In this document: in pieces, positions 1-51,447 of the stretch
How the letters are laid out: each line of letters begins with the position of its first letter
Position numbering within the stretch: position 1 is the first letter of the stretch
Assembly (NCBI GenBank): GCA_021813325.1
Contig: JAKALA010000023.1
Location: 1 to 51,447 of the forward strand
Length of the DNA: 51,447 nt
Reading direction: 5' to 3'
DNA from: a bacterium
GTDB lineage: Bacteria; Verrucomicrobiota; Verrucomicrobiia; Limisphaerales; UBA11358
Program-made: the position numbers and the translations under genes
Notes under the pieces: model-generated
Told to the model about the DNA's origin: nothing
The model's database searches: none
The model's input: only the letters and a program-made list of their open reading frames with translations

Positions 1-189
1 ACATTAACAATGAGTCAAAAACTCCAGCGTCTTCTGCTTGGCGTATTGGAGATACCGCTGCCACATCCGCTTGGCCTGACGGCAGCTCAACCCCAGCACT
101 TCGGAAACCTCCACCAAACTCAACTCCCCAGCTTTGACGCTGGTCACGATCCCCACTCGCCGCCGTTCTTTTTGACTCATTGTTAATGT
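1..189. repeat. 21-bp perfect inverted repeat at the window edge
   Basis: Bases 1-21 are the exact reverse complement of bases 169-189. The right arm is the start of the transposase fragment read on the minus strand (Thr-Leu-Thr-Met-Ser-Gln-Lys), so the left arm repeats that start in the opposite direction. This is either two head-to-head copies of the same insertion sequence or a foldback made at a contig end. The arm length of 21 equals a common assembly k-mer size, which favours an artefact. Confidence 0.85.
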
Positions 190-195
190 CTCCAT
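4..195 (-). pseudogene. Transposase N-terminal remnant (ISNCY/IS1202-like)
   Basis: This 63-residue open frame begins METLTMSQKERRRV and carries a helix-turn-helix with the pattern VSEVLGLSCRQAKRMWQRY, typical of the N-terminus of ISNCY-type transposases. A full enzyme has several hundred residues and a DDE catalytic core; here the frame stops where the window begins, so the core is absent. The likely start is the second Met (MSQKER, about base 180). Bases 231-260 (a run of five G followed by ACATTCTCATCGAGTC) resemble the terminal sequence of such elements, so the element probably ends between 231 and 300, just before the first selenoprotein gene. Family assignment is from memory of the motif. 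Confidence 0.6.
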
Positions 196-309
196 TGTCG
201 CCAGAGTTGCTACCGCAACTCCGTCTCTAGGGGGACATTCTCATCGAGTCGAGACGGGCGGCGCTTTTCCAGTTGAAATGCGGCGGGCGGGCAATTAAGC
301 TGCGCTGGG

Positions 310-2418
310 ATGGCAAACCGGCGGACCATAGGTCGGGGTTGGCATAGGCTTGAATCGTTTCAAGCCGTGATGCTTGGGGTGTCAACTGCCTGGCTGGTCG
401 CTGCGGGCAATTCATTTGGGCAGGAAATCAACCCTTCCTTCAACGCGCAAAAAATATCGGTGCCGCTGGAGTATCAGGAGTCCGCCAACGCCGTCGCCAG
501 CCGCAACGTGTCCGTCACTCTGCAAAACGCGCCGTTTGCCAAGGAGCCACCGGCGGTTTCCGGCAAGACGCTTCGCGGCCATCTGGAGTTCAACAGCAAG
601 GCCACAAATTGTATTTCATTTCTCTGGCAGCAAAGCGAAGGCCGGTTGTTTCTCGACCTGAACCGGGATGGCGATTTGACGGATGATCCGGCGGGAGCGT
701 TCTCTTCCGCCTCGGCCAACCATTCGAGCTATCAAACTTTCACCAATGTTCATCTGGGGTTTGACACCGCTCAAGGCCACCTGTCCGTTTGCGCGGATTT
801 GCTTTTTTGGAACTACGGTTCGCGCCCGACGTGCAATCTTTCCTTGCGCTCGTTCTGGCAGGGCGAAATCAATCTGAATGGCCGGGATTATCAGATTGGA
901 CTGGTTCCAGTCGCCTTAAATCCGGATAAGCCGGCCGATGGTGCCAGGCTGCTGTTGCGTCCTTGGGAAAAAAGGAACGAGGCGTTCAATGTTTTCGACG
1001 GATCGCTCGCCACGGTGCCTTACCAGAACAAACTTTTCATCAACGGACAGGCAGCTGAACTGGACCTACAAGGCGCCGCCGTCGCCGGCGAATGGAAGCC
1101 TACGGTGCAACTGGAAAAACAGGTCGCCGCCCTGGGCAGTTTGAAAATCGACGGGAAATTCATTCGCCGAATGGTTTTGTCCAGTGGCGCATATTTGGTG
1201 GTGCTGGATCAGCCGGCTGATACGGTGCCGGTTCCGACCGGCAGCTATGCCGCACCCGATGTTTTGCTGGAGCAAGGGGGCGTGGCCGCCAGTTGCGTGC
1301 ATTCCTCGCCGCGGATCAGCAAAGCGGTCAATGTGGATGGAATAACCCCGGTCATCTTGAATATCGGCGGACCGCTGACCAATTCCGTCTTGGCGTCCCG
1401 ACGCGGGCCGGATCTGCGCCTGGACTATCAGTTGGTTGGCGCCGGCGGCATGTCCTACAAACTCATCAACCAGGACCGGACGCATCCGCCGGAATTCGCC
1501 GTTTACAAGGGCGAAAATAAATTAACGTCCGGCAACTTCGAGTTTGGCTGAGGCGGCACCTGTTCGCACTCATGGCGAGTGCCTCTCAGCGCCAGTGGCA
1601 AGCTCAGGACTGTGGCTTCAGCCGATTTGGGCGGGCTGGGTGCCAAAGCGGGTGCGCCAGTGGAATTCACCTGGGTTTTGCCGAGCGCCGCTCCCCTCTT
1701 TATTCCGTGGTTGATGGTGCTGGCGCTGCTGACGTTGAAAGCCAACCGGAGGGCTGCGGCCTGGCTGATCTGGCTGCCCATCGGGCTTGTGTTGCTGCTG
1801 TCGTCCATGCGTGCCAGTTTGCCGCCGGGCACCGATTTCTTTATGGATGCAGTTGCGGCCATGGGTTTTGGCCTGGCAGCCGTCTGGCTGCTGGCGCATT
1901 GGCTGCGCCGCTCGCATCGGGTGCTGACATTTTTCTGTGTGCTGACCGTGCTGCTGGCTTTTGCGGCGCTGGCGTTGATCGCTTGGCGAGGCTGGGAGGG
2001 CATGAATTCAGAAGGCTTGGTGCTGGTGATATGGCTCGCCTTATCGGCCTTGATCACCACAGTGGCTTTGAGCTTGGGCGGCTGGTTGTGTCGGCGGGGT
2101 TTCCGTCCGGTGGCATTTTATGTGTGGCTGCTCCTGACGCTTGGAGGGTTGTGGTTTGCGCTGGCCGCGCCGTTTTTCATTCTGGCGGAGATCACGAACG
2201 ATTGGCGGATGGGCTGGGGCGAATTTTTCGTTCCCGTGCTTTCCGTGGCTGCGGGCCATTTCATCCTGTTGCTGCCCTTCCTGATTTTGTCATCCGCCGC
2301 GCCTTTCTTCCGCGCGCGACTCCTGGCGTTGTTGCAGATGACGCCGGACGCGCCGCCGCCCGTTTTGCCCACGACAGATTTAAATTTTGAACCCACAAAC
2401 CCCAAGGAGTCACTATGA
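310..2418 (+). CDS. Predicted membrane selenoprotein, Sec414 encoded by in-frame TGA
   Basis: Read through the TGA at 1549-1551 this is a 702-residue protein with selenocysteine at position 414. Residues 1-38 look like a signal peptide ending near NSFGQ. Residues 40-413 are beta-rich and extracytoplasmic, with an Asp-rich EF-hand-like loop DLNRDGDLTDDP at about 116-127. FEFG then Sec then GGTCSHSWR gives a U-x3-C motif. After about 35 more residues come seven hydrophobic helices (about 460-690), made only by readthrough. The frame between the TGA and the next codons is open, and the next gene repeats the arrangement. The start could instead be ATG 370. The gene overlaps the next by ATGA. The alternative is two genes, 310-1551 and 1579-2418, but the conserved sequence across the TGA argues against it. 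I do not recognise the family. Confidence 0.82.
1549..1582 (+). promoter_or_regulatory. Predicted bacterial SECIS element, copy 1
   Basis: The TGA at 1549-1551 is followed by a perfect 6-bp stem: GCACTC (1566-1571), loop ATGGC (1572-1576), GAGTGC (1577-1582). The loop begins 20 nt after the TGA, inside the 16-37 nt range known for bacterial SECIS elements, and contains GG. The G is not within the first two loop positions, so the match to the classic consensus is imperfect. The same structure with compensatory changes follows the TGA of the next gene. Confidence 0.75.
2404..2409 (+). promoter_or_regulatory. Shine-Dalgarno site of the second selenoprotein gene
   Basis: AAGGAG lies five bases before the ATG at 2415, inside the end of the upstream gene. 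It fixes the start at 2415 and supports translational coupling through the ATGA overlap. Clear ribosome binding sites are rare in this window. Confidence 0.75.
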
Positions 2419-3695
2419 GGCTGGCAACCACAACTTTTCTGGCCGGGCTGCTTTTTGTCAGCTCGGCCTGGTCCCAGTCGGAACAATGGCTGGAATATCA
2501 CACCGGAACCGAAGGGCGATTCTACTACACGCAAATAAAGTTAACCACCAATCCGCCCCCGGATGTCGTGCTGCCCAAACTGGACGCGGCCAACGGCGCA
2601 CCTTATTTCGCCCGTTGGGAAACCCCGATGGACCCGTCCGGCGGGCGCTGGCTGTGCCTGGATCGCACGCACAAGTCCGGCCCGTATGACCGGCTGTTCA
2701 TCGACCGCAATGGCAATGGCCGACTGGATGACGACCCGCCGGTGCGGGCGCGGATTACGTCCAACATGGGCATGTTTCCCGCCACGCCCGTGGTTTTCAA
2801 GGGAAGTGACGGGCCGATTACGTATCACCTGGCCTTTCGAATCTACCAGTTCGGCCAGGGCGATCCGCAATTCATGGCGTCTTCGGCGGGCTGGTATGAG
2901 GGAATGGTGAAGTTCGGCGACATCAAAAAGCGGATCGTGTTGCAGGATGGCAATGTCAACGGCACGTTCAATGACCAGTCGGACAATCCCTATCAATCCG
3001 ATCGCATTCAGTTGGATGGCGGGCGCGGCGATGAGCAATTCCTGGGCAAAATGCTGGAGCTGGACGGAAAATTTTATCAGATCGAAGTGGCTCGTGACGG
3101 GGCGTTTATCAAGGTGCGTCCGGCGGAAAACGTGGCCTTGGGAGCGGTGCATGTGCCGGAAAACATCAGTCTGTTTTCGGCGTATGGCGTAAACGGCCAG
3201 TTCACGCGCAAACCCGAAAACGGCGATTTCACCCTGCCAGCCGGTAAATATCGCATGGTGCGCTGGGAAATTTCCCGCAAGGATGACAAGGGCACGCCCT
3301 GGACCATGTCCGGTTACAGCTTTCCCGAATCATCCGATTTTCACGTGACCGCCACCAATCGCACAACGCTCGACATTGGCGAGCCGGTGCAGGCCGAACT
3401 TTCCATGGCCGATCGTGGCCGGGAGATCAACTTCAATCTCAAGTTTGTCGGCAAACAAAAAGAATTCATCGAAATCTTGCGGGACAGTCAGCGTCCGCGC
3501 GGGCCGAAATTGTCGCTGGCCTCCGCAGATGGTTCGCTGTGTTACACCAATTCGTTTGAATTTGGCTGAGGCGGGGTTTGTTCGCTCTCATGGCGGGAGC
3601 CCAAAAATGTTCAGTATCCGTTGACCGGCAGCATTCAGGTTTTCAGCCCGTTCCAGGTGGAGACCAGCCCTGTAAAGCTGGAGCCGCGAAAATAG
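2415..3695 (+). CDS. Predicted secreted selenoprotein, Sec385 encoded by in-frame TGA
   Basis: Read through the TGA at 3567-3569 this is a 426-residue protein with selenocysteine at 385, ending at TAG 3693-3695. Residues 1-20 form a signal peptide ending near SSAWSQ. An Asp-rich calcium-loop-like segment DRNGNGRLDDDP sits at about 97-108. The stretch before the TGA ends NSFEFG, and the 41-residue extension begins GGVCSLSWRE, so the redox motif is U-G-G-V-C. It is a distant paralogue of the upstream gene over most of its length: the Asp-rich loop, the D-x-GEPV region and FEFG-U-GG-x-CS-x-SWR all correspond. It lacks the membrane domain. Stopping at the TGA would give 384 residues and leave the conserved extension unexplained. 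Confidence 0.85.
3567..3600 (+). promoter_or_regulatory. Predicted bacterial SECIS element, copy 2
   Basis: The TGA at 3567-3569 is followed by GCTCTC (3584-3589), loop ATGGC (3590-3594) and GGGAGC (3595-3600), a 6-bp stem with one U-G wobble. Spacing to the TGA (20 nt) and the loop are identical to copy 1. Between the copies the third stem pair changes from A-U to U-A, and the fifth from U-A to U-G, so pairing is preserved while the sequence changes. Confidence 0.78.
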
Positions 3696-3715
3696 CCTTC
3701 ACGGAGAATTTGTCG

Positions 3716-3757
3716 CAACCGTGCATGTCCAGTGCGCGGTTGTCGGCTTTTAATTTT
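3716..3757 (+). terminator. Terminator-like hairpin after the selenoprotein pair
   Basis: CAACCGTGC (3716-3724) pairs with GCGCGGTTG (3734-3742), nine pairs with one wobble, around a 9-nt loop. Five bases on, CTTTTAATTTTAAC supplies a T-rich tract. It sits between the second selenoprotein stop and the ATG at 3782, so it could end the selenoprotein transcript or attenuate the third gene. Confidence 0.5.
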
Positions 3758-3781
3758 AACCAAACCGTCCCCATAACTCAC

Positions 3782-5893
3782 ATGAATACCAAACGAATCA
3801 GCCGCCTGGCGGCGATGATTTCCCTGCTGACCGGAGCCCTGGTGCTGCTGCCCAGCCAGCCGGCCGCGGGTGAAGCCACCGTCAGCGGCATGGTAACCGA
3901 CGCCGCCGGCAAGCCCGCCGCCGGCGTGAGCGTCCAGATCGTCGGCAACTACGGCCCGCACAACGGCGGCGTAAAAACCGATGAAAATGGGAAATATGAA
4001 CTGACCTGGAACCCGCAACAATTCGCCGGCCAGGCGGATATGTCCTACTGTCTTTTCGCCCGTGACGCCGATCACGATCTCGCGGTGGCGGAAGATTTGG
4101 ATGAGACCCCCACTCATCTCGATCTGAAATTGGCGCCGGCACTGACGCTTTACGGCCGCGTGGAATCCGGCGGCCAACCGGTCACCAATGTCAATGCCAT
4201 GGTCATTTTCTGGACGGGCAATCGCGGCATGTGGCTGCAAGGCCTCGCCCGGACCAACACGCCCGGCCAATACGAAATTCCGGCCCTGCCGCCCGGGCGA
4301 AAATACGGCATCGTGATTTCCGGCCCGGGCTTCGGGCAAAAACAAAATCACAATTTGGAAATCTTCTCCAATCCTGGCCGGCAGCAACTTGATCCCATCG
4401 AGCTTAAACCCGCCAACCTTACGCTGGCCGGGCAAGTGGTGGATGCGGATGATCAACCCGTGGCCGATTGCTACGTCTCGATGTATGGCGACGACCAGCC
4501 GAGCGGCAATAAAAAGACCGATGAGCACGGGCGCTTCTTCTTTGAGCACGCTTGCGACGGTCCCGTGCATCTTTCGGCCAACAGCCAGCAAGCCTATGGC
4601 AACGTGACGGCCGAGGGCGGTGATACCAATGTGGTTTTGCGTTTGGGAGAAAATATGGGGTCTGCCGGCACCAGCCTGCACAAGTTGCATGGCCAGGTTA
4701 CCGACAGCAACGGCCAGCCGGCGGCGGGCGTTTCGGTGGCCGTGCTGCCCAACAACGGCAATCGCTGGGTCAAGACCGACACCAATGGCGAATACAAATT
4801 GAGCTGGTCGGTTCAACCCTGGCAGTTGCAGAACGGAGTTCATCTCGCCGCCCGTGACACCGCGCATGATCAGGCCCGCACCGAGGAGTTGCCCGAGGAT
4901 GCCACCAGCCTGAACATTAAACTGAAACCCGCGCTGGCCGTGTCCGGTCAGGTGAAAAATTCCGAAGGCCAGGTGCTGGCCTCCGGGCAGATCATGCTTT
5001 GGATCAAATCCGGCAACGGCTACGAATTCCTGGACAACCAGAGCACCGTGCCGGTCAATGCCGAAGGCCGTTTTGAAATCACCTGTCTGCCGCCGGATGC
5101 CTCCTATATGATTTCCGCCTCGGCCAAGGGTTACGGCAAACATCAGCAACAAATTTCACCCGAATACGAAACCAACCGCATCGATCTGGGCGCCTTCGCT
5201 CTCGAGGTCGCCGACCGTGTCATCGCCGGTCAGGTGCTCAAGAGCGACGATCAGCCGGCCGCCGGCGTGAATGTTCAGCTCAATGGCCAAGGCCAGCCCG
5301 ACGGTTACATGACCACCGACAAATCAGGCCGGTTTCATTTTCAGGTCTGCGCGGGCGAAATCAATCTGTTTGCCTATTCGCAATTCGGCGGCGGCAACGC
5401 GCAGGCGACGGTTCAGGCTGGCGACACGAATATTGTGCTGAACCTGACCTCGAACGGCGGCTTTGGCGAACCGGCCCGCCGGACTTCGCTCAAAGACAAA
5501 CCGTTGCCGGATTTGAGCACCGTCAATCTCGCCGCCGATGCCGTGCCGGCCGGTCGCCCGATATTGCTCTGCTTGTTTGACGCGGCCCAACGGCCTTCGC
5601 GCCATGTTCTCGGACAACTCAACGAACAGGCGGCGGCGCTCCAGCAAAAAAGCATTGCGGTGATTGGCGTGCAGGCGACGGTAATCAGTGACGACACCTT
5701 CAAGGCGTGGAAGGACGGTAGTTCCATCACAATTCCGCTGGGACGCGTCACGGCCAAATCGGATAAAACCCGCTGGGCCACATCCACCAGCGCCTTGCCT
5801 TGGCTGGTGCTGACCGATGCGAATCACAAGGTCGTCGCGGAAGGTTTTTCGCTGGATGAGCTGGATAGCCAGGTTCAAAAGATCGCCAAGTAA
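3782..5893 (+). CDS. Secreted protein with carboxypeptidase-regulatory repeats and a redox-dead thioredoxin fold
   Basis: A 703-residue protein from ATG 3782, chosen because a typical signal peptide (MNTKRISRLAAMISLL, cleaved near PAAG) begins there; an in-frame start at 3578 would overlap the selenoprotein extension. Four carboxypeptidase-regulatory-like beta domains follow, each opening with a pattern such as VSGMVTDAAGKPAAGVSV. The last 130 residues resemble a redoxin/thioredoxin fold (from about DKPLPDLSTVNL), but the CxxC site is replaced by QRPS in FDAAQRPSRHV, so it should not do thiol chemistry. Proteins with an RPSR motif at this place are familiar from Planctomycetes and Verrucomicrobia. 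Its position after two selenoproteins on the same strand suggests a shared cell-envelope role, but a terminator-like hairpin separates them. Confidence 0.8.
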   Translation: MNTKRISRLAAMISLLTGALVLLPSQPAAGEATVSGMVTDAAGKPAAGVSVQIVGNYGPHNGGVKTDENGKYELTWNPQQFAGQADMSYCLFARDADHDLAVAEDLDETPTHLDLKLAPALTLYGRVESGGQPVTNVNAMVIFWTGNRGMWLQGLARTNTPGQYEIPALPPGRKYGIVISGPGFGQKQNHNLEIFSNPGRQQLDPIELKPANLTLAGQVVDADDQPVADCYVSMYGDDQPSGNKKTDEHGRFFFEHACDGPVHLSANSQQAYGNVTAEGGDTNVVLRLGENMGSAGTSLHKLHGQVTDSNGQPAAGVSVAVLPNNGNRWVKTDTNGEYKLSWSVQPWQLQNGVHLAARDTAHDQARTEELPEDATSLNIKLKPALAVSGQVKNSEGQVLASGQIMLWIKSGNGYEFLDNQSTVPVNAEGRFEITCLPPDASYMISASAKGYGKHQQQISPEYETNRIDLGAFALEVADRVIAGQVLKSDDQPAAGVNVQLNGQGQPDGYMTTDKSGRFHFQVCAGEINLFAYSQFGGGNAQATVQAGDTNIVLNLTSNGGFGEPARRTSLKDKPLPDLSTVNLAADAVPAGRPILLCLFDAAQRPSRHVLGQLNEQAAALQQKSIAVIGVQATVISDDTFKAWKDGSSITIPLGRVTAKSDKTRWATSTSALPWLVLTDANHKVVAEGFSLDELDSQVQKIAK

Positions 5894-5994
5894 TGGTTAG
5901 CCGGCCGTTAGAAGTTTGGATTAGGGTCAATGGAAATAATCCAATTGATCGCCGCGCGGGCCGTGTCCGATTTTGCCGGCGCCGTCGGCATTTT

Positions 5995-6091
5995 GGAGGT
6001 GTGGGGCGACCTGGTGGCGCTCCTGGTCTTCAAAACCAGTGTGGGGCTCAACAAAGTCCCAGGTGGGTTCGATTCCCATCCACCTCCGCCA
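5995..6091 (+). tRNA. selC: tRNA-Sec (anticodon TCA)
   Basis: A 97-nt gene including an encoded CCA (6089-6091). The anticodon arm is CTGGT / loop CTTCAAA / ACCAG, with TCA at 6030-6032. The variable arm is long: TGGGGCT (6042-6048) pairs with AGTCCCA (6055-6061), seven pairs around CAACAA. The T arm is GTGGG / TTCGATT / CCCAT. The acceptor GGAGGTGT faces CCACCTCC: seven pairs and a T-C mismatch at the eighth. The extended acceptor/T helix, five-pair D stem GGGCG/CGCTC and G discriminator match bacterial selC. It lies about 100 bp after the third gene and on the same strand as the two TGA-containing genes. selA, selB and selD are not in the window. Confidence 0.96.
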
Positions 6092-6093
6092 AT

Positions 6094-6543
6094 CTGAAAG
6101 GCTAAAGGCTGAAAGCTAAATGCTAAAGTAGCATGAACGATGCGCCGCCAGATTTGAAGGTAAGAACAAAAGCCTTCGCGCTGCGGGTCATCCGCATGTA
6201 TTCCAAGCTGCCGAAAAATAATATCGTGGCCCAAGTGCTCGGCAAACAGGTGTTGCGGTCAGGAGCTTCCGTCGACGCGAACCAGCGTGAGGCCTCGCGG
6301 GCGCGTTCCAAGGCAGAATTCATTTCCAAAACCGGTGATGGCTTGAAGGAAATAGAAGAAACCGATTATTGGTTGGAACTGCTCGTGGATAGTGGCTGCG
6401 TTCCATCAGAACGGATGACGGAATTGCTGGATGAAACCTCGCCATCTTCATCACGATTGATAAAAAAGCCAAAGCTTGAAGGCAAAACCATGAGCCATCG
6501 CATTCCCACCCTTCAGCCTTTAGCCTTCAGCCCTTAGCTTTTG
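6094..6543. repeat. Inverted heptad-type repeats flanking the four-helix-bundle gene
   Basis: The left arm (6094-6129) is a run of GGCTAAA/GGCTGAA-like heptads beginning two bases after the tRNA CCA. The right arm (6509-6543) is the same kind of run in reverse complement. The best-matching cores are CTGAAAGGCTAAAGGCTGAA (6094-6113) and TTCAGCCTTTAGCCTTCAG (6512-6530), complementary apart from one extra A. The gene between starts right after the left arm and its last codons are part of the right arm, so the unit behaves like a small cassette. Confidence 0.7.
6133..6537 (+). CDS. Four-helix-bundle protein of the S23/rRNA intervening-sequence family
   Basis: A 134-residue soluble helical protein. 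The segment from DLKVRTKAFALRVIRMY through QVLGKQVLRSGASVDANQRE and FISKTGDGLKEIEETDYWLE matches the four-helix-bundle family first found in 23S rRNA intervening sequences. The family is about 115-130 residues; here the C-terminal tail (IPTLQPLAFSP) comes from the flanking repeat. Family members are often carried in small repeat-bounded units and their biochemical role is unknown. It follows the tRNA-Sec gene with only the repeat between, so it was probably inserted beside the tRNA and need not belong to the selenoprotein system. Confidence 0.85.
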   Translation: MNDAPPDLKVRTKAFALRVIRMYSKLPKNNIVAQVLGKQVLRSGASVDANQREASRARSKAEFISKTGDGLKEIEETDYWLELLVDSGCVPSERMTELLDETSPSSSRLIKKPKLEGKTMSHRIPTLQPLAFSP

Positions 6544-6546
6544 CCC

Positions 6547-6909
6547 ATGCGCCGTGTGCCACAACCGCCGATAAATCCCGCCGTCCGCGGGCTGGAACGG
6601 CATTTTTTCTGGCCCGGATTGGTGATGACTTTGGCCGGTGTGACCGTGCTGTTTGGCGGCATCCGCCATCTGACCGGCGTGGATACCACCGACGGCAACG
6701 CCGCGTCGGAAGTGCAATTGATGAAGGCTTTTTCCACTGCCGGCGTGCAATATGCCGACCAGCAGGCGCCGCCACCGCCGCCCAATCTGGACAACGTGGC
6801 CAACCCGGCCGAAGCGCTGGATCGCTGGGCCAAAGAGCAGGCAAATCGCCAGCCGCCGGCCTGGAAAATCCGTGTCGATATTAGCGCGCAGGCCGCTTGC
6901 CCGACCTGA
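6547..6909 (+). CDS. Small single-helix membrane protein, unknown function
   Basis: A 120-residue protein from ATG 6547 (a TTG two codons upstream is less likely). One hydrophobic helix lies at about residues 25-45 (WPGLVMTLAGVTVLFGGI), followed by a proline-rich stretch (PPPPPNLDNV) and a polar C-terminus ending AACPT. I do not recognise the family. It stops 42 bases before the 4Fe-4S membrane protein on the same strand, so the two are probably co-transcribed and this may be a partner of the iron-sulfur protein. The stop codon is TGA, but the frame closes three codons later and no hairpin follows. Confidence 0.6.
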   Translation: MRRVPQPPINPAVRGLERHFFWPGLVMTLAGVTVLFGGIRHLTGVDTTDGNAASEVQLMKAFSTAGVQYADQQAPPPPPNLDNVANPAEALDRWAKEQANRQPPAWKIRVDISAQAACPT

Positions 6910-6951
6910 ATAAAATAAATTTCCCGGTCACATGGCGTGGCCGATTTCCAA

Positions 6952-7839
6952 ATGGATTGTTCCAATCCCAACTGCCAAGAATGGCAACCGACAAACCTCG
7001 GACGCAAGCTCGCCAAGTTTCGCCCGTGGGTGCAGACTGGATTTCTCGGCGTGTGGCTCGCGCCACTGGGACGCTGGCTGCACGGTATCCCGGGCTGTGT
7101 TTTTCATTGTTATTCGTGTCCGCTGTCCGCTTTCGCCTGTCCGATTGGCGTGATGGCCAACTACGCCGCGCTTTTCCCGGTCGTCGGCGAAATTCCGTAT
7201 CTGCTGATTGGCATTCTGCTGTTGGCCGGTGCCACGACCGGTTCGCTCATCTGCGGCTGGGCCTGTCCGTTTGGTTACTTGCAAGATCTGCTGGCGAAAA
7301 TCGTGCCGTGGAAACTTTCATTGCCCAGTTGGATTGGCTACACACGCTATGTCGTGCTGTTGGGATTGGTGCTGATTTTGCCGGCGATTCTCGGTTTCAA
7401 AGGCATTCCATTTGAAGAACAAGTTATTTCCATTTGCCGCCTATGCCCAGCCGGTGCGGTGGAAGCCGGCTTGCCGTATTCCGTGCAGAGCGTAATGGCG
7501 CATCATGGCTGGATCATGAGCGGTTTGAAGACCGGCATCTTGATTGTGTTCTTCGCCGCTGCGATGGTCATTCATCGCCCGTGGTGCCGCATCTTTTGTC
7601 CGCTCGGCGGACTGCTGGCATTGTTCAATCGCTTCAGCCTTTTCCATATCCGGTTCCAGCCCAATGAATGCGTCGAATGCAACTTGTGCCGCAGCCGTTG
7701 CTCGATGGGTGTGAAGGTGGATCAAAATGTCAACGTCACCGGCTGCATCCGTTGCTTGGAATGCACCAAATGCGGCGCGTTGGAACCGGCGTTTGCCCTT
7801 CCGAAAAAAACTTTGCCGATTACCACAAACGTTAATTGA
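6952..7839 (+). CDS. Polyferredoxin-like 4Fe-4S membrane protein (NapH/CcoG-like)
   Basis: A 295-residue inner-membrane iron-sulfur protein (or 300 from the in-frame GTG at 6937). About five hydrophobic helices surround conserved cysteine motifs: CVFHCYSCP and ACPIG near residue 50, CGWACPFG near 105, and CRIFCPLGG near 210. The C-terminal tail holds two CX2CX2CX3C-type ferredoxin motifs, CVECNLCRSRC and CIRCLECTKC, each able to bind a [4Fe-4S] cluster. This layout is that of electron-transferring membrane ferredoxins of the NapH/NosR/CcoG group. The early CSNPNC pair is extra. The electron donor and acceptor are not in the window. It overlaps the convergent next gene by 8 bases. Confidence 0.85.
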   Translation: MDCSNPNCQEWQPTNLGRKLAKFRPWVQTGFLGVWLAPLGRWLHGIPGCVFHCYSCPLSAFACPIGVMANYAALFPVVGEIPYLLIGILLLAGATTGSLICGWACPFGYLQDLLAKIVPWKLSLPSWIGYTRYVVLLGLVLILPAILGFKGIPFEEQVISICRLCPAGAVEAGLPYSVQSVMAHHGWIMSGLKTGILIVFFAAAMVIHRPWCRIFCPLGGLLALFNRFSLFHIRFQPNECVECNLCRSRCSMGVKVDQNVNVTGCIRCLECTKCGALEPAFALPKKTLPITTNVN

Positions 7840-10800
7840 GCCCGCTGCTGCTGCGACCTTTGGGGCCTTCCTTGCCCCAGCGCAGGCTCATGGTGCCGTC
7901 GCTGCCATCGCGGAGATCAATGAAGCGCTTCGTATAGTCTTTGTCCAAGGCCTCAGCTGGACTGGGAGAAAGACCGTCCAATTTGGGAATGGCAAAAGCC
8001 TCCGCCGGCATCGACTGATTGATTTCGTCATATAAGAACCGGGTGCGCATCTGGGAATTGTCAGAATAATTCCTGATTTCCAAGGGGCGCCCAGTTTGGG
8101 TGTCAATCGCCCAACGGTTGAGACGGCCGATTGTTGTCATTTCTGGTATGCTCTCGACATCCCAACCCTCGATCAGTTCACACTTGTAACGCCCAAGATT
8201 TACGGTGCCGACATCATTCAGCGCCAGATCGGTGGCGCTTTGCGACGAGGATTTTTGGGTAAGCTCAAATGGATCGCAAAGTGAAATATTCAGTTGCTGC
8301 ATTTCGTTGGTTGGACATACGGAAAAATTTGTCCAGCGCGCTGACTCATTGTGCCACCACCAGTTTTGCCCGTCACAGCCGATGACAAAGGCACGGCACA
8401 TCAGCATCTTATCAGTGATGTCGGCATAGAACCGGTTCGGCGATTGCCATTTGAACGAAGCGCTCTGAGCTGACAGCCTCGTGAACAAACCCGCTTTGAA
8501 GTCAGACATGGACAATGTCTGAACTTGCTCGGCGATGGACGTCATTTTGGCTCGCTGCTGTTTCATGGTCTCCAAGGCGGCTAGCAACCGGGGATTCCTT
8601 TCATCCGCTTCGATGCTTTCCCGGTCTTTGCGGGACAACGCTTCACCCGAAACCTGATAATCAACTTGGATCGGTTCGGCGGCCAAACCGGCGGCGCTGT
8701 AAAAGCCGGCTAACGTAAAAGCGGTATGCGCTTTGGGATACAGTATCAGCGGCAACCGAAATGTATGGCTGGCGGCATCGTATTGAATCTGGCAAATCAA
8801 TGCGGCGCCTTTCAGGTCGTGTTCGCCGGTCAAGTAAGGCAAAACTTCGGTTGGCGGTTTCATGGGCTGATCGAATTGCACTTCCAGAAACGTCCGATAC
8901 GGCACCGTGCTGCCGGGCGCAGGTGAGATGTTCACAACTTTCGGCGGCTGGCCATTGGTCGGTGACGCTGAACTGCTGGTTTGAAATTTCCAGGTGAAAA
9001 ATCGGGCCAGGCGATGGTCCAAAGATTGAAAGCCATCCCGGGGAAAATCCGCGCGTCGTTTGCCGATCGTTCCGCCGAATCCGGTCGGATTGTTTAACAC
9101 AATTTCATGATTGGCGCTTGAAGCAAGATGAACGGCAAAGGTGAATTCGTGCAGCTTTGCGTCATATTTTGGAAACTCGCAGTCCAGAAAACCGCCCGAT
9201 TTCCAATCCAGCTTCAGCGCCAGCGGATCCATGGGCCGGTCAAATCGCACTCGCATCTCCGTGGCCGGCGCAACGGATTTTGCACCATCCGCCGGGAAAA
9301 CAGCAATCACCTTGGGGCGTGATTCATCTTGTGCCTCGGCTTCTTCTTCCGGTAAAAACGCGGGACCGGCAATCGGTTTGTCCGGCAATGGCGCTGGCCG
9401 CAGCCTCGCCAACGCCGCCGTTAGCAAGTCGTCCCGATTTCCTTCAAAAGCGCCGGACGTAGGAATAAACGGAATCTGTGGCTGAAATCCATGTTCATCC
9501 AGCGTCGTGCCATCGGGCCGATAATCAATCCATTGCGGCACGCTGACCGTCATTTCGAGCGGGAGGTGGATGATCTTGGGATTGCCGCTGGAACCACAAG
9601 TGTGGTCGCCCATGGTCGTCACCTCCGGGTCGCCCGTCATCATGCCGACAAACGATTCGTTGCTGCTCATGCACTTTTGCCCGATCAGCAAAACGACCGG
9701 ACGGTCATAGCGCCACGGACCCTGCGGAGCAATCGTGCGCGCAAACTTTTCAGTCAGATTTGTGTGGCTGGAGCCATTGCGGAACTGGCTGTAAGCATAA
9801 ACAAAATCCTTTTCCAGGAAACGAGCGGCAAATTCCATGGCCAGGTCTTCGCTGCCGCCGCCATTCAAACGCACGTCCACGATTAAACCGCGTGTGGCCC
9901 GCATTTTTTCCAACGCCAACTGGCATTGTTTCGGCGTGTCAGAATCGGACCAGCCATAAATGGCGATATATCCAATCTGATCATCCGTCACGGCCCATTC
10001 CACCTCGCGCCCCTCGCGCTGTAGGTTTCCCAGAATGGCCTCATGCGCGGACGGATTGGAATTTGCCGCGCGCGGCCGGTTAAACACCGGCACATGATCT
10101 CCCGCCACGGTCAGCCAAACATGCAAATCGCGGAGCGGCTTAAGCATTTCCGCGCATACTTCGGCAAACTCCAACGTGGACTGGCAGGCGAGTGCTTTGG
10201 GGCGAAATTCATCGCGCAACTTTGCCCAGTCCACCTCCGGACGCAGCACAAACATCGCATACGTGCGGTCAAAGGCTTCCCAGAGTTGGTCAAAAGCCGC
10301 TTGGGCTGCGTCAGACGTTAAGGCTGGCGGTGGTCGGACACCCCGCTTTTCAAAGGCATGATAATATTCGGCCGTCCCGGCTTCGGTATCTACTGAGAAG
10401 AAGCGTCGCAGACCATCCTTAATGTCCACATCCACCGTCATGTCTTTTGGTTCGGGGATCATGGCGCGTCCGCCGGCGTGCCAGCTTGAAGTCATTTTGT
10501 GATTGGCAATGCACCGCATCTGGGAAACCAGGTTGGTGTTCCCGTCAGCCAATACCGTGTCCGGTGGAAACAAGGTGGTGATTGTCCCGGGATGAAAGCG
10601 AAGCCAGATGTGATCGATCCTCTCGGCTTGGTTGGTGAGAGCGGAAGTCAATTCGCCTTCCTTCCTGGGAATCAATACGGCCCACACCGCTCCGTCGCTG
10701 CAATGACCAATCCCCAAATCTGCCTGGCCGACATCGATTCGCACCGATTTGCCGGCTTTCAGATGAAACTGCGAGACTCGAAACACGTCCGCACCTGTGA

Positions 10801-11047
10801 ATTTCCATCGCCTGGCCCGCTCCGGATTATCATCGCCGGTTTTTAGTTGCGTCGGATACTTTTGCCGCAAGTCAATCCCCGCGGCTGGCGCCTCAACTTT
10901 GGGCGTGTCATTGTCTGCTTTGACGCGAATGGGAACAGTTGAAATCAAGCCGCAAAACAAAATCCCAACCGCAAAATGTAGTATTCTGCCAGCCATGGGG
11001 TAACGCGTAATGAATGGAACAGGTGCAGAAGGAAAATTGAGTTTCAT
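7832..11047 (-). CDS. Secreted S41-family peptidase with Ig-like domains
   Basis: A 1071-residue protein, about twice the usual size of an S41 enzyme. An N-terminal hydrophobic segment (AGRILHFAVGILFCGLI) acts as signal peptide; a second Met at residue 18 could be the true start. The S41 core (about 230-560) shows GYIAIYGW, GLIVDVRLNGGGSEDLA and CMSSNESF, where Ser461 or Ser462 fits the catalytic Ser. Two bacterial Ig-like domains follow (IAVFPADGAKSVAPATEMRV and VNISPAPGSTVPYRTFLEV). The last 300 residues resemble a DUF2092/lipoprotein-carrier-like beta sheet. It probably acts in the periplasm or outside the cell on unknown proteins. It is convergent with the 4Fe-4S gene and stands apart from its upstream neighbour. 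Confidence 0.82.
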   Translation of the reverse strand: MKLNFPSAPVPFITRYPMAGRILHFAVGILFCGLISTVPIRVKADNDTPKVEAPAAGIDLRQKYPTQLKTGDDNPERARRWKFTGADVFRVSQFHLKAGKSVRIDVGQADLGIGHCSDGAVWAVLIPRKEGELTSALTNQAERIDHIWLRFHPGTITTLFPPDTVLADGNTNLVSQMRCIANHKMTSSWHAGGRAMIPEPKDMTVDVDIKDGLRRFFSVDTEAGTAEYYHAFEKRGVRPPPALTSDAAQAAFDQLWEAFDRTYAMFVLRPEVDWAKLRDEFRPKALACQSTLEFAEVCAEMLKPLRDLHVWLTVAGDHVPVFNRPRAANSNPSAHEAILGNLQREGREVEWAVTDDQIGYIAIYGWSDSDTPKQCQLALEKMRATRGLIVDVRLNGGGSEDLAMEFAARFLEKDFVYAYSQFRNGSSHTNLTEKFARTIAPQGPWRYDRPVVLLIGQKCMSSNESFVGMMTGDPEVTTMGDHTCGSSGNPKIIHLPLEMTVSVPQWIDYRPDGTTLDEHGFQPQIPFIPTSGAFEGNRDDLLTAALARLRPAPLPDKPIAGPAFLPEEEAEAQDESRPKVIAVFPADGAKSVAPATEMRVRFDRPMDPLALKLDWKSGGFLDCEFPKYDAKLHEFTFAVHLASSANHEIVLNNPTGFGGTIGKRRADFPRDGFQSLDHRLARFFTWKFQTSSSASPTNGQPPKVVNISPAPGSTVPYRTFLEVQFDQPMKPPTEVLPYLTGEHDLKGAALICQIQYDAASHTFRLPLILYPKAHTAFTLAGFYSAAGLAAEPIQVDYQVSGEALSRKDRESIEADERNPRLLAALETMKQQRAKMTSIAEQVQTLSMSDFKAGLFTRLSAQSASFKWQSPNRFYADITDKMLMCRAFVIGCDGQNWWWHNESARWTNFSVCPTNEMQQLNISLCDPFELTQKSSSQSATDLALNDVGTVNLGRYKCELIEGWDVESIPEMTTIGRLNRWAIDTQTGRPLEIRNYSDNSQMRTRFLYDEINQSMPAEAFAIPKLDGLSPSPAEALDKDYTKRFIDLRDGSDGTMSLRWGKEGPKGRSSSGLN

Positions 11048-11267
11048 AACGATATGGACAGCTTATCCCTTATATAGTCACGCAACCGATCGGTCTTGCG
11101 ATACGACGTTCTGTCGCGGTTCGTATGGTTGATGGCTACTTTGCAGGCTGAAACCGGTCGAGATTTTCCTGATAAAATATTTTCGCGGCACGCCGCCCAA
11201 AGCGATCGCGCACCAAGCCGCCTCGGCCTAAGCCGCCGGCGTTTAGCTGCCATTAAAATTCACCGGG

Positions 11268-12410
11268 CTAAACTTTCATCCACTTGCCCTTGGCGGATGA
11301 TTGCTCAACCGCCGTGAGCACGCGTTGATTTTTCAATCCATCCTCAAAGGTCGGATGCACCGGTTGGCCGTCGGCGCAGGCGTTCACAAAATCCGCCACG
11401 GCATGAACAAAGGTGTGTTCGTAGCCAATGCCGTGACCGGGCGGCCACCAGTTCGCCACGTAAGGCTGCACGCCGTCGCGCTGCGTCACGAGTATGTCCC
11501 GGAAACCCTGCCGATCTTTCGGATCGTCGCCATTGTAAAACTTCAACCGGTTCATGTCCTCGAAATCAAAATAGATCGAACCGTTGCTGCCGTTCACCTC
11601 AATTTCAATGTGATTGCGCCGGCCCAACGCGTAACGTGTGGCTTCGAGATTCGCCATTACGCCGCCTTCCATCCAGCCAATGAATACCGCGGAATCCGGC
11701 GCCGTCACCTTGCCCAACTGCCGCTTGCCCTTGGCCAGCAAATCCGCCCGCGGACGTTCCGGAATAAAGTTATGCACCACCCCGCAAACCTGCGTAAATT
11801 CACCGACAAGATACCGCGCGAGATCGATGATGTGGGAATTGATGTCGCTGTGAACGCCGCTGCCGCTGGTTTCTTTTTGCAGCCGCCAGTCCAGTGGAAA
11901 CTCCGGATCCGCCAGCCGGTCCTGCGCGTAACGCGCACGAAAATGATAAATCTTTCCCAGCGCACCTTCCGCAATCATTCGTTTGGCCAGCGCAATGGCG
12001 GGAATGCGTCGGTAATTGTGACAAATCATGTGAACGGTTTTGGCTTTTTTCGCGGCGGCGAACATCGCTTCGCATTCCTTCAGATCACGGCCCATCGGCT
12101 TTTCGCAGAGCACATGTTTGCCGTTCTTCAGCGCGGCAATGGCCATTTCGGCATGGGTAAACGTCGGCGTGCCAATGTCCACAATGTCAATGAGCGGCGA
12201 CTCCACGACTTCCCGCCAATCCGTTGCGGCAAACTGCCAGCCCAGCTTGGCCCGGGCCGCCTGCACGCCTGCCGCATCGCGGCCACAGAGGGTGTGCAAT
12301 TCGACATTGGCCTTGAGATCAAAAAACTTGGGCGCCTGCCGCCACGCGTTGGAATGGGCCCGGCCCATGAACTTGTAACCGATGAGGCCGACGCGAAATG
12401 TCTTTGGCAT
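11268..12410 (-). CDS. Gfo/Idh/MocA family NAD(P)-dependent oxidoreductase
   Basis: A 380-residue cytoplasmic dehydrogenase of normal family length. The N-terminal Rossmann fold has RVGLIGYKFMGRAHSNA (G-x-G-x2-G type), and the family EKP motif appears in HVLCEKPMG near residue 100. The C-terminal alpha/beta domain has DINSHIIDLARYLVG, a position that often carries the catalytic His. Members oxidise or epimerise sugars and inositols; the substrate cannot be read from sequence. It is transcribed divergently from lpxD with a 59-bp gap, so the two share a promoter region. Confidence 0.92.
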   Translation of the reverse strand: MPKTFRVGLIGYKFMGRAHSNAWRQAPKFFDLKANVELHTLCGRDAAGVQAARAKLGWQFAATDWREVVESPLIDIVDIGTPTFTHAEMAIAALKNGKHVLCEKPMGRDLKECEAMFAAAKKAKTVHMICHNYRRIPAIALAKRMIAEGALGKIYHFRARYAQDRLADPEFPLDWRLQKETSGSGVHSDINSHIIDLARYLVGEFTQVCGVVHNFIPERPRADLLAKGKRQLGKVTAPDSAVFIGWMEGGVMANLEATRYALGRRNHIEIEVNGSNGSIYFDFEDMNRLKFYNGDDPKDRQGFRDILVTQRDGVQPYVANWWPPGHGIGYEHTFVHAVADFVNACADGQPVHPTFEDGLKNQRVLTAVEQSSAKGKWMKV

Positions 12411-12469
12411 AAAAGTAGGGATTGAACTGAATGTGTTCGGCTTTATAGTTAACCGAATAAATCAAGTCA

Positions 12470-13483
12470 ATGACACTAACAATTTCTGAAATCGCCCAAC
12501 AACTCGCCGGTGAAGTCCAGGGCGATGCCAATGCCACGCTGACCGGCTTTGCCATGGCCAACAACGCTAAGCCCGGCGACCTGACGTTTGCGGAAACGGC
12601 CGATTTTTTTGCGGTGGCCGAAGCCAGCGCCGCCACCGCCATTATTTGTGATCAGAAAGCAACTTCAGACAAAAAGACGCTCATCCGGGTGGCCCATCCG
12701 CGGGTAGCCTTTGCCAAGGCGCTCGCCCTGTTTTTCCCGGAACCAAAATTCGCGCCAGGAATTCATCCGTCAGCCGTAATTGCGGCATCAGCCCAGATTG
12801 ATCCGACCACGCATATCGGTCCGCATTGCACCGTCGGCGAACGCGTAAAGATCGGCGCAAACTGCGTGTTGCAATCCGGCAATTTTGTCGGCGACGACTC
12901 GACGCTCGGCGATGAAACCAATTTGTTTCCAAACGCCACGGTTTATTCGCATTCGCAGATTGGCAAACGGGTCCGGATTCACTCCGGCGCCGTCATCGGC
13001 TCGGATGGTTTTGGTTACGTGTTTGACGCGGGTGTTCACCGCAAGATTCCGCAGATCGGAAACGTCGTCATTGGCGACGATGTGGAAATCGGCTCAAACA
13101 CCTCCATCGATCGCGGCGCGCTCGGCTCCACCGTTATCGGTCGCGGCACGAAAATTGACAATCTGGTGCAGGTGGCTCACAACGTCGAGATTGGCGATCA
13201 CTGCATTCTCTGCTCGCAGGTCGGCATTGCCGGCAGCGCCAAGCTGGGAAAATATTGCGTGCTGGCGGGACAGGTCGGCATTGCCGGCCACCTCAAGATT
13301 GGCAATCAAGTCACGATCGGTTCCAAATCCGGCGTCATGCACAACATTCCGGACGGCCAGCAATGGCTGGGCATTCCCGCGCAGCCCGACAAACAGGCCA
13401 AGCGCGTGATGATTGCGCTGCAACGTCTGCCTGAACTGTTGAAAAAGATTGCGGAGTGGGAAAAGAAGCTCACCGGCAACTGA
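12470..13483 (+). CDS. lpxD: UDP-3-O-acylglucosamine N-acyltransferase
   Basis: A 337-residue enzyme of the usual LpxD length. It transfers a hydroxyacyl chain from acyl carrier protein to UDP-3-O-acylglucosamine in lipid A synthesis. The N-terminal uridine-binding domain (residues 1-100, EIAQQLAGEVQGDANATL) is followed by left-handed beta-helix hexapeptide repeats (IGPHCTVGERVKIGANCVL and onward). VQVAHNVEIGDHC holds the likely catalytic His, and SDGFGYVFD is typical of the family. The C-terminal helix ends the protein. The gene implies a Gram-negative outer membrane with lipid A. An AraC regulator starts 5 bases after its stop. Confidence 0.95.
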   Translation: MTLTISEIAQQLAGEVQGDANATLTGFAMANNAKPGDLTFAETADFFAVAEASAATAIICDQKATSDKKTLIRVAHPRVAFAKALALFFPEPKFAPGIHPSAVIAASAQIDPTTHIGPHCTVGERVKIGANCVLQSGNFVGDDSTLGDETNLFPNATVYSHSQIGKRVRIHSGAVIGSDGFGYVFDAGVHRKIPQIGNVVIGDDVEIGSNTSIDRGALGSTVIGRGTKIDNLVQVAHNVEIGDHCILCSQVGIAGSAKLGKYCVLAGQVGIAGHLKIGNQVTIGSKSGVMHNIPDGQQWLGIPAQPDKQAKRVMIALQRLPELLKKIAEWEKKLTGN

Positions 13484-13487
13484 CTGC

Positions 13488-14453
13488 ATGTCCGGTGCTC
13501 CGCAGACTTCCGTCCGCGCCACGCCGCCTTTTACCGAGGCGGGTGTCTGGCGCGACGTGGGCAAGGGCTGGCAGCCGTTGTTCGGCAGTTTTCATGGCGC
13601 GGGATACAGCATTGAATGGCACGATTTTTTTGCCAAGCGGGAATTTGACTGGGGCGCCAGTTTTCATCCGGATTGCGTGGAACTTTGCTTGAATCTTGGT
13701 GGCAACGGCTTCGTGGAATGCCAGCAGCGGCGTATGGATTTCTCACCCAACACGGTCGGGTTTTACCGTCGTAAAGACGAACCGCTTAATGCCCGGCGCG
13801 CGGCGAATGAGCAACACCAGTTTCTCACGGTGGAATATTCCGTGCCGTTCCTGGCCCGGCATCTGGCCGGCTTGGAAACCATGCTCCATCCGCTCGTTTC
13901 CGCCGCCATCGAAGGTCAGCCGCACAAGCGGGTTTCCGGCGCCACCGTCCGGCTCACCGCCGCGCAACAGCAGTTGATCTCCACCCTCCGCCAGCCGCCT
14001 GTGTATGCCGCCGCCCAGCCGCTGTGGTTTCAATGCAAGGCGCTGGAGCTGGCGGTGACATTTTTTCTCCAGCCGCCGGCGGAACAGGAAATGTTCTGCA
14101 CGCGCCAGCAACGGCTGGCGCAGGAGCGGGTTGAGCAGGTGATTTTTTTATTGAAACAAAATCTGGCCGAGCCGCCGGCATTGGAGGATCTCGGCAAAAA
14201 AATCGGCTGTAGTCATTTTTATCTGAGCCGGATTTTTTCCGCCCAAACCGGCCACACCATTACGCAACATCTTCGCCAGTTGCGCATGGAACGGGCGGCA
14301 GAATTACTCAAGTCCGGCGAATACAATGTCACCGAGGCGGCGTTGGAGGTTGGCTACAACAGCCTGAGCCATTTCAGCGCAGCGTTTCATGAAACGTTTG
14401 GCTGCTGCCCGGGTTTGTATCCCCTGAAAATACCTCTTCAGACAAAAAACTAA
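13488..14453 (+). CDS. AraC family transcriptional regulator
   Basis: A 321-residue regulator from ATG 13488, five bases after the lpxD stop; the open frame extends back into lpxD, but that start would overlap. The N-terminal 200 residues are an effector domain (GYSIEWHDFFAKREFDWG) resembling cupin-type AraC sensors. The C-terminal 100 residues hold two helix-turn-helix motifs: ALEDLGKKIGCSHFYLSRIF and NVTEAALEVGYNSLSHFSAAF. The ligand is unknown. A link to lipid A synthesis is unlikely despite the spacing, as the family usually controls carbon use or siderophores. Confidence 0.9.
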   Translation: MSGAPQTSVRATPPFTEAGVWRDVGKGWQPLFGSFHGAGYSIEWHDFFAKREFDWGASFHPDCVELCLNLGGNGFVECQQRRMDFSPNTVGFYRRKDEPLNARRAANEQHQFLTVEYSVPFLARHLAGLETMLHPLVSAAIEGQPHKRVSGATVRLTAAQQQLISTLRQPPVYAAAQPLWFQCKALELAVTFFLQPPAEQEMFCTRQQRLAQERVEQVIFLLKQNLAEPPALEDLGKKIGCSHFYLSRIFSAQTGHTITQHLRQLRMERAAELLKSGEYNVTEAALEVGYNSLSHFSAAFHETFGCCPGLYPLKIPLQTKN

Positions 14454-14867
14454 ATCGCAAGCCGCCGACAATCGTCGCAATTCGCTGGCAACAAACTGGC
14501 CGGCACCAATCAGACGACGAAGCCAGCTCCCTTTTTGCCGAACTGGGTTTATCGCCGCCCGTGGTTTATCCCGCCAACAATCCCTTCCGCACTGCGTATC
14601 TGGCAGGTGGGCGCAGGTAAATTTGCTGCCATCGTATTCGTTGTAAACAGCCAGCCTAAATCCATGGAAACCTCTCGAGCTTTGTTTCGCGAGCATGAGG
14701 AACTGGGGCACGTGACTGTGAAGATTTAAACGTGTCACGACCACGAAATAGTTCCTGTAAGAACGTGAGTTTTTAAAATTGAATGGACGGGTCAGCTTTT
14801 GCAACCGTCCGACAATCTTCCGCAAACCGGCAGCAGCAATAAAACACCATTCTCATACACTGCCGGC
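14454..14867 (+). other. 414-bp gap, possibly a decayed coding fragment
   Basis: No intact gene is supported. Around 14500-14610 one forward frame reads plausibly (DDEASSLFAELGLSP then PANNPFRTAYLAGG) but has no start and breaks off, so it may be the relic of a lost gene. The stretch just before 14868 is AT-richer and should hold the promoter of the next gene. Confidence 0.3.
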
Positions 14868-15671
14868 ATGAAACAAACATTAATGCTTGGAACATTGCTG
14901 TTGGCCGGAACGGCGATGGCTGACAATCGAATTTTCACCTACACTTACGAGCCAGAAACCGAACCCAAGGGCGACTGGGAATTTGAGCAATCCATCACCT
15001 CACGCCTCACTCGCAATCGCGCCGTGGGACAGGAAAAATACCAGTTGTGGCAGTTAAGTTCGGAGGTCGAATATGGCGTAGCAGACCGTTATACCGCCTC
15101 CGTAAAAATCTCGGATAATTTTGAGCATTTCCACAATTCGGAAACCTCCAAGAATTCCAACGTTAACCGGTTTACAGGCATTTCCTCAGAAAACCGCTTT
15201 AATTTGTTGGACCCCGTGGAAAATCCTGTTGGGCTGACACTTTATCTCGAGCCGACGTGGGACGGGCAGAACGCTGAACTGGAGCAAAAGATCATCCTCG
15301 GACAAACTCACGGAGATTGGAAATGGGCTGTGAATCTTACTCACGCTACCGAATGGGAAGGAAACATAAATAACTACGAAGGTGAACTGGAATTGTCCGC
15401 TGGTCTGGCGCGTCACTTAACCAGCCGTTGGACGCTGGGTGTGGAAATGCGGGATCACAATGAATTACCAATGTATCAGCAGTGGGAAAACTCGGCTGTC
15501 TATTTCGGTCCAACGCTCAGCTATCATCGCGTGTCATGGTGGGCCGCTTTGAGCGTCATGCCTCAAATTTACGGCTGGAACCAATCTGAGAATCCTGACC
15601 AAAACACGCACCTTGAATTGGAAGGTCACGAACGCTTAAACATTCGCCTGCTCTTCGGTTATAGCTTTTGA
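14868..15671 (+). CDS. Outer-membrane beta-barrel protein (DUF6662-like)
   Basis: A 267-residue secreted protein from ATG 14868, where a signal peptide begins (MKQTLMLGTLLLAGTAMAD). The mature part alternates hydrophobic and polar residues and is rich in aromatic residues at strand ends (FTYTYEPETEPKGDWEFE, EPTWDGQNAELEQKIILG), ending in LLFGYSF with a terminal Phe, the usual outer-membrane barrel signal. It resembles DUF6662-type proteins, whose role is unknown. Neighbours are convergent and unrelated. Confidence 0.65.
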   Translation: MKQTLMLGTLLLAGTAMADNRIFTYTYEPETEPKGDWEFEQSITSRLTRNRAVGQEKYQLWQLSSEVEYGVADRYTASVKISDNFEHFHNSETSKNSNVNRFTGISSENRFNLLDPVENPVGLTLYLEPTWDGQNAELEQKIILGQTHGDWKWAVNLTHATEWEGNINNYEGELELSAGLARHLTSRWTLGVEMRDHNELPMYQQWENSAVYFGPTLSYHRVSWWAALSVMPQIYGWNQSENPDQNTHLELEGHERLNIRLLFGYSF

Positions 15672-15713
15672 AAAGATGTGAGATGTTAAAACAATTATGC
15701 GGGAGCCGGAGTC

Positions 15714-15739
15714 CCATGCTTGGACAAGCTCAAGCATGG
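15714..15739. terminator. Hairpin between convergent genes
   Basis: CCATGCTTG (15714-15722) and CAAGCATGG (15731-15739) are perfectly complementary with an 8-nt loop. It lies between the ends of the barrel-protein and AEC-transporter genes. There is no T-run on either side, so it may be a bidirectional pause site or an unrelated palindrome. Confidence 0.4.
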
Positions 15740-15753
15740 CAACGCATGTGATA

Positions 15754-16725
15754 TCACCACAAACCAGTAAGCCGCCCGCCAAAATGGATCCACAGAGGAA
15801 TAGTCAACAGGCCAAGGACAGAAGTGCCCAGCGCCACTTGCAAGGCGGTGCGCGGATCGCCGCCATAGTGTTTGGTGATGACAATGGGCAGCACGGCTGA
15901 GGGCATGGCTCCTTGCAGCACGAGAATGCGCTTCAGTTCCACCGAGCAGGGCAGGAATCTGGCCAGCAGCAAAAACAACACCGGCATCAGCAGCAACCGC
16001 ACGAGGGCCGCCAACGCCACCACGCGGGCGGCCCGGCCGCCACGGGCATCTTCCAGGTGATCGGCCACAATGGCGCCAATCAACAGCAAACCCAAAGGTA
16101 TCGCGGCCTGGCCGAACCAGTGAATCATGGTCAGGACCGGTTTGCCGGCCAGCACCAGCGGCGCGGGTGGGACGAACCCTGTTCCCAGAAAATTCAGGGC
16201 CAGCGCGAGCGTCAGGGCAATCAATGGCGGGTTCACAATTTTGCGCCATCCGCCAGCCAAGCCTGTTCCGGTCAACGTCATCACACCAACAGTCCACAAG
16301 GCCATCTCGGTGCCGACATTGTGCATGAACAGCACACCCGTCGTGCCTTCGTCAAACAGCGACATGCTGAGCGGAATGACCAGGTAAGCGTAATTTTGAA
16401 ATCCGGCCAAAAAACCGAACGTGCGTTGTTCCGGTTTGGTTTGCAGCCCGGCGGCCCGGGCAAAAAGCCGGGCAATCGTCACGCCCACGCCCGCCATCAC
16501 AAAGCCGGCCAGCGGCGGCAGCAAAAGATTTTCCGGCCGGCGCAAAGCTGCATTCCCCAGCACCGAATCAAAGATTAGCGAGGGAATCAACAGGTTGATG
16601 CAAACCCGCATCAGGCTTTGGTCGGCATCAGCCGACAACCAATCCCAGCGGCGCAGCCAGAGACCGACGCCCATGATGCCAAACACCGGCAACACCGCCG
16701 TCAGCACCGTCAGAAATTCATTCAT
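15754..16725 (-). CDS. AEC family transporter (auxin efflux carrier-like)
   Basis: A 323-residue inner-membrane protein with about ten hydrophobic helices in two five-helix halves, the normal AEC layout. Start MNEFLTVLTAVLPVFGIMGV and the central FLAGFQNYAYLVIPLSMSLF are typical; the second half contains AAIPLGLLLIGAIVADHL. Family members move small organic anions such as malate. It lies 36 bases after the stop of the CusA-like gene on the same strand, so it may be co-transcribed with the efflux genes, but a role in metal resistance is not indicated by its sequence. Confidence 0.88.
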   Translation of the reverse strand: MNEFLTVLTAVLPVFGIMGVGLWLRRWDWLSADADQSLMRVCINLLIPSLIFDSVLGNAALRRPENLLLPPLAGFVMAGVGVTIARLFARAAGLQTKPEQRTFGFLAGFQNYAYLVIPLSMSLFDEGTTGVLFMHNVGTEMALWTVGVMTLTGTGLAGGWRKIVNPPLIALTLALALNFLGTGFVPPAPLVLAGKPVLTMIHWFGQAAIPLGLLLIGAIVADHLEDARGGRAARVVALAALVRLLLMPVLFLLLARFLPCSVELKRILVLQGAMPSAVLPIVITKHYGGDPRTALQVALGTSVLGLLTIPLWIHFGGRLTGLW

Positions 16726-16761
16726 TCCCCAAATTAAAGCAGATTCCAGCCGTCATAGAAA

Positions 16762-19700
16762 TTACAACTTGGCGGCAGCTTTGATGTCCCGGTTCAAACT
16801 AAAACTGCGCCAGAGGAAATAAATTGCCGGATAGACCGCCAGTTCCATGATGGTCGAAGTGATGACACCACCGACCATCGGCGTGGCGATGCGTTTCATC
16901 ACATCCGCACCGGCGCCGTGGCTCCAAAGAATGGGCGCAAGGCCGGCGATGATGACGCACGCCGTCATGGCTTTCGGCCGGACGCGTTTCACGGCGCCGT
17001 GATAAATCGCGTCGCGCAAATCGACGGCGGAATTCAGCGCGCCGCGTTGCTTCCAATCTTCGTAAGCCAGATCCAAATAGAGGAGCATGACCACGCCGGT
17101 CTCGGCATCGAGCCCGGCCAGCGCGATGATGCCAACCCATACGGCCACGCTGAGATTGTAGCCGCACAGATAAATCGCCCAGAACGCGCCGACGAGCGAG
17201 AACGGCACCGCGAGCATCACGATGGCCGTCTTGATGGCGGATTTCGTGTTCAGATAAATAATCAGCGTGATGATGAGCAGCGTTAGCGGCACGACGATCA
17301 TCAGGCGTTCCTTGGCGCGCAGCATGTATTCATATTGACCGCTCCAGAACAGGTTGTAGCCGCTGGGCAATTGGATTTCGCCTTGGGCAATGGCCTCGTT
17401 CACCGCGCGCATCGCGGTCTCCACATACGTCCCGATGTCCACGCCGTGGATGTCCACATAAACCCAGGCATTGGGCACGGCGCCTTCGCTCTTGATGCTC
17501 ATCGGGCCGTCCACGACTTTGATGCTCGCGAGCTGGCCAAGCGGAATTTGCGCGCCGGTCGGCGTGGGCACGACGATATCTTCGCGCAACGCCCGCAAAT
17601 CGGAACGGAAATCCCGGTCGTAACGCAGATTGATGGTGTAACGCTGCAAGCCTTCCACGGTCGTCGTCAGAGGAATGCCGCCGAGCGCCACGGAGAGAAC
17701 GTCCTGCACATCACCGACGGTCAGGCCGTAACGCGCAATCGCATCGCGATCAATGTTGAATTCGATATAGCGTCCGCCCATCACGCGCTCGGCGAACGCG
17801 CTGGTGGTGCCGGGAACTTTGCGCATGACCGCCTCGACCTCGATGCCGATGCGTTCCAGCGTGGCCAGGTCCGGGCCGGCAATCTTGATGCCGACCGGCG
17901 TTTTGATGCCGGTGGAAAGCATGTCAATGCGCGTGCGGATGGGCATCGTCCAGGCGTTATTCAGGCCGGGAATTTGCACAACATTGTTCATCGCATCGAC
18001 CAATTCATCCGGCGTGCGTTTGCGATGGGCGATGACTTTGCCGGCGTCATCCTTGATGTCCACAGCGGGCCATTCGGATTCGGGTTTGAGGCGAATGGTC
18101 GTTTCGATCATGTCCAACGGCGCGGGATCGGTGGCGGTCTCCGCCCGGCCGGCTTTGCCAAACACTTGCTCAACTTCCGGGAACGACTTGATGAGCCGGT
18201 CAGTGACTTGCAAGATTTCACGGGCCTTCGTCGGCGAGATGCCGGGAAAGGTCGTGGGCATGTAGAGCAAATCGCCTTCATAAAGCGGCGGCATGAATTC
18301 CGAGCCGAGGTTTTGGAAGGGAAAAATCTTGCCGGCGGTGAACGCCGCATCCCGTAGTTTGCCCTCGGGGAGCGCATGCGCCGCCAGCCAGTTCCACGGG
18401 AGAAAAACCCAAACCATGATGATCCCGGCGCCAACGATCACCGTGCGCCGCCATTTCACCACGAAATCCAAAATCGGATGATAAATCCAGATGAGCAGAC
18501 GGTTGATGGGATTTTTCTCCTCAGCCGGAATTTTGCCGCGAATGAACCACGCCATCAGCACCGGCGCCAGTGTGATGGAAAGCAGCGCCGCAGCGGCCAT
18601 GGAATAGGTCTTGGTGAACGCCAGGGGCTTGAACAGGCGGCCTTCCTGTTCCCGCAGGGTGAACACCGGCAAAAACGAAACCGTGATGACGAGCAGCGAG
18701 TAAAACAATGTCGGCCCAACTTCCACCGCGGCATCGCGGATGATTTGCCAATGCGGCTTTTTGCCCTGGTCGTGTTCGAGATGCTTGTGGGCGTTCTCGA
18801 TCATGATGATGACCGCGTCCACCATGGCGCCGATGGCGATGGCGATGCCGCCGAGCGACATAATGTTGGAACTCAATCCCTGCCCGAACATCACGAGGAA
18901 CGACGCCAGCACCGCGACCGGCAGAATGATGATGGCCACCAGCGCGCTGCGCAGATGCATCAGAAACGCCGCGCACACCAGCGCCACGACAATGCTTTCC
19001 TCGATCAGTTTTTCCTCCAGCGTCTTGACCGCGCGATCGATCAACTGCGTGCGGTCGTAGTTTACCGTCACTTTCACGTCGGGCGGCAACGCTTTCATCG
19101 CCTGCGCCAGCCGCGTTTTCACGTCTTGGATGACCTGATAAGTATTCGCGCCATAGCGCACCACGACGATGCCGCCGACGGTTTCGCCCTGGCCATTGGC
19201 CTCGGCGATGCCGCGTCGCATGTCGGGGCCGAATTGCACCGTGGCCACGTCGCGCAATAAAATCGGCACGCCGCGCGCGCCCACGCCGACGGCGATCTTC
19301 TTCAAATCGTCCAGTTGCGTGATGTAACCTTTCACGCGCAGGATGAACTCGCGTTCCGACAATTCCAGCGAACGCCCGCCGACTTCGCCGTTGCTGCGTT
19401 CAATCGCCCGGCTCACGTCACTCAACGCAAGGTTGTAAGCGCGCAGCTTGGTTGGATCCACCGTCACTTGATATTGCTTCACGAAACCGCCGACGCTGGC
19501 GACTTCCGAAACACCCGGCACGGCGGTCAGTTGATATTTCAAATACCAGTCCTGCATCGTGCGGAGTTCAGCGAGATCGCGATTCGTCGAGTTCAAGGAA
19601 TACATGAAGGCCCAGCCCACGCCGGTCGCATCGGGACCAAGCGAGGGCGTAACTCCTTTGGGCAGTTGCGCGCCGATGCTGCTGAGATATTCCAACACGC

Positions 19701-20025
19701 GGCTCCGCGCCCAATACGGATCGGTCCCGTCCTCGAAAATCACATAGACGAACGAATAACCATAAAACGAATAGCCGCGCACCGCCTTGGCGCGCGGCAC
19801 CGAGAGCATTTTCGTCGTGATGGGATAAGTGACCTGGTCCTCAACGATGTTCGGCGCCTGGCCTTCCCACGGCGTGTAGATGATGACCTGCGTGTCCGAC
19901 AGATCGGGAATCGCATCGAGTGGCGTGTGGCGCACCGCATAAACGCCGCCCAACGCCACCGCCACCGTGCCGAGCAGCACGAGGAACTTGTGGCGCAACG
20001 AAAAATCAATGATGCGTTGAAGCAT
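16762..20025 (-). CDS. cusA: CusA-type heavy-metal efflux RND pump
   Basis: A 1087-residue inner-membrane proton/metal antiporter with the 12-helix RND layout and two large periplasmic loops. The fourth-helix region GAMVDAVIIMIENAHKHLE matches the Cu(I)/Ag(I) class rather than the zinc/cobalt class. The three methionines that bind copper in Escherichia coli CusA are all present: Met589 (LLYMPTT), Met639 (LDMIETT) and Met702 (RIDMLSTG). It pairs with the adaptor and TolC-family genes upstream on the same strand (gaps of 9 and 3 bases) to form a tripartite pump. Likely controlled by the divergent ECF sigma module at 26531-27909. Confidence 0.95.
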   Translation of the reverse strand: MLQRIIDFSLRHKFLVLLGTVAVALGGVYAVRHTPLDAIPDLSDTQVIIYTPWEGQAPNIVEDQVTYPITTKMLSVPRAKAVRGYSFYGYSFVYVIFEDGTDPYWARSRVLEYLSSIGAQLPKGVTPSLGPDATGVGWAFMYSLNSTNRDLAELRTMQDWYLKYQLTAVPGVSEVASVGGFVKQYQVTVDPTKLRAYNLALSDVSRAIERSNGEVGGRSLELSEREFILRVKGYITQLDDLKKIAVGVGARGVPILLRDVATVQFGPDMRRGIAEANGQGETVGGIVVVRYGANTYQVIQDVKTRLAQAMKALPPDVKVTVNYDRTQLIDRAVKTLEEKLIEESIVVALVCAAFLMHLRSALVAIIILPVAVLASFLVMFGQGLSSNIMSLGGIAIAIGAMVDAVIIMIENAHKHLEHDQGKKPHWQIIRDAAVEVGPTLFYSLLVITVSFLPVFTLREQEGRLFKPLAFTKTYSMAAAALLSITLAPVLMAWFIRGKIPAEEKNPINRLLIWIYHPILDFVVKWRRTVIVGAGIIMVWVFLPWNWLAAHALPEGKLRDAAFTAGKIFPFQNLGSEFMPPLYEGDLLYMPTTFPGISPTKAREILQVTDRLIKSFPEVEQVFGKAGRAETATDPAPLDMIETTIRLKPESEWPAVDIKDDAGKVIAHRKRTPDELVDAMNNVVQIPGLNNAWTMPIRTRIDMLSTGIKTPVGIKIAGPDLATLERIGIEVEAVMRKVPGTTSAFAERVMGGRYIEFNIDRDAIARYGLTVGDVQDVLSVALGGIPLTTTVEGLQRYTINLRYDRDFRSDLRALREDIVVPTPTGAQIPLGQLASIKVVDGPMSIKSEGAVPNAWVYVDIHGVDIGTYVETAMRAVNEAIAQGEIQLPSGYNLFWSGQYEYMLRAKERLMIVVPLTLLIITLIIYLNTKSAIKTAIVMLAVPFSLVGAFWAIYLCGYNLSVAVWVGIIALAGLDAETGVVMLLYLDLAYEDWKQRGALNSAVDLRDAIYHGAVKRVRPKAMTACVIIAGLAPILWSHGAGADVMKRIATPMVGGVITSTIMELAVYPAIYFLWRSFSLNRDIKAAAKL

Positions 20026-20034
20026 GGAAGTTTT

Positions 20035-21801
20035 TTATTTCTTCGCCGCCGGCATCGGCACCAAATCCATTTCGCACTTGGGACATTTCCCGGGATGATC
20101 GGAAATCACGTCCGGATGCATCGGACAATAATACATTTGCTTCGCCGGTGCCGCATTGGCCGGCGCCGCCGGCTGCGACATCACCGGAATCAGCGTCATG
20201 CCGCACAATGGACATTTACCGGGCTTGTCTTCGTGGACGCTCGCGTGTTCCGGCATCGGGCACATGTAATAAAGCACCTTGCCGCCCGGCTGAATTTTTT
20301 GCAGCGCCGAAGGCGTCACCGGCACCAATGCCATGCCGCAAATCGGACAGTTGCCGGGATGGTTATAAACAATCGAGACGTGCTCCGGCATCGGACAGAC
20401 GTAAACGACGGGTTCCGGTGCCGCCGGGCCTGGCGCGCTGGGGTTCGTCGAAGTATTGGTCGCTGCTTCATTGGTAACCGAACTCGTTTTCGCCTTCGTA
20501 GGCCCGCGCATTTTTTCAATCGCCTCGCGCAACTGGCTTTCCGAATCGAGCAGAAATTGGCCCGATGTCACGATCCGTTCACCCGCGTCGAGGCCACTGA
20601 GGACTTGAATCATGCCATGCGCGGCTTCGGCCCCCAGCGTCACCTGGTGTGCTTCAAATTTGCCGCCCGCCAGCGCGACGAACACGGTGTTGCGCTCGCC
20701 ACTGCGGAGCACCGCTTCATCCGGAACCAAGATGGCGGATGCCTCCAGTTGCGCGTGGATTTGCGCGGAGACGAACATGCCCGGCTTCAGAAAATAACCC
20801 GGATTTTCGAACTCCAAGCGCACCGTGGCGGTGCGGGTTTTTTCGTCCACGGTCGGATAGATGAACGTCACGCGCCCACGGAATTCGCGGTCGGGAAACG
20901 ACGCCACCTTCACCACGACTTCCTGGCCCAGCCGCACGAACGGCAAATCCTGCTCGTAAACCTGCGCCAGCACCCAAACGATGCCGAGATCGGCGAGGCG
21001 ATAGAGCTTCATCCCGGCGTCCACCATCTGCCCCTGCACGACGTTCTTTTCGATGACGAAGCCGGAGATTGGCGCATCCACGGGCAAGGTTTTACTCGGT
21101 TTGCGGGATTTCTCCAGCCCGGCGATCTGCGCGGCGGGCACGTCGAAAAAACGCAATTTTTGCGTCGCGGTATCGCGCAACGCCGTCACGCCGGGATCGT
21201 TGGTGGAACTGGAATTCAATGCGAGCAGAAACTCCACTTCCGCGCTGTAAAGTTCCGGCGAATAGATTTCAAACATCGGTTCGCCGCGATGCACCAACTG
21301 GCCGGTGGCGTCCACGTTCAGTTTTTCAATCCAGCCGCGAAATTTCGTGGTCACGTCGGCCAGGGCGGTTTCGTTGTAATCAATCGTGCCCACGGTGCGG
21401 ATGGTTTTGCGCAGCGGCCCGCGCTCCACCAGCGCCGTGCGCAGGTTCATGTTTTGCTGCGTTGCGGCATCCACGGCGATGGCGGCGGCGTCAGCGGCTT
21501 CTGCATATACCGGCACCATGTCCATACCCATGCTGTCTTTGGCCGGCACTGGGCTGGTTTCACCGGGTATCATCGTGGATTTGTAGAACTGGATTTTGCG
21601 CTCGCCACCAGCCGAAGCCCCGGCCGTGTTTCGGAGGGGCGTCAGTTTCATGCCGCAAATCGGGCAATTGCCGGGGTGGTCCTGGATGACCTGCGGGTGC
21701 ATGCCGCAGGTGTAAAGCGTCTTGGCCGTCTCGCCTGATGCCATGAATGCCGATCCCACCAGCGTCATGGCGGCCAACACGATCGAAAATAGCGATTTCA
21801 T
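20035..21801 (-). CDS. cusB: CusB-type periplasmic adaptor with four metal-binding modules
   Basis: A 588-residue membrane-fusion protein, longer than the ~400 of CusB. After a signal peptide (MKSLFSIVLAAMTLVGSAFM) there is one heavy-metal-binding module (YTCGMHPQVIQDHPGNCPIC). The HlyD-like beta-barrel, lipoyl and helical parts follow (about 100-450). Three more modules end the protein: CPMPEHVSIVYNHPGNCPIC, CPMPEHASVHEDKPGKCPLC and CPMHPDVISDHPGKCPKC. In the last, the usual second Cys-Gly-Met becomes Cys-Glu-Met. One such module is normal; four suggest enhanced periplasmic metal capture and delivery to CusA. It sits between the TolC and CusA genes. Confidence 0.93.
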   Translation of the reverse strand: MKSLFSIVLAAMTLVGSAFMASGETAKTLYTCGMHPQVIQDHPGNCPICGMKLTPLRNTAGASAGGERKIQFYKSTMIPGETSPVPAKDSMGMDMVPVYAEAADAAAIAVDAATQQNMNLRTALVERGPLRKTIRTVGTIDYNETALADVTTKFRGWIEKLNVDATGQLVHRGEPMFEIYSPELYSAEVEFLLALNSSSTNDPGVTALRDTATQKLRFFDVPAAQIAGLEKSRKPSKTLPVDAPISGFVIEKNVVQGQMVDAGMKLYRLADLGIVWVLAQVYEQDLPFVRLGQEVVVKVASFPDREFRGRVTFIYPTVDEKTRTATVRLEFENPGYFLKPGMFVSAQIHAQLEASAILVPDEAVLRSGERNTVFVALAGGKFEAHQVTLGAEAAHGMIQVLSGLDAGERIVTSGQFLLDSESQLREAIEKMRGPTKAKTSSVTNEAATNTSTNPSAPGPAAPEPVVYVCPMPEHVSIVYNHPGNCPICGMALVPVTPSALQKIQPGGKVLYYMCPMPEHASVHEDKPGKCPLCGMTLIPVMSQPAAPANAAPAKQMYYCPMHPDVISDHPGKCPKCEMDLVPMPAAKK

Positions 21802-21804
21802 AAT

Positions 21805-23151
21805 TCAACGGGCAGCTTGCGAGGTTTCGGTTTTTAGCAGCGGCGCGCCATCTGGCGGCACCCCGGCAACCAGCAAGACCAGTTGGGCGCGGGCGACTTC
21901 GCGCTGGATTTGCGCGGCGATTTCGTCGAGCTGGAAATTCAACAAGGTTTGTTCGGCATCAATCACGTTCAAGAAATCCACCTGGCCGGATTGATAGGCG
22001 GCGCGGGCGACTTCGAGCGACTGCCGGGCGCGAGGCAGGAGCCGTTCGCGCAACAGGTCGAGTTTGCGGTTCGCCGCGCGAATCAAATAAGTCTGTTCCG
22101 CAAAATCCACCACGAGGCGGATTTGTCCGGCCGAGAGCCGGGCCTCCGCCGCCCGCTTGCCGGCGTGGGCGGCGGCCAGTTCCGCCGCCAGTTTGTCGCG
22201 CCAGATGGGCAGCGTCATGCTGATCTGCGGATTCCAAAGAATCGGATTGGCATTCACATCGACGCGGCCGCCCGCGGAAAAATCCGGCAGTTGGTCCTTT
22301 TGCGCGACCCGGATGGAAGCGTCCGCCGCCCGAATGTCGGCCTCCAATGCCTTGAGCTGCGGATTTTGTTTCAGGGCGGCGGCGAGCCGTTGCTGGTCGT
22401 CCAGCGTGATGGGCGAAAATTCCGCCTGCGCCGGCACGGGTGGATCGGGTTGCTCGTTGCTTAGGCCGAGCGCCGCCTTGTATTGCGCCATCAAGACGTG
22501 GCGCGAATCCTCCAAATTTTCCGTTTCCGTGCGGAGCTTTTCCTGCTCAATCTGCGCGCGGAGCACGTCCTGCAAGGTGGCACGCCCGACTTCATTTTGG
22601 GCGCGGGCCAGCGCTTCCAAACTGGCCAGCAAGTCCAAGGACTGGCGGTTCACGCGGATTTGGGCGTCCAGGAAATGCAACGGATAAAAACTTTTCTCGA
22701 CGGCAAAGGCGGTCTGCAACGCGGCGGCTTCAAATTGAAAATATTTGGCGCGGCTATCCGCCGAAGCCAGCGCGGCGCGCGCGCGCAATTTGCCGGGACC
22801 GGGGAAATCCGCCATAAGCCCCGGCATGATGGACCGGATCGCGTCGTTGATGTCCAACTCGAACGTGAGTTTCGGGTCGGGCAGCGAACGGGCCACGGTG
22901 ATGTTTTCGACGGACGCGGCCCAATCGGCGTAAGCGGCGGCGACTTGCGGGTGGTTTTTCACCGCGAACATGACCACTTCCGGCAACGTGGCATGGGTTT
23001 GAAGCCCTGAATGATTGGTCGCGAGTTGCCCGCCAATCGCCGCCAAATCATCCCGCGCACCCTGTTCGCCGGGGGCGGGGATTCCCCGGCAGCCGGTGCC
23101 CAGCCCGGCAATTGCCAGGGCCGCCCCGCAGAGTTGAAAGATGGGTTTCAT
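21805..23151 (-). CDS. cusC: TolC-family outer-membrane lipoprotein
   Basis: A 448-residue outer-membrane channel subunit. The start at 23151 is chosen because MKPIFQLCGAALAIAGLGTGC there forms a lipoprotein signal with a cysteine in the lipobox; the open frame extends 23 codons further upstream. Two repeats of the TolC helical/strand fold follow, e.g. VMFAVKNHPQVAAAYADW and RAAYQSGQVDFLNVIDAEQT. It should complete the tripartite efflux system with the adaptor three bases downstream. The symbol is by position; CzcC-type proteins look similar. Confidence 0.9.
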   Translation of the reverse strand: MKPIFQLCGAALAIAGLGTGCRGIPAPGEQGARDDLAAIGGQLATNHSGLQTHATLPEVVMFAVKNHPQVAAAYADWAASVENITVARSLPDPKLTFELDINDAIRSIMPGLMADFPGPGKLRARAALASADSRAKYFQFEAAALQTAFAVEKSFYPLHFLDAQIRVNRQSLDLLASLEALARAQNEVGRATLQDVLRAQIEQEKLRTETENLEDSRHVLMAQYKAALGLSNEQPDPPVPAQAEFSPITLDDQQRLAAALKQNPQLKALEADIRAADASIRVAQKDQLPDFSAGGRVDVNANPILWNPQISMTLPIWRDKLAAELAAAHAGKRAAEARLSAGQIRLVVDFAEQTYLIRAANRKLDLLRERLLPRARQSLEVARAAYQSGQVDFLNVIDAEQTLLNFQLDEIAAQIQREVARAQLVLLVAGVPPDGAPLLKTETSQAAR

Positions 23152-23221
23152 GAATTGGCCGCAAAAAGGCGCGCGGGATTCCGGTTCCGCGCGCGGGTGA
23201 CAGGGCCGGAGCGCCGCCAAT

Positions 23222-23566
23222 TTACTTTTGATCAGACTTCTTGTCGGCGGCGCGGATGAGTTTCAGGTATTTTCCGGGATCTTTGTCAAAATCCTTTTTG
23301 CAGCCCTTGCAGCAAAGTTTCACCTGCTGCCCTTTGTAAACAAACGTGTAGGCTTTACCCATTTCCCCGAGTTTGTCGCCGGAAACGGGACAGGTCGCGA
23401 GCCGGTCCGGGATGGCATTGGTGCCGGCGTCGGCGGCCGCCGGCATGGCCATGGCGGCGGCACAAGGGCCGTTGGCGGCGCAGGCCTGAGCCTGGGCTTG
23501 GGGTGAAAACGCGAGCGCGCCAAAAGCGCCGGCGAGCAAGGCAAGGGACATAGTAATTTTTTTCAT
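23222..23566 (-). CDS. Small periplasmic YHS-like metal-binding protein
   Basis: A 114-residue secreted protein. The signal peptide MKKITMSLALLAGAFGALAF is followed by a Cys/Met/Ala-rich stretch (CAANGPCAAAMAMPAAA) and a YHS-like domain with TCPVSGDKL and KLCCKGCKKDFDKDP. The CxxC-type cysteines and the leading Cys-Pro are usual metal ligands in such domains. As the first gene of the efflux cluster, 70 bases before the TolC-family gene, it is probably a periplasmic copper scavenger or chaperone for the pump. Confidence 0.82.
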   Translation of the reverse strand: MKKITMSLALLAGAFGALAFSPQAQAQACAANGPCAAAMAMPAAADAGTNAIPDRLATCPVSGDKLGEMGKAYTFVYKGQQVKLCCKGCKKDFDKDPGKYLKLIRAADKKSDQK

Positions 23567-23913
23567 AAAATGTTAATTCAGTTCCTGGTTTATTTTATTG
23601 GTTGAGCGAACAATGACTACTACACCGTAAAATCCAAAACCCCTCACATTATTTTTATCGAGCCGAGCGCTGGTCAAATACTTTTCAGACAGTTGCATGC
23701 CTTGATGATGGCCTTGGCAAGCAAGCTCAGATGTAAAAAACATAGTGTCAACTGCAACATATGCCGGCCCGGGTGGCTCATAATATATGACAAAACCGCG
23801 CGCGGCTAAATTTGACATCGCCAGCAAAAATTCTGCCCTCCCACTGGGTGGTGAAAAATGGATTAAAATTGAGCCTTGGGGATTCAAACCCAAGGCTCTT
23901 GGTCACGGTCGGG
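23567..23913. other. 347-bp gap before the efflux cluster
   Basis: A 106-codon minus-strand frame (23573-23893) exists here but begins inside the terminator hairpin, lacks a signal or known motif and is AT-richer than the flanking genes, so I do not call it. The gap holds the HAF gene terminator and should hold the promoter of the efflux cluster, in the AT-rich part around 23590-23650. Confidence 0.45.
23871..23898 (-). terminator. Rho-independent terminator of the HAF gene
   Basis: GAGCCTTGGG (23871-23880) and CCCAAGGCTC (23889-23898) form a perfect 10-bp stem with an 8-nt loop, 16 bases after the stop of the HAF gene. On the minus strand the stem is followed by AATTTTAATC. This separates the HAF gene from the efflux cluster downstream. 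Confidence 0.8.
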
Positions 23914-25431
23914 TTACGGGAGCGGGACCGCCCGAAAAAATTGCATCGCCGAATGGTTGTTGATCATGACCTGGAACATATTGGTGGCCAGCGAAAAGTT
24001 TGTCATTGTGGACCACGTCCCTCCGTCTCCAAGCACAGTCGTTTGATCAACGCGGTAATGACCGTTCATCGGTCCGTAGAGCATCAGGCTTGGAGTTGCT
24101 CCAGCCGGCCTTTGTATCGTCAACATCGCCACTCCGGCATGCAAATCGGCGACCATTCCCGAGGGATTGCTCACGACGACGTTGTATTCGCCAGTCATAG
24201 CCGGTTGCATGGCGGATAGCATCAACGTGGCATTGGTCTGGCCTGGCAGATCCCTGCCGTTAAGCATCCACTGGTAACGCAACGTGTCGCCGGTGCTCAT
24301 GGCTACATTCATCGGCACGGTTGCACCCGCGCCCAGCATCAAGTTTGTGGGTGCGACGCTGATTTGGACTGGCGCGGAAACCGGCGTCAGCAGAAAAGCA
24401 TGCATTTGACCGTCCATCAGACCGGTGCCGACGATCTGGTTGGTGTCATTGATCCCGCGCGCCTCCATCAGCGTCCAACCGCTGTTGGTGGGGATGAGAT
24501 TGTTCAAATCGTGCATCATTCCGCCGGCAAACAAAAAGGCGTGCGGCATGCCATTGGTCGTGTCCGCTGTGCCCACAATGTTGGTGAAGGCGTTGATGCA
24601 GTAAGCCTGGCTATTGGTGCCACCCAAGGTTCCCAGGTCGCTCAACTTCACCCCCCCCATCATGCCGCCCGATGACGAATAGAATGCGTGCAAGCCGCCA
24701 TTACTCATCGTTGCGGCGCCCACCGCCATGCCGCCGTCGCTGAGGCCGTAGGCGACGCTTGAGCCGCCGCCCATTGTGCCCATGCTGCTCATGCCACCCC
24801 CCATCGTGCCCGCCGCTGTCGTAAAGGCACTCATAACCCCGCCGAAATGAGCAAAGCCGGCCACTTGGTTGCTACTGTTCATGCCATAACCGGCGCTGGA
24901 AGAAAGGTCGATCGAGTCAATGTCCATCATTCCGGCTGATGAATTCGTCCATATAAAAGCGTGCGACAGGCCCGCCGGAAGGTCCGCTTGGCCGGCAATG
25001 GTGTCGTGGTCATTAATGGCATAGGCAAGGCTGTTCGTGCCGCCTAGTGTGCCGAGATCCATCATGGTGAAACCATTCGATCCATTCGCGTCCCAAAAAC
25101 CATGGTGCATTCCGTTTGTTAAATCCGCCATGCCCACGATGTGTCCTTGATTATTGATGCCGTAGGCGCGGCTGTTGGTTCCCCCCAGTGCGCCAAGATC
25201 CATCATCAAGCCGTTGGTGAAGGCAAAGGCATGGGTGCGTCCGTCGGGCAACATCGCATCGCCGACGATGACGCCGTGATTGTTGATGCCATAGGCGCTG
25301 CTGTTGGTGCCGCCTAACGCGCCCAGGTCCGTGACGGCATAATTTTGCGCCCAGGCGGGTGTCAAGGCGACGGTGAGTAGAGCCATCTGACCCCAAAAAT
25401 GGGGAATGGCTTTGGGAAGAGCAAGTTTCAT
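23914..25431 (-). CDS. Methionine-rich secreted HAF-repeat protein
   Basis: A 505-residue extracellular protein. After a signal peptide ending near PAWAQ come at least six HAF repeats with the pattern LGGTNSxAYGINNxG and a following IVGxA and HAF. From about 330 an Ig-like domain follows (RYQWMLNGRDLPGQTNATL), then a C-terminal domain ending QFFRAVPLP. By my count 42 of 505 residues are Met, much of it in repeats where relatives have other residues, e.g. GTMGGGMSSMGTMGGG at about 210. Methionine clusters bind Cu(I) and Ag(I), and the gene lies directly upstream of the copper-type pump, so a metal-binding surface role is possible but unproven. It has its own terminator. Confidence 0.8.
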   Translation of the reverse strand: MKLALPKAIPHFWGQMALLTVALTPAWAQNYAVTDLGALGGTNSSAYGINNHGVIVGDAMLPDGRTHAFAFTNGLMMDLGALGGTNSRAYGINNQGHIVGMADLTNGMHHGFWDANGSNGFTMMDLGTLGGTNSLAYAINDHDTIAGQADLPAGLSHAFIWTNSSAGMMDIDSIDLSSSAGYGMNSSNQVAGFAHFGGVMSAFTTAAGTMGGGMSSMGTMGGGSSVAYGLSDGGMAVGAATMSNGGLHAFYSSSGGMMGGVKLSDLGTLGGTNSQAYCINAFTNIVGTADTTNGMPHAFLFAGGMMHDLNNLIPTNSGWTLMEARGINDTNQIVGTGLMDGQMHAFLLTPVSAPVQISVAPTNLMLGAGATVPMNVAMSTGDTLRYQWMLNGRDLPGQTNATLMLSAMQPAMTGEYNVVVSNPSGMVADLHAGVAMLTIQRPAGATPSLMLYGPMNGHYRVDQTTVLGDGGTWSTMTNFSLATNMFQVMINNHSAMQFFRAVPLP

Positions 25432-26012
25432 AATGATAGCTGTTTGTTCAATATTTTGAGTGTTTTACTTTGGGCATAGCCGCCGCCGGATGTCATTTCT
25501 CACCAGATTGATTATATTTTCATGTAGCAATATGGTTGCGACAAAGCCAGACCAGCACGGCTTTGGTTTATACCCCGTCGAGCGGCAAACCCCGCAAATT
25601 TTTCGTGGTCGAAATACTCGATGGCTGTGTTTCACCACCATTAGGCGGCCAGCCATCAGCTAAAATCGCCGTGACGGGAGATGCCAAATTTACCATCGGT
25701 GGCAACCTTTTTGCCCATCCAGCGCAAAAATGGCCAATCGCCCCAATTGAGAATATTTTCGCATGGTATTGGAAATCAGAGTCTTGAATCAAAAGCCCGC
25801 GAAAATCAACTTTTGGCACGTCATTTGCAATAAAGATTTCATCGAGTTTAGACTGCCAGACATCCTCTGATAGCTTCTTGTTCCAGTCCCAACCGGCGGT
25901 GCAACCTACCCGGGGGGGGCTTTTTATTTTTTTTGCGGGGTTTTCAACCTTGCGGGGTATCACCTGCATGAGCACCGCAATGAAGCGATGCCTAACCACT
26001 GAAAGAAAAAAT
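25432..26012. other. 581-bp divergent intergenic region with a G8/T-rich tract
   Basis: The region separates the HAF gene from the plus-strand metal-response genes. Two overlapping frames (minus 25568-26062 and plus 25536-25787) are open but show no recognisable domain and contradict each other, so neither is called. At 25912-25919 there is a run of eight G followed by C and T5-A-T8 (25921-25934), a possible slippage site or terminator. The promoter of the plus-strand genes should lie just after it. Confidence 0.45.
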
Positions 26013-26429
26013 ATGAAAACCACCAAACTTCTCCTTCTTAGCGCGATTGCGACGGCCCTCACCTACACCTCTTTTGCGGGTGACCTGTTGCTCTCGCCGC
26101 GGGCCAAAGAAAATCAGCTTAAGATTATCACCACTGATGAGAGTGGCTCCGCCACAGCCATCAGCGATAAAACGCCCGCTGAACCGGTGCTGCTTTCGCC
26201 GCGCGCCCAAAGCAACCTGACGAAAATTGTCCGCGGCACCAAGCACGATATGAACCCGGCGCTGGTATGCCTCAGCACCATGACTGGCAGCCCCAAAGCC
26301 AAACAGGCGTGCGTTGAAAGCGGCACCATGACCGGATGCCGGACGGGGTCTGAGGTTGCCCGCCAATCGCCCGGCAACTGGCCAGCGGGGACAACCCTGA
26401 AGGACACCGCACCCGCCATGGCGCGCTGA
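26013..26429 (+). CDS. Small secreted protein with repeated LLSPRA motif
   Basis: A 138-residue protein from ATG 26013, where a signal peptide begins (MKTTKLLLLSAIATALTYTS); the upstream part of the open frame lacks one. The mature part has two copies of a short unit, DLLLSPRAKENQLKII and PVLLSPRAQSNLTKIV, about 38 residues apart, followed by a Cys/Met-containing segment (CLSTMTGSPKAKQACVESG). I do not recognise a named family. It precedes the anti-sigma, sensor and sigma genes by 100 bases on the same strand, so it may be part of the metal-stress response. Confidence 0.7.
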   Translation: MKTTKLLLLSAIATALTYTSFAGDLLLSPRAKENQLKIITTDESGSATAISDKTPAEPVLLSPRAQSNLTKIVRGTKHDMNPALVCLSTMTGSPKAKQACVESGTMTGCRTGSEVARQSPGNWPAGTTLKDTAPAMAR

Positions 26430-26530
26430 AGCAACTGATCCACCCGCCATCCGGGTTGTTTTGGCCGGACAAAGGTGGTAAATACGGGCGGCGGACAAGT
26501 TCCGCCGCCTAACGCCAGCCCAAAAACATT

Positions 26531-26833
26531 ATGAACCCCAGCGATAACAAGCTTTCCGAATTATTGCGAACCGCGCGCGTGTCGCCGGTTCGGCCGCCGC
26601 GCTTTCAAGAAAGCGTCTGGCGGCGGATTGAGGCCGCCGAATGGACCACTGCGACGTTTTCTTGGCTCGACGCCCTGGCCGCGCTTATTTTAAAACCGCG
26701 CATTGTGATTGGGGCCACCACCGCTCTGATATTGTTGGGGGTCTTTGCGGGCGCTTTTGAGGGACGTCAACTCGCCCGGCAAGAAGCCCAAATAAATTAT
26801 CTGGCCGCCGTCGCGCCCTACTCCGCCCGATGA
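26531..26833 (+). CDS. Small single-helix protein, CnrY-like anti-sigma candidate
   Basis: A 100-residue protein with one transmembrane helix at about residues 57-75 (IVIGATTALILLGVFAGAF). The N-terminal 50 residues are cytosolic and basic (LRTARVSPVRPPRFQESVWRR), the C-terminus periplasmic. Size, topology and gene order (this gene, then a periplasmic sensor, then an ECF sigma factor) match CnrY, the 95-residue membrane anti-sigma factor that holds the sigma factor CnrH in Cupriavidus. Sequence similarity to CnrY itself cannot be claimed by eye. It ends two bases before the sensor gene. Confidence 0.7.
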   Translation: MNPSDNKLSELLRTARVSPVRPPRFQESVWRRIEAAEWTTATFSWLDALAALILKPRIVIGATTALILLGVFAGAFEGRQLARQEAQINYLAAVAPYSAR

Positions 26834-26834
26834 A

Positions 26835-27326
26835 ATGAATCGTTCGCTCGTCATCCTCCTGGGCGCGCTGGCACTGGCCACCGCCATTTTTGCCGGCTCC
26901 TATTTCATTGCTCAACGCACCACGATCATGTGCTGCACCGACGCCCGTGATGATTTAAGCTGGTTGAAGACTGAATTCCATTTATCCGATGCGGAGATGG
27001 CCCGCGTCCGGCAATTGCACGCAGGCTACCTGCCCAAGTGCGCCGAAATATGCGCCAAAATCGCCGCCAAAAAACAGGAGTTCAAAACCCTGCTGGGCAC
27101 TGGCACCAATCTCACGGCCGAGGCCAAGGCCAAGCTGAACGAAATCGCCGCCCTGCGGGCGCAATGCCAGGCGCAGATGCTGCAACATTTTGCGGCCGTC
27201 AGCCAGGTTATGCCCCCCGATCAAGGCCGGCGTTACCTCGCTGAAATGCGCAAACTGACGCTCGGCAATCACGAACAAATGGAACAATCCATGTCAGGTG
27301 CAATGGGCCATGAGCATCATCCTTGA
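26835..27326 (+). CDS. Periplasmic heavy-metal sensor (CnrX/ZraP-like)
   Basis: A 163-residue membrane-anchored periplasmic protein: one N-terminal helix (LVILLGALALATAIFAGSYF), then a helical hairpin with DLSWLKTEFHLSDAEMARVR and two long helices rich in Lys, Glu and Cys (KCAEICAKIAAKKQEF). This is the Metal_resist/CnrX fold, in which bound Ni, Co or Cu changes the interaction with the anti-sigma partner. Extra cysteines (MCCTDA and KCAEIC) and a C-terminal HEHHP tail are likely ligands. It overlaps the sigma-factor gene by 17 bases, suggesting coupled translation. Confidence 0.8.
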   Translation: MNRSLVILLGALALATAIFAGSYFIAQRTTIMCCTDARDDLSWLKTEFHLSDAEMARVRQLHAGYLPKCAEICAKIAAKKQEFKTLLGTGTNLTAEAKAKLNEIAALRAQCQAQMLQHFAAVSQVMPPDQGRRYLAEMRKLTLGNHEQMEQSMSGAMGHEHHP

Positions 27327-27909
27327 CGCCCAATCCACCCCGGAAGACCGGGATCGCGCCAACATGATGAGGCTGCAAAGCGGCCGGGCCGAGGCGCTGA
27401 ATTTCTTGATGGAACGCCACGCCACCGCCGTGTTTCATTACCTGTGCCGGATGGTTGGCAATGAGGACGACGCCAATGATCTGGCGCAGGAAACATTCGT
27501 TCGCGTCTATCGTTCGTGCAAAAGCTTTCATCCCGACCAGAAATTTTCCACCTGGTTGTTCACCATTGCCACCAATCTGGCGCGGAACCATTTTCGCTGG
27601 CGGGCGCGGCATCCCAACCTGTCGTTGGATGCGGATCATTCCGAATCGGACAAGGCGCTGACCAATACGTTGCCGGCCAGCACGCCGAATCCTGGCGAAG
27701 CCAGTCTGGCGAACGAACGTGCCGCCGCCGTGCGCGCCGCGGTGGAAAAATTACCGGAAGAAATGCGCGAAGCGCTGGTGCTTTGCGAATGGGAAGAACG
27801 CAGCGTGGCCGAAGCCGCCGCGATTTTGGAAACGACCCCGAAAGCGGTGGAGTCCCGGCTCTATCGGGCGCGCGGTCTTTTGCGAGAACGGCTGAAAAAT
27901 TGGCTATAA
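27310..27909 (+). CDS. ECF RNA polymerase sigma factor
   Basis: A 199-residue sigma-70 family protein from ATG 27310 (GTG 27298 is possible). Region 2 shows MERHATAVFHYLCRMVG and DLAQETFVRVYRS, and region 4 shows EEMREALVLCEWEERSVAEA with the helix-turn-helix at AAILETTPKAVESRLYRA. It is third in a set with an anti-sigma candidate and a metal sensor, the order of cnrYXH. The likely targets are the divergent efflux genes and its own set; I could not identify a shared promoter motif. Its end overlaps the convergent next gene by 6 bases. Confidence 0.93.
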   Translation: MSIILDAQSTPEDRDRANMMRLQSGRAEALNFLMERHATAVFHYLCRMVGNEDDANDLAQETFVRVYRSCKSFHPDQKFSTWLFTIATNLARNHFRWRARHPNLSLDADHSESDKALTNTLPASTPNPGEASLANERAAAVRAAVEKLPEEMREALVLCEWEERSVAEAAAILETTPKAVESRLYRARGLLRERLKNWL

Positions 27910-28587
27910 AGCTGCTTTGCGTTTTTGCCGGCGGCGGGAACTCCAGAAATGCCATCCCCAAAATCCAGCCAGAACAACTGTCAGAATCGATAGGCTTCCG
28001 GGTTCAGGAACCGAACCGGTATCCGCCACCACCGTCACTTCCCAGCTTTGCAGGTTGGCCTGATAACCGGAGGCCAAATCCGCCACAAACAGAGTCCACG
28101 TGCCATTGGGACTTTTGTTGTTGAACGTGCTTAACATGGCATTGCGCGGATCGGTGGTTAAAACCGTTTGCGGACTGGTGTTCCGCCCGTCCGGTTGCCA
28201 AATGCCGGTCAAAAGTGAGCCGCCAGTATCGAGTGACAAATGAACATCTGTGGCCGACGAGTCGCTCAAGGTGATGGTCATGCCGGAACTGTCGGCGCCA
28301 AATGGGCTGGTGTCACTTTTCCCAATTCGATTGAGCAGAACGGCAAAACCGTCATCGAATACAATGTAGGCATAGAGATCGCCGTTGAAGCCACCCGTGA
28401 TGTCCAAGGTGACGCTGATACTTTGAATATTGCCAGGAATGTTGGAGATAATGTTGGTTGACGTTAGCCCCGCCGGGTTGGCATCAGGAATGGCCAACCC
28501 TTCGCTACGTTGAAAAACATTGGTAACGGTATCGGCCGGCGCCGCAACACTCAGGCCCAATGCCACAAAGAAAGCTAGAAGTTTCAT
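27904..28587 (-). CDS. PEP-CTERM protein with a P-type (proprotein convertase) domain
   Basis: A 227-residue secreted protein from ATG 28587, where the signal peptide starts (MKLLAFFVALGLSVAAPAD); the frame extends further upstream without one. The middle is a P-domain-like beta sandwich with ISVTLDITGGFNGDLYAYIV and GTWTLFVADLASGYQANLQS. The C-terminus is a PEP-CTERM sorting signal: VPEPGS, a hydrophobic helix, then RRRQKRK. Such proteins are processed by exosortase and sent to the cell surface or matrix; no exosortase is in the window. It lies just downstream of a large cadherin-like protein on the same strand. Confidence 0.88.
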   Translation of the reverse strand: MKLLAFFVALGLSVAAPADTVTNVFQRSEGLAIPDANPAGLTSTNIISNIPGNIQSISVTLDITGGFNGDLYAYIVFDDGFAVLLNRIGKSDTSPFGADSSGMTITLSDSSATDVHLSLDTGGSLLTGIWQPDGRNTSPQTVLTTDPRNAMLSTFNNKSPNGTWTLFVADLASGYQANLQSWEVTVVADTGSVPEPGSLSILTVVLAGFWGWHFWSSRRRQKRKAAL

Positions 28588-28612
28588 GGTCAGTTTTGGT
28601 CGGTGTTTAAAA

Positions 28613-31600
28613 TTAATGTTGCCGGAGCCGGTAAAATGCCGCCGGTTGCGGCGGACTGTTGTCGGTGAAAATCCAGATTCCAATGGAGGGTGCGTTGGTC
28701 GTTTGCAGCACCTGCCAGGGACCATTGATATCCGTCGCCCGTTCCACGTCGTAGGCAAAATTAGGGATCCCGGCGAATTGGATATTGAGAGCACCGCCAT
28801 TGGGCACCACAGAAACGGCGGAACCGATGGCGTTGGTTACCGTGACGGTAATCCAATTGGTCGCGGTGCGCACGGTGTCACCGGGGCGGTAATTACGCAC
28901 GTCGCGAATGACACAGTTGAAGCTTTCAGTGAAGTTATTCGTGGGGGCAAAAAATATCAAAGCCGCATTTGTGGAAATAAATGTTCCATTGGTGCTGGAG
29001 CCGAGGCTGTCAATCGCCGTTGGATCGTTGTCTGGATCGGAAGTGGCATTGGTAAGAACAAATGCAATTGGAATTCGCATCGCGGTTCCCCAGGCACGCC
29101 CCAAGGCCAAGGGCTGCATTACCGGTGGATGATTGGGCAAGAATGCGACGACCAGATTAGTGCCATTGGTGGTAACGTTGAAGATCCCACCGGCGAGATC
29201 GTTTTCAAAGGCGCTTGTATCCACTACGAACTGCGCCGGATCGAAGTTGAGAATGCCACGCGTGGTGGCGGCAATCGTCCAGGCATAACCCGTGTCAAAA
29301 TCAAAATTCGCCGCTGGACCGGCAGAACCACCATTGAGCGAAGCCAAATTGATGGCTATTGGATTGTTGCTGTCGGCCAGCAAATTGAGATAACCGATGT
29401 AATTGGTTTGGGTATAGCCCGTGCCCGCCGGCCCGCTGGCGTTGTTTACGTTCAACGCAAAGCTGTCGCCACCGTTCCAAACATTGGTTTTCGGCAGAAT
29501 GGTCACGGTGAAGGTATTGGTAACCGCGTTGATGCCGCCATTGGTTGTGGAACCGTTATCTTGGACAAGGACCGACAACGTCGCCGTGCCGAGCGCCCCG
29601 GTTACGGGAGTGAATATCAACGTGCCGGTTGCATCCGGGCTGGTGTAATTCACAGTGGGATCGGGAATGATCCCGCGGTCGTCTGAAAAGGCAGAAACAT
29701 TCAAGGTCTGACTGGCTTCATCCGGCGGGCCGGCAGTGATGCTGCTCAAATTAATCGTCTGCTGGCCCGCGCCCTCCACAAGATACAAATTGGTCAAACT
29801 GTTCAAGGTGGGAGGATCATTCACCGCCGTCACATTGATGACAAAGGTATTTGTCGGACTGGTGTCACTGCCCCCATTGGCGGTGCCGCCATTATCCTGC
29901 AAATAAATGGTCACCGTGGCCGTGCCATTGGCGTTGGTTGCCGGAGTGTAAGTCAGCGTGCCTGAAGCGGAGACGGTCGGCTGCACGGCAAACAGGGTGT
30001 TATTATTGTTGTCCAAGTGGAAAGTGAGAATTTGTCCGGATTCATTGGTCGGACCGGTGCTGATGCTCGTGGCCCAATTGGGCACCGTCTGCGGACCGGA
30101 ATCTTCTCGAACGGATTGGTCGGCTCCGATCGTAAAACTGGGCGCCACGTTTATGGCATAGATGATAACGTCAAACGTGTTGGTTATTGAATCAACACCG
30201 CCATTGGCCACGCCGCCATTATCCTGCACGACAACCGTAATCGTCGCCGTGCCAAATTGATTGGCGGCTGGCGTCAACTGCAAGGTTCCGGTGGTGGCCG
30301 GACTGGCGTAATTTAGCACCGGGTTGGGAATCAATGTTGGGTTGCTGGAGGTGGCGCTGACGCTCAAAGTCTGACTGCTTTCGTTGGCTGGACCGGCGGT
30401 AATGCCAGTCAAATCAACCACCACGGTGCCGCTGCCTTCGTTGGTGAAAAGATTACCAATGGCATTTAAAGTGGGCGGATCATTCACCGCGTTGATGGTC
30501 AAACTGACCGTCGCAGTCGAGGCGCGGGCATTGCCGTTGGTCATGGTGTAGGTGAAGCTATCGGCTCCAAAATAATTTGTCTCCCCCAAGTAGGTGAAAC
30601 TCCCATCGTCATTGACATTCACCGAACCGTGGGCCGGTTGGGTGTAACTAATCACGCTCAACGTAAAGCCATTTAACTCGCCATCGTTTCCCAGCACACC
30701 CGGAGCCGCGACGTTCAATTGGGTGTCTTCATTTACGCTGTAGGCATCATCCACGGCCGTCGGTTCCAAGAGCACCTGAAGGGAGGTTGCTGGCGTGGCG
30801 TTGTCACCGGTGTCATAGGTCAGGTCGATATGATTAGTGCCGACGAGGCCATACGCCGAATAAGTGGCCAACACGGTGCGATTGGTGAGATTCCCGCCAG
30901 CATCAACGGTATTGGTTGGGATGGCGGCAAACACCAGCGAAGCTCGGCTCAATGCCGGCACCAGATAGCCTTGAGAAAACGACAGCACGTAATTGGTGGC
31001 CGACACAGAATTCGTGGCCGGATTGTCAATCTGCACTCCGTTGTAAGTGGGACTCCCGGCATAAATGAAACCGGCCGGCAATTTGCAAATCACGCCAGCC
31101 ACCGTCGCATCATCGGAACCGGAGTTGGACAGTTCGTTGGTGAAATAAACCAGTGTATTTGTGTAGGCGACTGGTGCGCTGGCCCAATTGGTCAGCACCA
31201 GGGAATTGGTCGGTGGCGGGATGGGGCTTAATGCGCCGGCATTGCCCGGCAGAATGTAATTCGGCGTCGCTCCGCCACCCGTATTAACAAACCCACCGGC
31301 ACTGATCACGGTAGTGGTTGCCTTGGCATTGATGATGCGAAATGTGGCGATATTGGTCATCGTCGCCGCTTTTGAATAAGTGATGTTCCCAACCGTTTGG
31401 TTGGTAAATACAGTGGAGTCCACGATGAAGGAATTGGTGACCAGTGAGAAAGTGCTGGCGTCCCAATTATTGGATACCGCCGGATAAGAAGCATACAAGC
31501 CGGGCTTTGTTGAATTGTTCCCCAACGTGTAGGTGGAGGTAATGGTCAGAAACCCGCCCAGAATGGGACTGTGAGTCGATAGATAATTCGTGCCCCCAAC

Positions 31601-32134
31601 GCCGCCGTTGGCGGAAACAGTCACCAAAATCACATAATTCTTCGTAAACAGAATGTTTGTAAGCAACACCCCGCCATTATCTGGATCGCCATTGTAAACT
31701 CCGATGGTATTGGTCGCTGAAGTAGTGCTGTTTGTTCCGGACAGACAAAAGTAGAATGGGCTGGAACCGAACGCATTGATCAAACCAAGGCTTTTCTTAT
31801 TCAAGGAACCGCCTCCCAATCCAATGTTTGCCGGCCCCGTGCCATTGGTAAAAGTGCCCATTCTTACCCATATATTGCTATAAATGGTTGTCGAGTTGTT
31901 GGTTACAAAATAGGAGGAAAAATAGACGTTATTGGTATATCCGCCCGGGGATGCCACGTAATTTGTGCCATTGGATAGATCCAATGCATTCCACCCCCAC
32001 GCCGGCACTCCGGTCGTCATTAAAAGACCACAAATGCCCAGCATTGCCCGCCAGAACCAAAGGTGTCGAACGCCCATCCTGCTCTTACAGAAATCAGCTT
32101 CGGTTCTTCCTGACGTTTTTATAATTAGATTCAT
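28613..32134 (-). CDS. Large secreted protein with cadherin/Ig-like repeats
   Basis: A 1173-residue protein from ATG 32134; a second Met at 32077 lies nearer the signal peptide (WRAMLGICGLLMTTGVPAWG) and may be the true start. The N-terminal 450 residues are unassigned and Asn/Thr-rich. A cadherin-like repeat follows (DDAYSVNEDTQLNVAAPGVL), then at least four repeats of about 100 residues built on AVNDPPTLN, ITAGPANESSQTL and VVVQDNGG. The protein ends AAFYRLRQH, in a C-terminal module shared with other secreted proteins here. It should be an adhesin or surface protein. Its codon use resembles its neighbours. Confidence 0.82.
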   Translation of the reverse strand: MNLIIKTSGRTEADFCKSRMGVRHLWFWRAMLGICGLLMTTGVPAWGWNALDLSNGTNYVASPGGYTNNVYFSSYFVTNNSTTIYSNIWVRMGTFTNGTGPANIGLGGGSLNKKSLGLINAFGSSPFYFCLSGTNSTTSATNTIGVYNGDPDNGGVLLTNILFTKNYVILVTVSANGGVGGTNYLSTHSPILGGFLTITSTYTLGNNSTKPGLYASYPAVSNNWDASTFSLVTNSFIVDSTVFTNQTVGNITYSKAATMTNIATFRIINAKATTTVISAGGFVNTGGGATPNYILPGNAGALSPIPPPTNSLVLTNWASAPVAYTNTLVYFTNELSNSGSDDATVAGVICKLPAGFIYAGSPTYNGVQIDNPATNSVSATNYVLSFSQGYLVPALSRASLVFAAIPTNTVDAGGNLTNRTVLATYSAYGLVGTNHIDLTYDTGDNATPATSLQVLLEPTAVDDAYSVNEDTQLNVAAPGVLGNDGELNGFTLSVISYTQPAHGSVNVNDDGSFTYLGETNYFGADSFTYTMTNGNARASTATVSLTINAVNDPPTLNAIGNLFTNEGSGTVVVDLTGITAGPANESSQTLSVSATSSNPTLIPNPVLNYASPATTGTLQLTPAANQFGTATITVVVQDNGGVANGGVDSITNTFDVIIYAINVAPSFTIGADQSVREDSGPQTVPNWATSISTGPTNESGQILTFHLDNNNNTLFAVQPTVSASGTLTYTPATNANGTATVTIYLQDNGGTANGGSDTSPTNTFVINVTAVNDPPTLNSLTNLYLVEGAGQQTINLSSITAGPPDEASQTLNVSAFSDDRGIIPDPTVNYTSPDATGTLIFTPVTGALGTATLSVLVQDNGSTTNGGINAVTNTFTVTILPKTNVWNGGDSFALNVNNASGPAGTGYTQTNYIGYLNLLADSNNPIAINLASLNGGSAGPAANFDFDTGYAWTIAATTRGILNFDPAQFVVDTSAFENDLAGGIFNVTTNGTNLVVAFLPNHPPVMQPLALGRAWGTAMRIPIAFVLTNATSDPDNDPTAIDSLGSSTNGTFISTNAALIFFAPTNNFTESFNCVIRDVRNYRPGDTVRTATNWITVTVTNAIGSAVSVVPNGGALNIQFAGIPNFAYDVERATDINGPWQVLQTTNAPSIGIWIFTDNSPPQPAAFYRLRQH

Positions 32135-32389
32135 AGAACGATAGGTTGAATGGAGGTATTGGTCTAACAAGCCGTTGACCAATAATTAATGCGCTACCCG
32201 AAGGTTAATTGATTGACGAGCGGAATGCCCTTTTTTGATATTTGGGCGAGGTTTGGTCATAAAAGTTCCCGAATTTAACTTATCCAAGTTATCGTATCAA
32301 TCTCAGAAGGACTTTAGACAAATTCCAACGTTATTTGATTGCTCAAAAATCCAAGTTCCGACCCAACTAAAATAATCCCAAGGATTTGG

Positions 32390-34321
32390 CTAATCGTCGA
32401 GAGCCGCCAATTCCAAGGAAACAGATTCCCAAGCGGCGGTAACTTCCGGCAACCGATCGTGGACATCCATCAGATCACGGTTGATTTGCATCGCCTTCCC
32501 ATTGGCGTATGTCTCGGGTTTTTCCAATTCAGCCGCCAGCTCTTGTTGCTGGGTTTCCAACTGAGCGATCTCTTTTTCCAATTCAGTCACCTGACGTTGC
32601 AGTTCTTTCCGCTTCCGCGAACGCGCCTGCCGCTCTTCGGCCTCAATTCGACGTTGCTCTTTGCGATCAATGGTTGAGCTGGCCGATTGGTCGGCCGGCC
32701 CGCGTGATGGCGCGGATCCGCCATCAGAACTTGAACTCGTCAACGCCGCCCGCGCCGCCTGCCCGGTCTTATCGAGATAATACTGATAACCGCCCGGAAA
32801 ATGCCGTAACTGACCGGCCTCAACCCGCACGACATGATTCGAAAGTGCGCGGATGAAATGCACATCGTGACTGATGAAAATCAAGGTGCCCTCAAATTGC
32901 AGCAGCGCTTCGATCAGCGCATCCACACTGGCCAAGTCAAGATGCGTGGTTGGCTCATCCATCAGCAGCAGATTTGGCGGGTCCAGCAGCAATTTTACCA
33001 GCGCGAGCCGGGATTTTTCGCCGCCGCTCAATACGCTGACCGGTTTGTAGATGTCATCCCCGCGAAACAAAAAACTGCCCAGCAAATTGCGAATGAATTG
33101 TTCCGTCACGCGTTGCGGCGTGTCGCTGGCTTCCTGCCAGACCGTGTGCCGCGGATTCAGCATCTGGGCGCGGTGCTGCGCAAAATAGCCGTGCTTCACG
33201 TTGTGGCCGAGCTTGCGTTCGCCGGCGGATGGCTGGAGCACTTCGGCCAGCAACTTGAGCAAGGTGGACTTGCCCGCGCCGTTCGGCCCGACCAGCACCG
33301 TGCGCTGGCCGCGCTCGGCTTCGAAATTTAAGTTTTCGTAGATCAGCTTAAGTTGCGGCGACGCCCCGTCGCCGGAATGTGGCAGCGGCGCCGCGCCGCT
33401 TGTATCGTGCGCCGAGGGTGTCGCCGCTACCGGATACCCAAACTTGACCTTTTCCAACGTGATGACCCGTTGTCCGCTGCGCGGCGGTTGCGGAAACCGG
33501 ATGCTCATGGTGGGGCCGGCACTTTCCGGCAGCTCCACCATTTCTTCCTTGAGCCGGTCAATCTGTTTGAGTTTTGACTGGGCCTGGGCGGCCATGGTGT
33601 TCTTGGCGCGGAACCGGTCCACGAACACCTGCAATTGGTCGATCTTGCGCTGCTGCGCCTTGGCAGTGGCGACCAGGTTTTCCTCCATGGCGGCACGCTG
33701 CGTGAGATAGGAATCGTAGTTGCCGGTGTAGCGCATGATCTGGGCCGCGCGCAGCTCGGCAATGTGCGTGCAAAGCTCGTTCAAAAATTCCCGATCATGC
33801 GAGATGAGCAAAATCGCGCCGGGATAACTTTTCAAATAGTCCTGAAACCACAGCAGCGTTTCGAGGTCGAGATGATTGGTCGGTTCGTCGAGCAGCAGCA
33901 AATCCGGCTCGTCGGTGAGCAACCGCGCCAGATGCGCCCGCATCACCCAGCCGCCGGAAAGCTCGCGCGCCGGACGGTCAAAATCCATTTGCTTGAAGCC
34001 GAGGCTGGCGAGCAGTTGCTTGGCCTTGGCCACGAACTGTCCGTCGTGCTCGTGTTCGTGCGGCACGGCGATTTCCAGCACGGTTTCGTTGGCAACCGCC
34101 TCGCCTTCCTGCGGCAGATAGCCGAGGCGCGTGCCCCGGATGAAAGTGACCTCGCCCGCGTCCGGCTCCTCGCGACCGAGGATGATTTTCATCAAGGTGG
34201 ATTTGCCCGCGCCATTCGGGCCGGTGATGGCGATGCGTTCGCCCGACTGGATCGTAAACGAAACATCGTCAAACAATTCACGTCCGCCAAAAGATTTGGA
34301 AAGTCCGGCTACGGTGAGCAT
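32390..34321 (-). CDS. ABC-F family ATPase
   Basis: A 643-residue soluble protein with two ATP-binding cassettes and no membrane domain. Walker A motifs are GPNGAGKST at about residue 35 and again near 345; signature motifs are LSGGW and LSGGEKSRLAL; Walker B DLLLLDEPTNHLDLE and LLLMDEPTTHLDLA. The linker between the cassettes is rich in Lys/Gln. The last 100 residues form a charged coiled coil (EERQARSRKRKELQRQVTEL), as in Uup. ABC-F proteins act on the ribosome or in genome stability, not in transport. It follows lysS, 64 bases away, which fits a translation role. Confidence 0.93.
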   Translation of the reverse strand: MLTVAGLSKSFGGRELFDDVSFTIQSGERIAITGPNGAGKSTLMKIILGREEPDAGEVTFIRGTRLGYLPQEGEAVANETVLEIAVPHEHEHDGQFVAKAKQLLASLGFKQMDFDRPARELSGGWVMRAHLARLLTDEPDLLLLDEPTNHLDLETLLWFQDYLKSYPGAILLISHDREFLNELCTHIAELRAAQIMRYTGNYDSYLTQRAAMEENLVATAKAQQRKIDQLQVFVDRFRAKNTMAAQAQSKLKQIDRLKEEMVELPESAGPTMSIRFPQPPRSGQRVITLEKVKFGYPVAATPSAHDTSGAAPLPHSGDGASPQLKLIYENLNFEAERGQRTVLVGPNGAGKSTLLKLLAEVLQPSAGERKLGHNVKHGYFAQHRAQMLNPRHTVWQEASDTPQRVTEQFIRNLLGSFLFRGDDIYKPVSVLSGGEKSRLALVKLLLDPPNLLLMDEPTTHLDLASVDALIEALLQFEGTLIFISHDVHFIRALSNHVVRVEAGQLRHFPGGYQYYLDKTGQAARAALTSSSSDGGSAPSRGPADQSASSTIDRKEQRRIEAEERQARSRKRKELQRQVTELEKEIAQLETQQQELAAELEKPETYANGKAMQINRDLMDVHDRLPEVTAAWESVSLELAALDD

Positions 34322-34333
34322 GATACAACATTG

Positions 34334-34382
34334 GTAGGGACGGCGCGCTGGGCCGTCCGGACATCGCAGTGCGATGTCCCTA
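34334..34382. repeat. REP-like nested palindrome
   Basis: Two adjacent hairpins, GGACGGC (34338-34344) with GCCGTCC (34352-34358) and GGACATCGC (34359-34367) with GCGATGTCC (34371-34379), are enclosed by an outer TAGGG (34335-34339) / CCCTA (34378-34382) pairing. The cloverleaf-like form is that of repetitive extragenic palindromes. It lies between the lysS stop and the ABC-F start and may also end lysS transcripts. Confidence 0.7.
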
Positions 34383-34385
34383 TCT

Positions 34386-36188
34386 TCATTTCGGCTTCAA
34401 CTGCGGAAACAAAATCACGTCGCGGATGCTTTCCTGGCCGAGCAGCATCATGCACAGACGATCAATGCCGATGCCGATGCCGCCGGCTGGGGGCATGCCA
34501 TGTTCGAGCGCCACGAGAAAATCTTCGTCCAGCTTCTGTTGTTCACCGCCGGCCTGATGCTCCAGCGTGGTGCGTTGCAGAATGGGATCGTTCTGTTCGG
34601 TGTAGCCGGGTGAAATTTCCTGGCCGTTGATGCAGCACTCGAAAACCTCGACGGTCGTCGGGTCATCCGGCGTGAGCTTGGCCAGCGGCACGAGTTCCTT
34701 GGGCAAATGCGTGACGAAAGTCGGCTGAATGAGCGTCGGTTCAACGAGCTTCTCGAACACCGCACCAGTGACTTCGAAATCTTCGTAGCCCTTGGCGATG
34801 TCGCCCGCGAGCTTCAAATCTTCCATCGCACGACGACGACGTTCTTCCGGCGTGACTTCAAACCAATCCTGCCCGGCTACCGCACGAACGAGGTCTTTGT
34901 ATTTGGCGCGCTTCCACGGTCGATTTAAATCAATGATTTCTACAGCCGTTAATTTTTCTAGTGTGGCTAGATGCCCTGAAACTTGCGGAGCCCAAGAATT
35001 ATGCCCAGTTGGATGGTCGGGATCGTTCCAGTTTTGGAGAGCTGTTCTGGCTTTTTCAAATAAGGGTTTGACCTCATCTAGGGCTGCGCGAGCAATTTCC
35101 CAATGCGGCTGATCGGTTCTGCTGGAATTATATTTGTCGCGGGTTTTGAAAATTTCACTCAGCAACGTTTTTGCCGATTCAAGCTCAGTTGACGGCGATT
35201 TCGATGTCATCTCAATGAACCGACCCAAGTTCGTCCAGCAATACACCAGCGATTGCAAAATTTCTCGTGTTACCTCCCCGTGACGCACCCGAGGAAATTT
35301 GTAATTCTTTTCAGGAAACACATTGCCCGCGATACAAACAACCAGCGACTCCACCGTTTCCATCATCGTCTCGTAATCGCCAAACGCCTGATACGCTTCA
35401 AGCATGGTGAACTCGGGATTGTGCCGGCGCGAGAGGCCTTCGTTGCGGAAGTTCTTGCCAATTTCAAACAGTTTATCAATGCCACCGACGAGCAGGCGCT
35501 TGTGGTAAAGTTCGAGCGCGATGCGCAGGTAAAAGTCACAACCAAGCGCGTTGTGCTTGGTGATGAACGGAGCGGCGGCGGCGCCGCCGGGAATGCCTTG
35601 CATCACCGGCGTCTCCACTTCCACATAGCCGCGATCATGGAAGAAATTCCGGATTTCGCGAATAATGTCACTGCGTTTAAGGAATATTTTTTTTACATCT
35701 TCATTCGCGATGAGGTCGAGATAACGCTGACGATAGCGGATTTCGGTGTCTTCCAATCCGTGCCATTTGGCCGGCGGCGGACGCAGCGCCTTGGCGAGGA
35801 TCACGAACGATTCCAGCTTGATGCTCGGTTCGCCGGTTTTGGTGCGGAACAACGTGCCGGTCACGCCGACGAAATCGCCGAGGTCGAGATGCGTGAACGT
35901 ATGGAAGCCGTCATCGCCAAGCACATTTTTCTGCGCGTAAACCTGGATGCGGCCGCTCTGGTCGCGCACGTCAATGAACATGGATTTGCCCATTTCGCGA
36001 TGCGCGGTGATGCGGCCGGCCACCGAAACGCGCGTGCTCTCGGGCAGGGCGCCGGACTCAAAGCCGCTGCGGGCGTTGTTACAGGCGCGGTCGGGTGTAA
36101 ACTTGTTTTGGAACGGGAAAATACCCTTGACTTCCAGCGATTTGAGCTTGGCGCGGCGCTGTTCGATGAGTGAATTCGTGTCTTCCAT
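34386..36188 (-). CDS. lysS: Lysyl-tRNA synthetase, class II, with an internal insertion
   Basis: A 600-residue enzyme charging tRNA-Lys; the usual length is about 500. The start at 36188 (MEDTNSLIEQRRAKLK) is chosen over an upstream ATG because the family begins there. The OB-fold anticodon domain (about 55-135) is followed by the class II core with motif 2 NFRNEGLSRRHNPEFTML and motif 3 GGIGIGIDRLCMMLLG. Residues ~311-418 (34935-35260) are an extra hydrophilic segment inserted between VTREI and IDLNRPWKR, encoded by DNA visibly AT-richer than the rest. The frame is intact and motifs are conserved, so the enzyme should work. Confidence 0.95.
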   Translation of the reverse strand: MEDTNSLIEQRRAKLKSLEVKGIFPFQNKFTPDRACNNARSGFESGALPESTRVSVAGRITAHREMGKSMFIDVRDQSGRIQVYAQKNVLGDDGFHTFTHLDLGDFVGVTGTLFRTKTGEPSIKLESFVILAKALRPPPAKWHGLEDTEIRYRQRYLDLIANEDVKKIFLKRSDIIREIRNFFHDRGYVEVETPVMQGIPGGAAAAPFITKHNALGCDFYLRIALELYHKRLLVGGIDKLFEIGKNFRNEGLSRRHNPEFTMLEAYQAFGDYETMMETVESLVVCIAGNVFPEKNYKFPRVRHGEVTREILQSLVYCWTNLGRFIEMTSKSPSTELESAKTLLSEIFKTRDKYNSSRTDQPHWEIARAALDEVKPLFEKARTALQNWNDPDHPTGHNSWAPQVSGHLATLEKLTAVEIIDLNRPWKRAKYKDLVRAVAGQDWFEVTPEERRRRAMEDLKLAGDIAKGYEDFEVTGAVFEKLVEPTLIQPTFVTHLPKELVPLAKLTPDDPTTVEVFECCINGQEISPGYTEQNDPILQRTTLEHQAGGEQQKLDEDFLVALEHGMPPAGGIGIGIDRLCMMLLGQESIRDVILFPQLKPK

Positions 36189-36242
36189 AAAAGTGACGGC
36201 GGGCATTAAACCACAATTTGGCGGGGGAAACCAAGAAGCAAA

Positions 36243-36309
36243 GTGGGCTGGCATTGGTTGCGCCACCTACCAGCTTCCAACTCTGCATCGCGCAGCCATG
36301 TCAGCCCAC
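36243..36309. repeat. Long hairpin upstream of lysS
   Basis: Arm one, 36243-36263, pairs with arm two, 36290-36309: GTGGGCTGGCAT with ATGTCAGCCCAC and, after a single bulged T, GGTTGCGC with GCGCAGCC. That gives 20 pairs (two G-U) around a 26-nt loop. It ends 55 bases before the lysS start, so it may lie in the leader RNA or be the relic of a small repeat element. Confidence 0.65.
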
Positions 36310-36469
36310 CGAGAACCTACGCCCGTCCGGCAAATGCGCAAGGGGTGAAATGGGAAAATTTCGAAGTTTAAACGGAACGCCGTCTCAGGATAAGTCGAAT
36401 CAGGCAACGTCTTGCCACAAGCCCACTTGAGAGTTTAAAAACGTCGCTGCCGTCTGGAGTCACAGCTTT

Positions 36470-36510
36470 GCCCTACCCTTATCTGGTAGGGCTGGCCTGC
36501 TGGTCAGCCC
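36470..36510. repeat. Two mutually exclusive hairpins
   Basis: GCCCTACC (36470-36477) pairs with GGTAGGGC (36485-36492). Part of the second arm, GGGC, is also the start of GGGCTGGCC (36489-36497), which pairs with GGTCAGCCC (36502-36510). Only one can form fully at a time. It lies about 105 bases downstream of the exbD stop at 36617, so it could terminate that operon. The GGGCTG/CAGCCC core also occurs in the hairpin at 36243. Confidence 0.55.
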
Positions 36511-36616
36511 AAATGTTCTGTCTGTAAATCGGTTGTAGTATTTCTGAGGCCGCGCTACCACGATCAGTTTTGGCGCTTACTAATCCGGCGGGTAAACACG
36601 GGCCAGCAGGCGCCGT

Positions 36617-37021
36617 TCATTGCGTGGCCATGCCGAGCTTGGTGATGTCGAGCTGACGCAGAATGTCCAGAACGGAAACCATGGACTGATAATCCGCGTC
36701 ATCGGCGCCTTTGACCACCACGCCAAGATCCGGGTCCGCGGTTTTGAGCGCACTGAGCTGTTCGCGTAATTGCGCTTGCGTCACGGGTGCTTGGTTCAAG
36801 GTGATTCCCCCATGCGCGTCAATCTCAATGCGGGTGGGTTCCACCTTGGGCTTCTGAGTCGCGGGTTTGCCGGAAGGCAGGTTAATTTCCAAGTTGTTCA
36901 TCATTTGCGGCGTGGTAATGATGAAAATGACGAGCAGCACAAACACCAAATCCAACAACGGCGTGATGTTCAGCTCGTTCATGGTGCTGTGACCGTAACG
37001 GGATGTTTTTTTGAGGCTCAT
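36617..37021 (-). CDS. exbD: ExbD/TolR family biopolymer transporter, second copy
   Basis: A 134-residue inner-membrane protein with one N-terminal helix (PLLDLVFVLLVIFIITTP). The helix Asp in PLLDLVF is the proton-carrying residue of the family. The periplasmic part (INLPSGKPATQKPKVEPTRI onward) is of normal length. It overlaps the TonB-like gene by 4 bases (ATGA type) and is last in the exbB-exbD-tonB-exbD cluster. Having two ExbD copies is common in this phylum; they probably form a mixed or alternative stator complex. Confidence 0.92.
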   Translation of the reverse strand: MSLKKTSRYGHSTMNELNITPLLDLVFVLLVIFIITTPQMMNNLEINLPSGKPATQKPKVEPTRIEIDAHGGITLNQAPVTQAQLREQLSALKTADPDLGVVVKGADDADYQSMVSVLDILRQLDITKLGMATQ

Positions 37022-37692
37022 TGCATCAACCCGGATTCGATGGGTTCTTCCTGCACGTCAAACCGGATGGTGACGGTGGACGGAAAATTCGTCGGCGGAT
37101 TCCGGCTGATGTTGGTGACGAGTTTGAAAACGTCTTTGACGCTTTTATCCCAGCGCTCATTGCCCGAGCCTTTGAGCCATTTTAACAGGCTTAAATCGCC
37201 TTTTTTGTCCACGCCCACCTGCACTTCCGCCACGTAATTATCATCGTCCATGTCCTCGGGGCGGTTCCATTTGGAGCGCAGTTCATACTCCATGTAACCC
37301 TTGTAAAGTTGCACGGGATCGCTTTCAGAAATGACGGTTTTGCCGCCGGCGAAATCAAAACTCGGCAGCTCGGTGGCGGCGGGCGCCACCACGGGCGGCG
37401 CGGCCACGGGCGGCGCGGTTTTGGGGGCTTCCACCACCTTGGGCGGTTCCACCTTCGGCGGCTCGACTTTGGGCGGTTCCACCTTCGGTGGCTCCGGCTT
37501 GGGTTTGGGCGGTTCGGGTTTCTTCTCCTTCACCAGTTCGACGGCGATTTTTTGCAGTTTTTTGCCGATCAAACCTTCGCGGGCTGCGAAGTAAAACAAC
37601 AGCGCCACCAAAATGCCGTGGAACACCGCCGAAATGATGAGGTTTACCTTCGACGAGTTTTTGCGGGCTTTGGGCTGGGATTGCGGGATCAT
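37018..37692 (-). CDS. TonB-like energy transducer
   Basis: A 224-residue protein with an N-terminal membrane helix (LIISAVFHGILVALLFYFA), a proline/lysine-rich spacer of repeated PPKVEPPKV units (about 55-105) that spans the periplasm, and a C-terminal TonB-type fold (YVAEVQVGVDKKGDLSLLKW and RNPPTNFPSTVTIRFDV). It carries proton-motive energy from ExbB/ExbD to outer-membrane receptors. It overlaps both flanking exbD genes by 4 bases. No TonB-dependent receptor is found in the window, so its partner is elsewhere; a TolA-like role is the alternative. Confidence 0.88.
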   Translation of the reverse strand: MIPQSQPKARKNSSKVNLIISAVFHGILVALLFYFAAREGLIGKKLQKIAVELVKEKKPEPPKPKPEPPKVEPPKVEPPKVEPPKVVEAPKTAPPVAAPPVVAPAATELPSFDFAGGKTVISESDPVQLYKGYMEYELRSKWNRPEDMDDDNYVAEVQVGVDKKGDLSLLKWLKGSGNERWDKSVKDVFKLVTNISRNPPTNFPSTVTIRFDVQEEPIESGLMQ

Positions 37693-38096
37693 TTATTTAC
37701 TTCCGTGGCGAGATCCACTTTCACGATGTTGGCCTGCTGACAGATGTCGAGCACTTCGCGGATTTGCTTGTATTTGGTGTGGGCGTCACCGCGCACGATG
37801 ACATTTAAATCCGGGTTGTCGGTTCGCCGGCTGATGAGCCTGGCCAGAAGGTCGTTCACGCCGACATCTTCGCGATCCAGATAGATTTTCCCGTCGGCCT
37901 GCACGGAGATGTAATTCGCCTTGCGCGGCGGATCCTTTAAGTGCTTGGCCGCAGTGGGCAGTTTCAGCTCGGTTTCCTTGACCGGCGGGATGGTGGTGAT
38001 GATGAAAATCACCAGCAACACGAACGCCAGATCCAGCAGCGGCGTGATGTTCAGTTCCGTCAGCGATTCGTGGGCTGTGCGCGAGCACTTTTTCAT
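37689..38096 (-). CDS. exbD: ExbD/TolR family biopolymer transporter, first copy
   Basis: A 135-residue protein from ATG 38096 (MKKCSRTAHESLTELNI); the open frame has a TTG 18 bases upstream, directly after the exbB stop. One membrane helix PLLDLAFVLLVIFIIT carries the conserved Asp. The periplasmic part contains TAAKHLKDPPRKANYISVQA. It resembles the second copy clearly in the first 50 residues, less beyond. It lies 18 bases after exbB and overlaps the TonB-like gene by 4 bases. Confidence 0.92.
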   Translation of the reverse strand: MKKCSRTAHESLTELNITPLLDLAFVLLVIFIITTIPPVKETELKLPTAAKHLKDPPRKANYISVQADGKIYLDREDVGVNDLLARLISRRTDNPDLNVIVRGDAHTKYKQIREVLDICQQANIVKVDLATEVNK

Positions 38097-38114
38097 CGGT
38101 CGATGGCCGGTCAA

Positions 38115-38948
38115 TTAACGTTGCGCCAACGGCTGTTCATGGCGTTTCAAGGCGCCGGCGATTTTGTCTTCGATGTCGCGGTTGTCCACGTAGGTGTGCT
38201 CGATCTGGTTTGCGTAGCGCGAAGCGTAACCGTCCAGTTCCTGCGTGAGTGCCCGAATGGTGGTCACCATGAAGTTGTAGGCAAACATCGCCGGAATGGC
38301 CACCAGCAAGCCGGTTACCGTGGCCACGAGGGCCGCCGCCACGCCGGGCGCCATGGCAGTCAGGCTGGCCGAGTTGGAGGCGGCAATGCCGGCGAAGGTG
38401 GACATCACACCCCAGACTGTGCCCAGCAAGCCGATGAACGGTCCGCCCGCCACGGCCGTGGACAAAACGATCATGCCTTTTTCCAAAGACATGGCCTGCG
38501 CCGCCGCCGCCTCTTCCAAAACCACCTTCACGGCTTCAAAAGCGGAATTGCTGATCTTGGTGGTGGTGGCACGTGCGAGGTGGTCGGTGTTGCCGTCGCC
38601 GCTGCTGACGCCTTTGGCGGATTCGGCCACGCTGACCGGGTTGTTTTTGAGGTGATACATTACTTCGTCCGCGCCGCGGTCATACAACATCCAGGCCGGA
38701 GCGCCGTCGAATTCTTCACCGCGTTTCTTGACGTCGAGCGGATCGCGCGTGGCGGAGTAGGCCGCCATGAATTTTTTGGTGGTCCGGCGGGCGATGGTAA
38801 GCTGGCGAAACTTGGTGATGATGATCGTCCAACTGAACAAAGAAAGCAGGAGGAGACAAATGACGGTAACCTTGCCTTCGGTCGTCGCATTTTGAATGGC
38901 GTAAACCGCGGCATTACTGGCAAGGAGGGGTTGGATCATAATGGTCAT
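38115..38948 (-). CDS. exbB: MotA/TolQ/ExbB proton channel family protein
   Basis: A 277-residue inner-membrane protein with three helices: about 25-45 (VTVICLLLLSLFSWTIIITK), and a pair near 155-180 (PFIGLLGTVWGVMSTFAGIA) and 200-225 (GVAAALVATVTGLLVAIPAM). These are the TolQ/ExbB signature regions. It forms the proton channel with the ExbD partners that follow. First gene of the cluster; it starts 16 bases after the AraC regulator stop on the same strand, so the regulator may be co-transcribed. Confidence 0.92.
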   Translation of the reverse strand: MTIMIQPLLASNAAVYAIQNATTEGKVTVICLLLLSLFSWTIIITKFRQLTIARRTTKKFMAAYSATRDPLDVKKRGEEFDGAPAWMLYDRGADEVMYHLKNNPVSVAESAKGVSSGDGNTDHLARATTTKISNSAFEAVKVVLEEAAAAQAMSLEKGMIVLSTAVAGGPFIGLLGTVWGVMSTFAGIAASNSASLTAMAPGVAAALVATVTGLLVAIPAMFAYNFMVTTIRALTQELDGYASRYANQIEHTYVDNRDIEDKIAGALKRHEQPLAQR

Positions 38949-38964
38949 AATTTAAAAACTTCCG

Positions 38965-39822
38965 TTACGAATTGGGTTGGGATTCCGGGGTGGGGTCTGC
39001 ATCCGTCGCCGGCATGGCGCTGGAGTGGAGCTGCCGCCATTCGCGCGGGGTCAATCCGAACCGCTTTTTAAACATGGAATTAAACAAGCCCAGATGGCGG
39101 TAGCCGCTTTCAAAGGCAATGTGGCTGATCTTGTCATTGGGGTCCGCCAGCAACTGGCTGGCCCGCTGCAAACGCAATTCCGCCTGGCGCGCGCGGAGCG
39201 AAACGCCAAATTCCAGCCGGAACAACCGGCTGAAGTGGCGCTCGCTGCAATCCAGCATGCCCGCGAGCCGGCTCAAGGACTGCCGGGCCAGTTCGGCGTC
39301 CGGCATTTGCTCGACAAGCTGCCGGAAACGCTGGCGCAACTTGTGTCCGCTTTCATCGGTCACCGGGCGGACCAGAAGGCCGCCCACGGCCTGCGACCAG
39401 AATTGAAACAAGGCCGCGCGCGAAGGCAGGCTTTCCGGGCGGGCCTGATGCACCAGGCGGGAAAATTTCTGCCCCAGCGCTTCGGTGGCCTTGAAGAAAA
39501 TGATCTGGCCGTTCAGGCTGTGCGCCATCTGTTCCAGCTTGTTGCCCTCGGCCACGGTCAGCAACCCGTTTAAAAGCGGAATTTGAATGAGGTAAAATTC
39601 CAGCGCCAGTTTTCCCAACTGGCTGGCCCGCACGACCATGTTGGGCGCGCTGCAAACCACAAATCCATCGCCTTCTTTCAGCTCGCTCACATGGCCGCCG
39701 TGCATCCAGTAACCGATGCCTTCGCTGATCCGGGCCGCCACCCAACCCGGCAACGGCACCGTCCATTCCTCGGAAGGAGGCAGGACGATGGTCTGCAAAA
39801 TTAAATGGCGTTCGGTATTCAT
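38965..39822 (-). CDS. AraC family transcriptional regulator
   Basis: A 285-residue regulator. The N-terminal 170 residues are a cupin-like sensor (EGIGYWMHGGHVSELKEGDG). The C-terminal 100 residues hold two helix-turn-helix motifs: SLSRLAGMLDCSERHFSRLF and KISHIAFESGYRHLGLFNSM. It precedes the Exb/Ton cluster by 16 bases and may be expressed with it. In this phylum such regulators often control polysaccharide or iron uptake; the ligand cannot be read. Confidence 0.9.
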   Translation of the reverse strand: MNTERHLILQTIVLPPSEEWTVPLPGWVAARISEGIGYWMHGGHVSELKEGDGFVVCSAPNMVVRASQLGKLALEFYLIQIPLLNGLLTVAEGNKLEQMAHSLNGQIIFFKATEALGQKFSRLVHQARPESLPSRAALFQFWSQAVGGLLVRPVTDESGHKLRQRFRQLVEQMPDAELARQSLSRLAGMLDCSERHFSRLFRLEFGVSLRARQAELRLQRASQLLADPNDKISHIAFESGYRHLGLFNSMFKKRFGLTPREWRQLHSSAMPATDADPTPESQPNS

Positions 39823-40003
39823 CAGCCGTGATTAATAATGTCCATGCACTGTGTCTTTCTAGTTTCTAAAACATCACGTTTTGGAAACAACCCCGGGCGG
39901 CATGACCGGAAAGTGTCACCCCGCCAATCCGGCGCGTTGCCGGTGGCGCCACCGGCCGGCTTCACTTCCTCCTTGGATTTTCCACTCAAACTCCGCGGAC
40001 ACT

Positions 40004-41620
40004 TTAAAAGCGGACACCGAAATCCACTTGAAACAGGCTGAAGTTGTCCATGGGATTCATCTGCGGGAGATCGCCATTGCTGCCGCCGGTGCCGAGTTTG
40101 TGGTTGATGCGGCTGGCATAGCCATAGCGGGCCGCGCCGTAAACGTTGTCGGTGAAACAGTAGGCCAGCGACACAAAAAGGCCCTGCATGTTTTCGCGGC
40201 CTTCAAACACGTCGGAATCGATCAGGTTCGGGTCCAGCGCGTATTGCTCGATGTGCTGCCAATAACCGCGCAGTTCCCAGGCATGGCGCCGGGTGCTGTT
40301 GCCATAAACCGCGCCTTGCATCGGACCGTAGTCGATATTGGTGCTGCCGATGCCAAAGCCGATTTGATAGGCGTGAATATCCTTGGTCTGCGGCGATGAA
40401 AATGACTTGGTATCGATGGTGCCGGCCCCGGGACCGCTGGTGGAAAAATAATAGGAATTGGCCGCTTCAAAAGCCGCTTGAGCACGGGCAGCCCCTTGCA
40501 GGTTTTGCGCGTAGTCGCCGAAAAACCGCAGCTTGTATTTTTCGAGCTTCAGGTCCACTTCAAACGGCACGTCGAACACCATGAGCTTGTTGACGCCGTC
40601 CTGATTGGCGTAAAACCCGTCAAAGCCCGGGCTGGCCAGGTTGTAATTTGCCGGTGTGCCGCTGACGCCGTTTTGCGAGCCTTGACCCACATAAGTGCCG
40701 GCGAAATCAGGATTGTAACCGTCGCCGCTGGCCGCCGGATTTTTGCCGACGTTAAACCGCGTGTATAAATACAGCGTCGGCGCGAACTTGAAATTCAACC
40801 TGGGTGTGAGGTGATAATTGACCCCGCCCTGCAACGCCAGCAGGAACGGCAAATCCGAACTGTTGACGGAAACCGGATTGAAATAGCCCGCCGTCGTCTT
40901 CGTGGGATTGGTGTCTTGATACAAAAACTGGCCGAACGTGGCGAAAAAATCCGCTTCGCCCACCGTGGTTTTGAAACGTTCCGCCGCGCCTTCCGGGTTC
41001 AAATCGCTGTCCCACACCATCGGCGTCGCGTAAAGCGGATTGGCCATTTTGCCGAGCGTGATCTCCGCCCAATCTTCCGGATGCCAGCCGATATACGCCT
41101 GGCTCACATAAATTCCGGCATTGGATTTGCCAAACGGGCTGGTCTGGCCGGTCTGACCGAAGGTCGCCCAAGCCGAGCGCGGATTGGCGGACGTGTCAAA
41201 CCGTATCCCGTAATAAAAATTGTCGAAGGCCTCGCCGCGCACCCCGAACCGCACCGAATAGCGCAGCCGGTTCAAATTAATGCTGCCGCCGCTGGGATCA
41301 TGGGCCGAACGCGCCTCATACCGCAACCGCACGTCGCCAAAAATATCCATGTTCTTCACGCCCACCTTGCTTTTCCAAAACGACTCGGGCGCCGCCACGC
41401 CGGCCATTTCATTGGTGCGCAGACGATCCGCCTCGGCTTTCACTTTCGCGGCCTCCTGCTGGGTGACGTAGCCTTTTTGAATGAACAAATCCAGCAACGG
41501 ATCGGGCGTGGTGTCAGCCGGCGTCTCGGCACACCAGCTGGTGCCGGCGGCCAAAATGGAGCATACCCACAGAATATCGCGGACGGATTCAGCGCGGCGC
41601 TGCTTCTTGAAAATTCGCAT
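40004..41620 (-). CDS. Putative outer-membrane porin
   Basis: A 538-residue protein. After a signal peptide (ILWVCSILAAGTSWCAE) comes a short helical segment, LLDLFIQKGYVTQQEAAKVK, typical of phosphate-selective-type and related porins of this phylum. The rest is a 16- to 18-strand barrel rich in Gly, Tyr and Phe, beginning MDIFGDVRLRYEARSAHDP and ending FQVDFGVRF with a terminal Phe. It should be a passive channel for anions or small solutes. A Pho-box-like pair of repeats lies 46-63 bases upstream, in the correct orientation, which suggests induction at low phosphate. Confidence 0.82.
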   Translation of the reverse strand: MRIFKKQRRAESVRDILWVCSILAAGTSWCAETPADTTPDPLLDLFIQKGYVTQQEAAKVKAEADRLRTNEMAGVAAPESFWKSKVGVKNMDIFGDVRLRYEARSAHDPSGGSINLNRLRYSVRFGVRGEAFDNFYYGIRFDTSANPRSAWATFGQTGQTSPFGKSNAGIYVSQAYIGWHPEDWAEITLGKMANPLYATPMVWDSDLNPEGAAERFKTTVGEADFFATFGQFLYQDTNPTKTTAGYFNPVSVNSSDLPFLLALQGGVNYHLTPRLNFKFAPTLYLYTRFNVGKNPAASGDGYNPDFAGTYVGQGSQNGVSGTPANYNLASPGFDGFYANQDGVNKLMVFDVPFEVDLKLEKYKLRFFGDYAQNLQGAARAQAAFEAANSYYFSTSGPGAGTIDTKSFSSPQTKDIHAYQIGFGIGSTNIDYGPMQGAVYGNSTRRHAWELRGYWQHIEQYALDPNLIDSDVFEGRENMQGLFVSLAYCFTDNVYGAARYGYASRINHKLGTGGSNGDLPQMNPMDNFSLFQVDFGVRF

Positions 41621-41665
41621 GCGTCAAATGATGCAAGCTCAAAGCGACAGATTAATGTCGCAACC

Positions 41666-41683
41666 GTTACAAAACGGTTACAA
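41666..41683 (-). promoter_or_regulatory. Pho-box-like direct repeat upstream of the porin
   Basis: On the minus strand the site reads TTGTAAC CGTT TTGTAAC: two identical 7-mers with an 11-base period. The known Pho box is CTGTCAT-N4-CTGTCAC with the same period; TGT and the following A match. A third, weaker unit (TGTCGCA) lies next to it on the plus strand. It lies 46-63 bases before the porin start in the same orientation. Confidence 0.45.
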
Positions 41684-41825
41684 GCCAGCTTCGCGGCGCC
41701 GTCGTGTCACGGGCGGTGTCGAGGCTGTCCCCCGCGTTTGAGGATTTATGATCTCTGGGCATGCGCCCGTCGTCTGAACCGCTTTGAGTTGCCTGGCCGC
41801 TCAAGGGGAGATCTTTTGCGTCAGT

Positions 41826-41861
41826 GACAGGCGAGACGCCTGTCCGACAACCTCTGTCGGA
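41826..41861. repeat. REP-like hairpin doublet
   Basis: GACAGGCG (41826-41833) pairs with CGCCTGTC (41837-41844) around AGA. The overlapping TCCGACA (41843-41849) pairs with TGTCGGA (41855-41861) around five bases. Paired small hairpins of this type are repeated extragenic palindromes; only one copy is in the window. Confidence 0.6.
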
Positions 41862-42352
41862 CGGCGGAACTTTGCGGGGAGGGGTGAAATTAATTTGCCC
41901 TTTTGCCGCAACCCGGCGTGGTCCTTCCAAGGACAACATCAACACGCACTCCGCAGCGACGGCCGCGTTCCGTAAAGCGGCCACTCGAAGGTCGGACAAA
42001 ATTCAGATGGAGACGCGAAGGGTCGAAGTCGGCGCGCTTTCTGGACGGTCTGTTGGCGGCGATTCAATGTTCCATAACTGTCGGATGAGGTCGCCAAAAA
42101 ATTTAACCTGGCGATTCGCCGCGTTGCGTAACCTTTTGGAAACGAAACGTCCTTTTCACCGCGATTCTTGAAAATGTAACACACAAGTCGCTTGGCTACA
42201 AATAGTTGCGATGCGGAATTGCAGGTCTCAAAAGCGCTGTCGCGTGTCCTTGGAAATGAAGTTTTTCGGTTCCGGTTTTTCTAACCTTGGCCTTGGTAAA
42301 TCACATCGGTGGCTTGACGTGAAACCGCAACCAAAACCAAACAATTAACAAC

Positions 42353-43045
42353 ATGAATAAAATATACAAAGCAACCTTGCTGGCCGCCTTGGGACTTTCC
42401 GGCGTGCTGTCGGCCCAGGCTGCGACTTACAATGGCGATCTCCTCGTGGGCTTCACCACCCAATCGGGCAATGATTTGATCTACGACTTGGGGAGCACGG
42501 CCTCGTTGTTGAGCGGACAGACTTGGAATCTGACCGCGCTGCTCACGGGCTATAATTTGAACGCCGTCAACTGGGGCCTCATAGGCGATGCGAATTTGAG
42601 CGGCATTCACACGGCATGGAGTTCGACGGAAGGCGTCACGCCCGGTTCGATTCCCAGCACCGCTGCCTGGGGCAAGATTGACACGGCGGTAAAATCTATT
42701 TATCAAAATTTCGGCGCGGCGGGCGCCGGCCAGTCGCTCTCGATTGACTCGGCGGACGACAACAGTTGGAATCACCAGACGGTCAGCCCGAGCCTGACCA
42801 CGCAATATGCCAACGTCTATGGCAATCCCAATGTGGTGGGCCTCACTTCAGCCAGCCTGTTCAGCGCCGTGGGCGACGGCTCGACTCCTTCTCTGCTGGG
42901 CACGTTCAGCTTGAACAGCAGCAGCGTGTTGACCTACTCCGCCACTCCGGCGCCCGAACCCGGCACCTTCGCCCTGATCGGCGGCGGCGCGGCGCTGTTG
43001 CTGGTGTTCCGCAACAAGTTTCGTCGGCCAAACTCACAGTCCTGA
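42353..43045 (+). CDS. PEP-CTERM surface protein
   Basis: A 230-residue secreted protein with signal peptide (LLAALGLSGVLSAQAA) and a PEP-CTERM tail: APEPGT, hydrophobic helix (FALIGGGAALLLVF), then RNKFRR. The middle 180 residues match the protein at 46542 closely: VGFTTQSGNDLIYDLG, GQTWNL, GYNLN, IPSTAAWGKIDT. The function is unknown; such proteins are exported and sorted by exosortase. It starts an apparent cluster with a PstS-like binding protein 62 bases downstream. Confidence 0.88.
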   Translation: MNKIYKATLLAALGLSGVLSAQAATYNGDLLVGFTTQSGNDLIYDLGSTASLLSGQTWNLTALLTGYNLNAVNWGLIGDANLSGIHTAWSSTEGVTPGSIPSTAAWGKIDTAVKSIYQNFGAAGAGQSLSIDSADDNSWNHQTVSPSLTTQYANVYGNPNVVGLTSASLFSAVGDGSTPSLLGTFSLNSSSVLTYSATPAPEPGTFALIGGGAALLLVFRNKFRRPNSQS

Positions 43046-43107
43046 TCCCTCTCAATATCACCAACAAAATTAGCAACCAAACAACTACACATAACCAATA
43101 AACTCAA

Positions 43108-44259
43108 ATGAAACTGAATAAATCCCTAGTGGCCGCCGTTCTCGGTCTGAGCCTGACCAGTCTTTGCCAAGCCGGCGACGTCTTCATGAGCGGTTCCACC
43201 GCCATGCGCAGCACGGTTTACGCGGCGTTGATCAACGCCGGAACGGTGTTCCAATCCGCCCCCTCCGTGACGACCTACAACGGCGGCGGCAGCGGCGCCA
43301 ATTACATGGCATTCCGCGGCACGCTGGTGGGCGGTTCGGGCACCACCACGCTGTATTGTCATTGGAGCGGCTCCGAAGCCGGCATTTTAAACGTGGCCAG
43401 CAACACCACAATACAGGTGGATTTCATTGATGCTTCGCTGGTTGACGGCGCCGATCACGGTTCCGCCCTTCCGGCCACCACCCAGAATGCCTTTGTCAAT
43501 CTGGCCATGGCGGACAATTCCCAGGCCTATTCCCGCACCAAAAAACCGACGCTCGCCACCAAGGCGGCGGTTGGCGTGATCACCTTTGAATGGGTTCGCA
43601 ACCACGGCCTCTGGACGGGCACCAACGTGACCGATTCCCAGGTCCGCCAGGCGCTGGGCGGCTATTGCCCGCGCGCCGTGTTTTCCGGCAATGCGGCGGA
43701 TGTGAATGATTATGTCTATGTTTCCGGCCGCAACAACCAATCCGGCACCCGCGTGAATGCCTTCGGCACCTCGGGCTTCGGCATCTTCACCATTCCGAAC
43801 CAGGTTGAAATGAACGCCTCCGGTGTCATGCAGGATTTGAACGGTTTCGGCACCTACGCCGGCGACTACGGCTACGAAAGCGGCGGCACGCTCGCCAGCA
43901 CCATGGGTGCCAACACCACCACGGCGGCGGATTTGTTCAACGGCAAAACCGGCTACTCGGTCATTTCCTACATGGGCGTGGGTGACGCCAGCAGTGCCAT
44001 TGGCACCTACGGCGCCGTGCCGCTCGCTTTGAACGGCGTTCCCTTCAGTTCGGCGGCGATCAAGGAAGGTCAATATGGCTTCTGGGGCAATGAATACATC
44101 TTAGCCGCCAACAACGCCAACACTGAAGCGCTTGCGGTCTTCAACCTGCTCTCCGCCAACACGGGCATCAACACCTTCTGCGACGGCACCAAGGCCATCA
44201 AACTGACGGACATGCATTGCACGCGCACGGGTCCGACGTCTGATCCGTCCCACAACTAA
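43108..44259 (+). CDS. Secreted PstS-like periplasmic binding protein
   Basis: A 383-residue exported protein. Signal peptide LVAAVLGLSLTSLCQAG is followed by VFMSGSTAMRSTVYAAL, which matches the Gly-Ser-Thr phosphate-contact loop of PstS-like proteins, and by GRNNQSGTRVNAFGTSGFG, the second contact loop. The central part contains the usual hinge segments. No pstC/pstA/pstB genes accompany it, and no lipobox or membrane anchor is present, so it may be an outer or matrix protein rather than an uptake component. A perfect hairpin terminator follows. Confidence 0.75.
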   Translation: MKLNKSLVAAVLGLSLTSLCQAGDVFMSGSTAMRSTVYAALINAGTVFQSAPSVTTYNGGGSGANYMAFRGTLVGGSGTTTLYCHWSGSEAGILNVASNTTIQVDFIDASLVDGADHGSALPATTQNAFVNLAMADNSQAYSRTKKPTLATKAAVGVITFEWVRNHGLWTGTNVTDSQVRQALGGYCPRAVFSGNAADVNDYVYVSGRNNQSGTRVNAFGTSGFGIFTIPNQVEMNASGVMQDLNGFGTYAGDYGYESGGTLASTMGANTTTAADLFNGKTGYSVISYMGVGDASSAIGTYGAVPLALNGVPFSSAAIKEGQYGFWGNEYILAANNANTEALAVFNLLSANTGINTFCDGTKAIKLTDMHCTRTGPTSDPSHN

Positions 44260-44276
44260 TTTAGTTACTGATTCAC

Positions 44277-44309
44277 GCCGGCGTGGACTCACGTTCACGC
44301 CGGCCTTTT
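44277..44309 (+). terminator. Rho-independent terminator after the PstS-like gene
   Basis: GCCGGCGTG (44277-44285) pairs perfectly with CACGCCGGC (44296-44304) around a 10-nt loop and is followed by CTTTTC. It starts 18 bases after the stop codon. Confidence 0.85.
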
Positions 44310-44375
44310 CGCATTAAACCCGGGCCGCAAGTCAAAGCGCGGCCAGCGGCCAAACCGGCGGAATCCAGACCGTCC

Positions 44376-45296
44376 ATGAAAATCGCCTTTAAAATTTCCC
44401 TCGTTGCCAATCTCTTTCTCCTAGCCGCCCTGATTCTCCAAGGGCGCGCGCCGCGCCAGACCGGCGAAGCCCGGCCAGTCGCCGGACCTTCGCTGCCCGC
44501 GCCGGCCGCCCTGCCGGCCCAACCGGTTCCGGTCGCCACCGCCGCCGCGCAAACCGCCAAAACCAACGCCTTTGACTGGGCGCAACTCGAGTCCGCCGAT
44601 TACCGGACTTATGTCAAAAACCTCCGCGCCATCAATTGTCCCGCCGCCGCGTTGCGCGCCATTGTCACCGCCGACGTGAACGCGCTGTATCAGAAACGCG
44701 CCGGCGAATTGGAAGCCAAGCTGGCCGATTTCGACCGCAGCTCGTGGGCGGATAAATTGACTTCGGCCAAGTCGCGCCAGGCCTGGCTGGATGAATTGCA
44801 ACAGATGCCCAACACCAAAGCGGCGGAAATCGCCAGCCTTCTGGGAGTTTCGACCAGCCCGCCGCAAGGGGTGGTGGCTGCCACGACTGCTGCCAACTCG
44901 GCAAGCCCGGCCTCTGCCGCCAGCGCGACCGCCGGGGCCACGCCGCTTTCCCAGTCTTCCACGCTGATGACTTCATCCGGCGGCGAGTTGACCGCTGCGG
45001 GCACGGCCACGGGCGCGAAAGCCCAGGCCGCCACGCCGGTGTTGCCCATGGTTTTTCGTCAAGTAGATCCGACGGTCATGAGTCTGACGCCGGAGCAGGT
45101 GCAGACGATCAACGATTTACGCCAGACATTCATCGATGAGGTCGGCGGTCCTAATCAAGATCCGAGCGACCCGGCCTATCTTCAACGCTGGCTGAAAGCC
45201 CAGCCCGACGTGGACAAATTGCTGCAAGGCATGTTGGGGGTCATGGCGTGGGAAACGTATCAAGTCGCCACATGGAATCCGCCGGCCGGAGGTTGA
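44376..45296 (+). CDS. Membrane-anchored hypothetical protein with Ala/Pro/Ser-rich segments
   Basis: A 306-residue protein from ATG 44376 (MKIAFKISLVANLFLLAALI), which supplies an N-terminal membrane helix; the open frame extends into the upstream terminator, so that start is rejected. A Pro/Ala linker (about 25-60) precedes a helical domain (YRTYVKNLRAINCPAAALRA, then KRAGELEAKLADFDRSSW). A low-complexity Ala/Thr/Ser segment at about 170-220 separates it from a C-terminal helical part (MSLTPEQVQTINDLRQTFID). I do not recognise a named family. It converges with the Sel1 gene 11 bases away. Confidence 0.75.
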   Translation: MKIAFKISLVANLFLLAALILQGRAPRQTGEARPVAGPSLPAPAALPAQPVPVATAAAQTAKTNAFDWAQLESADYRTYVKNLRAINCPAAALRAIVTADVNALYQKRAGELEAKLADFDRSSWADKLTSAKSRQAWLDELQQMPNTKAAEIASLLGVSTSPPQGVVAATTAANSASPASAASATAGATPLSQSSTLMTSSGGELTAAGTATGAKAQAATPVLPMVFRQVDPTVMSLTPEQVQTINDLRQTFIDEVGGPNQDPSDPAYLQRWLKAQPDVDKLLQGMLGVMAWETYQVATWNPPAGG

Positions 45297-45307
45297 ACGG
45301 ACCGGCT

Positions 45308-46228
45308 TTACGGCGACGTTTGGCGCAAGGGTAAAAATGCCGCCGCCCGGCGTTTGGCTTCGGCGATTTGCGCGGGACTGAGGATCGGCCGGTTGAGTGG
45401 GTTTTTGCCCTCCATTTCTTCAAGGTAATGCCGGGCAATCGGCTCGCCATTTTGTGTTGCGATGTCAAACCACTTGTAAGCCTCCACCAAATCGGTCTTC
45501 ACGCCGGAGCCGTCGCGATACATGCAGCCCAGATTCATTTGTCCTTGCGCATCGTTTTTCTCCGCCGCCTTGCGATAATAAAACGCGGCTTGCGCGGGAT
45601 CGCGTTCCACGCCGTTGCCGCCATGTTCGTAAATGTAGCCGAGCGGATTCAGCGCTTCGGCCCGGCCCAGGGCCTCGGCCTTTTCAAACCAGGCGCGCGC
45701 CTGGGTAAAATTCACCGGAATGGATTCCCGCCCGTCCAGATACAAAAAGCCCAAGGCGAGCATGGCGTCGGACTGTTTTTGCCGCGCCGCTTTTTGATAC
45801 CATTTCAAAGCTTCCAGCGCATTGGTGGGCAGGCCCCGGCCTTCCGCGTAGCTGCGGCCCAGACTGTATTGGCCCAGCGGATCGCCAGCCTTGGCGGCTT
45901 GGCGATACCACCGGGCCGCTTTGGTGAAGTTTTGGCGCACGCCCTGTCCCTTGGCGTAGAAAACCCCGAGATCATTTTGCGCATACGCGAAGCCCTGATC
46001 CGCCGCCCGCCGCATCCACTCGGCCGCCCGCGCGTAGTCTTGCGGCACGCCGTCGCCCTTGGCGTAATGTTTGGCCAGCGCATATTGCGCCGCCGCATCG
46101 CCTTTTTGGGCGGCTGCAACGGCGGTGGCCAGCCCCCCGTTATCCTGCGCGTGAACCGCCCCGGCGCCCGCCAGGGTCATGGCCAGGAGGAGGCCGGACA
46201 AAAGGGGAAGAATTGTCTGCTTTGTCAT
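45308..46228 (-). CDS. Sel1-like repeat protein
   Basis: A 306-residue exported protein from ATG 46228 (MTKQTILPLLSGLLLAMTLA, cleaved near VHAQD). At least six Sel1-type tetratricopeptide repeats of 36 residues follow, e.g. AQYALAKHYAKGDGVPQDYA, AQNDLGVFYAKGQGVRQNFT and GQMNLGCMYRDGSGVKTDLV. Such repeats are protein-binding scaffolds; its partner is unknown. A Pho-box-like repeat lies 72-89 bases upstream on the same strand. Confidence 0.88.
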   Translation of the reverse strand: MTKQTILPLLSGLLLAMTLAGAGAVHAQDNGGLATAVAAAQKGDAAAQYALAKHYAKGDGVPQDYARAAEWMRRAADQGFAYAQNDLGVFYAKGQGVRQNFTKAARWYRQAAKAGDPLGQYSLGRSYAEGRGLPTNALEALKWYQKAARQKQSDAMLALGFLYLDGRESIPVNFTQARAWFEKAEALGRAEALNPLGYIYEHGGNGVERDPAQAAFYYRKAAEKNDAQGQMNLGCMYRDGSGVKTDLVEAYKWFDIATQNGEPIARHYLEEMEGKNPLNRPILSPAQIAEAKRRAAAFLPLRQTSP

Positions 46229-46299
46229 AAAAATTTGGACGCGCGGAAAGTATTTAGCGCAGCCGGCCCATGAAGTCATGTGAAGAAAGTGGGACAATC

Positions 46300-46317
46300 G
46301 TTACAAATCAGTTACGG
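46300..46317 (-). promoter_or_regulatory. Pho-box-like direct repeat upstream of the Sel1 gene
   Basis: On the minus strand the site reads CCGTAAC TGAT TTGTAAC, 7-mers with an 11-base period and the same sequence as the porin site in one copy. A further TTGTAAC lies at 46331-46337, about two turns away. The gap 46229-46541 (313 bases) holds this site and the promoter of the next plus-strand gene, and no gene. Confidence 0.4.
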
Positions 46318-46541
46318 GCCGGCAACGCGTGTTACAAGTTGTCGCCATTTGCAACCGGATTTCAATCTGATGACGCACTATTTCCTTAAACCTCTGCAAA
46401 TTCAGGCTTTATTCTCCAAAACCGGCGCGTCCTTAAAACGGTTCCGCGTGTCTTCCAACAGGATGAAACGCTGCCGACGGGCGGCTAGACTGCTAAAACA
46501 TTTAATACCGAGATCAAGACACCACCCACAACCAAGACAAC

Positions 46542-47387
46542 ATGATCAAACCCATCAAACTGGCCTTGCTCGCCACCGGACTCGCCCTGACTTCAACCCA
46601 CGCCGCCACCTACACGGGCGACCTGGTCGTCGGCTTCACGACCCAGTCGGGCAACGACTTGATTTATGATCTGGGTCCTCAATCTGCCTTGACCGATGGC
46701 CAGAGTTGGAATTTATCCAGCCTGCTCTCCGGCTACAATCTCAACGTGGTTTACTGGGGCGTGATCGGCGACAAAAACATCGGCGGCGTCCGCACCGCAT
46801 GGATGACCACGGATGGCACGGTGGTGCCCGACCCCATTCCCAGCACGTCCGCCTGGGGCAAGATCGATACCGCCACCAAGACCTTGTATCAGTTCTTTCC
46901 GTCTGCCGCCGCCGGGCAATCCACCACCATTGATGCCACCGACGCGAGCAGTTGGAATCAGGAAACCCTCAACGGCCTGGGCAGTCCCAGTTCTTATGTC
47001 AGCGTCAAAGCCGACCCGAATGGGCAGGGCAAAACTTCCACCCCGTTTTACAGCATGGTGGCCGATGGTTCCGCCGCCGTCAAAGTGGGCACGTTCACCC
47101 TGAACGGCACGGGCACGTTGACCTTCAGCACCGTCACCACAGTGGCCACACCACCCGCTCCGCGCATTGTTAATATCGCCCGGGCGGGCGGCACGACGAC
47201 CGTTTTCTTCACCACCACCAACGGCAATTTCAGCTACAAGCTTTACTACACCAACTCGGCGGGATTGACCGCGCCGGCCGCCAACTGGCCCGCGCTTTCC
47301 ACAAGCGTGACCGGCAACGGACAAACCAATTTCCTCCAGGACACCACGACGGACGCCACCCGCTTCTATCGCGTCGGAGTTCAATAA
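46542..47387 (+). CDS. Secreted protein, paralogue of the 42353 protein with a different C-terminus
   Basis: A 281-residue secreted protein. The signal peptide (ALLATGLALTSTHAA) and first 190 residues closely match the PEP-CTERM protein at 42353 (VGFTTQSGNDLIYDLGP, GYNLNVVYWGVIGDKN). Instead of a PEP-CTERM tail it has a C-terminal 80-residue beta-rich module, VNIARAGGTTTVFFTTTNG through FLQDTTTDATRFYRVGVQ, similar in form to the ends of three other secreted proteins in the window. The two paralogues thus appear to use different sorting signals. A strong terminator follows. Confidence 0.82.
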   Translation: MIKPIKLALLATGLALTSTHAATYTGDLVVGFTTQSGNDLIYDLGPQSALTDGQSWNLSSLLSGYNLNVVYWGVIGDKNIGGVRTAWMTTDGTVVPDPIPSTSAWGKIDTATKTLYQFFPSAAAGQSTTIDATDASSWNQETLNGLGSPSSYVSVKADPNGQGKTSTPFYSMVADGSAAVKVGTFTLNGTGTLTFSTVTTVATPPAPRIVNIARAGGTTTVFFTTTNGNFSYKLYYTNSAGLTAPAANWPALSTSVTGNGQTNFLQDTTTDATRFYRVGVQ

Positions 47388-47409
47388 GCGAAGCTAGATT
47401 TCGTCGCGC

Positions 47410-47450
47410 AAAGCTGGTTGCTTTTTGTGGCAACCAGCTTTTTAATTTTA
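47410..47450 (+). terminator. Rho-independent terminator after the 46542 gene
   Basis: AAAGCTGGTTGC (47410-47421) pairs with GCAACCAGCTTT (47430-47441) in a 12-bp stem, followed by TTAATTTTA. It begins 22 bases after the stop codon. Confidence 0.9.
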
Positions 47451-47541
47451 TGGCCAAGCGAATCATGCGACCGCAGGTTATGGCCACTTCATGCCACCTG
47501 ACAGTTGGCGCGTCATACACTAGCTTGTTCCCATCAACTTA

Positions 47542-50500
47542 ATGATGACCTTTCGTTCCATGGGAAACCGGTTGAAAACCATCGGGAGCCTGCTGCTCGC
47601 GGGCGGTATTATTCCGTTTACCTCGCCAGTTTTGGCCGACTCTGATACCAGCACAGTTCTGCCTTATACCTGCGGCACGCGCATTACCCCCAGTTCGCCG
47701 GCCATTGCTGGAACGCGTTACGGCCGCATCCTCCGGCTGGAACACAGCGGCAGCGTCAACGGCACCCTGCTCGCCACGTTTGAAGCGTGGCCAAATAATT
47801 TCGGGATTTATCGGAGCACAGACGACGGCGTCAATTGGACCCAAATCGCCACCACCAGTGAAACGCAGTTCGCCGGCTATCAATTCAAGGTGGAACCGGA
47901 CTTGTTTGAGCTGCCCGTGGCCATGGGAAATTTGCCAGCCGGAACCGTCCTGCTGGCCGGCAATGCGCCCGGGCCATCGTCCAGCCGGAATTTGGAAATT
48001 TATTACAGTCTGGATCATGGACTCACCTGGAAGTTTCGCAGCGTGGTGCAATCCAATGACGCCACGCACATTAATCTTTGGGAGCCGTATCTGGGCGTGA
48101 CCAGCGCCGGACAATTGATCTGTTACTATAGCGATGAACGGTTCACCGCCACCTACAATCAGGTCCTGAGCGAACGTGTTTCACCGGATGGCGGCCTCAC
48201 GTGGGGCACCGAACAATTCGCCTGCGCCATTCCCGACGGCGTGCAACGTCCCGGCATGGCCGTGGTCACGCGCATGGGCAACGGCAAATATGTGATGAGC
48301 TTCGAAGCCGTGAACGGCGGCGCCCGCAGCCAGGTGCACATCAAGTTTTCCGACGATGGCATTAATTGGGGCAGCGGCCCGGCGGATTACGGCACCCCGG
48401 TCCAAACTGCCAGCGGCGCTTACCTCGGCGCCTGTCCGTATATCGTGTGGGTTCCCGCCGGCGGTCCGAATGGAACGTTGGTGCTGGCCGCTCAATTTCT
48501 CGTGAACAGTCCCAATACGGATCGCGAATTGCTCATCAACACGCATCTTGGCCAGGGCAATTGGACCATGATTCCCGCACCGGTGCAGTGGCAGGGCGGC
48601 GGCAATGTGCTCGCCGGCTGGAGCCAGGGCATGATTCCCACCGCCGACGGTCAGGGTGTCATTCAGCTCGCCAGCTCCCAAATCACCCTCAACGGCAACA
48701 CGAACAACAATGAAATGCTCGTGGGCCGCGCCCAGCTCATTCTGCCGGGCAATGCCTACGTCGTCGCCAATCAAAACAGCGGATTGGCCTTGGAAATTCC
48801 CGGAAATTCGCCGACGCACGGCGTTGGGTTTCAGCAGGGCCTCGTCAACGGCGGGCCGGCGCAGAAATGGCGTTTCAATGATCTCGGAAATAATGTCTGG
48901 ACGGTTATCAATTCCGCCAACCGGCTCGCGTGGGACAACACCGGCTGGAGCGTCGCGCCCGGCACCAAGATTGAACAGTGGGATTACAATGGTCTGCCTG
49001 TTCAGCAATGGAAACTTCGCCCCGTGGGCAACGGCGCCTGGCGATTTCTGAATGTGTATTCCGGCCTGGCCATTACCGTGACCAACGCCGCCACCGCCGC
49101 CGGCGCGGCCATCATTCAATGGAGCAACGCGGCGACCGCTGAACAAAACTGGCTGCCGTCCCAACCAGACTTTGGACTTGCCGCGCATTACACGTTTGAT
49201 GGCAACGTGCAGGATGCCACCGGTCACGGCAACGATGGATCGCCGGCCGCCAGCACCACGAACTATGTGACAGGCCGCTTTGGCGGTTACGCCTTGCGCT
49301 TCAATGGCACCAATGATTACGTGCAAATCCCTCGTTCCATCGGTGGCGGCAACTGCTTCGCCATCGCTTTTTGGATGAAAACCACCTCCATTGGCGGCGG
49401 CAGTTCCACCTGGATTGGCGGCAGTGGATTGGTCGATGGAGATGTTTGGGGTTCCAAAAATGATTTCGGCATTTCACTGTTGAACGGAAAAATTGCCTTT
49501 GGCGTGGGCAATCCAGAAACCACCCTCCAGTCCACCCTACCGGTAAATGACGGCCAATGGCACCACGTCGTCGCCATGCGTGACGGTTTCAATGGCCGGA
49601 TGGCCATCTATTTGGACGGCCTCTTGAATACCAATGCGCCGGGACCAATCGGCGCGAAAATCGATCCTCCCGTCCTGCGCATCGGCAGCATCCAAAATGG
49701 AATTTCAGGAAAATATTTCGACGGAGTGATCGACGAGGTGCGGCTTTACAACAACTGGCTCGACACGAACACCATTGCGCAACTGGCAACCCAGCCATCC
49801 CTGCTGGCTTGGTTGAAATTTGATGAAGCCAGCGCCACCACCGCCATTGATTCCACCGGCAACGGCTGGAATGGCACGTTGGTCAACGGTCCCACCCGGA
49901 TTGCCGGACACACCGGCTTGGCCGTCAATTTAAATGCCAGCGCCAACAACTACGTCAGCCTGCCAGCCGGCGTGGCGGGCAGCTTGAATAGTTGCACGAT
50001 GGCGGCCTGGGTCAGACCGAACAACAGTGGCACATGGTCCCGGATTTTTGATTTTGGTGACAGCCCGACGAATTACCTGTTTTTGTCACCGGTCGGCGGC
50101 GGCAACATCATTCGCTTTGCCATGACCACCACCGCCGGGGCGGGTGAACAAGGGATCGATTACCAGGGTGCCTTGTCTTCCGGCGTGTGGCATCACCTCG
50201 CCGTTACTCTGGATTCCGGCATCGGCATTCTCTACGTGGATGGCGCTCCAGTGGCGACCAATCAGACGTTGTCGCTGGCGCCCGCTGATCTGGGCAACAC
50301 CGTGCAAAACTGGATTGGCCGCTCGCAATATCCCGACCCGTATCTGAACGGTGCCATTGATGATTTCCGTATTTATCAGGGTGCGCTGAGTCTCACAGAC
50401 GTGGCCAGCTTTGTCACGCCATTGGCCGCGCCGACCGGATTGACCGCCGCCAGCGGTGATGCGGCGGTGGGTCTCACGTGGGATGCCCTGCCGTCCGCGG

Positions 50501-50913
50501 CGGGTTTCAACGTCAAGCGCGCGCGCGTCAGCGGCGGCCCTTACACCACCATTGCCAGCAACCTGCCCGCCACGGAATTCACCGATGGCGTTGTCACCAA
50601 TGGCATCCGGTATTTTTACGTGGTTACCGCCACCAATCCGGTCATGGAAAGCGCCCGTTCCGCCGAAGTTTCAGCGGTGCCCGCGCCGCGAATTCCGCCG
50701 CAACTCACGGTTTTGCTGGCCGCCGGACAATTGCATTTCTCCTGGCCGACCGATCACACCGGCTGGCTGCTGCAATGTCAAACGAATGATCCGGGCACTG
50801 GTCTGGGCACGAACTGGATCACCGTCCCCAATTCCGGTGCGGCGGTCCAATTCGACATGCCGGTCAATCCCGCCAACGGCAGCATCTTCTTCCGGCTGGC
50901 CGCGCCCAATTGA
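47542..50913 (+). CDS. Secreted sialidase-like protein with ricin, LamG and FN3 domains
   Basis: A 1123-residue secreted protein. Signal peptide near residue 30 (GIIPFTSPVLAD). Residues ~35-400 form a BNR/sialidase-like six-blade fold with Asp-box-like turns (STDDGVNWTQIA, SLDHGLTWKFRS, SPDGGLTWGTEQ). A ricin-type beta-trefoil follows (about 400-550, NQNSGLALEIPGNSPTHG and QQWKLRP). Then two LamG/concanavalin domains (YTFDGNVQDATGHGNDG and KFDEASATTAIDSTGNGWNG), an FN3-like domain (APTGLTAASGDAAVGLTWDA) and a C-terminal module ending IFFRLAAPN. It probably binds and trims host or environmental glycans. True sialidase activity is unproven, as no complete catalytic triad could be checked. Confidence 0.82.
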   Translation: MMTFRSMGNRLKTIGSLLLAGGIIPFTSPVLADSDTSTVLPYTCGTRITPSSPAIAGTRYGRILRLEHSGSVNGTLLATFEAWPNNFGIYRSTDDGVNWTQIATTSETQFAGYQFKVEPDLFELPVAMGNLPAGTVLLAGNAPGPSSSRNLEIYYSLDHGLTWKFRSVVQSNDATHINLWEPYLGVTSAGQLICYYSDERFTATYNQVLSERVSPDGGLTWGTEQFACAIPDGVQRPGMAVVTRMGNGKYVMSFEAVNGGARSQVHIKFSDDGINWGSGPADYGTPVQTASGAYLGACPYIVWVPAGGPNGTLVLAAQFLVNSPNTDRELLINTHLGQGNWTMIPAPVQWQGGGNVLAGWSQGMIPTADGQGVIQLASSQITLNGNTNNNEMLVGRAQLILPGNAYVVANQNSGLALEIPGNSPTHGVGFQQGLVNGGPAQKWRFNDLGNNVWTVINSANRLAWDNTGWSVAPGTKIEQWDYNGLPVQQWKLRPVGNGAWRFLNVYSGLAITVTNAATAAGAAIIQWSNAATAEQNWLPSQPDFGLAAHYTFDGNVQDATGHGNDGSPAASTTNYVTGRFGGYALRFNGTNDYVQIPRSIGGGNCFAIAFWMKTTSIGGGSSTWIGGSGLVDGDVWGSKNDFGISLLNGKIAFGVGNPETTLQSTLPVNDGQWHHVVAMRDGFNGRMAIYLDGLLNTNAPGPIGAKIDPPVLRIGSIQNGISGKYFDGVIDEVRLYNNWLDTNTIAQLATQPSLLAWLKFDEASATTAIDSTGNGWNGTLVNGPTRIAGHTGLAVNLNASANNYVSLPAGVAGSLNSCTMAAWVRPNNSGTWSRIFDFGDSPTNYLFLSPVGGGNIIRFAMTTTAGAGEQGIDYQGALSSGVWHHLAVTLDSGIGILYVDGAPVATNQTLSLAPADLGNTVQNWIGRSQYPDPYLNGAIDDFRIYQGALSLTDVASFVTPLAAPTGLTAASGDAAVGLTWDALPSAAGFNVKRARVSGGPYTTIASNLPATEFTDGVVTNGIRYFYVVTATNPVMESARSAEVSAVPAPRIPPQLTVLLAAGQLHFSWPTDHTGWLLQCQTNDPGTGLGTNWITVPNSGAAVQFDMPVNPANGSIFFRLAAPN

Positions 50914-51447
50914 TCTTCCGCCGGGATGGAAAAATTGGGGTAAAATAATTCAAAGCATTTCCCGGTTAATTTTGTCAAATTCTTGAACTCGTCTGAGGCC
51001 GCATGGCGGAATGCGCCAAGTAGAGGAGTGTTTTGAAATTATTTCCTTCAGGAATTGACAGTCGGTGGAAAATGCCCATGACAAACTCGCAAGCGCCTTC
51101 CGCACCGCTTAATCGCGATCTTACACAAAAAGGTTTGAAGTGGCGCCTCCATGAGGAGTTGGACCTCAAACTTGCTCATCCGCAAGGTTTGCTCGCCGCA
51201 ATAATCGGCAATGAACACGGGCACTTTATCATTATTCATTGGTGGAGCCAATGGAGGTTTTCTCCTGTGTCGTGTAGTGGGCGCATATCAAAAACAAGGA
51301 GTCGTCATTGGGCGGATGTGATCTAAGCCGGAACGATGCAGTTGAGCGCATAATTTCCGTGTGTTTTTTGCGCTCATGCCTGAAGTGAGGCAACTGCATG
51401 GCAGTTGGGGAGCGCGGAGATTTTGGCCAACATTTCCCGCCACCAGT
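50914..51447. other. 534-bp tail without a convincing gene
   Basis: Frames at 51033-51326 (plus) and 51048-51251 (minus) are open but share no recognisable motif. A minus-strand frame stays open from the window end to about 51237 (around 70 codons) and could be the end of a gene lying beyond the edge. GGCCGCAT and ATGCGCC at 50998-51018 form an imperfect hairpin about 85 bases after the sialidase-like gene. Confidence 0.4.

Follow-up and report, generated by a model that had tools for sequence, protein, structure and literature searches.

Two tandem genes with an in-frame UGA codon

The window, that is, the whole stretch of 51,447 nucleotides that was analysed, carries at one end an island in which two tandem genes, each interrupted by an in-frame UGA, are followed by a selC gene and by genes that recur beside relatives of the pair. 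The two genes are assigned to a family that we refer to as UGGxC, after the motif around the predicted selenocysteine (Sec). The features of the island are as follows.

310 to 2418, + strand: gene 1, predicted type A UGGxC selenoprotein, 702 amino acids including Sec; start codon uncertain
1549 to 1551, + strand: UGA of gene 1, predicted Sec codon, residue 414
1566 to 1582, + strand: SECIS-like hairpin of gene 1 (GCACTC, loop ATGGC, GAGTGC)
1690 to 2334, + strand: helical C-terminal region of gene 1 (AlphaFold2 model residues 461-675), read as a membrane domain
2415 to 3695, + strand: gene 2, predicted type B UGGxC selenoprotein, 426 amino acids including Sec
3378 to 3692, + strand: Ig-like C-terminal domain of gene 2 (model residues 322-426), predicted to hold the Sec
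3567 to 3569, + strand: UGA of gene 2, predicted Sec codon, residue 385
3584 to 3600, + strand: SECIS-like hairpin of gene 2 (GCTCTC, loop ATGGC, GGGAGC)
3782 to 5893, + strand: gene 3, carboxypeptidase-regulatory repeats and a conserved QRPSR; recurrent neighbour
5995 to 6091, + strand: selC, tRNA-Sec (ARAGORN)
6547 to 6918, + strand: CPTU gene, 123 amino acids, N-terminal hydrophobic stretch, predicted C-terminal Cys-Pro-Thr-Sec-Ile-Lys
6907 to 6909, + strand: UGA of the CPTU gene, predicted Sec codon; stop TAA at 6916 to 6918
6925 to 6943, + strand: hairpin after the CPTU stop (CGGTCAC, loop ATGGC, GTGGCCG)
6952 to 7839, + strand: NapH-like membrane polyferredoxin with Fer4_5; GTG 6937 is a possible start; recurrent neighbour

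The first-pass annotation had described TGA codons at 1549 and 3567, each preceded by codons for Phe-Glu-Phe-Gly and followed by Gly-Gly-x-Cys-Ser-x-Ser-Trp-Arg, and all of these elements were found at those positions. Past the UGA, the frame of gene 1 runs on for 288 codons and ends in TGA at 2416-2418; that of gene 2 ends in TAG at 3693-3695 after 41 codons. The ATG of gene 2 at 2415 overlaps the stop of gene 1 as ATGA, and the two genes are therefore probably co-translated. As also described earlier, the two proteins are diverged (23% identity over 341 columns) and match closely around the UGA. When gene 1 was compared with its counterpart in a genome of the same genus (G030), pS and pN were 0.636 and 0.368 over 278 codons after the UGA, and 0.652 and 0.351 over 411 codons before it; for the 41 codons after the UGA of gene 2, the values were 0.390 and 0.144. 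Although synonymous change is near saturation in these comparisons, the suggested Ka/Ks-type check thus gave fewer non-synonymous than synonymous differences past the UGA, much like before it.

The UGA is conserved among homologues

When 59 related genomes were searched with gene 2, matches were found in six. Four of these (the window's own genome, G030, G039, and G050) have family members that carry a single in-frame TGA; in the remaining two, the matches are confined to the N-terminal part of gene 2. The motif around the UGA was kept in the aligned homologous proteins. Profile A4 was built from nine Sec domains in which Sec was written as Cys, so that Cys forms were not penalised. Searching 320 genomes of the order with this profile, with no selection for TGA, yielded 55 matches in 21 carriers; all but one of these, a fragment at a contig edge, read through a single TGA (54 of 55). 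Among 387 genomes of the phylum, ten were carriers, and one TGA was present in 14 of 14 matches (the window's own two genes are counted in both the 54/55 and the 14/14 figures). With a wider profile (A5; 29 Sec domains), 35 carriers were detected among 392 genomes in the phylum of G705, whose record is titled Phycisphaerales, and TGA was found in 65 of 68 matches. Homologues that all stop at the TGA had been named as the result that would speak against Sec; in these three unselected searches, both frame and peptide continue past it.

Over all distinct homologous sites aligned to the Sec column, TGA was found at 237 of 242, a count that includes loci picked by their TGA pattern. The scan of genome contigs with that pattern gave at least 114 loci; the domain is encoded in 107 of those listed, and seven of the 114 listed have no family site. 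Record titles among the listed loci name Planctomycetota, Verrucomicrobiota, Lentisphaerae, Hydrogenedentota, Sumerlaeota/BRC1, and Riflebacteria. One listed record, L154, is titled Actinomycetes and may be misbinned. Verrucomicrobia had been suggested as the place to look for homologues; they do occur there, but the family is far wider than that group. It has several architectures, and a single genome can contain up to 11 UGGxC matches. A tblastn search of plasmids with gene 2 gave no match.

Homologues with either Sec or Cys at the site had been anticipated. Forms with TGA were found throughout, and Cys forms were almost absent: the five non-TGA sites read ACC, TAT, GGA, TGC, and GCC, once each and all in degraded motifs, so that Cys occupies the Sec position at one of 242 sites. 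In 20 genomes chosen via TGA hits, 96 of 97 matches had TGA, a figure that is uninformative on Cys forms because of that choice. Scanning genome contigs with one Cys-form peptide pattern returned 60 stretches, none of them a relative. As far as these searches extend, free exchange of Cys and Sec within the family was rejected, with no Cys relatives found by the scan and with all non-TGA sites degraded. According to a 2026 review, nearly all selenoproteins have Cys homologues (PMC13188914), and the UGGxC family differs from known families in this respect.

A covarying hairpin follows the UGA

Counting the UGA as +1 to +3, positions +18 to +23 and +29 to +34 can form a stem that encloses a loop of five bases; this 6-bp stem starts 14 nt past the UGA, and the loop 20 nt past it. 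All six pairs were present at 62 of 66 sites, compared with a mean of 5.6 and a maximum of 12 after synonymous recoding (300 trials). In a set of 234 sites (the 237 TGA sites minus three with incomplete context or N), the corresponding count was 203, compared with a mean of 29.8 and a maximum of 45 (200 trials). For covariation, 60 sites were used, namely the window's two and 58 taken at random from the other 232. In this set, 94.2% of cells pair (83.6 when shuffled), and both sides have changed in five of the six pairs. The covariation score was 0.368 versus 0.169 for shuffled alignments, none of 500 being as high, and copies slid out of register reached at most 0.129. Fewer than five pairs were formed in this register at 23 of the 234 sites, many of which show a shifted hairpin by eye.

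The loop is GUGGC at 125 and AUGGC at 67 of the 234 sites. At 159 of these sites, codon +6 after the UGA is the perfect reverse complement of codon +10, and at 205 the two are pairable. The hairpin thereby dictates a portion of the protein motif: residue pairs such as Tyr/Val, His/Val, Leu/Glu, Val/Asp, and Arg/Ala co-occur owing to pairing in the RNA.

As given in the review, the standard bSECIS model places the loop 16-37 nt after the UGA, with a stem of 4-16 bp, a loop of 3-9 nt, and a G at the first or second loop position; some bSECIS elements are stated not to fit it (PMC13188914). Both window hairpins lie within these ranges of spacing, stem, and loop size. However, their AUGGC loops have no G in the first two positions, unlike the standard model and unlike the GUGGC loop of 125 sites, which has one.

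Selenocysteine machinery

The genome to which the window belongs (4.28 Mb, 123 contigs) contains selA, selB, and selD, each above its curated cut-off, with selA adjoining selB. A genome lacking these three genes had been put forward as grounds for doubt, and all three are present. The selC gene earlier placed downstream on the same strand was recovered as tRNA-Sec by ARAGORN. With a threshold of 60 bits, tRNA-Sec was detected in 20 of 21 carriers of the UGGxC family versus 57 of 299 non-carriers in the set of 320 genomes from the order (Fisher p 9e-13, a test that ignores kinship). The exception, carrier G111, is 57% complete and has no tRNA-Sec at 60 bits. We chose the 60-bit line because 260 of the 320 genomes pass the tRNA-Sec family's own cut-off, which therefore gave no discrimination.

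Domain architecture and novelty

Over the 234 sites, Gly is found at -1 in 99%, at +1 in 86%, and at +2 in 88%, and Cys at +4 in 91%. Since Cys +4 is absent from about 9% of sites, a Sec-Cys bond would not be universal. In NCBIfam 20.0, neither gene 1 nor gene 2 (E up to 1) nor any of ten other members (E up to 0.01) matched a family. Pfam gave only three rows for the same twelve proteins, all below cut-off. In the C-terminal part of one member, Laminin_G_3 scored above and F5_F8_type_C below cut-off. A PDB sequence search with gene 2 gave no match.

The AlphaFold2 model of gene 2, with Sec entered as Cys, is all-beta (pLDDT 90.9, pTM 0.84), although the block that holds the Sec, residues 381-390, has a mean pLDDT of 65. 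The gene 1 model consists of a beta part followed by the C-terminal helices (pLDDT 84.0, pTM 0.69). The Sec domain matched Ig, macroglobulin, and FnIII sandwiches with a best Z of 6.2 over 92 residues (rmsd 2.8), which shows no more than an Ig-like arrangement of a widespread kind. The mixed alpha/beta fold of thioredoxins was not seen around the Sec: DSSP assigns the modelled domain as all-beta, with the Sec loop itself at low confidence. At an E threshold of 0.001, Foldseek gave no row for the gene 2 model and two for gene 1 (TM at most 0.10) that were not credible. From these models, the Sec looks to be set in an Ig-like beta-sandwich domain, with type A proteins membrane-anchored and type B secreted. 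N-terminal hydrophobic stretches, read by eye, make the UGGxC proteins look exported.

Two secreted AhpC-TSA/Redoxin proteins from the same order (L013 and L014) have an N-terminal beta domain akin to that of UGGxC proteins and share with it a DxNxNGDxTDDP stretch (E 1e-4 and 6e-4). They differ in that a WCxxC redoxin domain replaces the UGG domain, and no in-frame TGA is present.

The suggestion that the family is an unrecognised one was supported, with no NCBIfam or Pfam family above cut-off for the proteins and none among the 119 prokaryotic selenoprotein families in Table 1 of the 2026 review that has, by name, a UGGxC motif or domain (PMC13188914). Among the papers found by literature searches, no title or opening part of an abstract mentioned the motif, which may be listed among unvalidated candidates or in supplements. 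Like known prokaryotic selenoproteins, the family has a UGA with a downstream hairpin and, in most members, Sec with a nearby Cys; unlike the 119 families as the table describes them, it has a motif and domain of its own. It seems to be a large unnamed family, spread over several phyla and missed by annotation. The review describes two main search strategies, one pairing UGA with Cys homologues and the other using a SECIS model, and a deep-learning tool that also ends in a homology filter (PMC13188914). With Cys homologues almost absent and window loops that break the SECIS rule, UGGxC proteins would escape this logic, which makes the family a test case for hidden selenoproteins. Because Cys is practically never found at the site, the family also bears on why Sec is kept over Cys.

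A probable second selenoprotein family and recurrent neighbours

Beyond the two genes described earlier, the island contains a third selenoprotein candidate, the CPTU gene, located between selC and the polyferredoxin gene. In its relatives, one or two residues (mostly Val/Ile, then Lys/His/Arg) follow the UGA before the stop, and a hairpin of 5-8 bp follows the UGA, lying largely past the stop; this hairpin was pre-selected, as the filter that kept 24 of 25 candidates required a hairpin of 5 bp as well as a 40-codon ORF. A 21-base CPTU tail pattern was found in 12 of the 320 genomes of the order, all 12 being among the 21 UGGxC carriers, compared with 2 of 320 for the reversed control. Variant tails were seen in three more carriers (G258, G096, and G050). 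In 33 carriers, mostly of other groups, the pattern gave six matches, one of them without a true stop. An NCBIfam 20.0 search with three CPTU proteins (E up to 0.1) found no family, and Pfam gave two rows for one member, both below cut-off. We consider CPTU very probably a second selenoprotein family, represented by fewer sequences than UGGxC; its N-terminal hydrophobic stretch makes it look membrane-anchored. Like UXX-star selenoproteins, it would have Sec two residues from its end. UXX-star families are Grx-like in the review table (PMC13188914), whereas CPTU is a small anchored protein with no NCBIfam match.

The polyferredoxin resembles NapH/MauN in its Fer4_5 domain and CxxC/CxxxCP motifs, but it scored 43.2 bits against TIGR02163 (cut-off 213.05) and is thus called NapH-like only. 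The C-terminal part of gene 3 is weakly similar to AhpC-TSA (20.3 bits; cut-off 26). Linkage was counted over 83 loci of at least 6 kb from the matches listed, chosen by nothing but the TGA pattern, in which overlapping records are possible: at least one of selA, selB, selC, and selD was found in 24 of the 83, a Fer4_5 polyferredoxin in 14, and a gene of the gene 3 type in 12. The wider 113-locus set is biased, some loci having been selected so that selC (L124-L128) or gene clusters were covered, and it holds at least five duplicate contig pairs; neighbour family labels rest on one representative per cluster. In a record titled Riflebacteria (L149), the gene order is selA, selB, CPTU, polyferredoxin, and UGGxC protein; in one titled BRC1 (L163), it is selC, selA, selD, selB, polyferredoxin, and UGGxC protein.

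A possible extracytoplasmic redox system

That UGA is read as Sec in genes 1 and 2, as first proposed, is close to certain in our judgement, given the conserved UGA, the covarying hairpin, the sel genes, the co-occurrence with tRNA-Sec, and the gene linkage, together with established Sec decoding. Read-through is deduced here from sequence; the alternative is a true stop or another amino acid at the UGA, with the downstream peptide being something else. The conserved frame and peptide, the covarying hairpin, the sel genes, and the tRNA-Sec co-occurrence make that explanation highly improbable.

We favour the view, at a probability of roughly 0.6, that genes 1 and 2 encode exported selenoproteins of an unnamed family at the end of an extracytoplasmic redox relay. 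In this scheme, SelB and tRNA-Sec would decode the UGA with the aid of the hairpin past it, so that [FY]-G-U-G-G-x-C would form part of a beta-sandwich of Ig-like type outside the cytoplasm. The NapH-like polyferredoxin would pass electrons across the membrane to the C-terminal Cys-x-x-Sec tail of CPTU, which would reduce the UGGxC domains, and these in turn might reduce an oxidised substrate outside the cytoplasm. That most members pair Sec with a Cys, that polyferredoxin and CxxU genes are linked to the family, and that two relatives of the N-terminal domain are fused to a redoxin domain together suggest a redox role. The order polyferredoxin, CPTU, UGGxC for the relay has about even odds.

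The Sec could instead be a metal or metalloid ligand at the cell surface. Such a role would suit a motif in which Cys +4 is not universal and the flanking Gly residues are so strongly kept, and many uncharacterised selenoproteins may bind metals according to the review (PMC13188914); we nevertheless think it unlikely, as redox is the better fit for the linked polyferredoxin and CxxU protein and for the thioredoxin-type domains of proteins related to the N-terminal part. More doubtful still is the idea that Sec cross-links surface proteins, structurally or covalently. Strings of beta-sandwiches, secreted forms, and the laminin-G and F5/8-C-like extensions of some members would agree with it, but short membrane-anchored members, type A proteins with their C-terminal helices, and the redox neighbours do not.

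With the redox role preferred, we tentatively propose, at somewhat less than even odds, that three or more selenoproteins form an electron-transfer system outside the cytoplasm that depends on selenium and is fed by the polyferredoxin: CPTU tethered to the membrane, type A UGGxC proteins anchored in it, and type B UGGxC proteins secreted. The UGGxC domain would have no working Cys form and may have been born with Sec, rather than having passed from Cys to Sec. The relay may not be general, since a polyferredoxin was found at 14 of the 83 listed loci and the CPTU pattern in 12 of the order's 21 carriers and in 5-6 of 33 elsewhere. Other genes that recur near UGGxC genes are those for SelD-CMD fusions, HGD-D, and methyltransferases.

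A second candidate selenoprotein family

In the window, a small gene is flanked by selC and a NapH-like polyferredoxin gene, and is followed by a hairpin:

6547-6918, plus strand: CPTU gene, candidate selenoprotein gene (UGA at 6907-6909)
6925-6943, plus strand: hairpin 3' of the CPTU gene

The encoded small protein is predicted to be membrane-anchored, and its C-terminal end reads Cys-Pro-Thr-Sec-Ile-Lys (Sec inferred from the UGA). Within the order, this tail pattern was found exclusively in genomes carrying the UGGxC family. The CPTU protein is a candidate for a second selenoprotein family beside the UGGxC family.

Relatives of the UGGxC family and their neighbours

Relatives at loci L309, L311-L314, and L316 were mostly short (∼220 aa), scored weakly (E 1e-7 to 1e-6), and contained YGUGG without the +4 Cys, as in the following example:

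L312:1171-1827: short YGUGG relative without the +4 Cys

They possibly constitute a further selenoprotein subfamily. Seven UGGxC-family matches were located within 18 kb of a single chromosome in genome G705 (CP070675.1, 5,045,950-5,064,015), in a stretch adjoining selA, selB, and a gene for a SelD fusion protein. At L319:14450-16054 and other loci, a gene near the Sec genes encoded SelD joined to a domain of the carboxymuconolactone-decarboxylase (AhpD-like) type; in the window's own genome, the SelD open frame spans 529 aa. 2-Hydroxyglutaryl-CoA dehydratase-like (HGD-D) genes, often accompanied by a methyltransferase gene, repeatedly adjoined short Planctomycetota members (L145, L181, L187, L217, and L319).

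Contig end

By eye, the following features of the window look like a mobile-element remnant:

4-195, minus strand: short ORF at the contig end
1-21 and ∼169-189: inverted repeat ACATTAACAATGAGTCAAAAA around the short ORF
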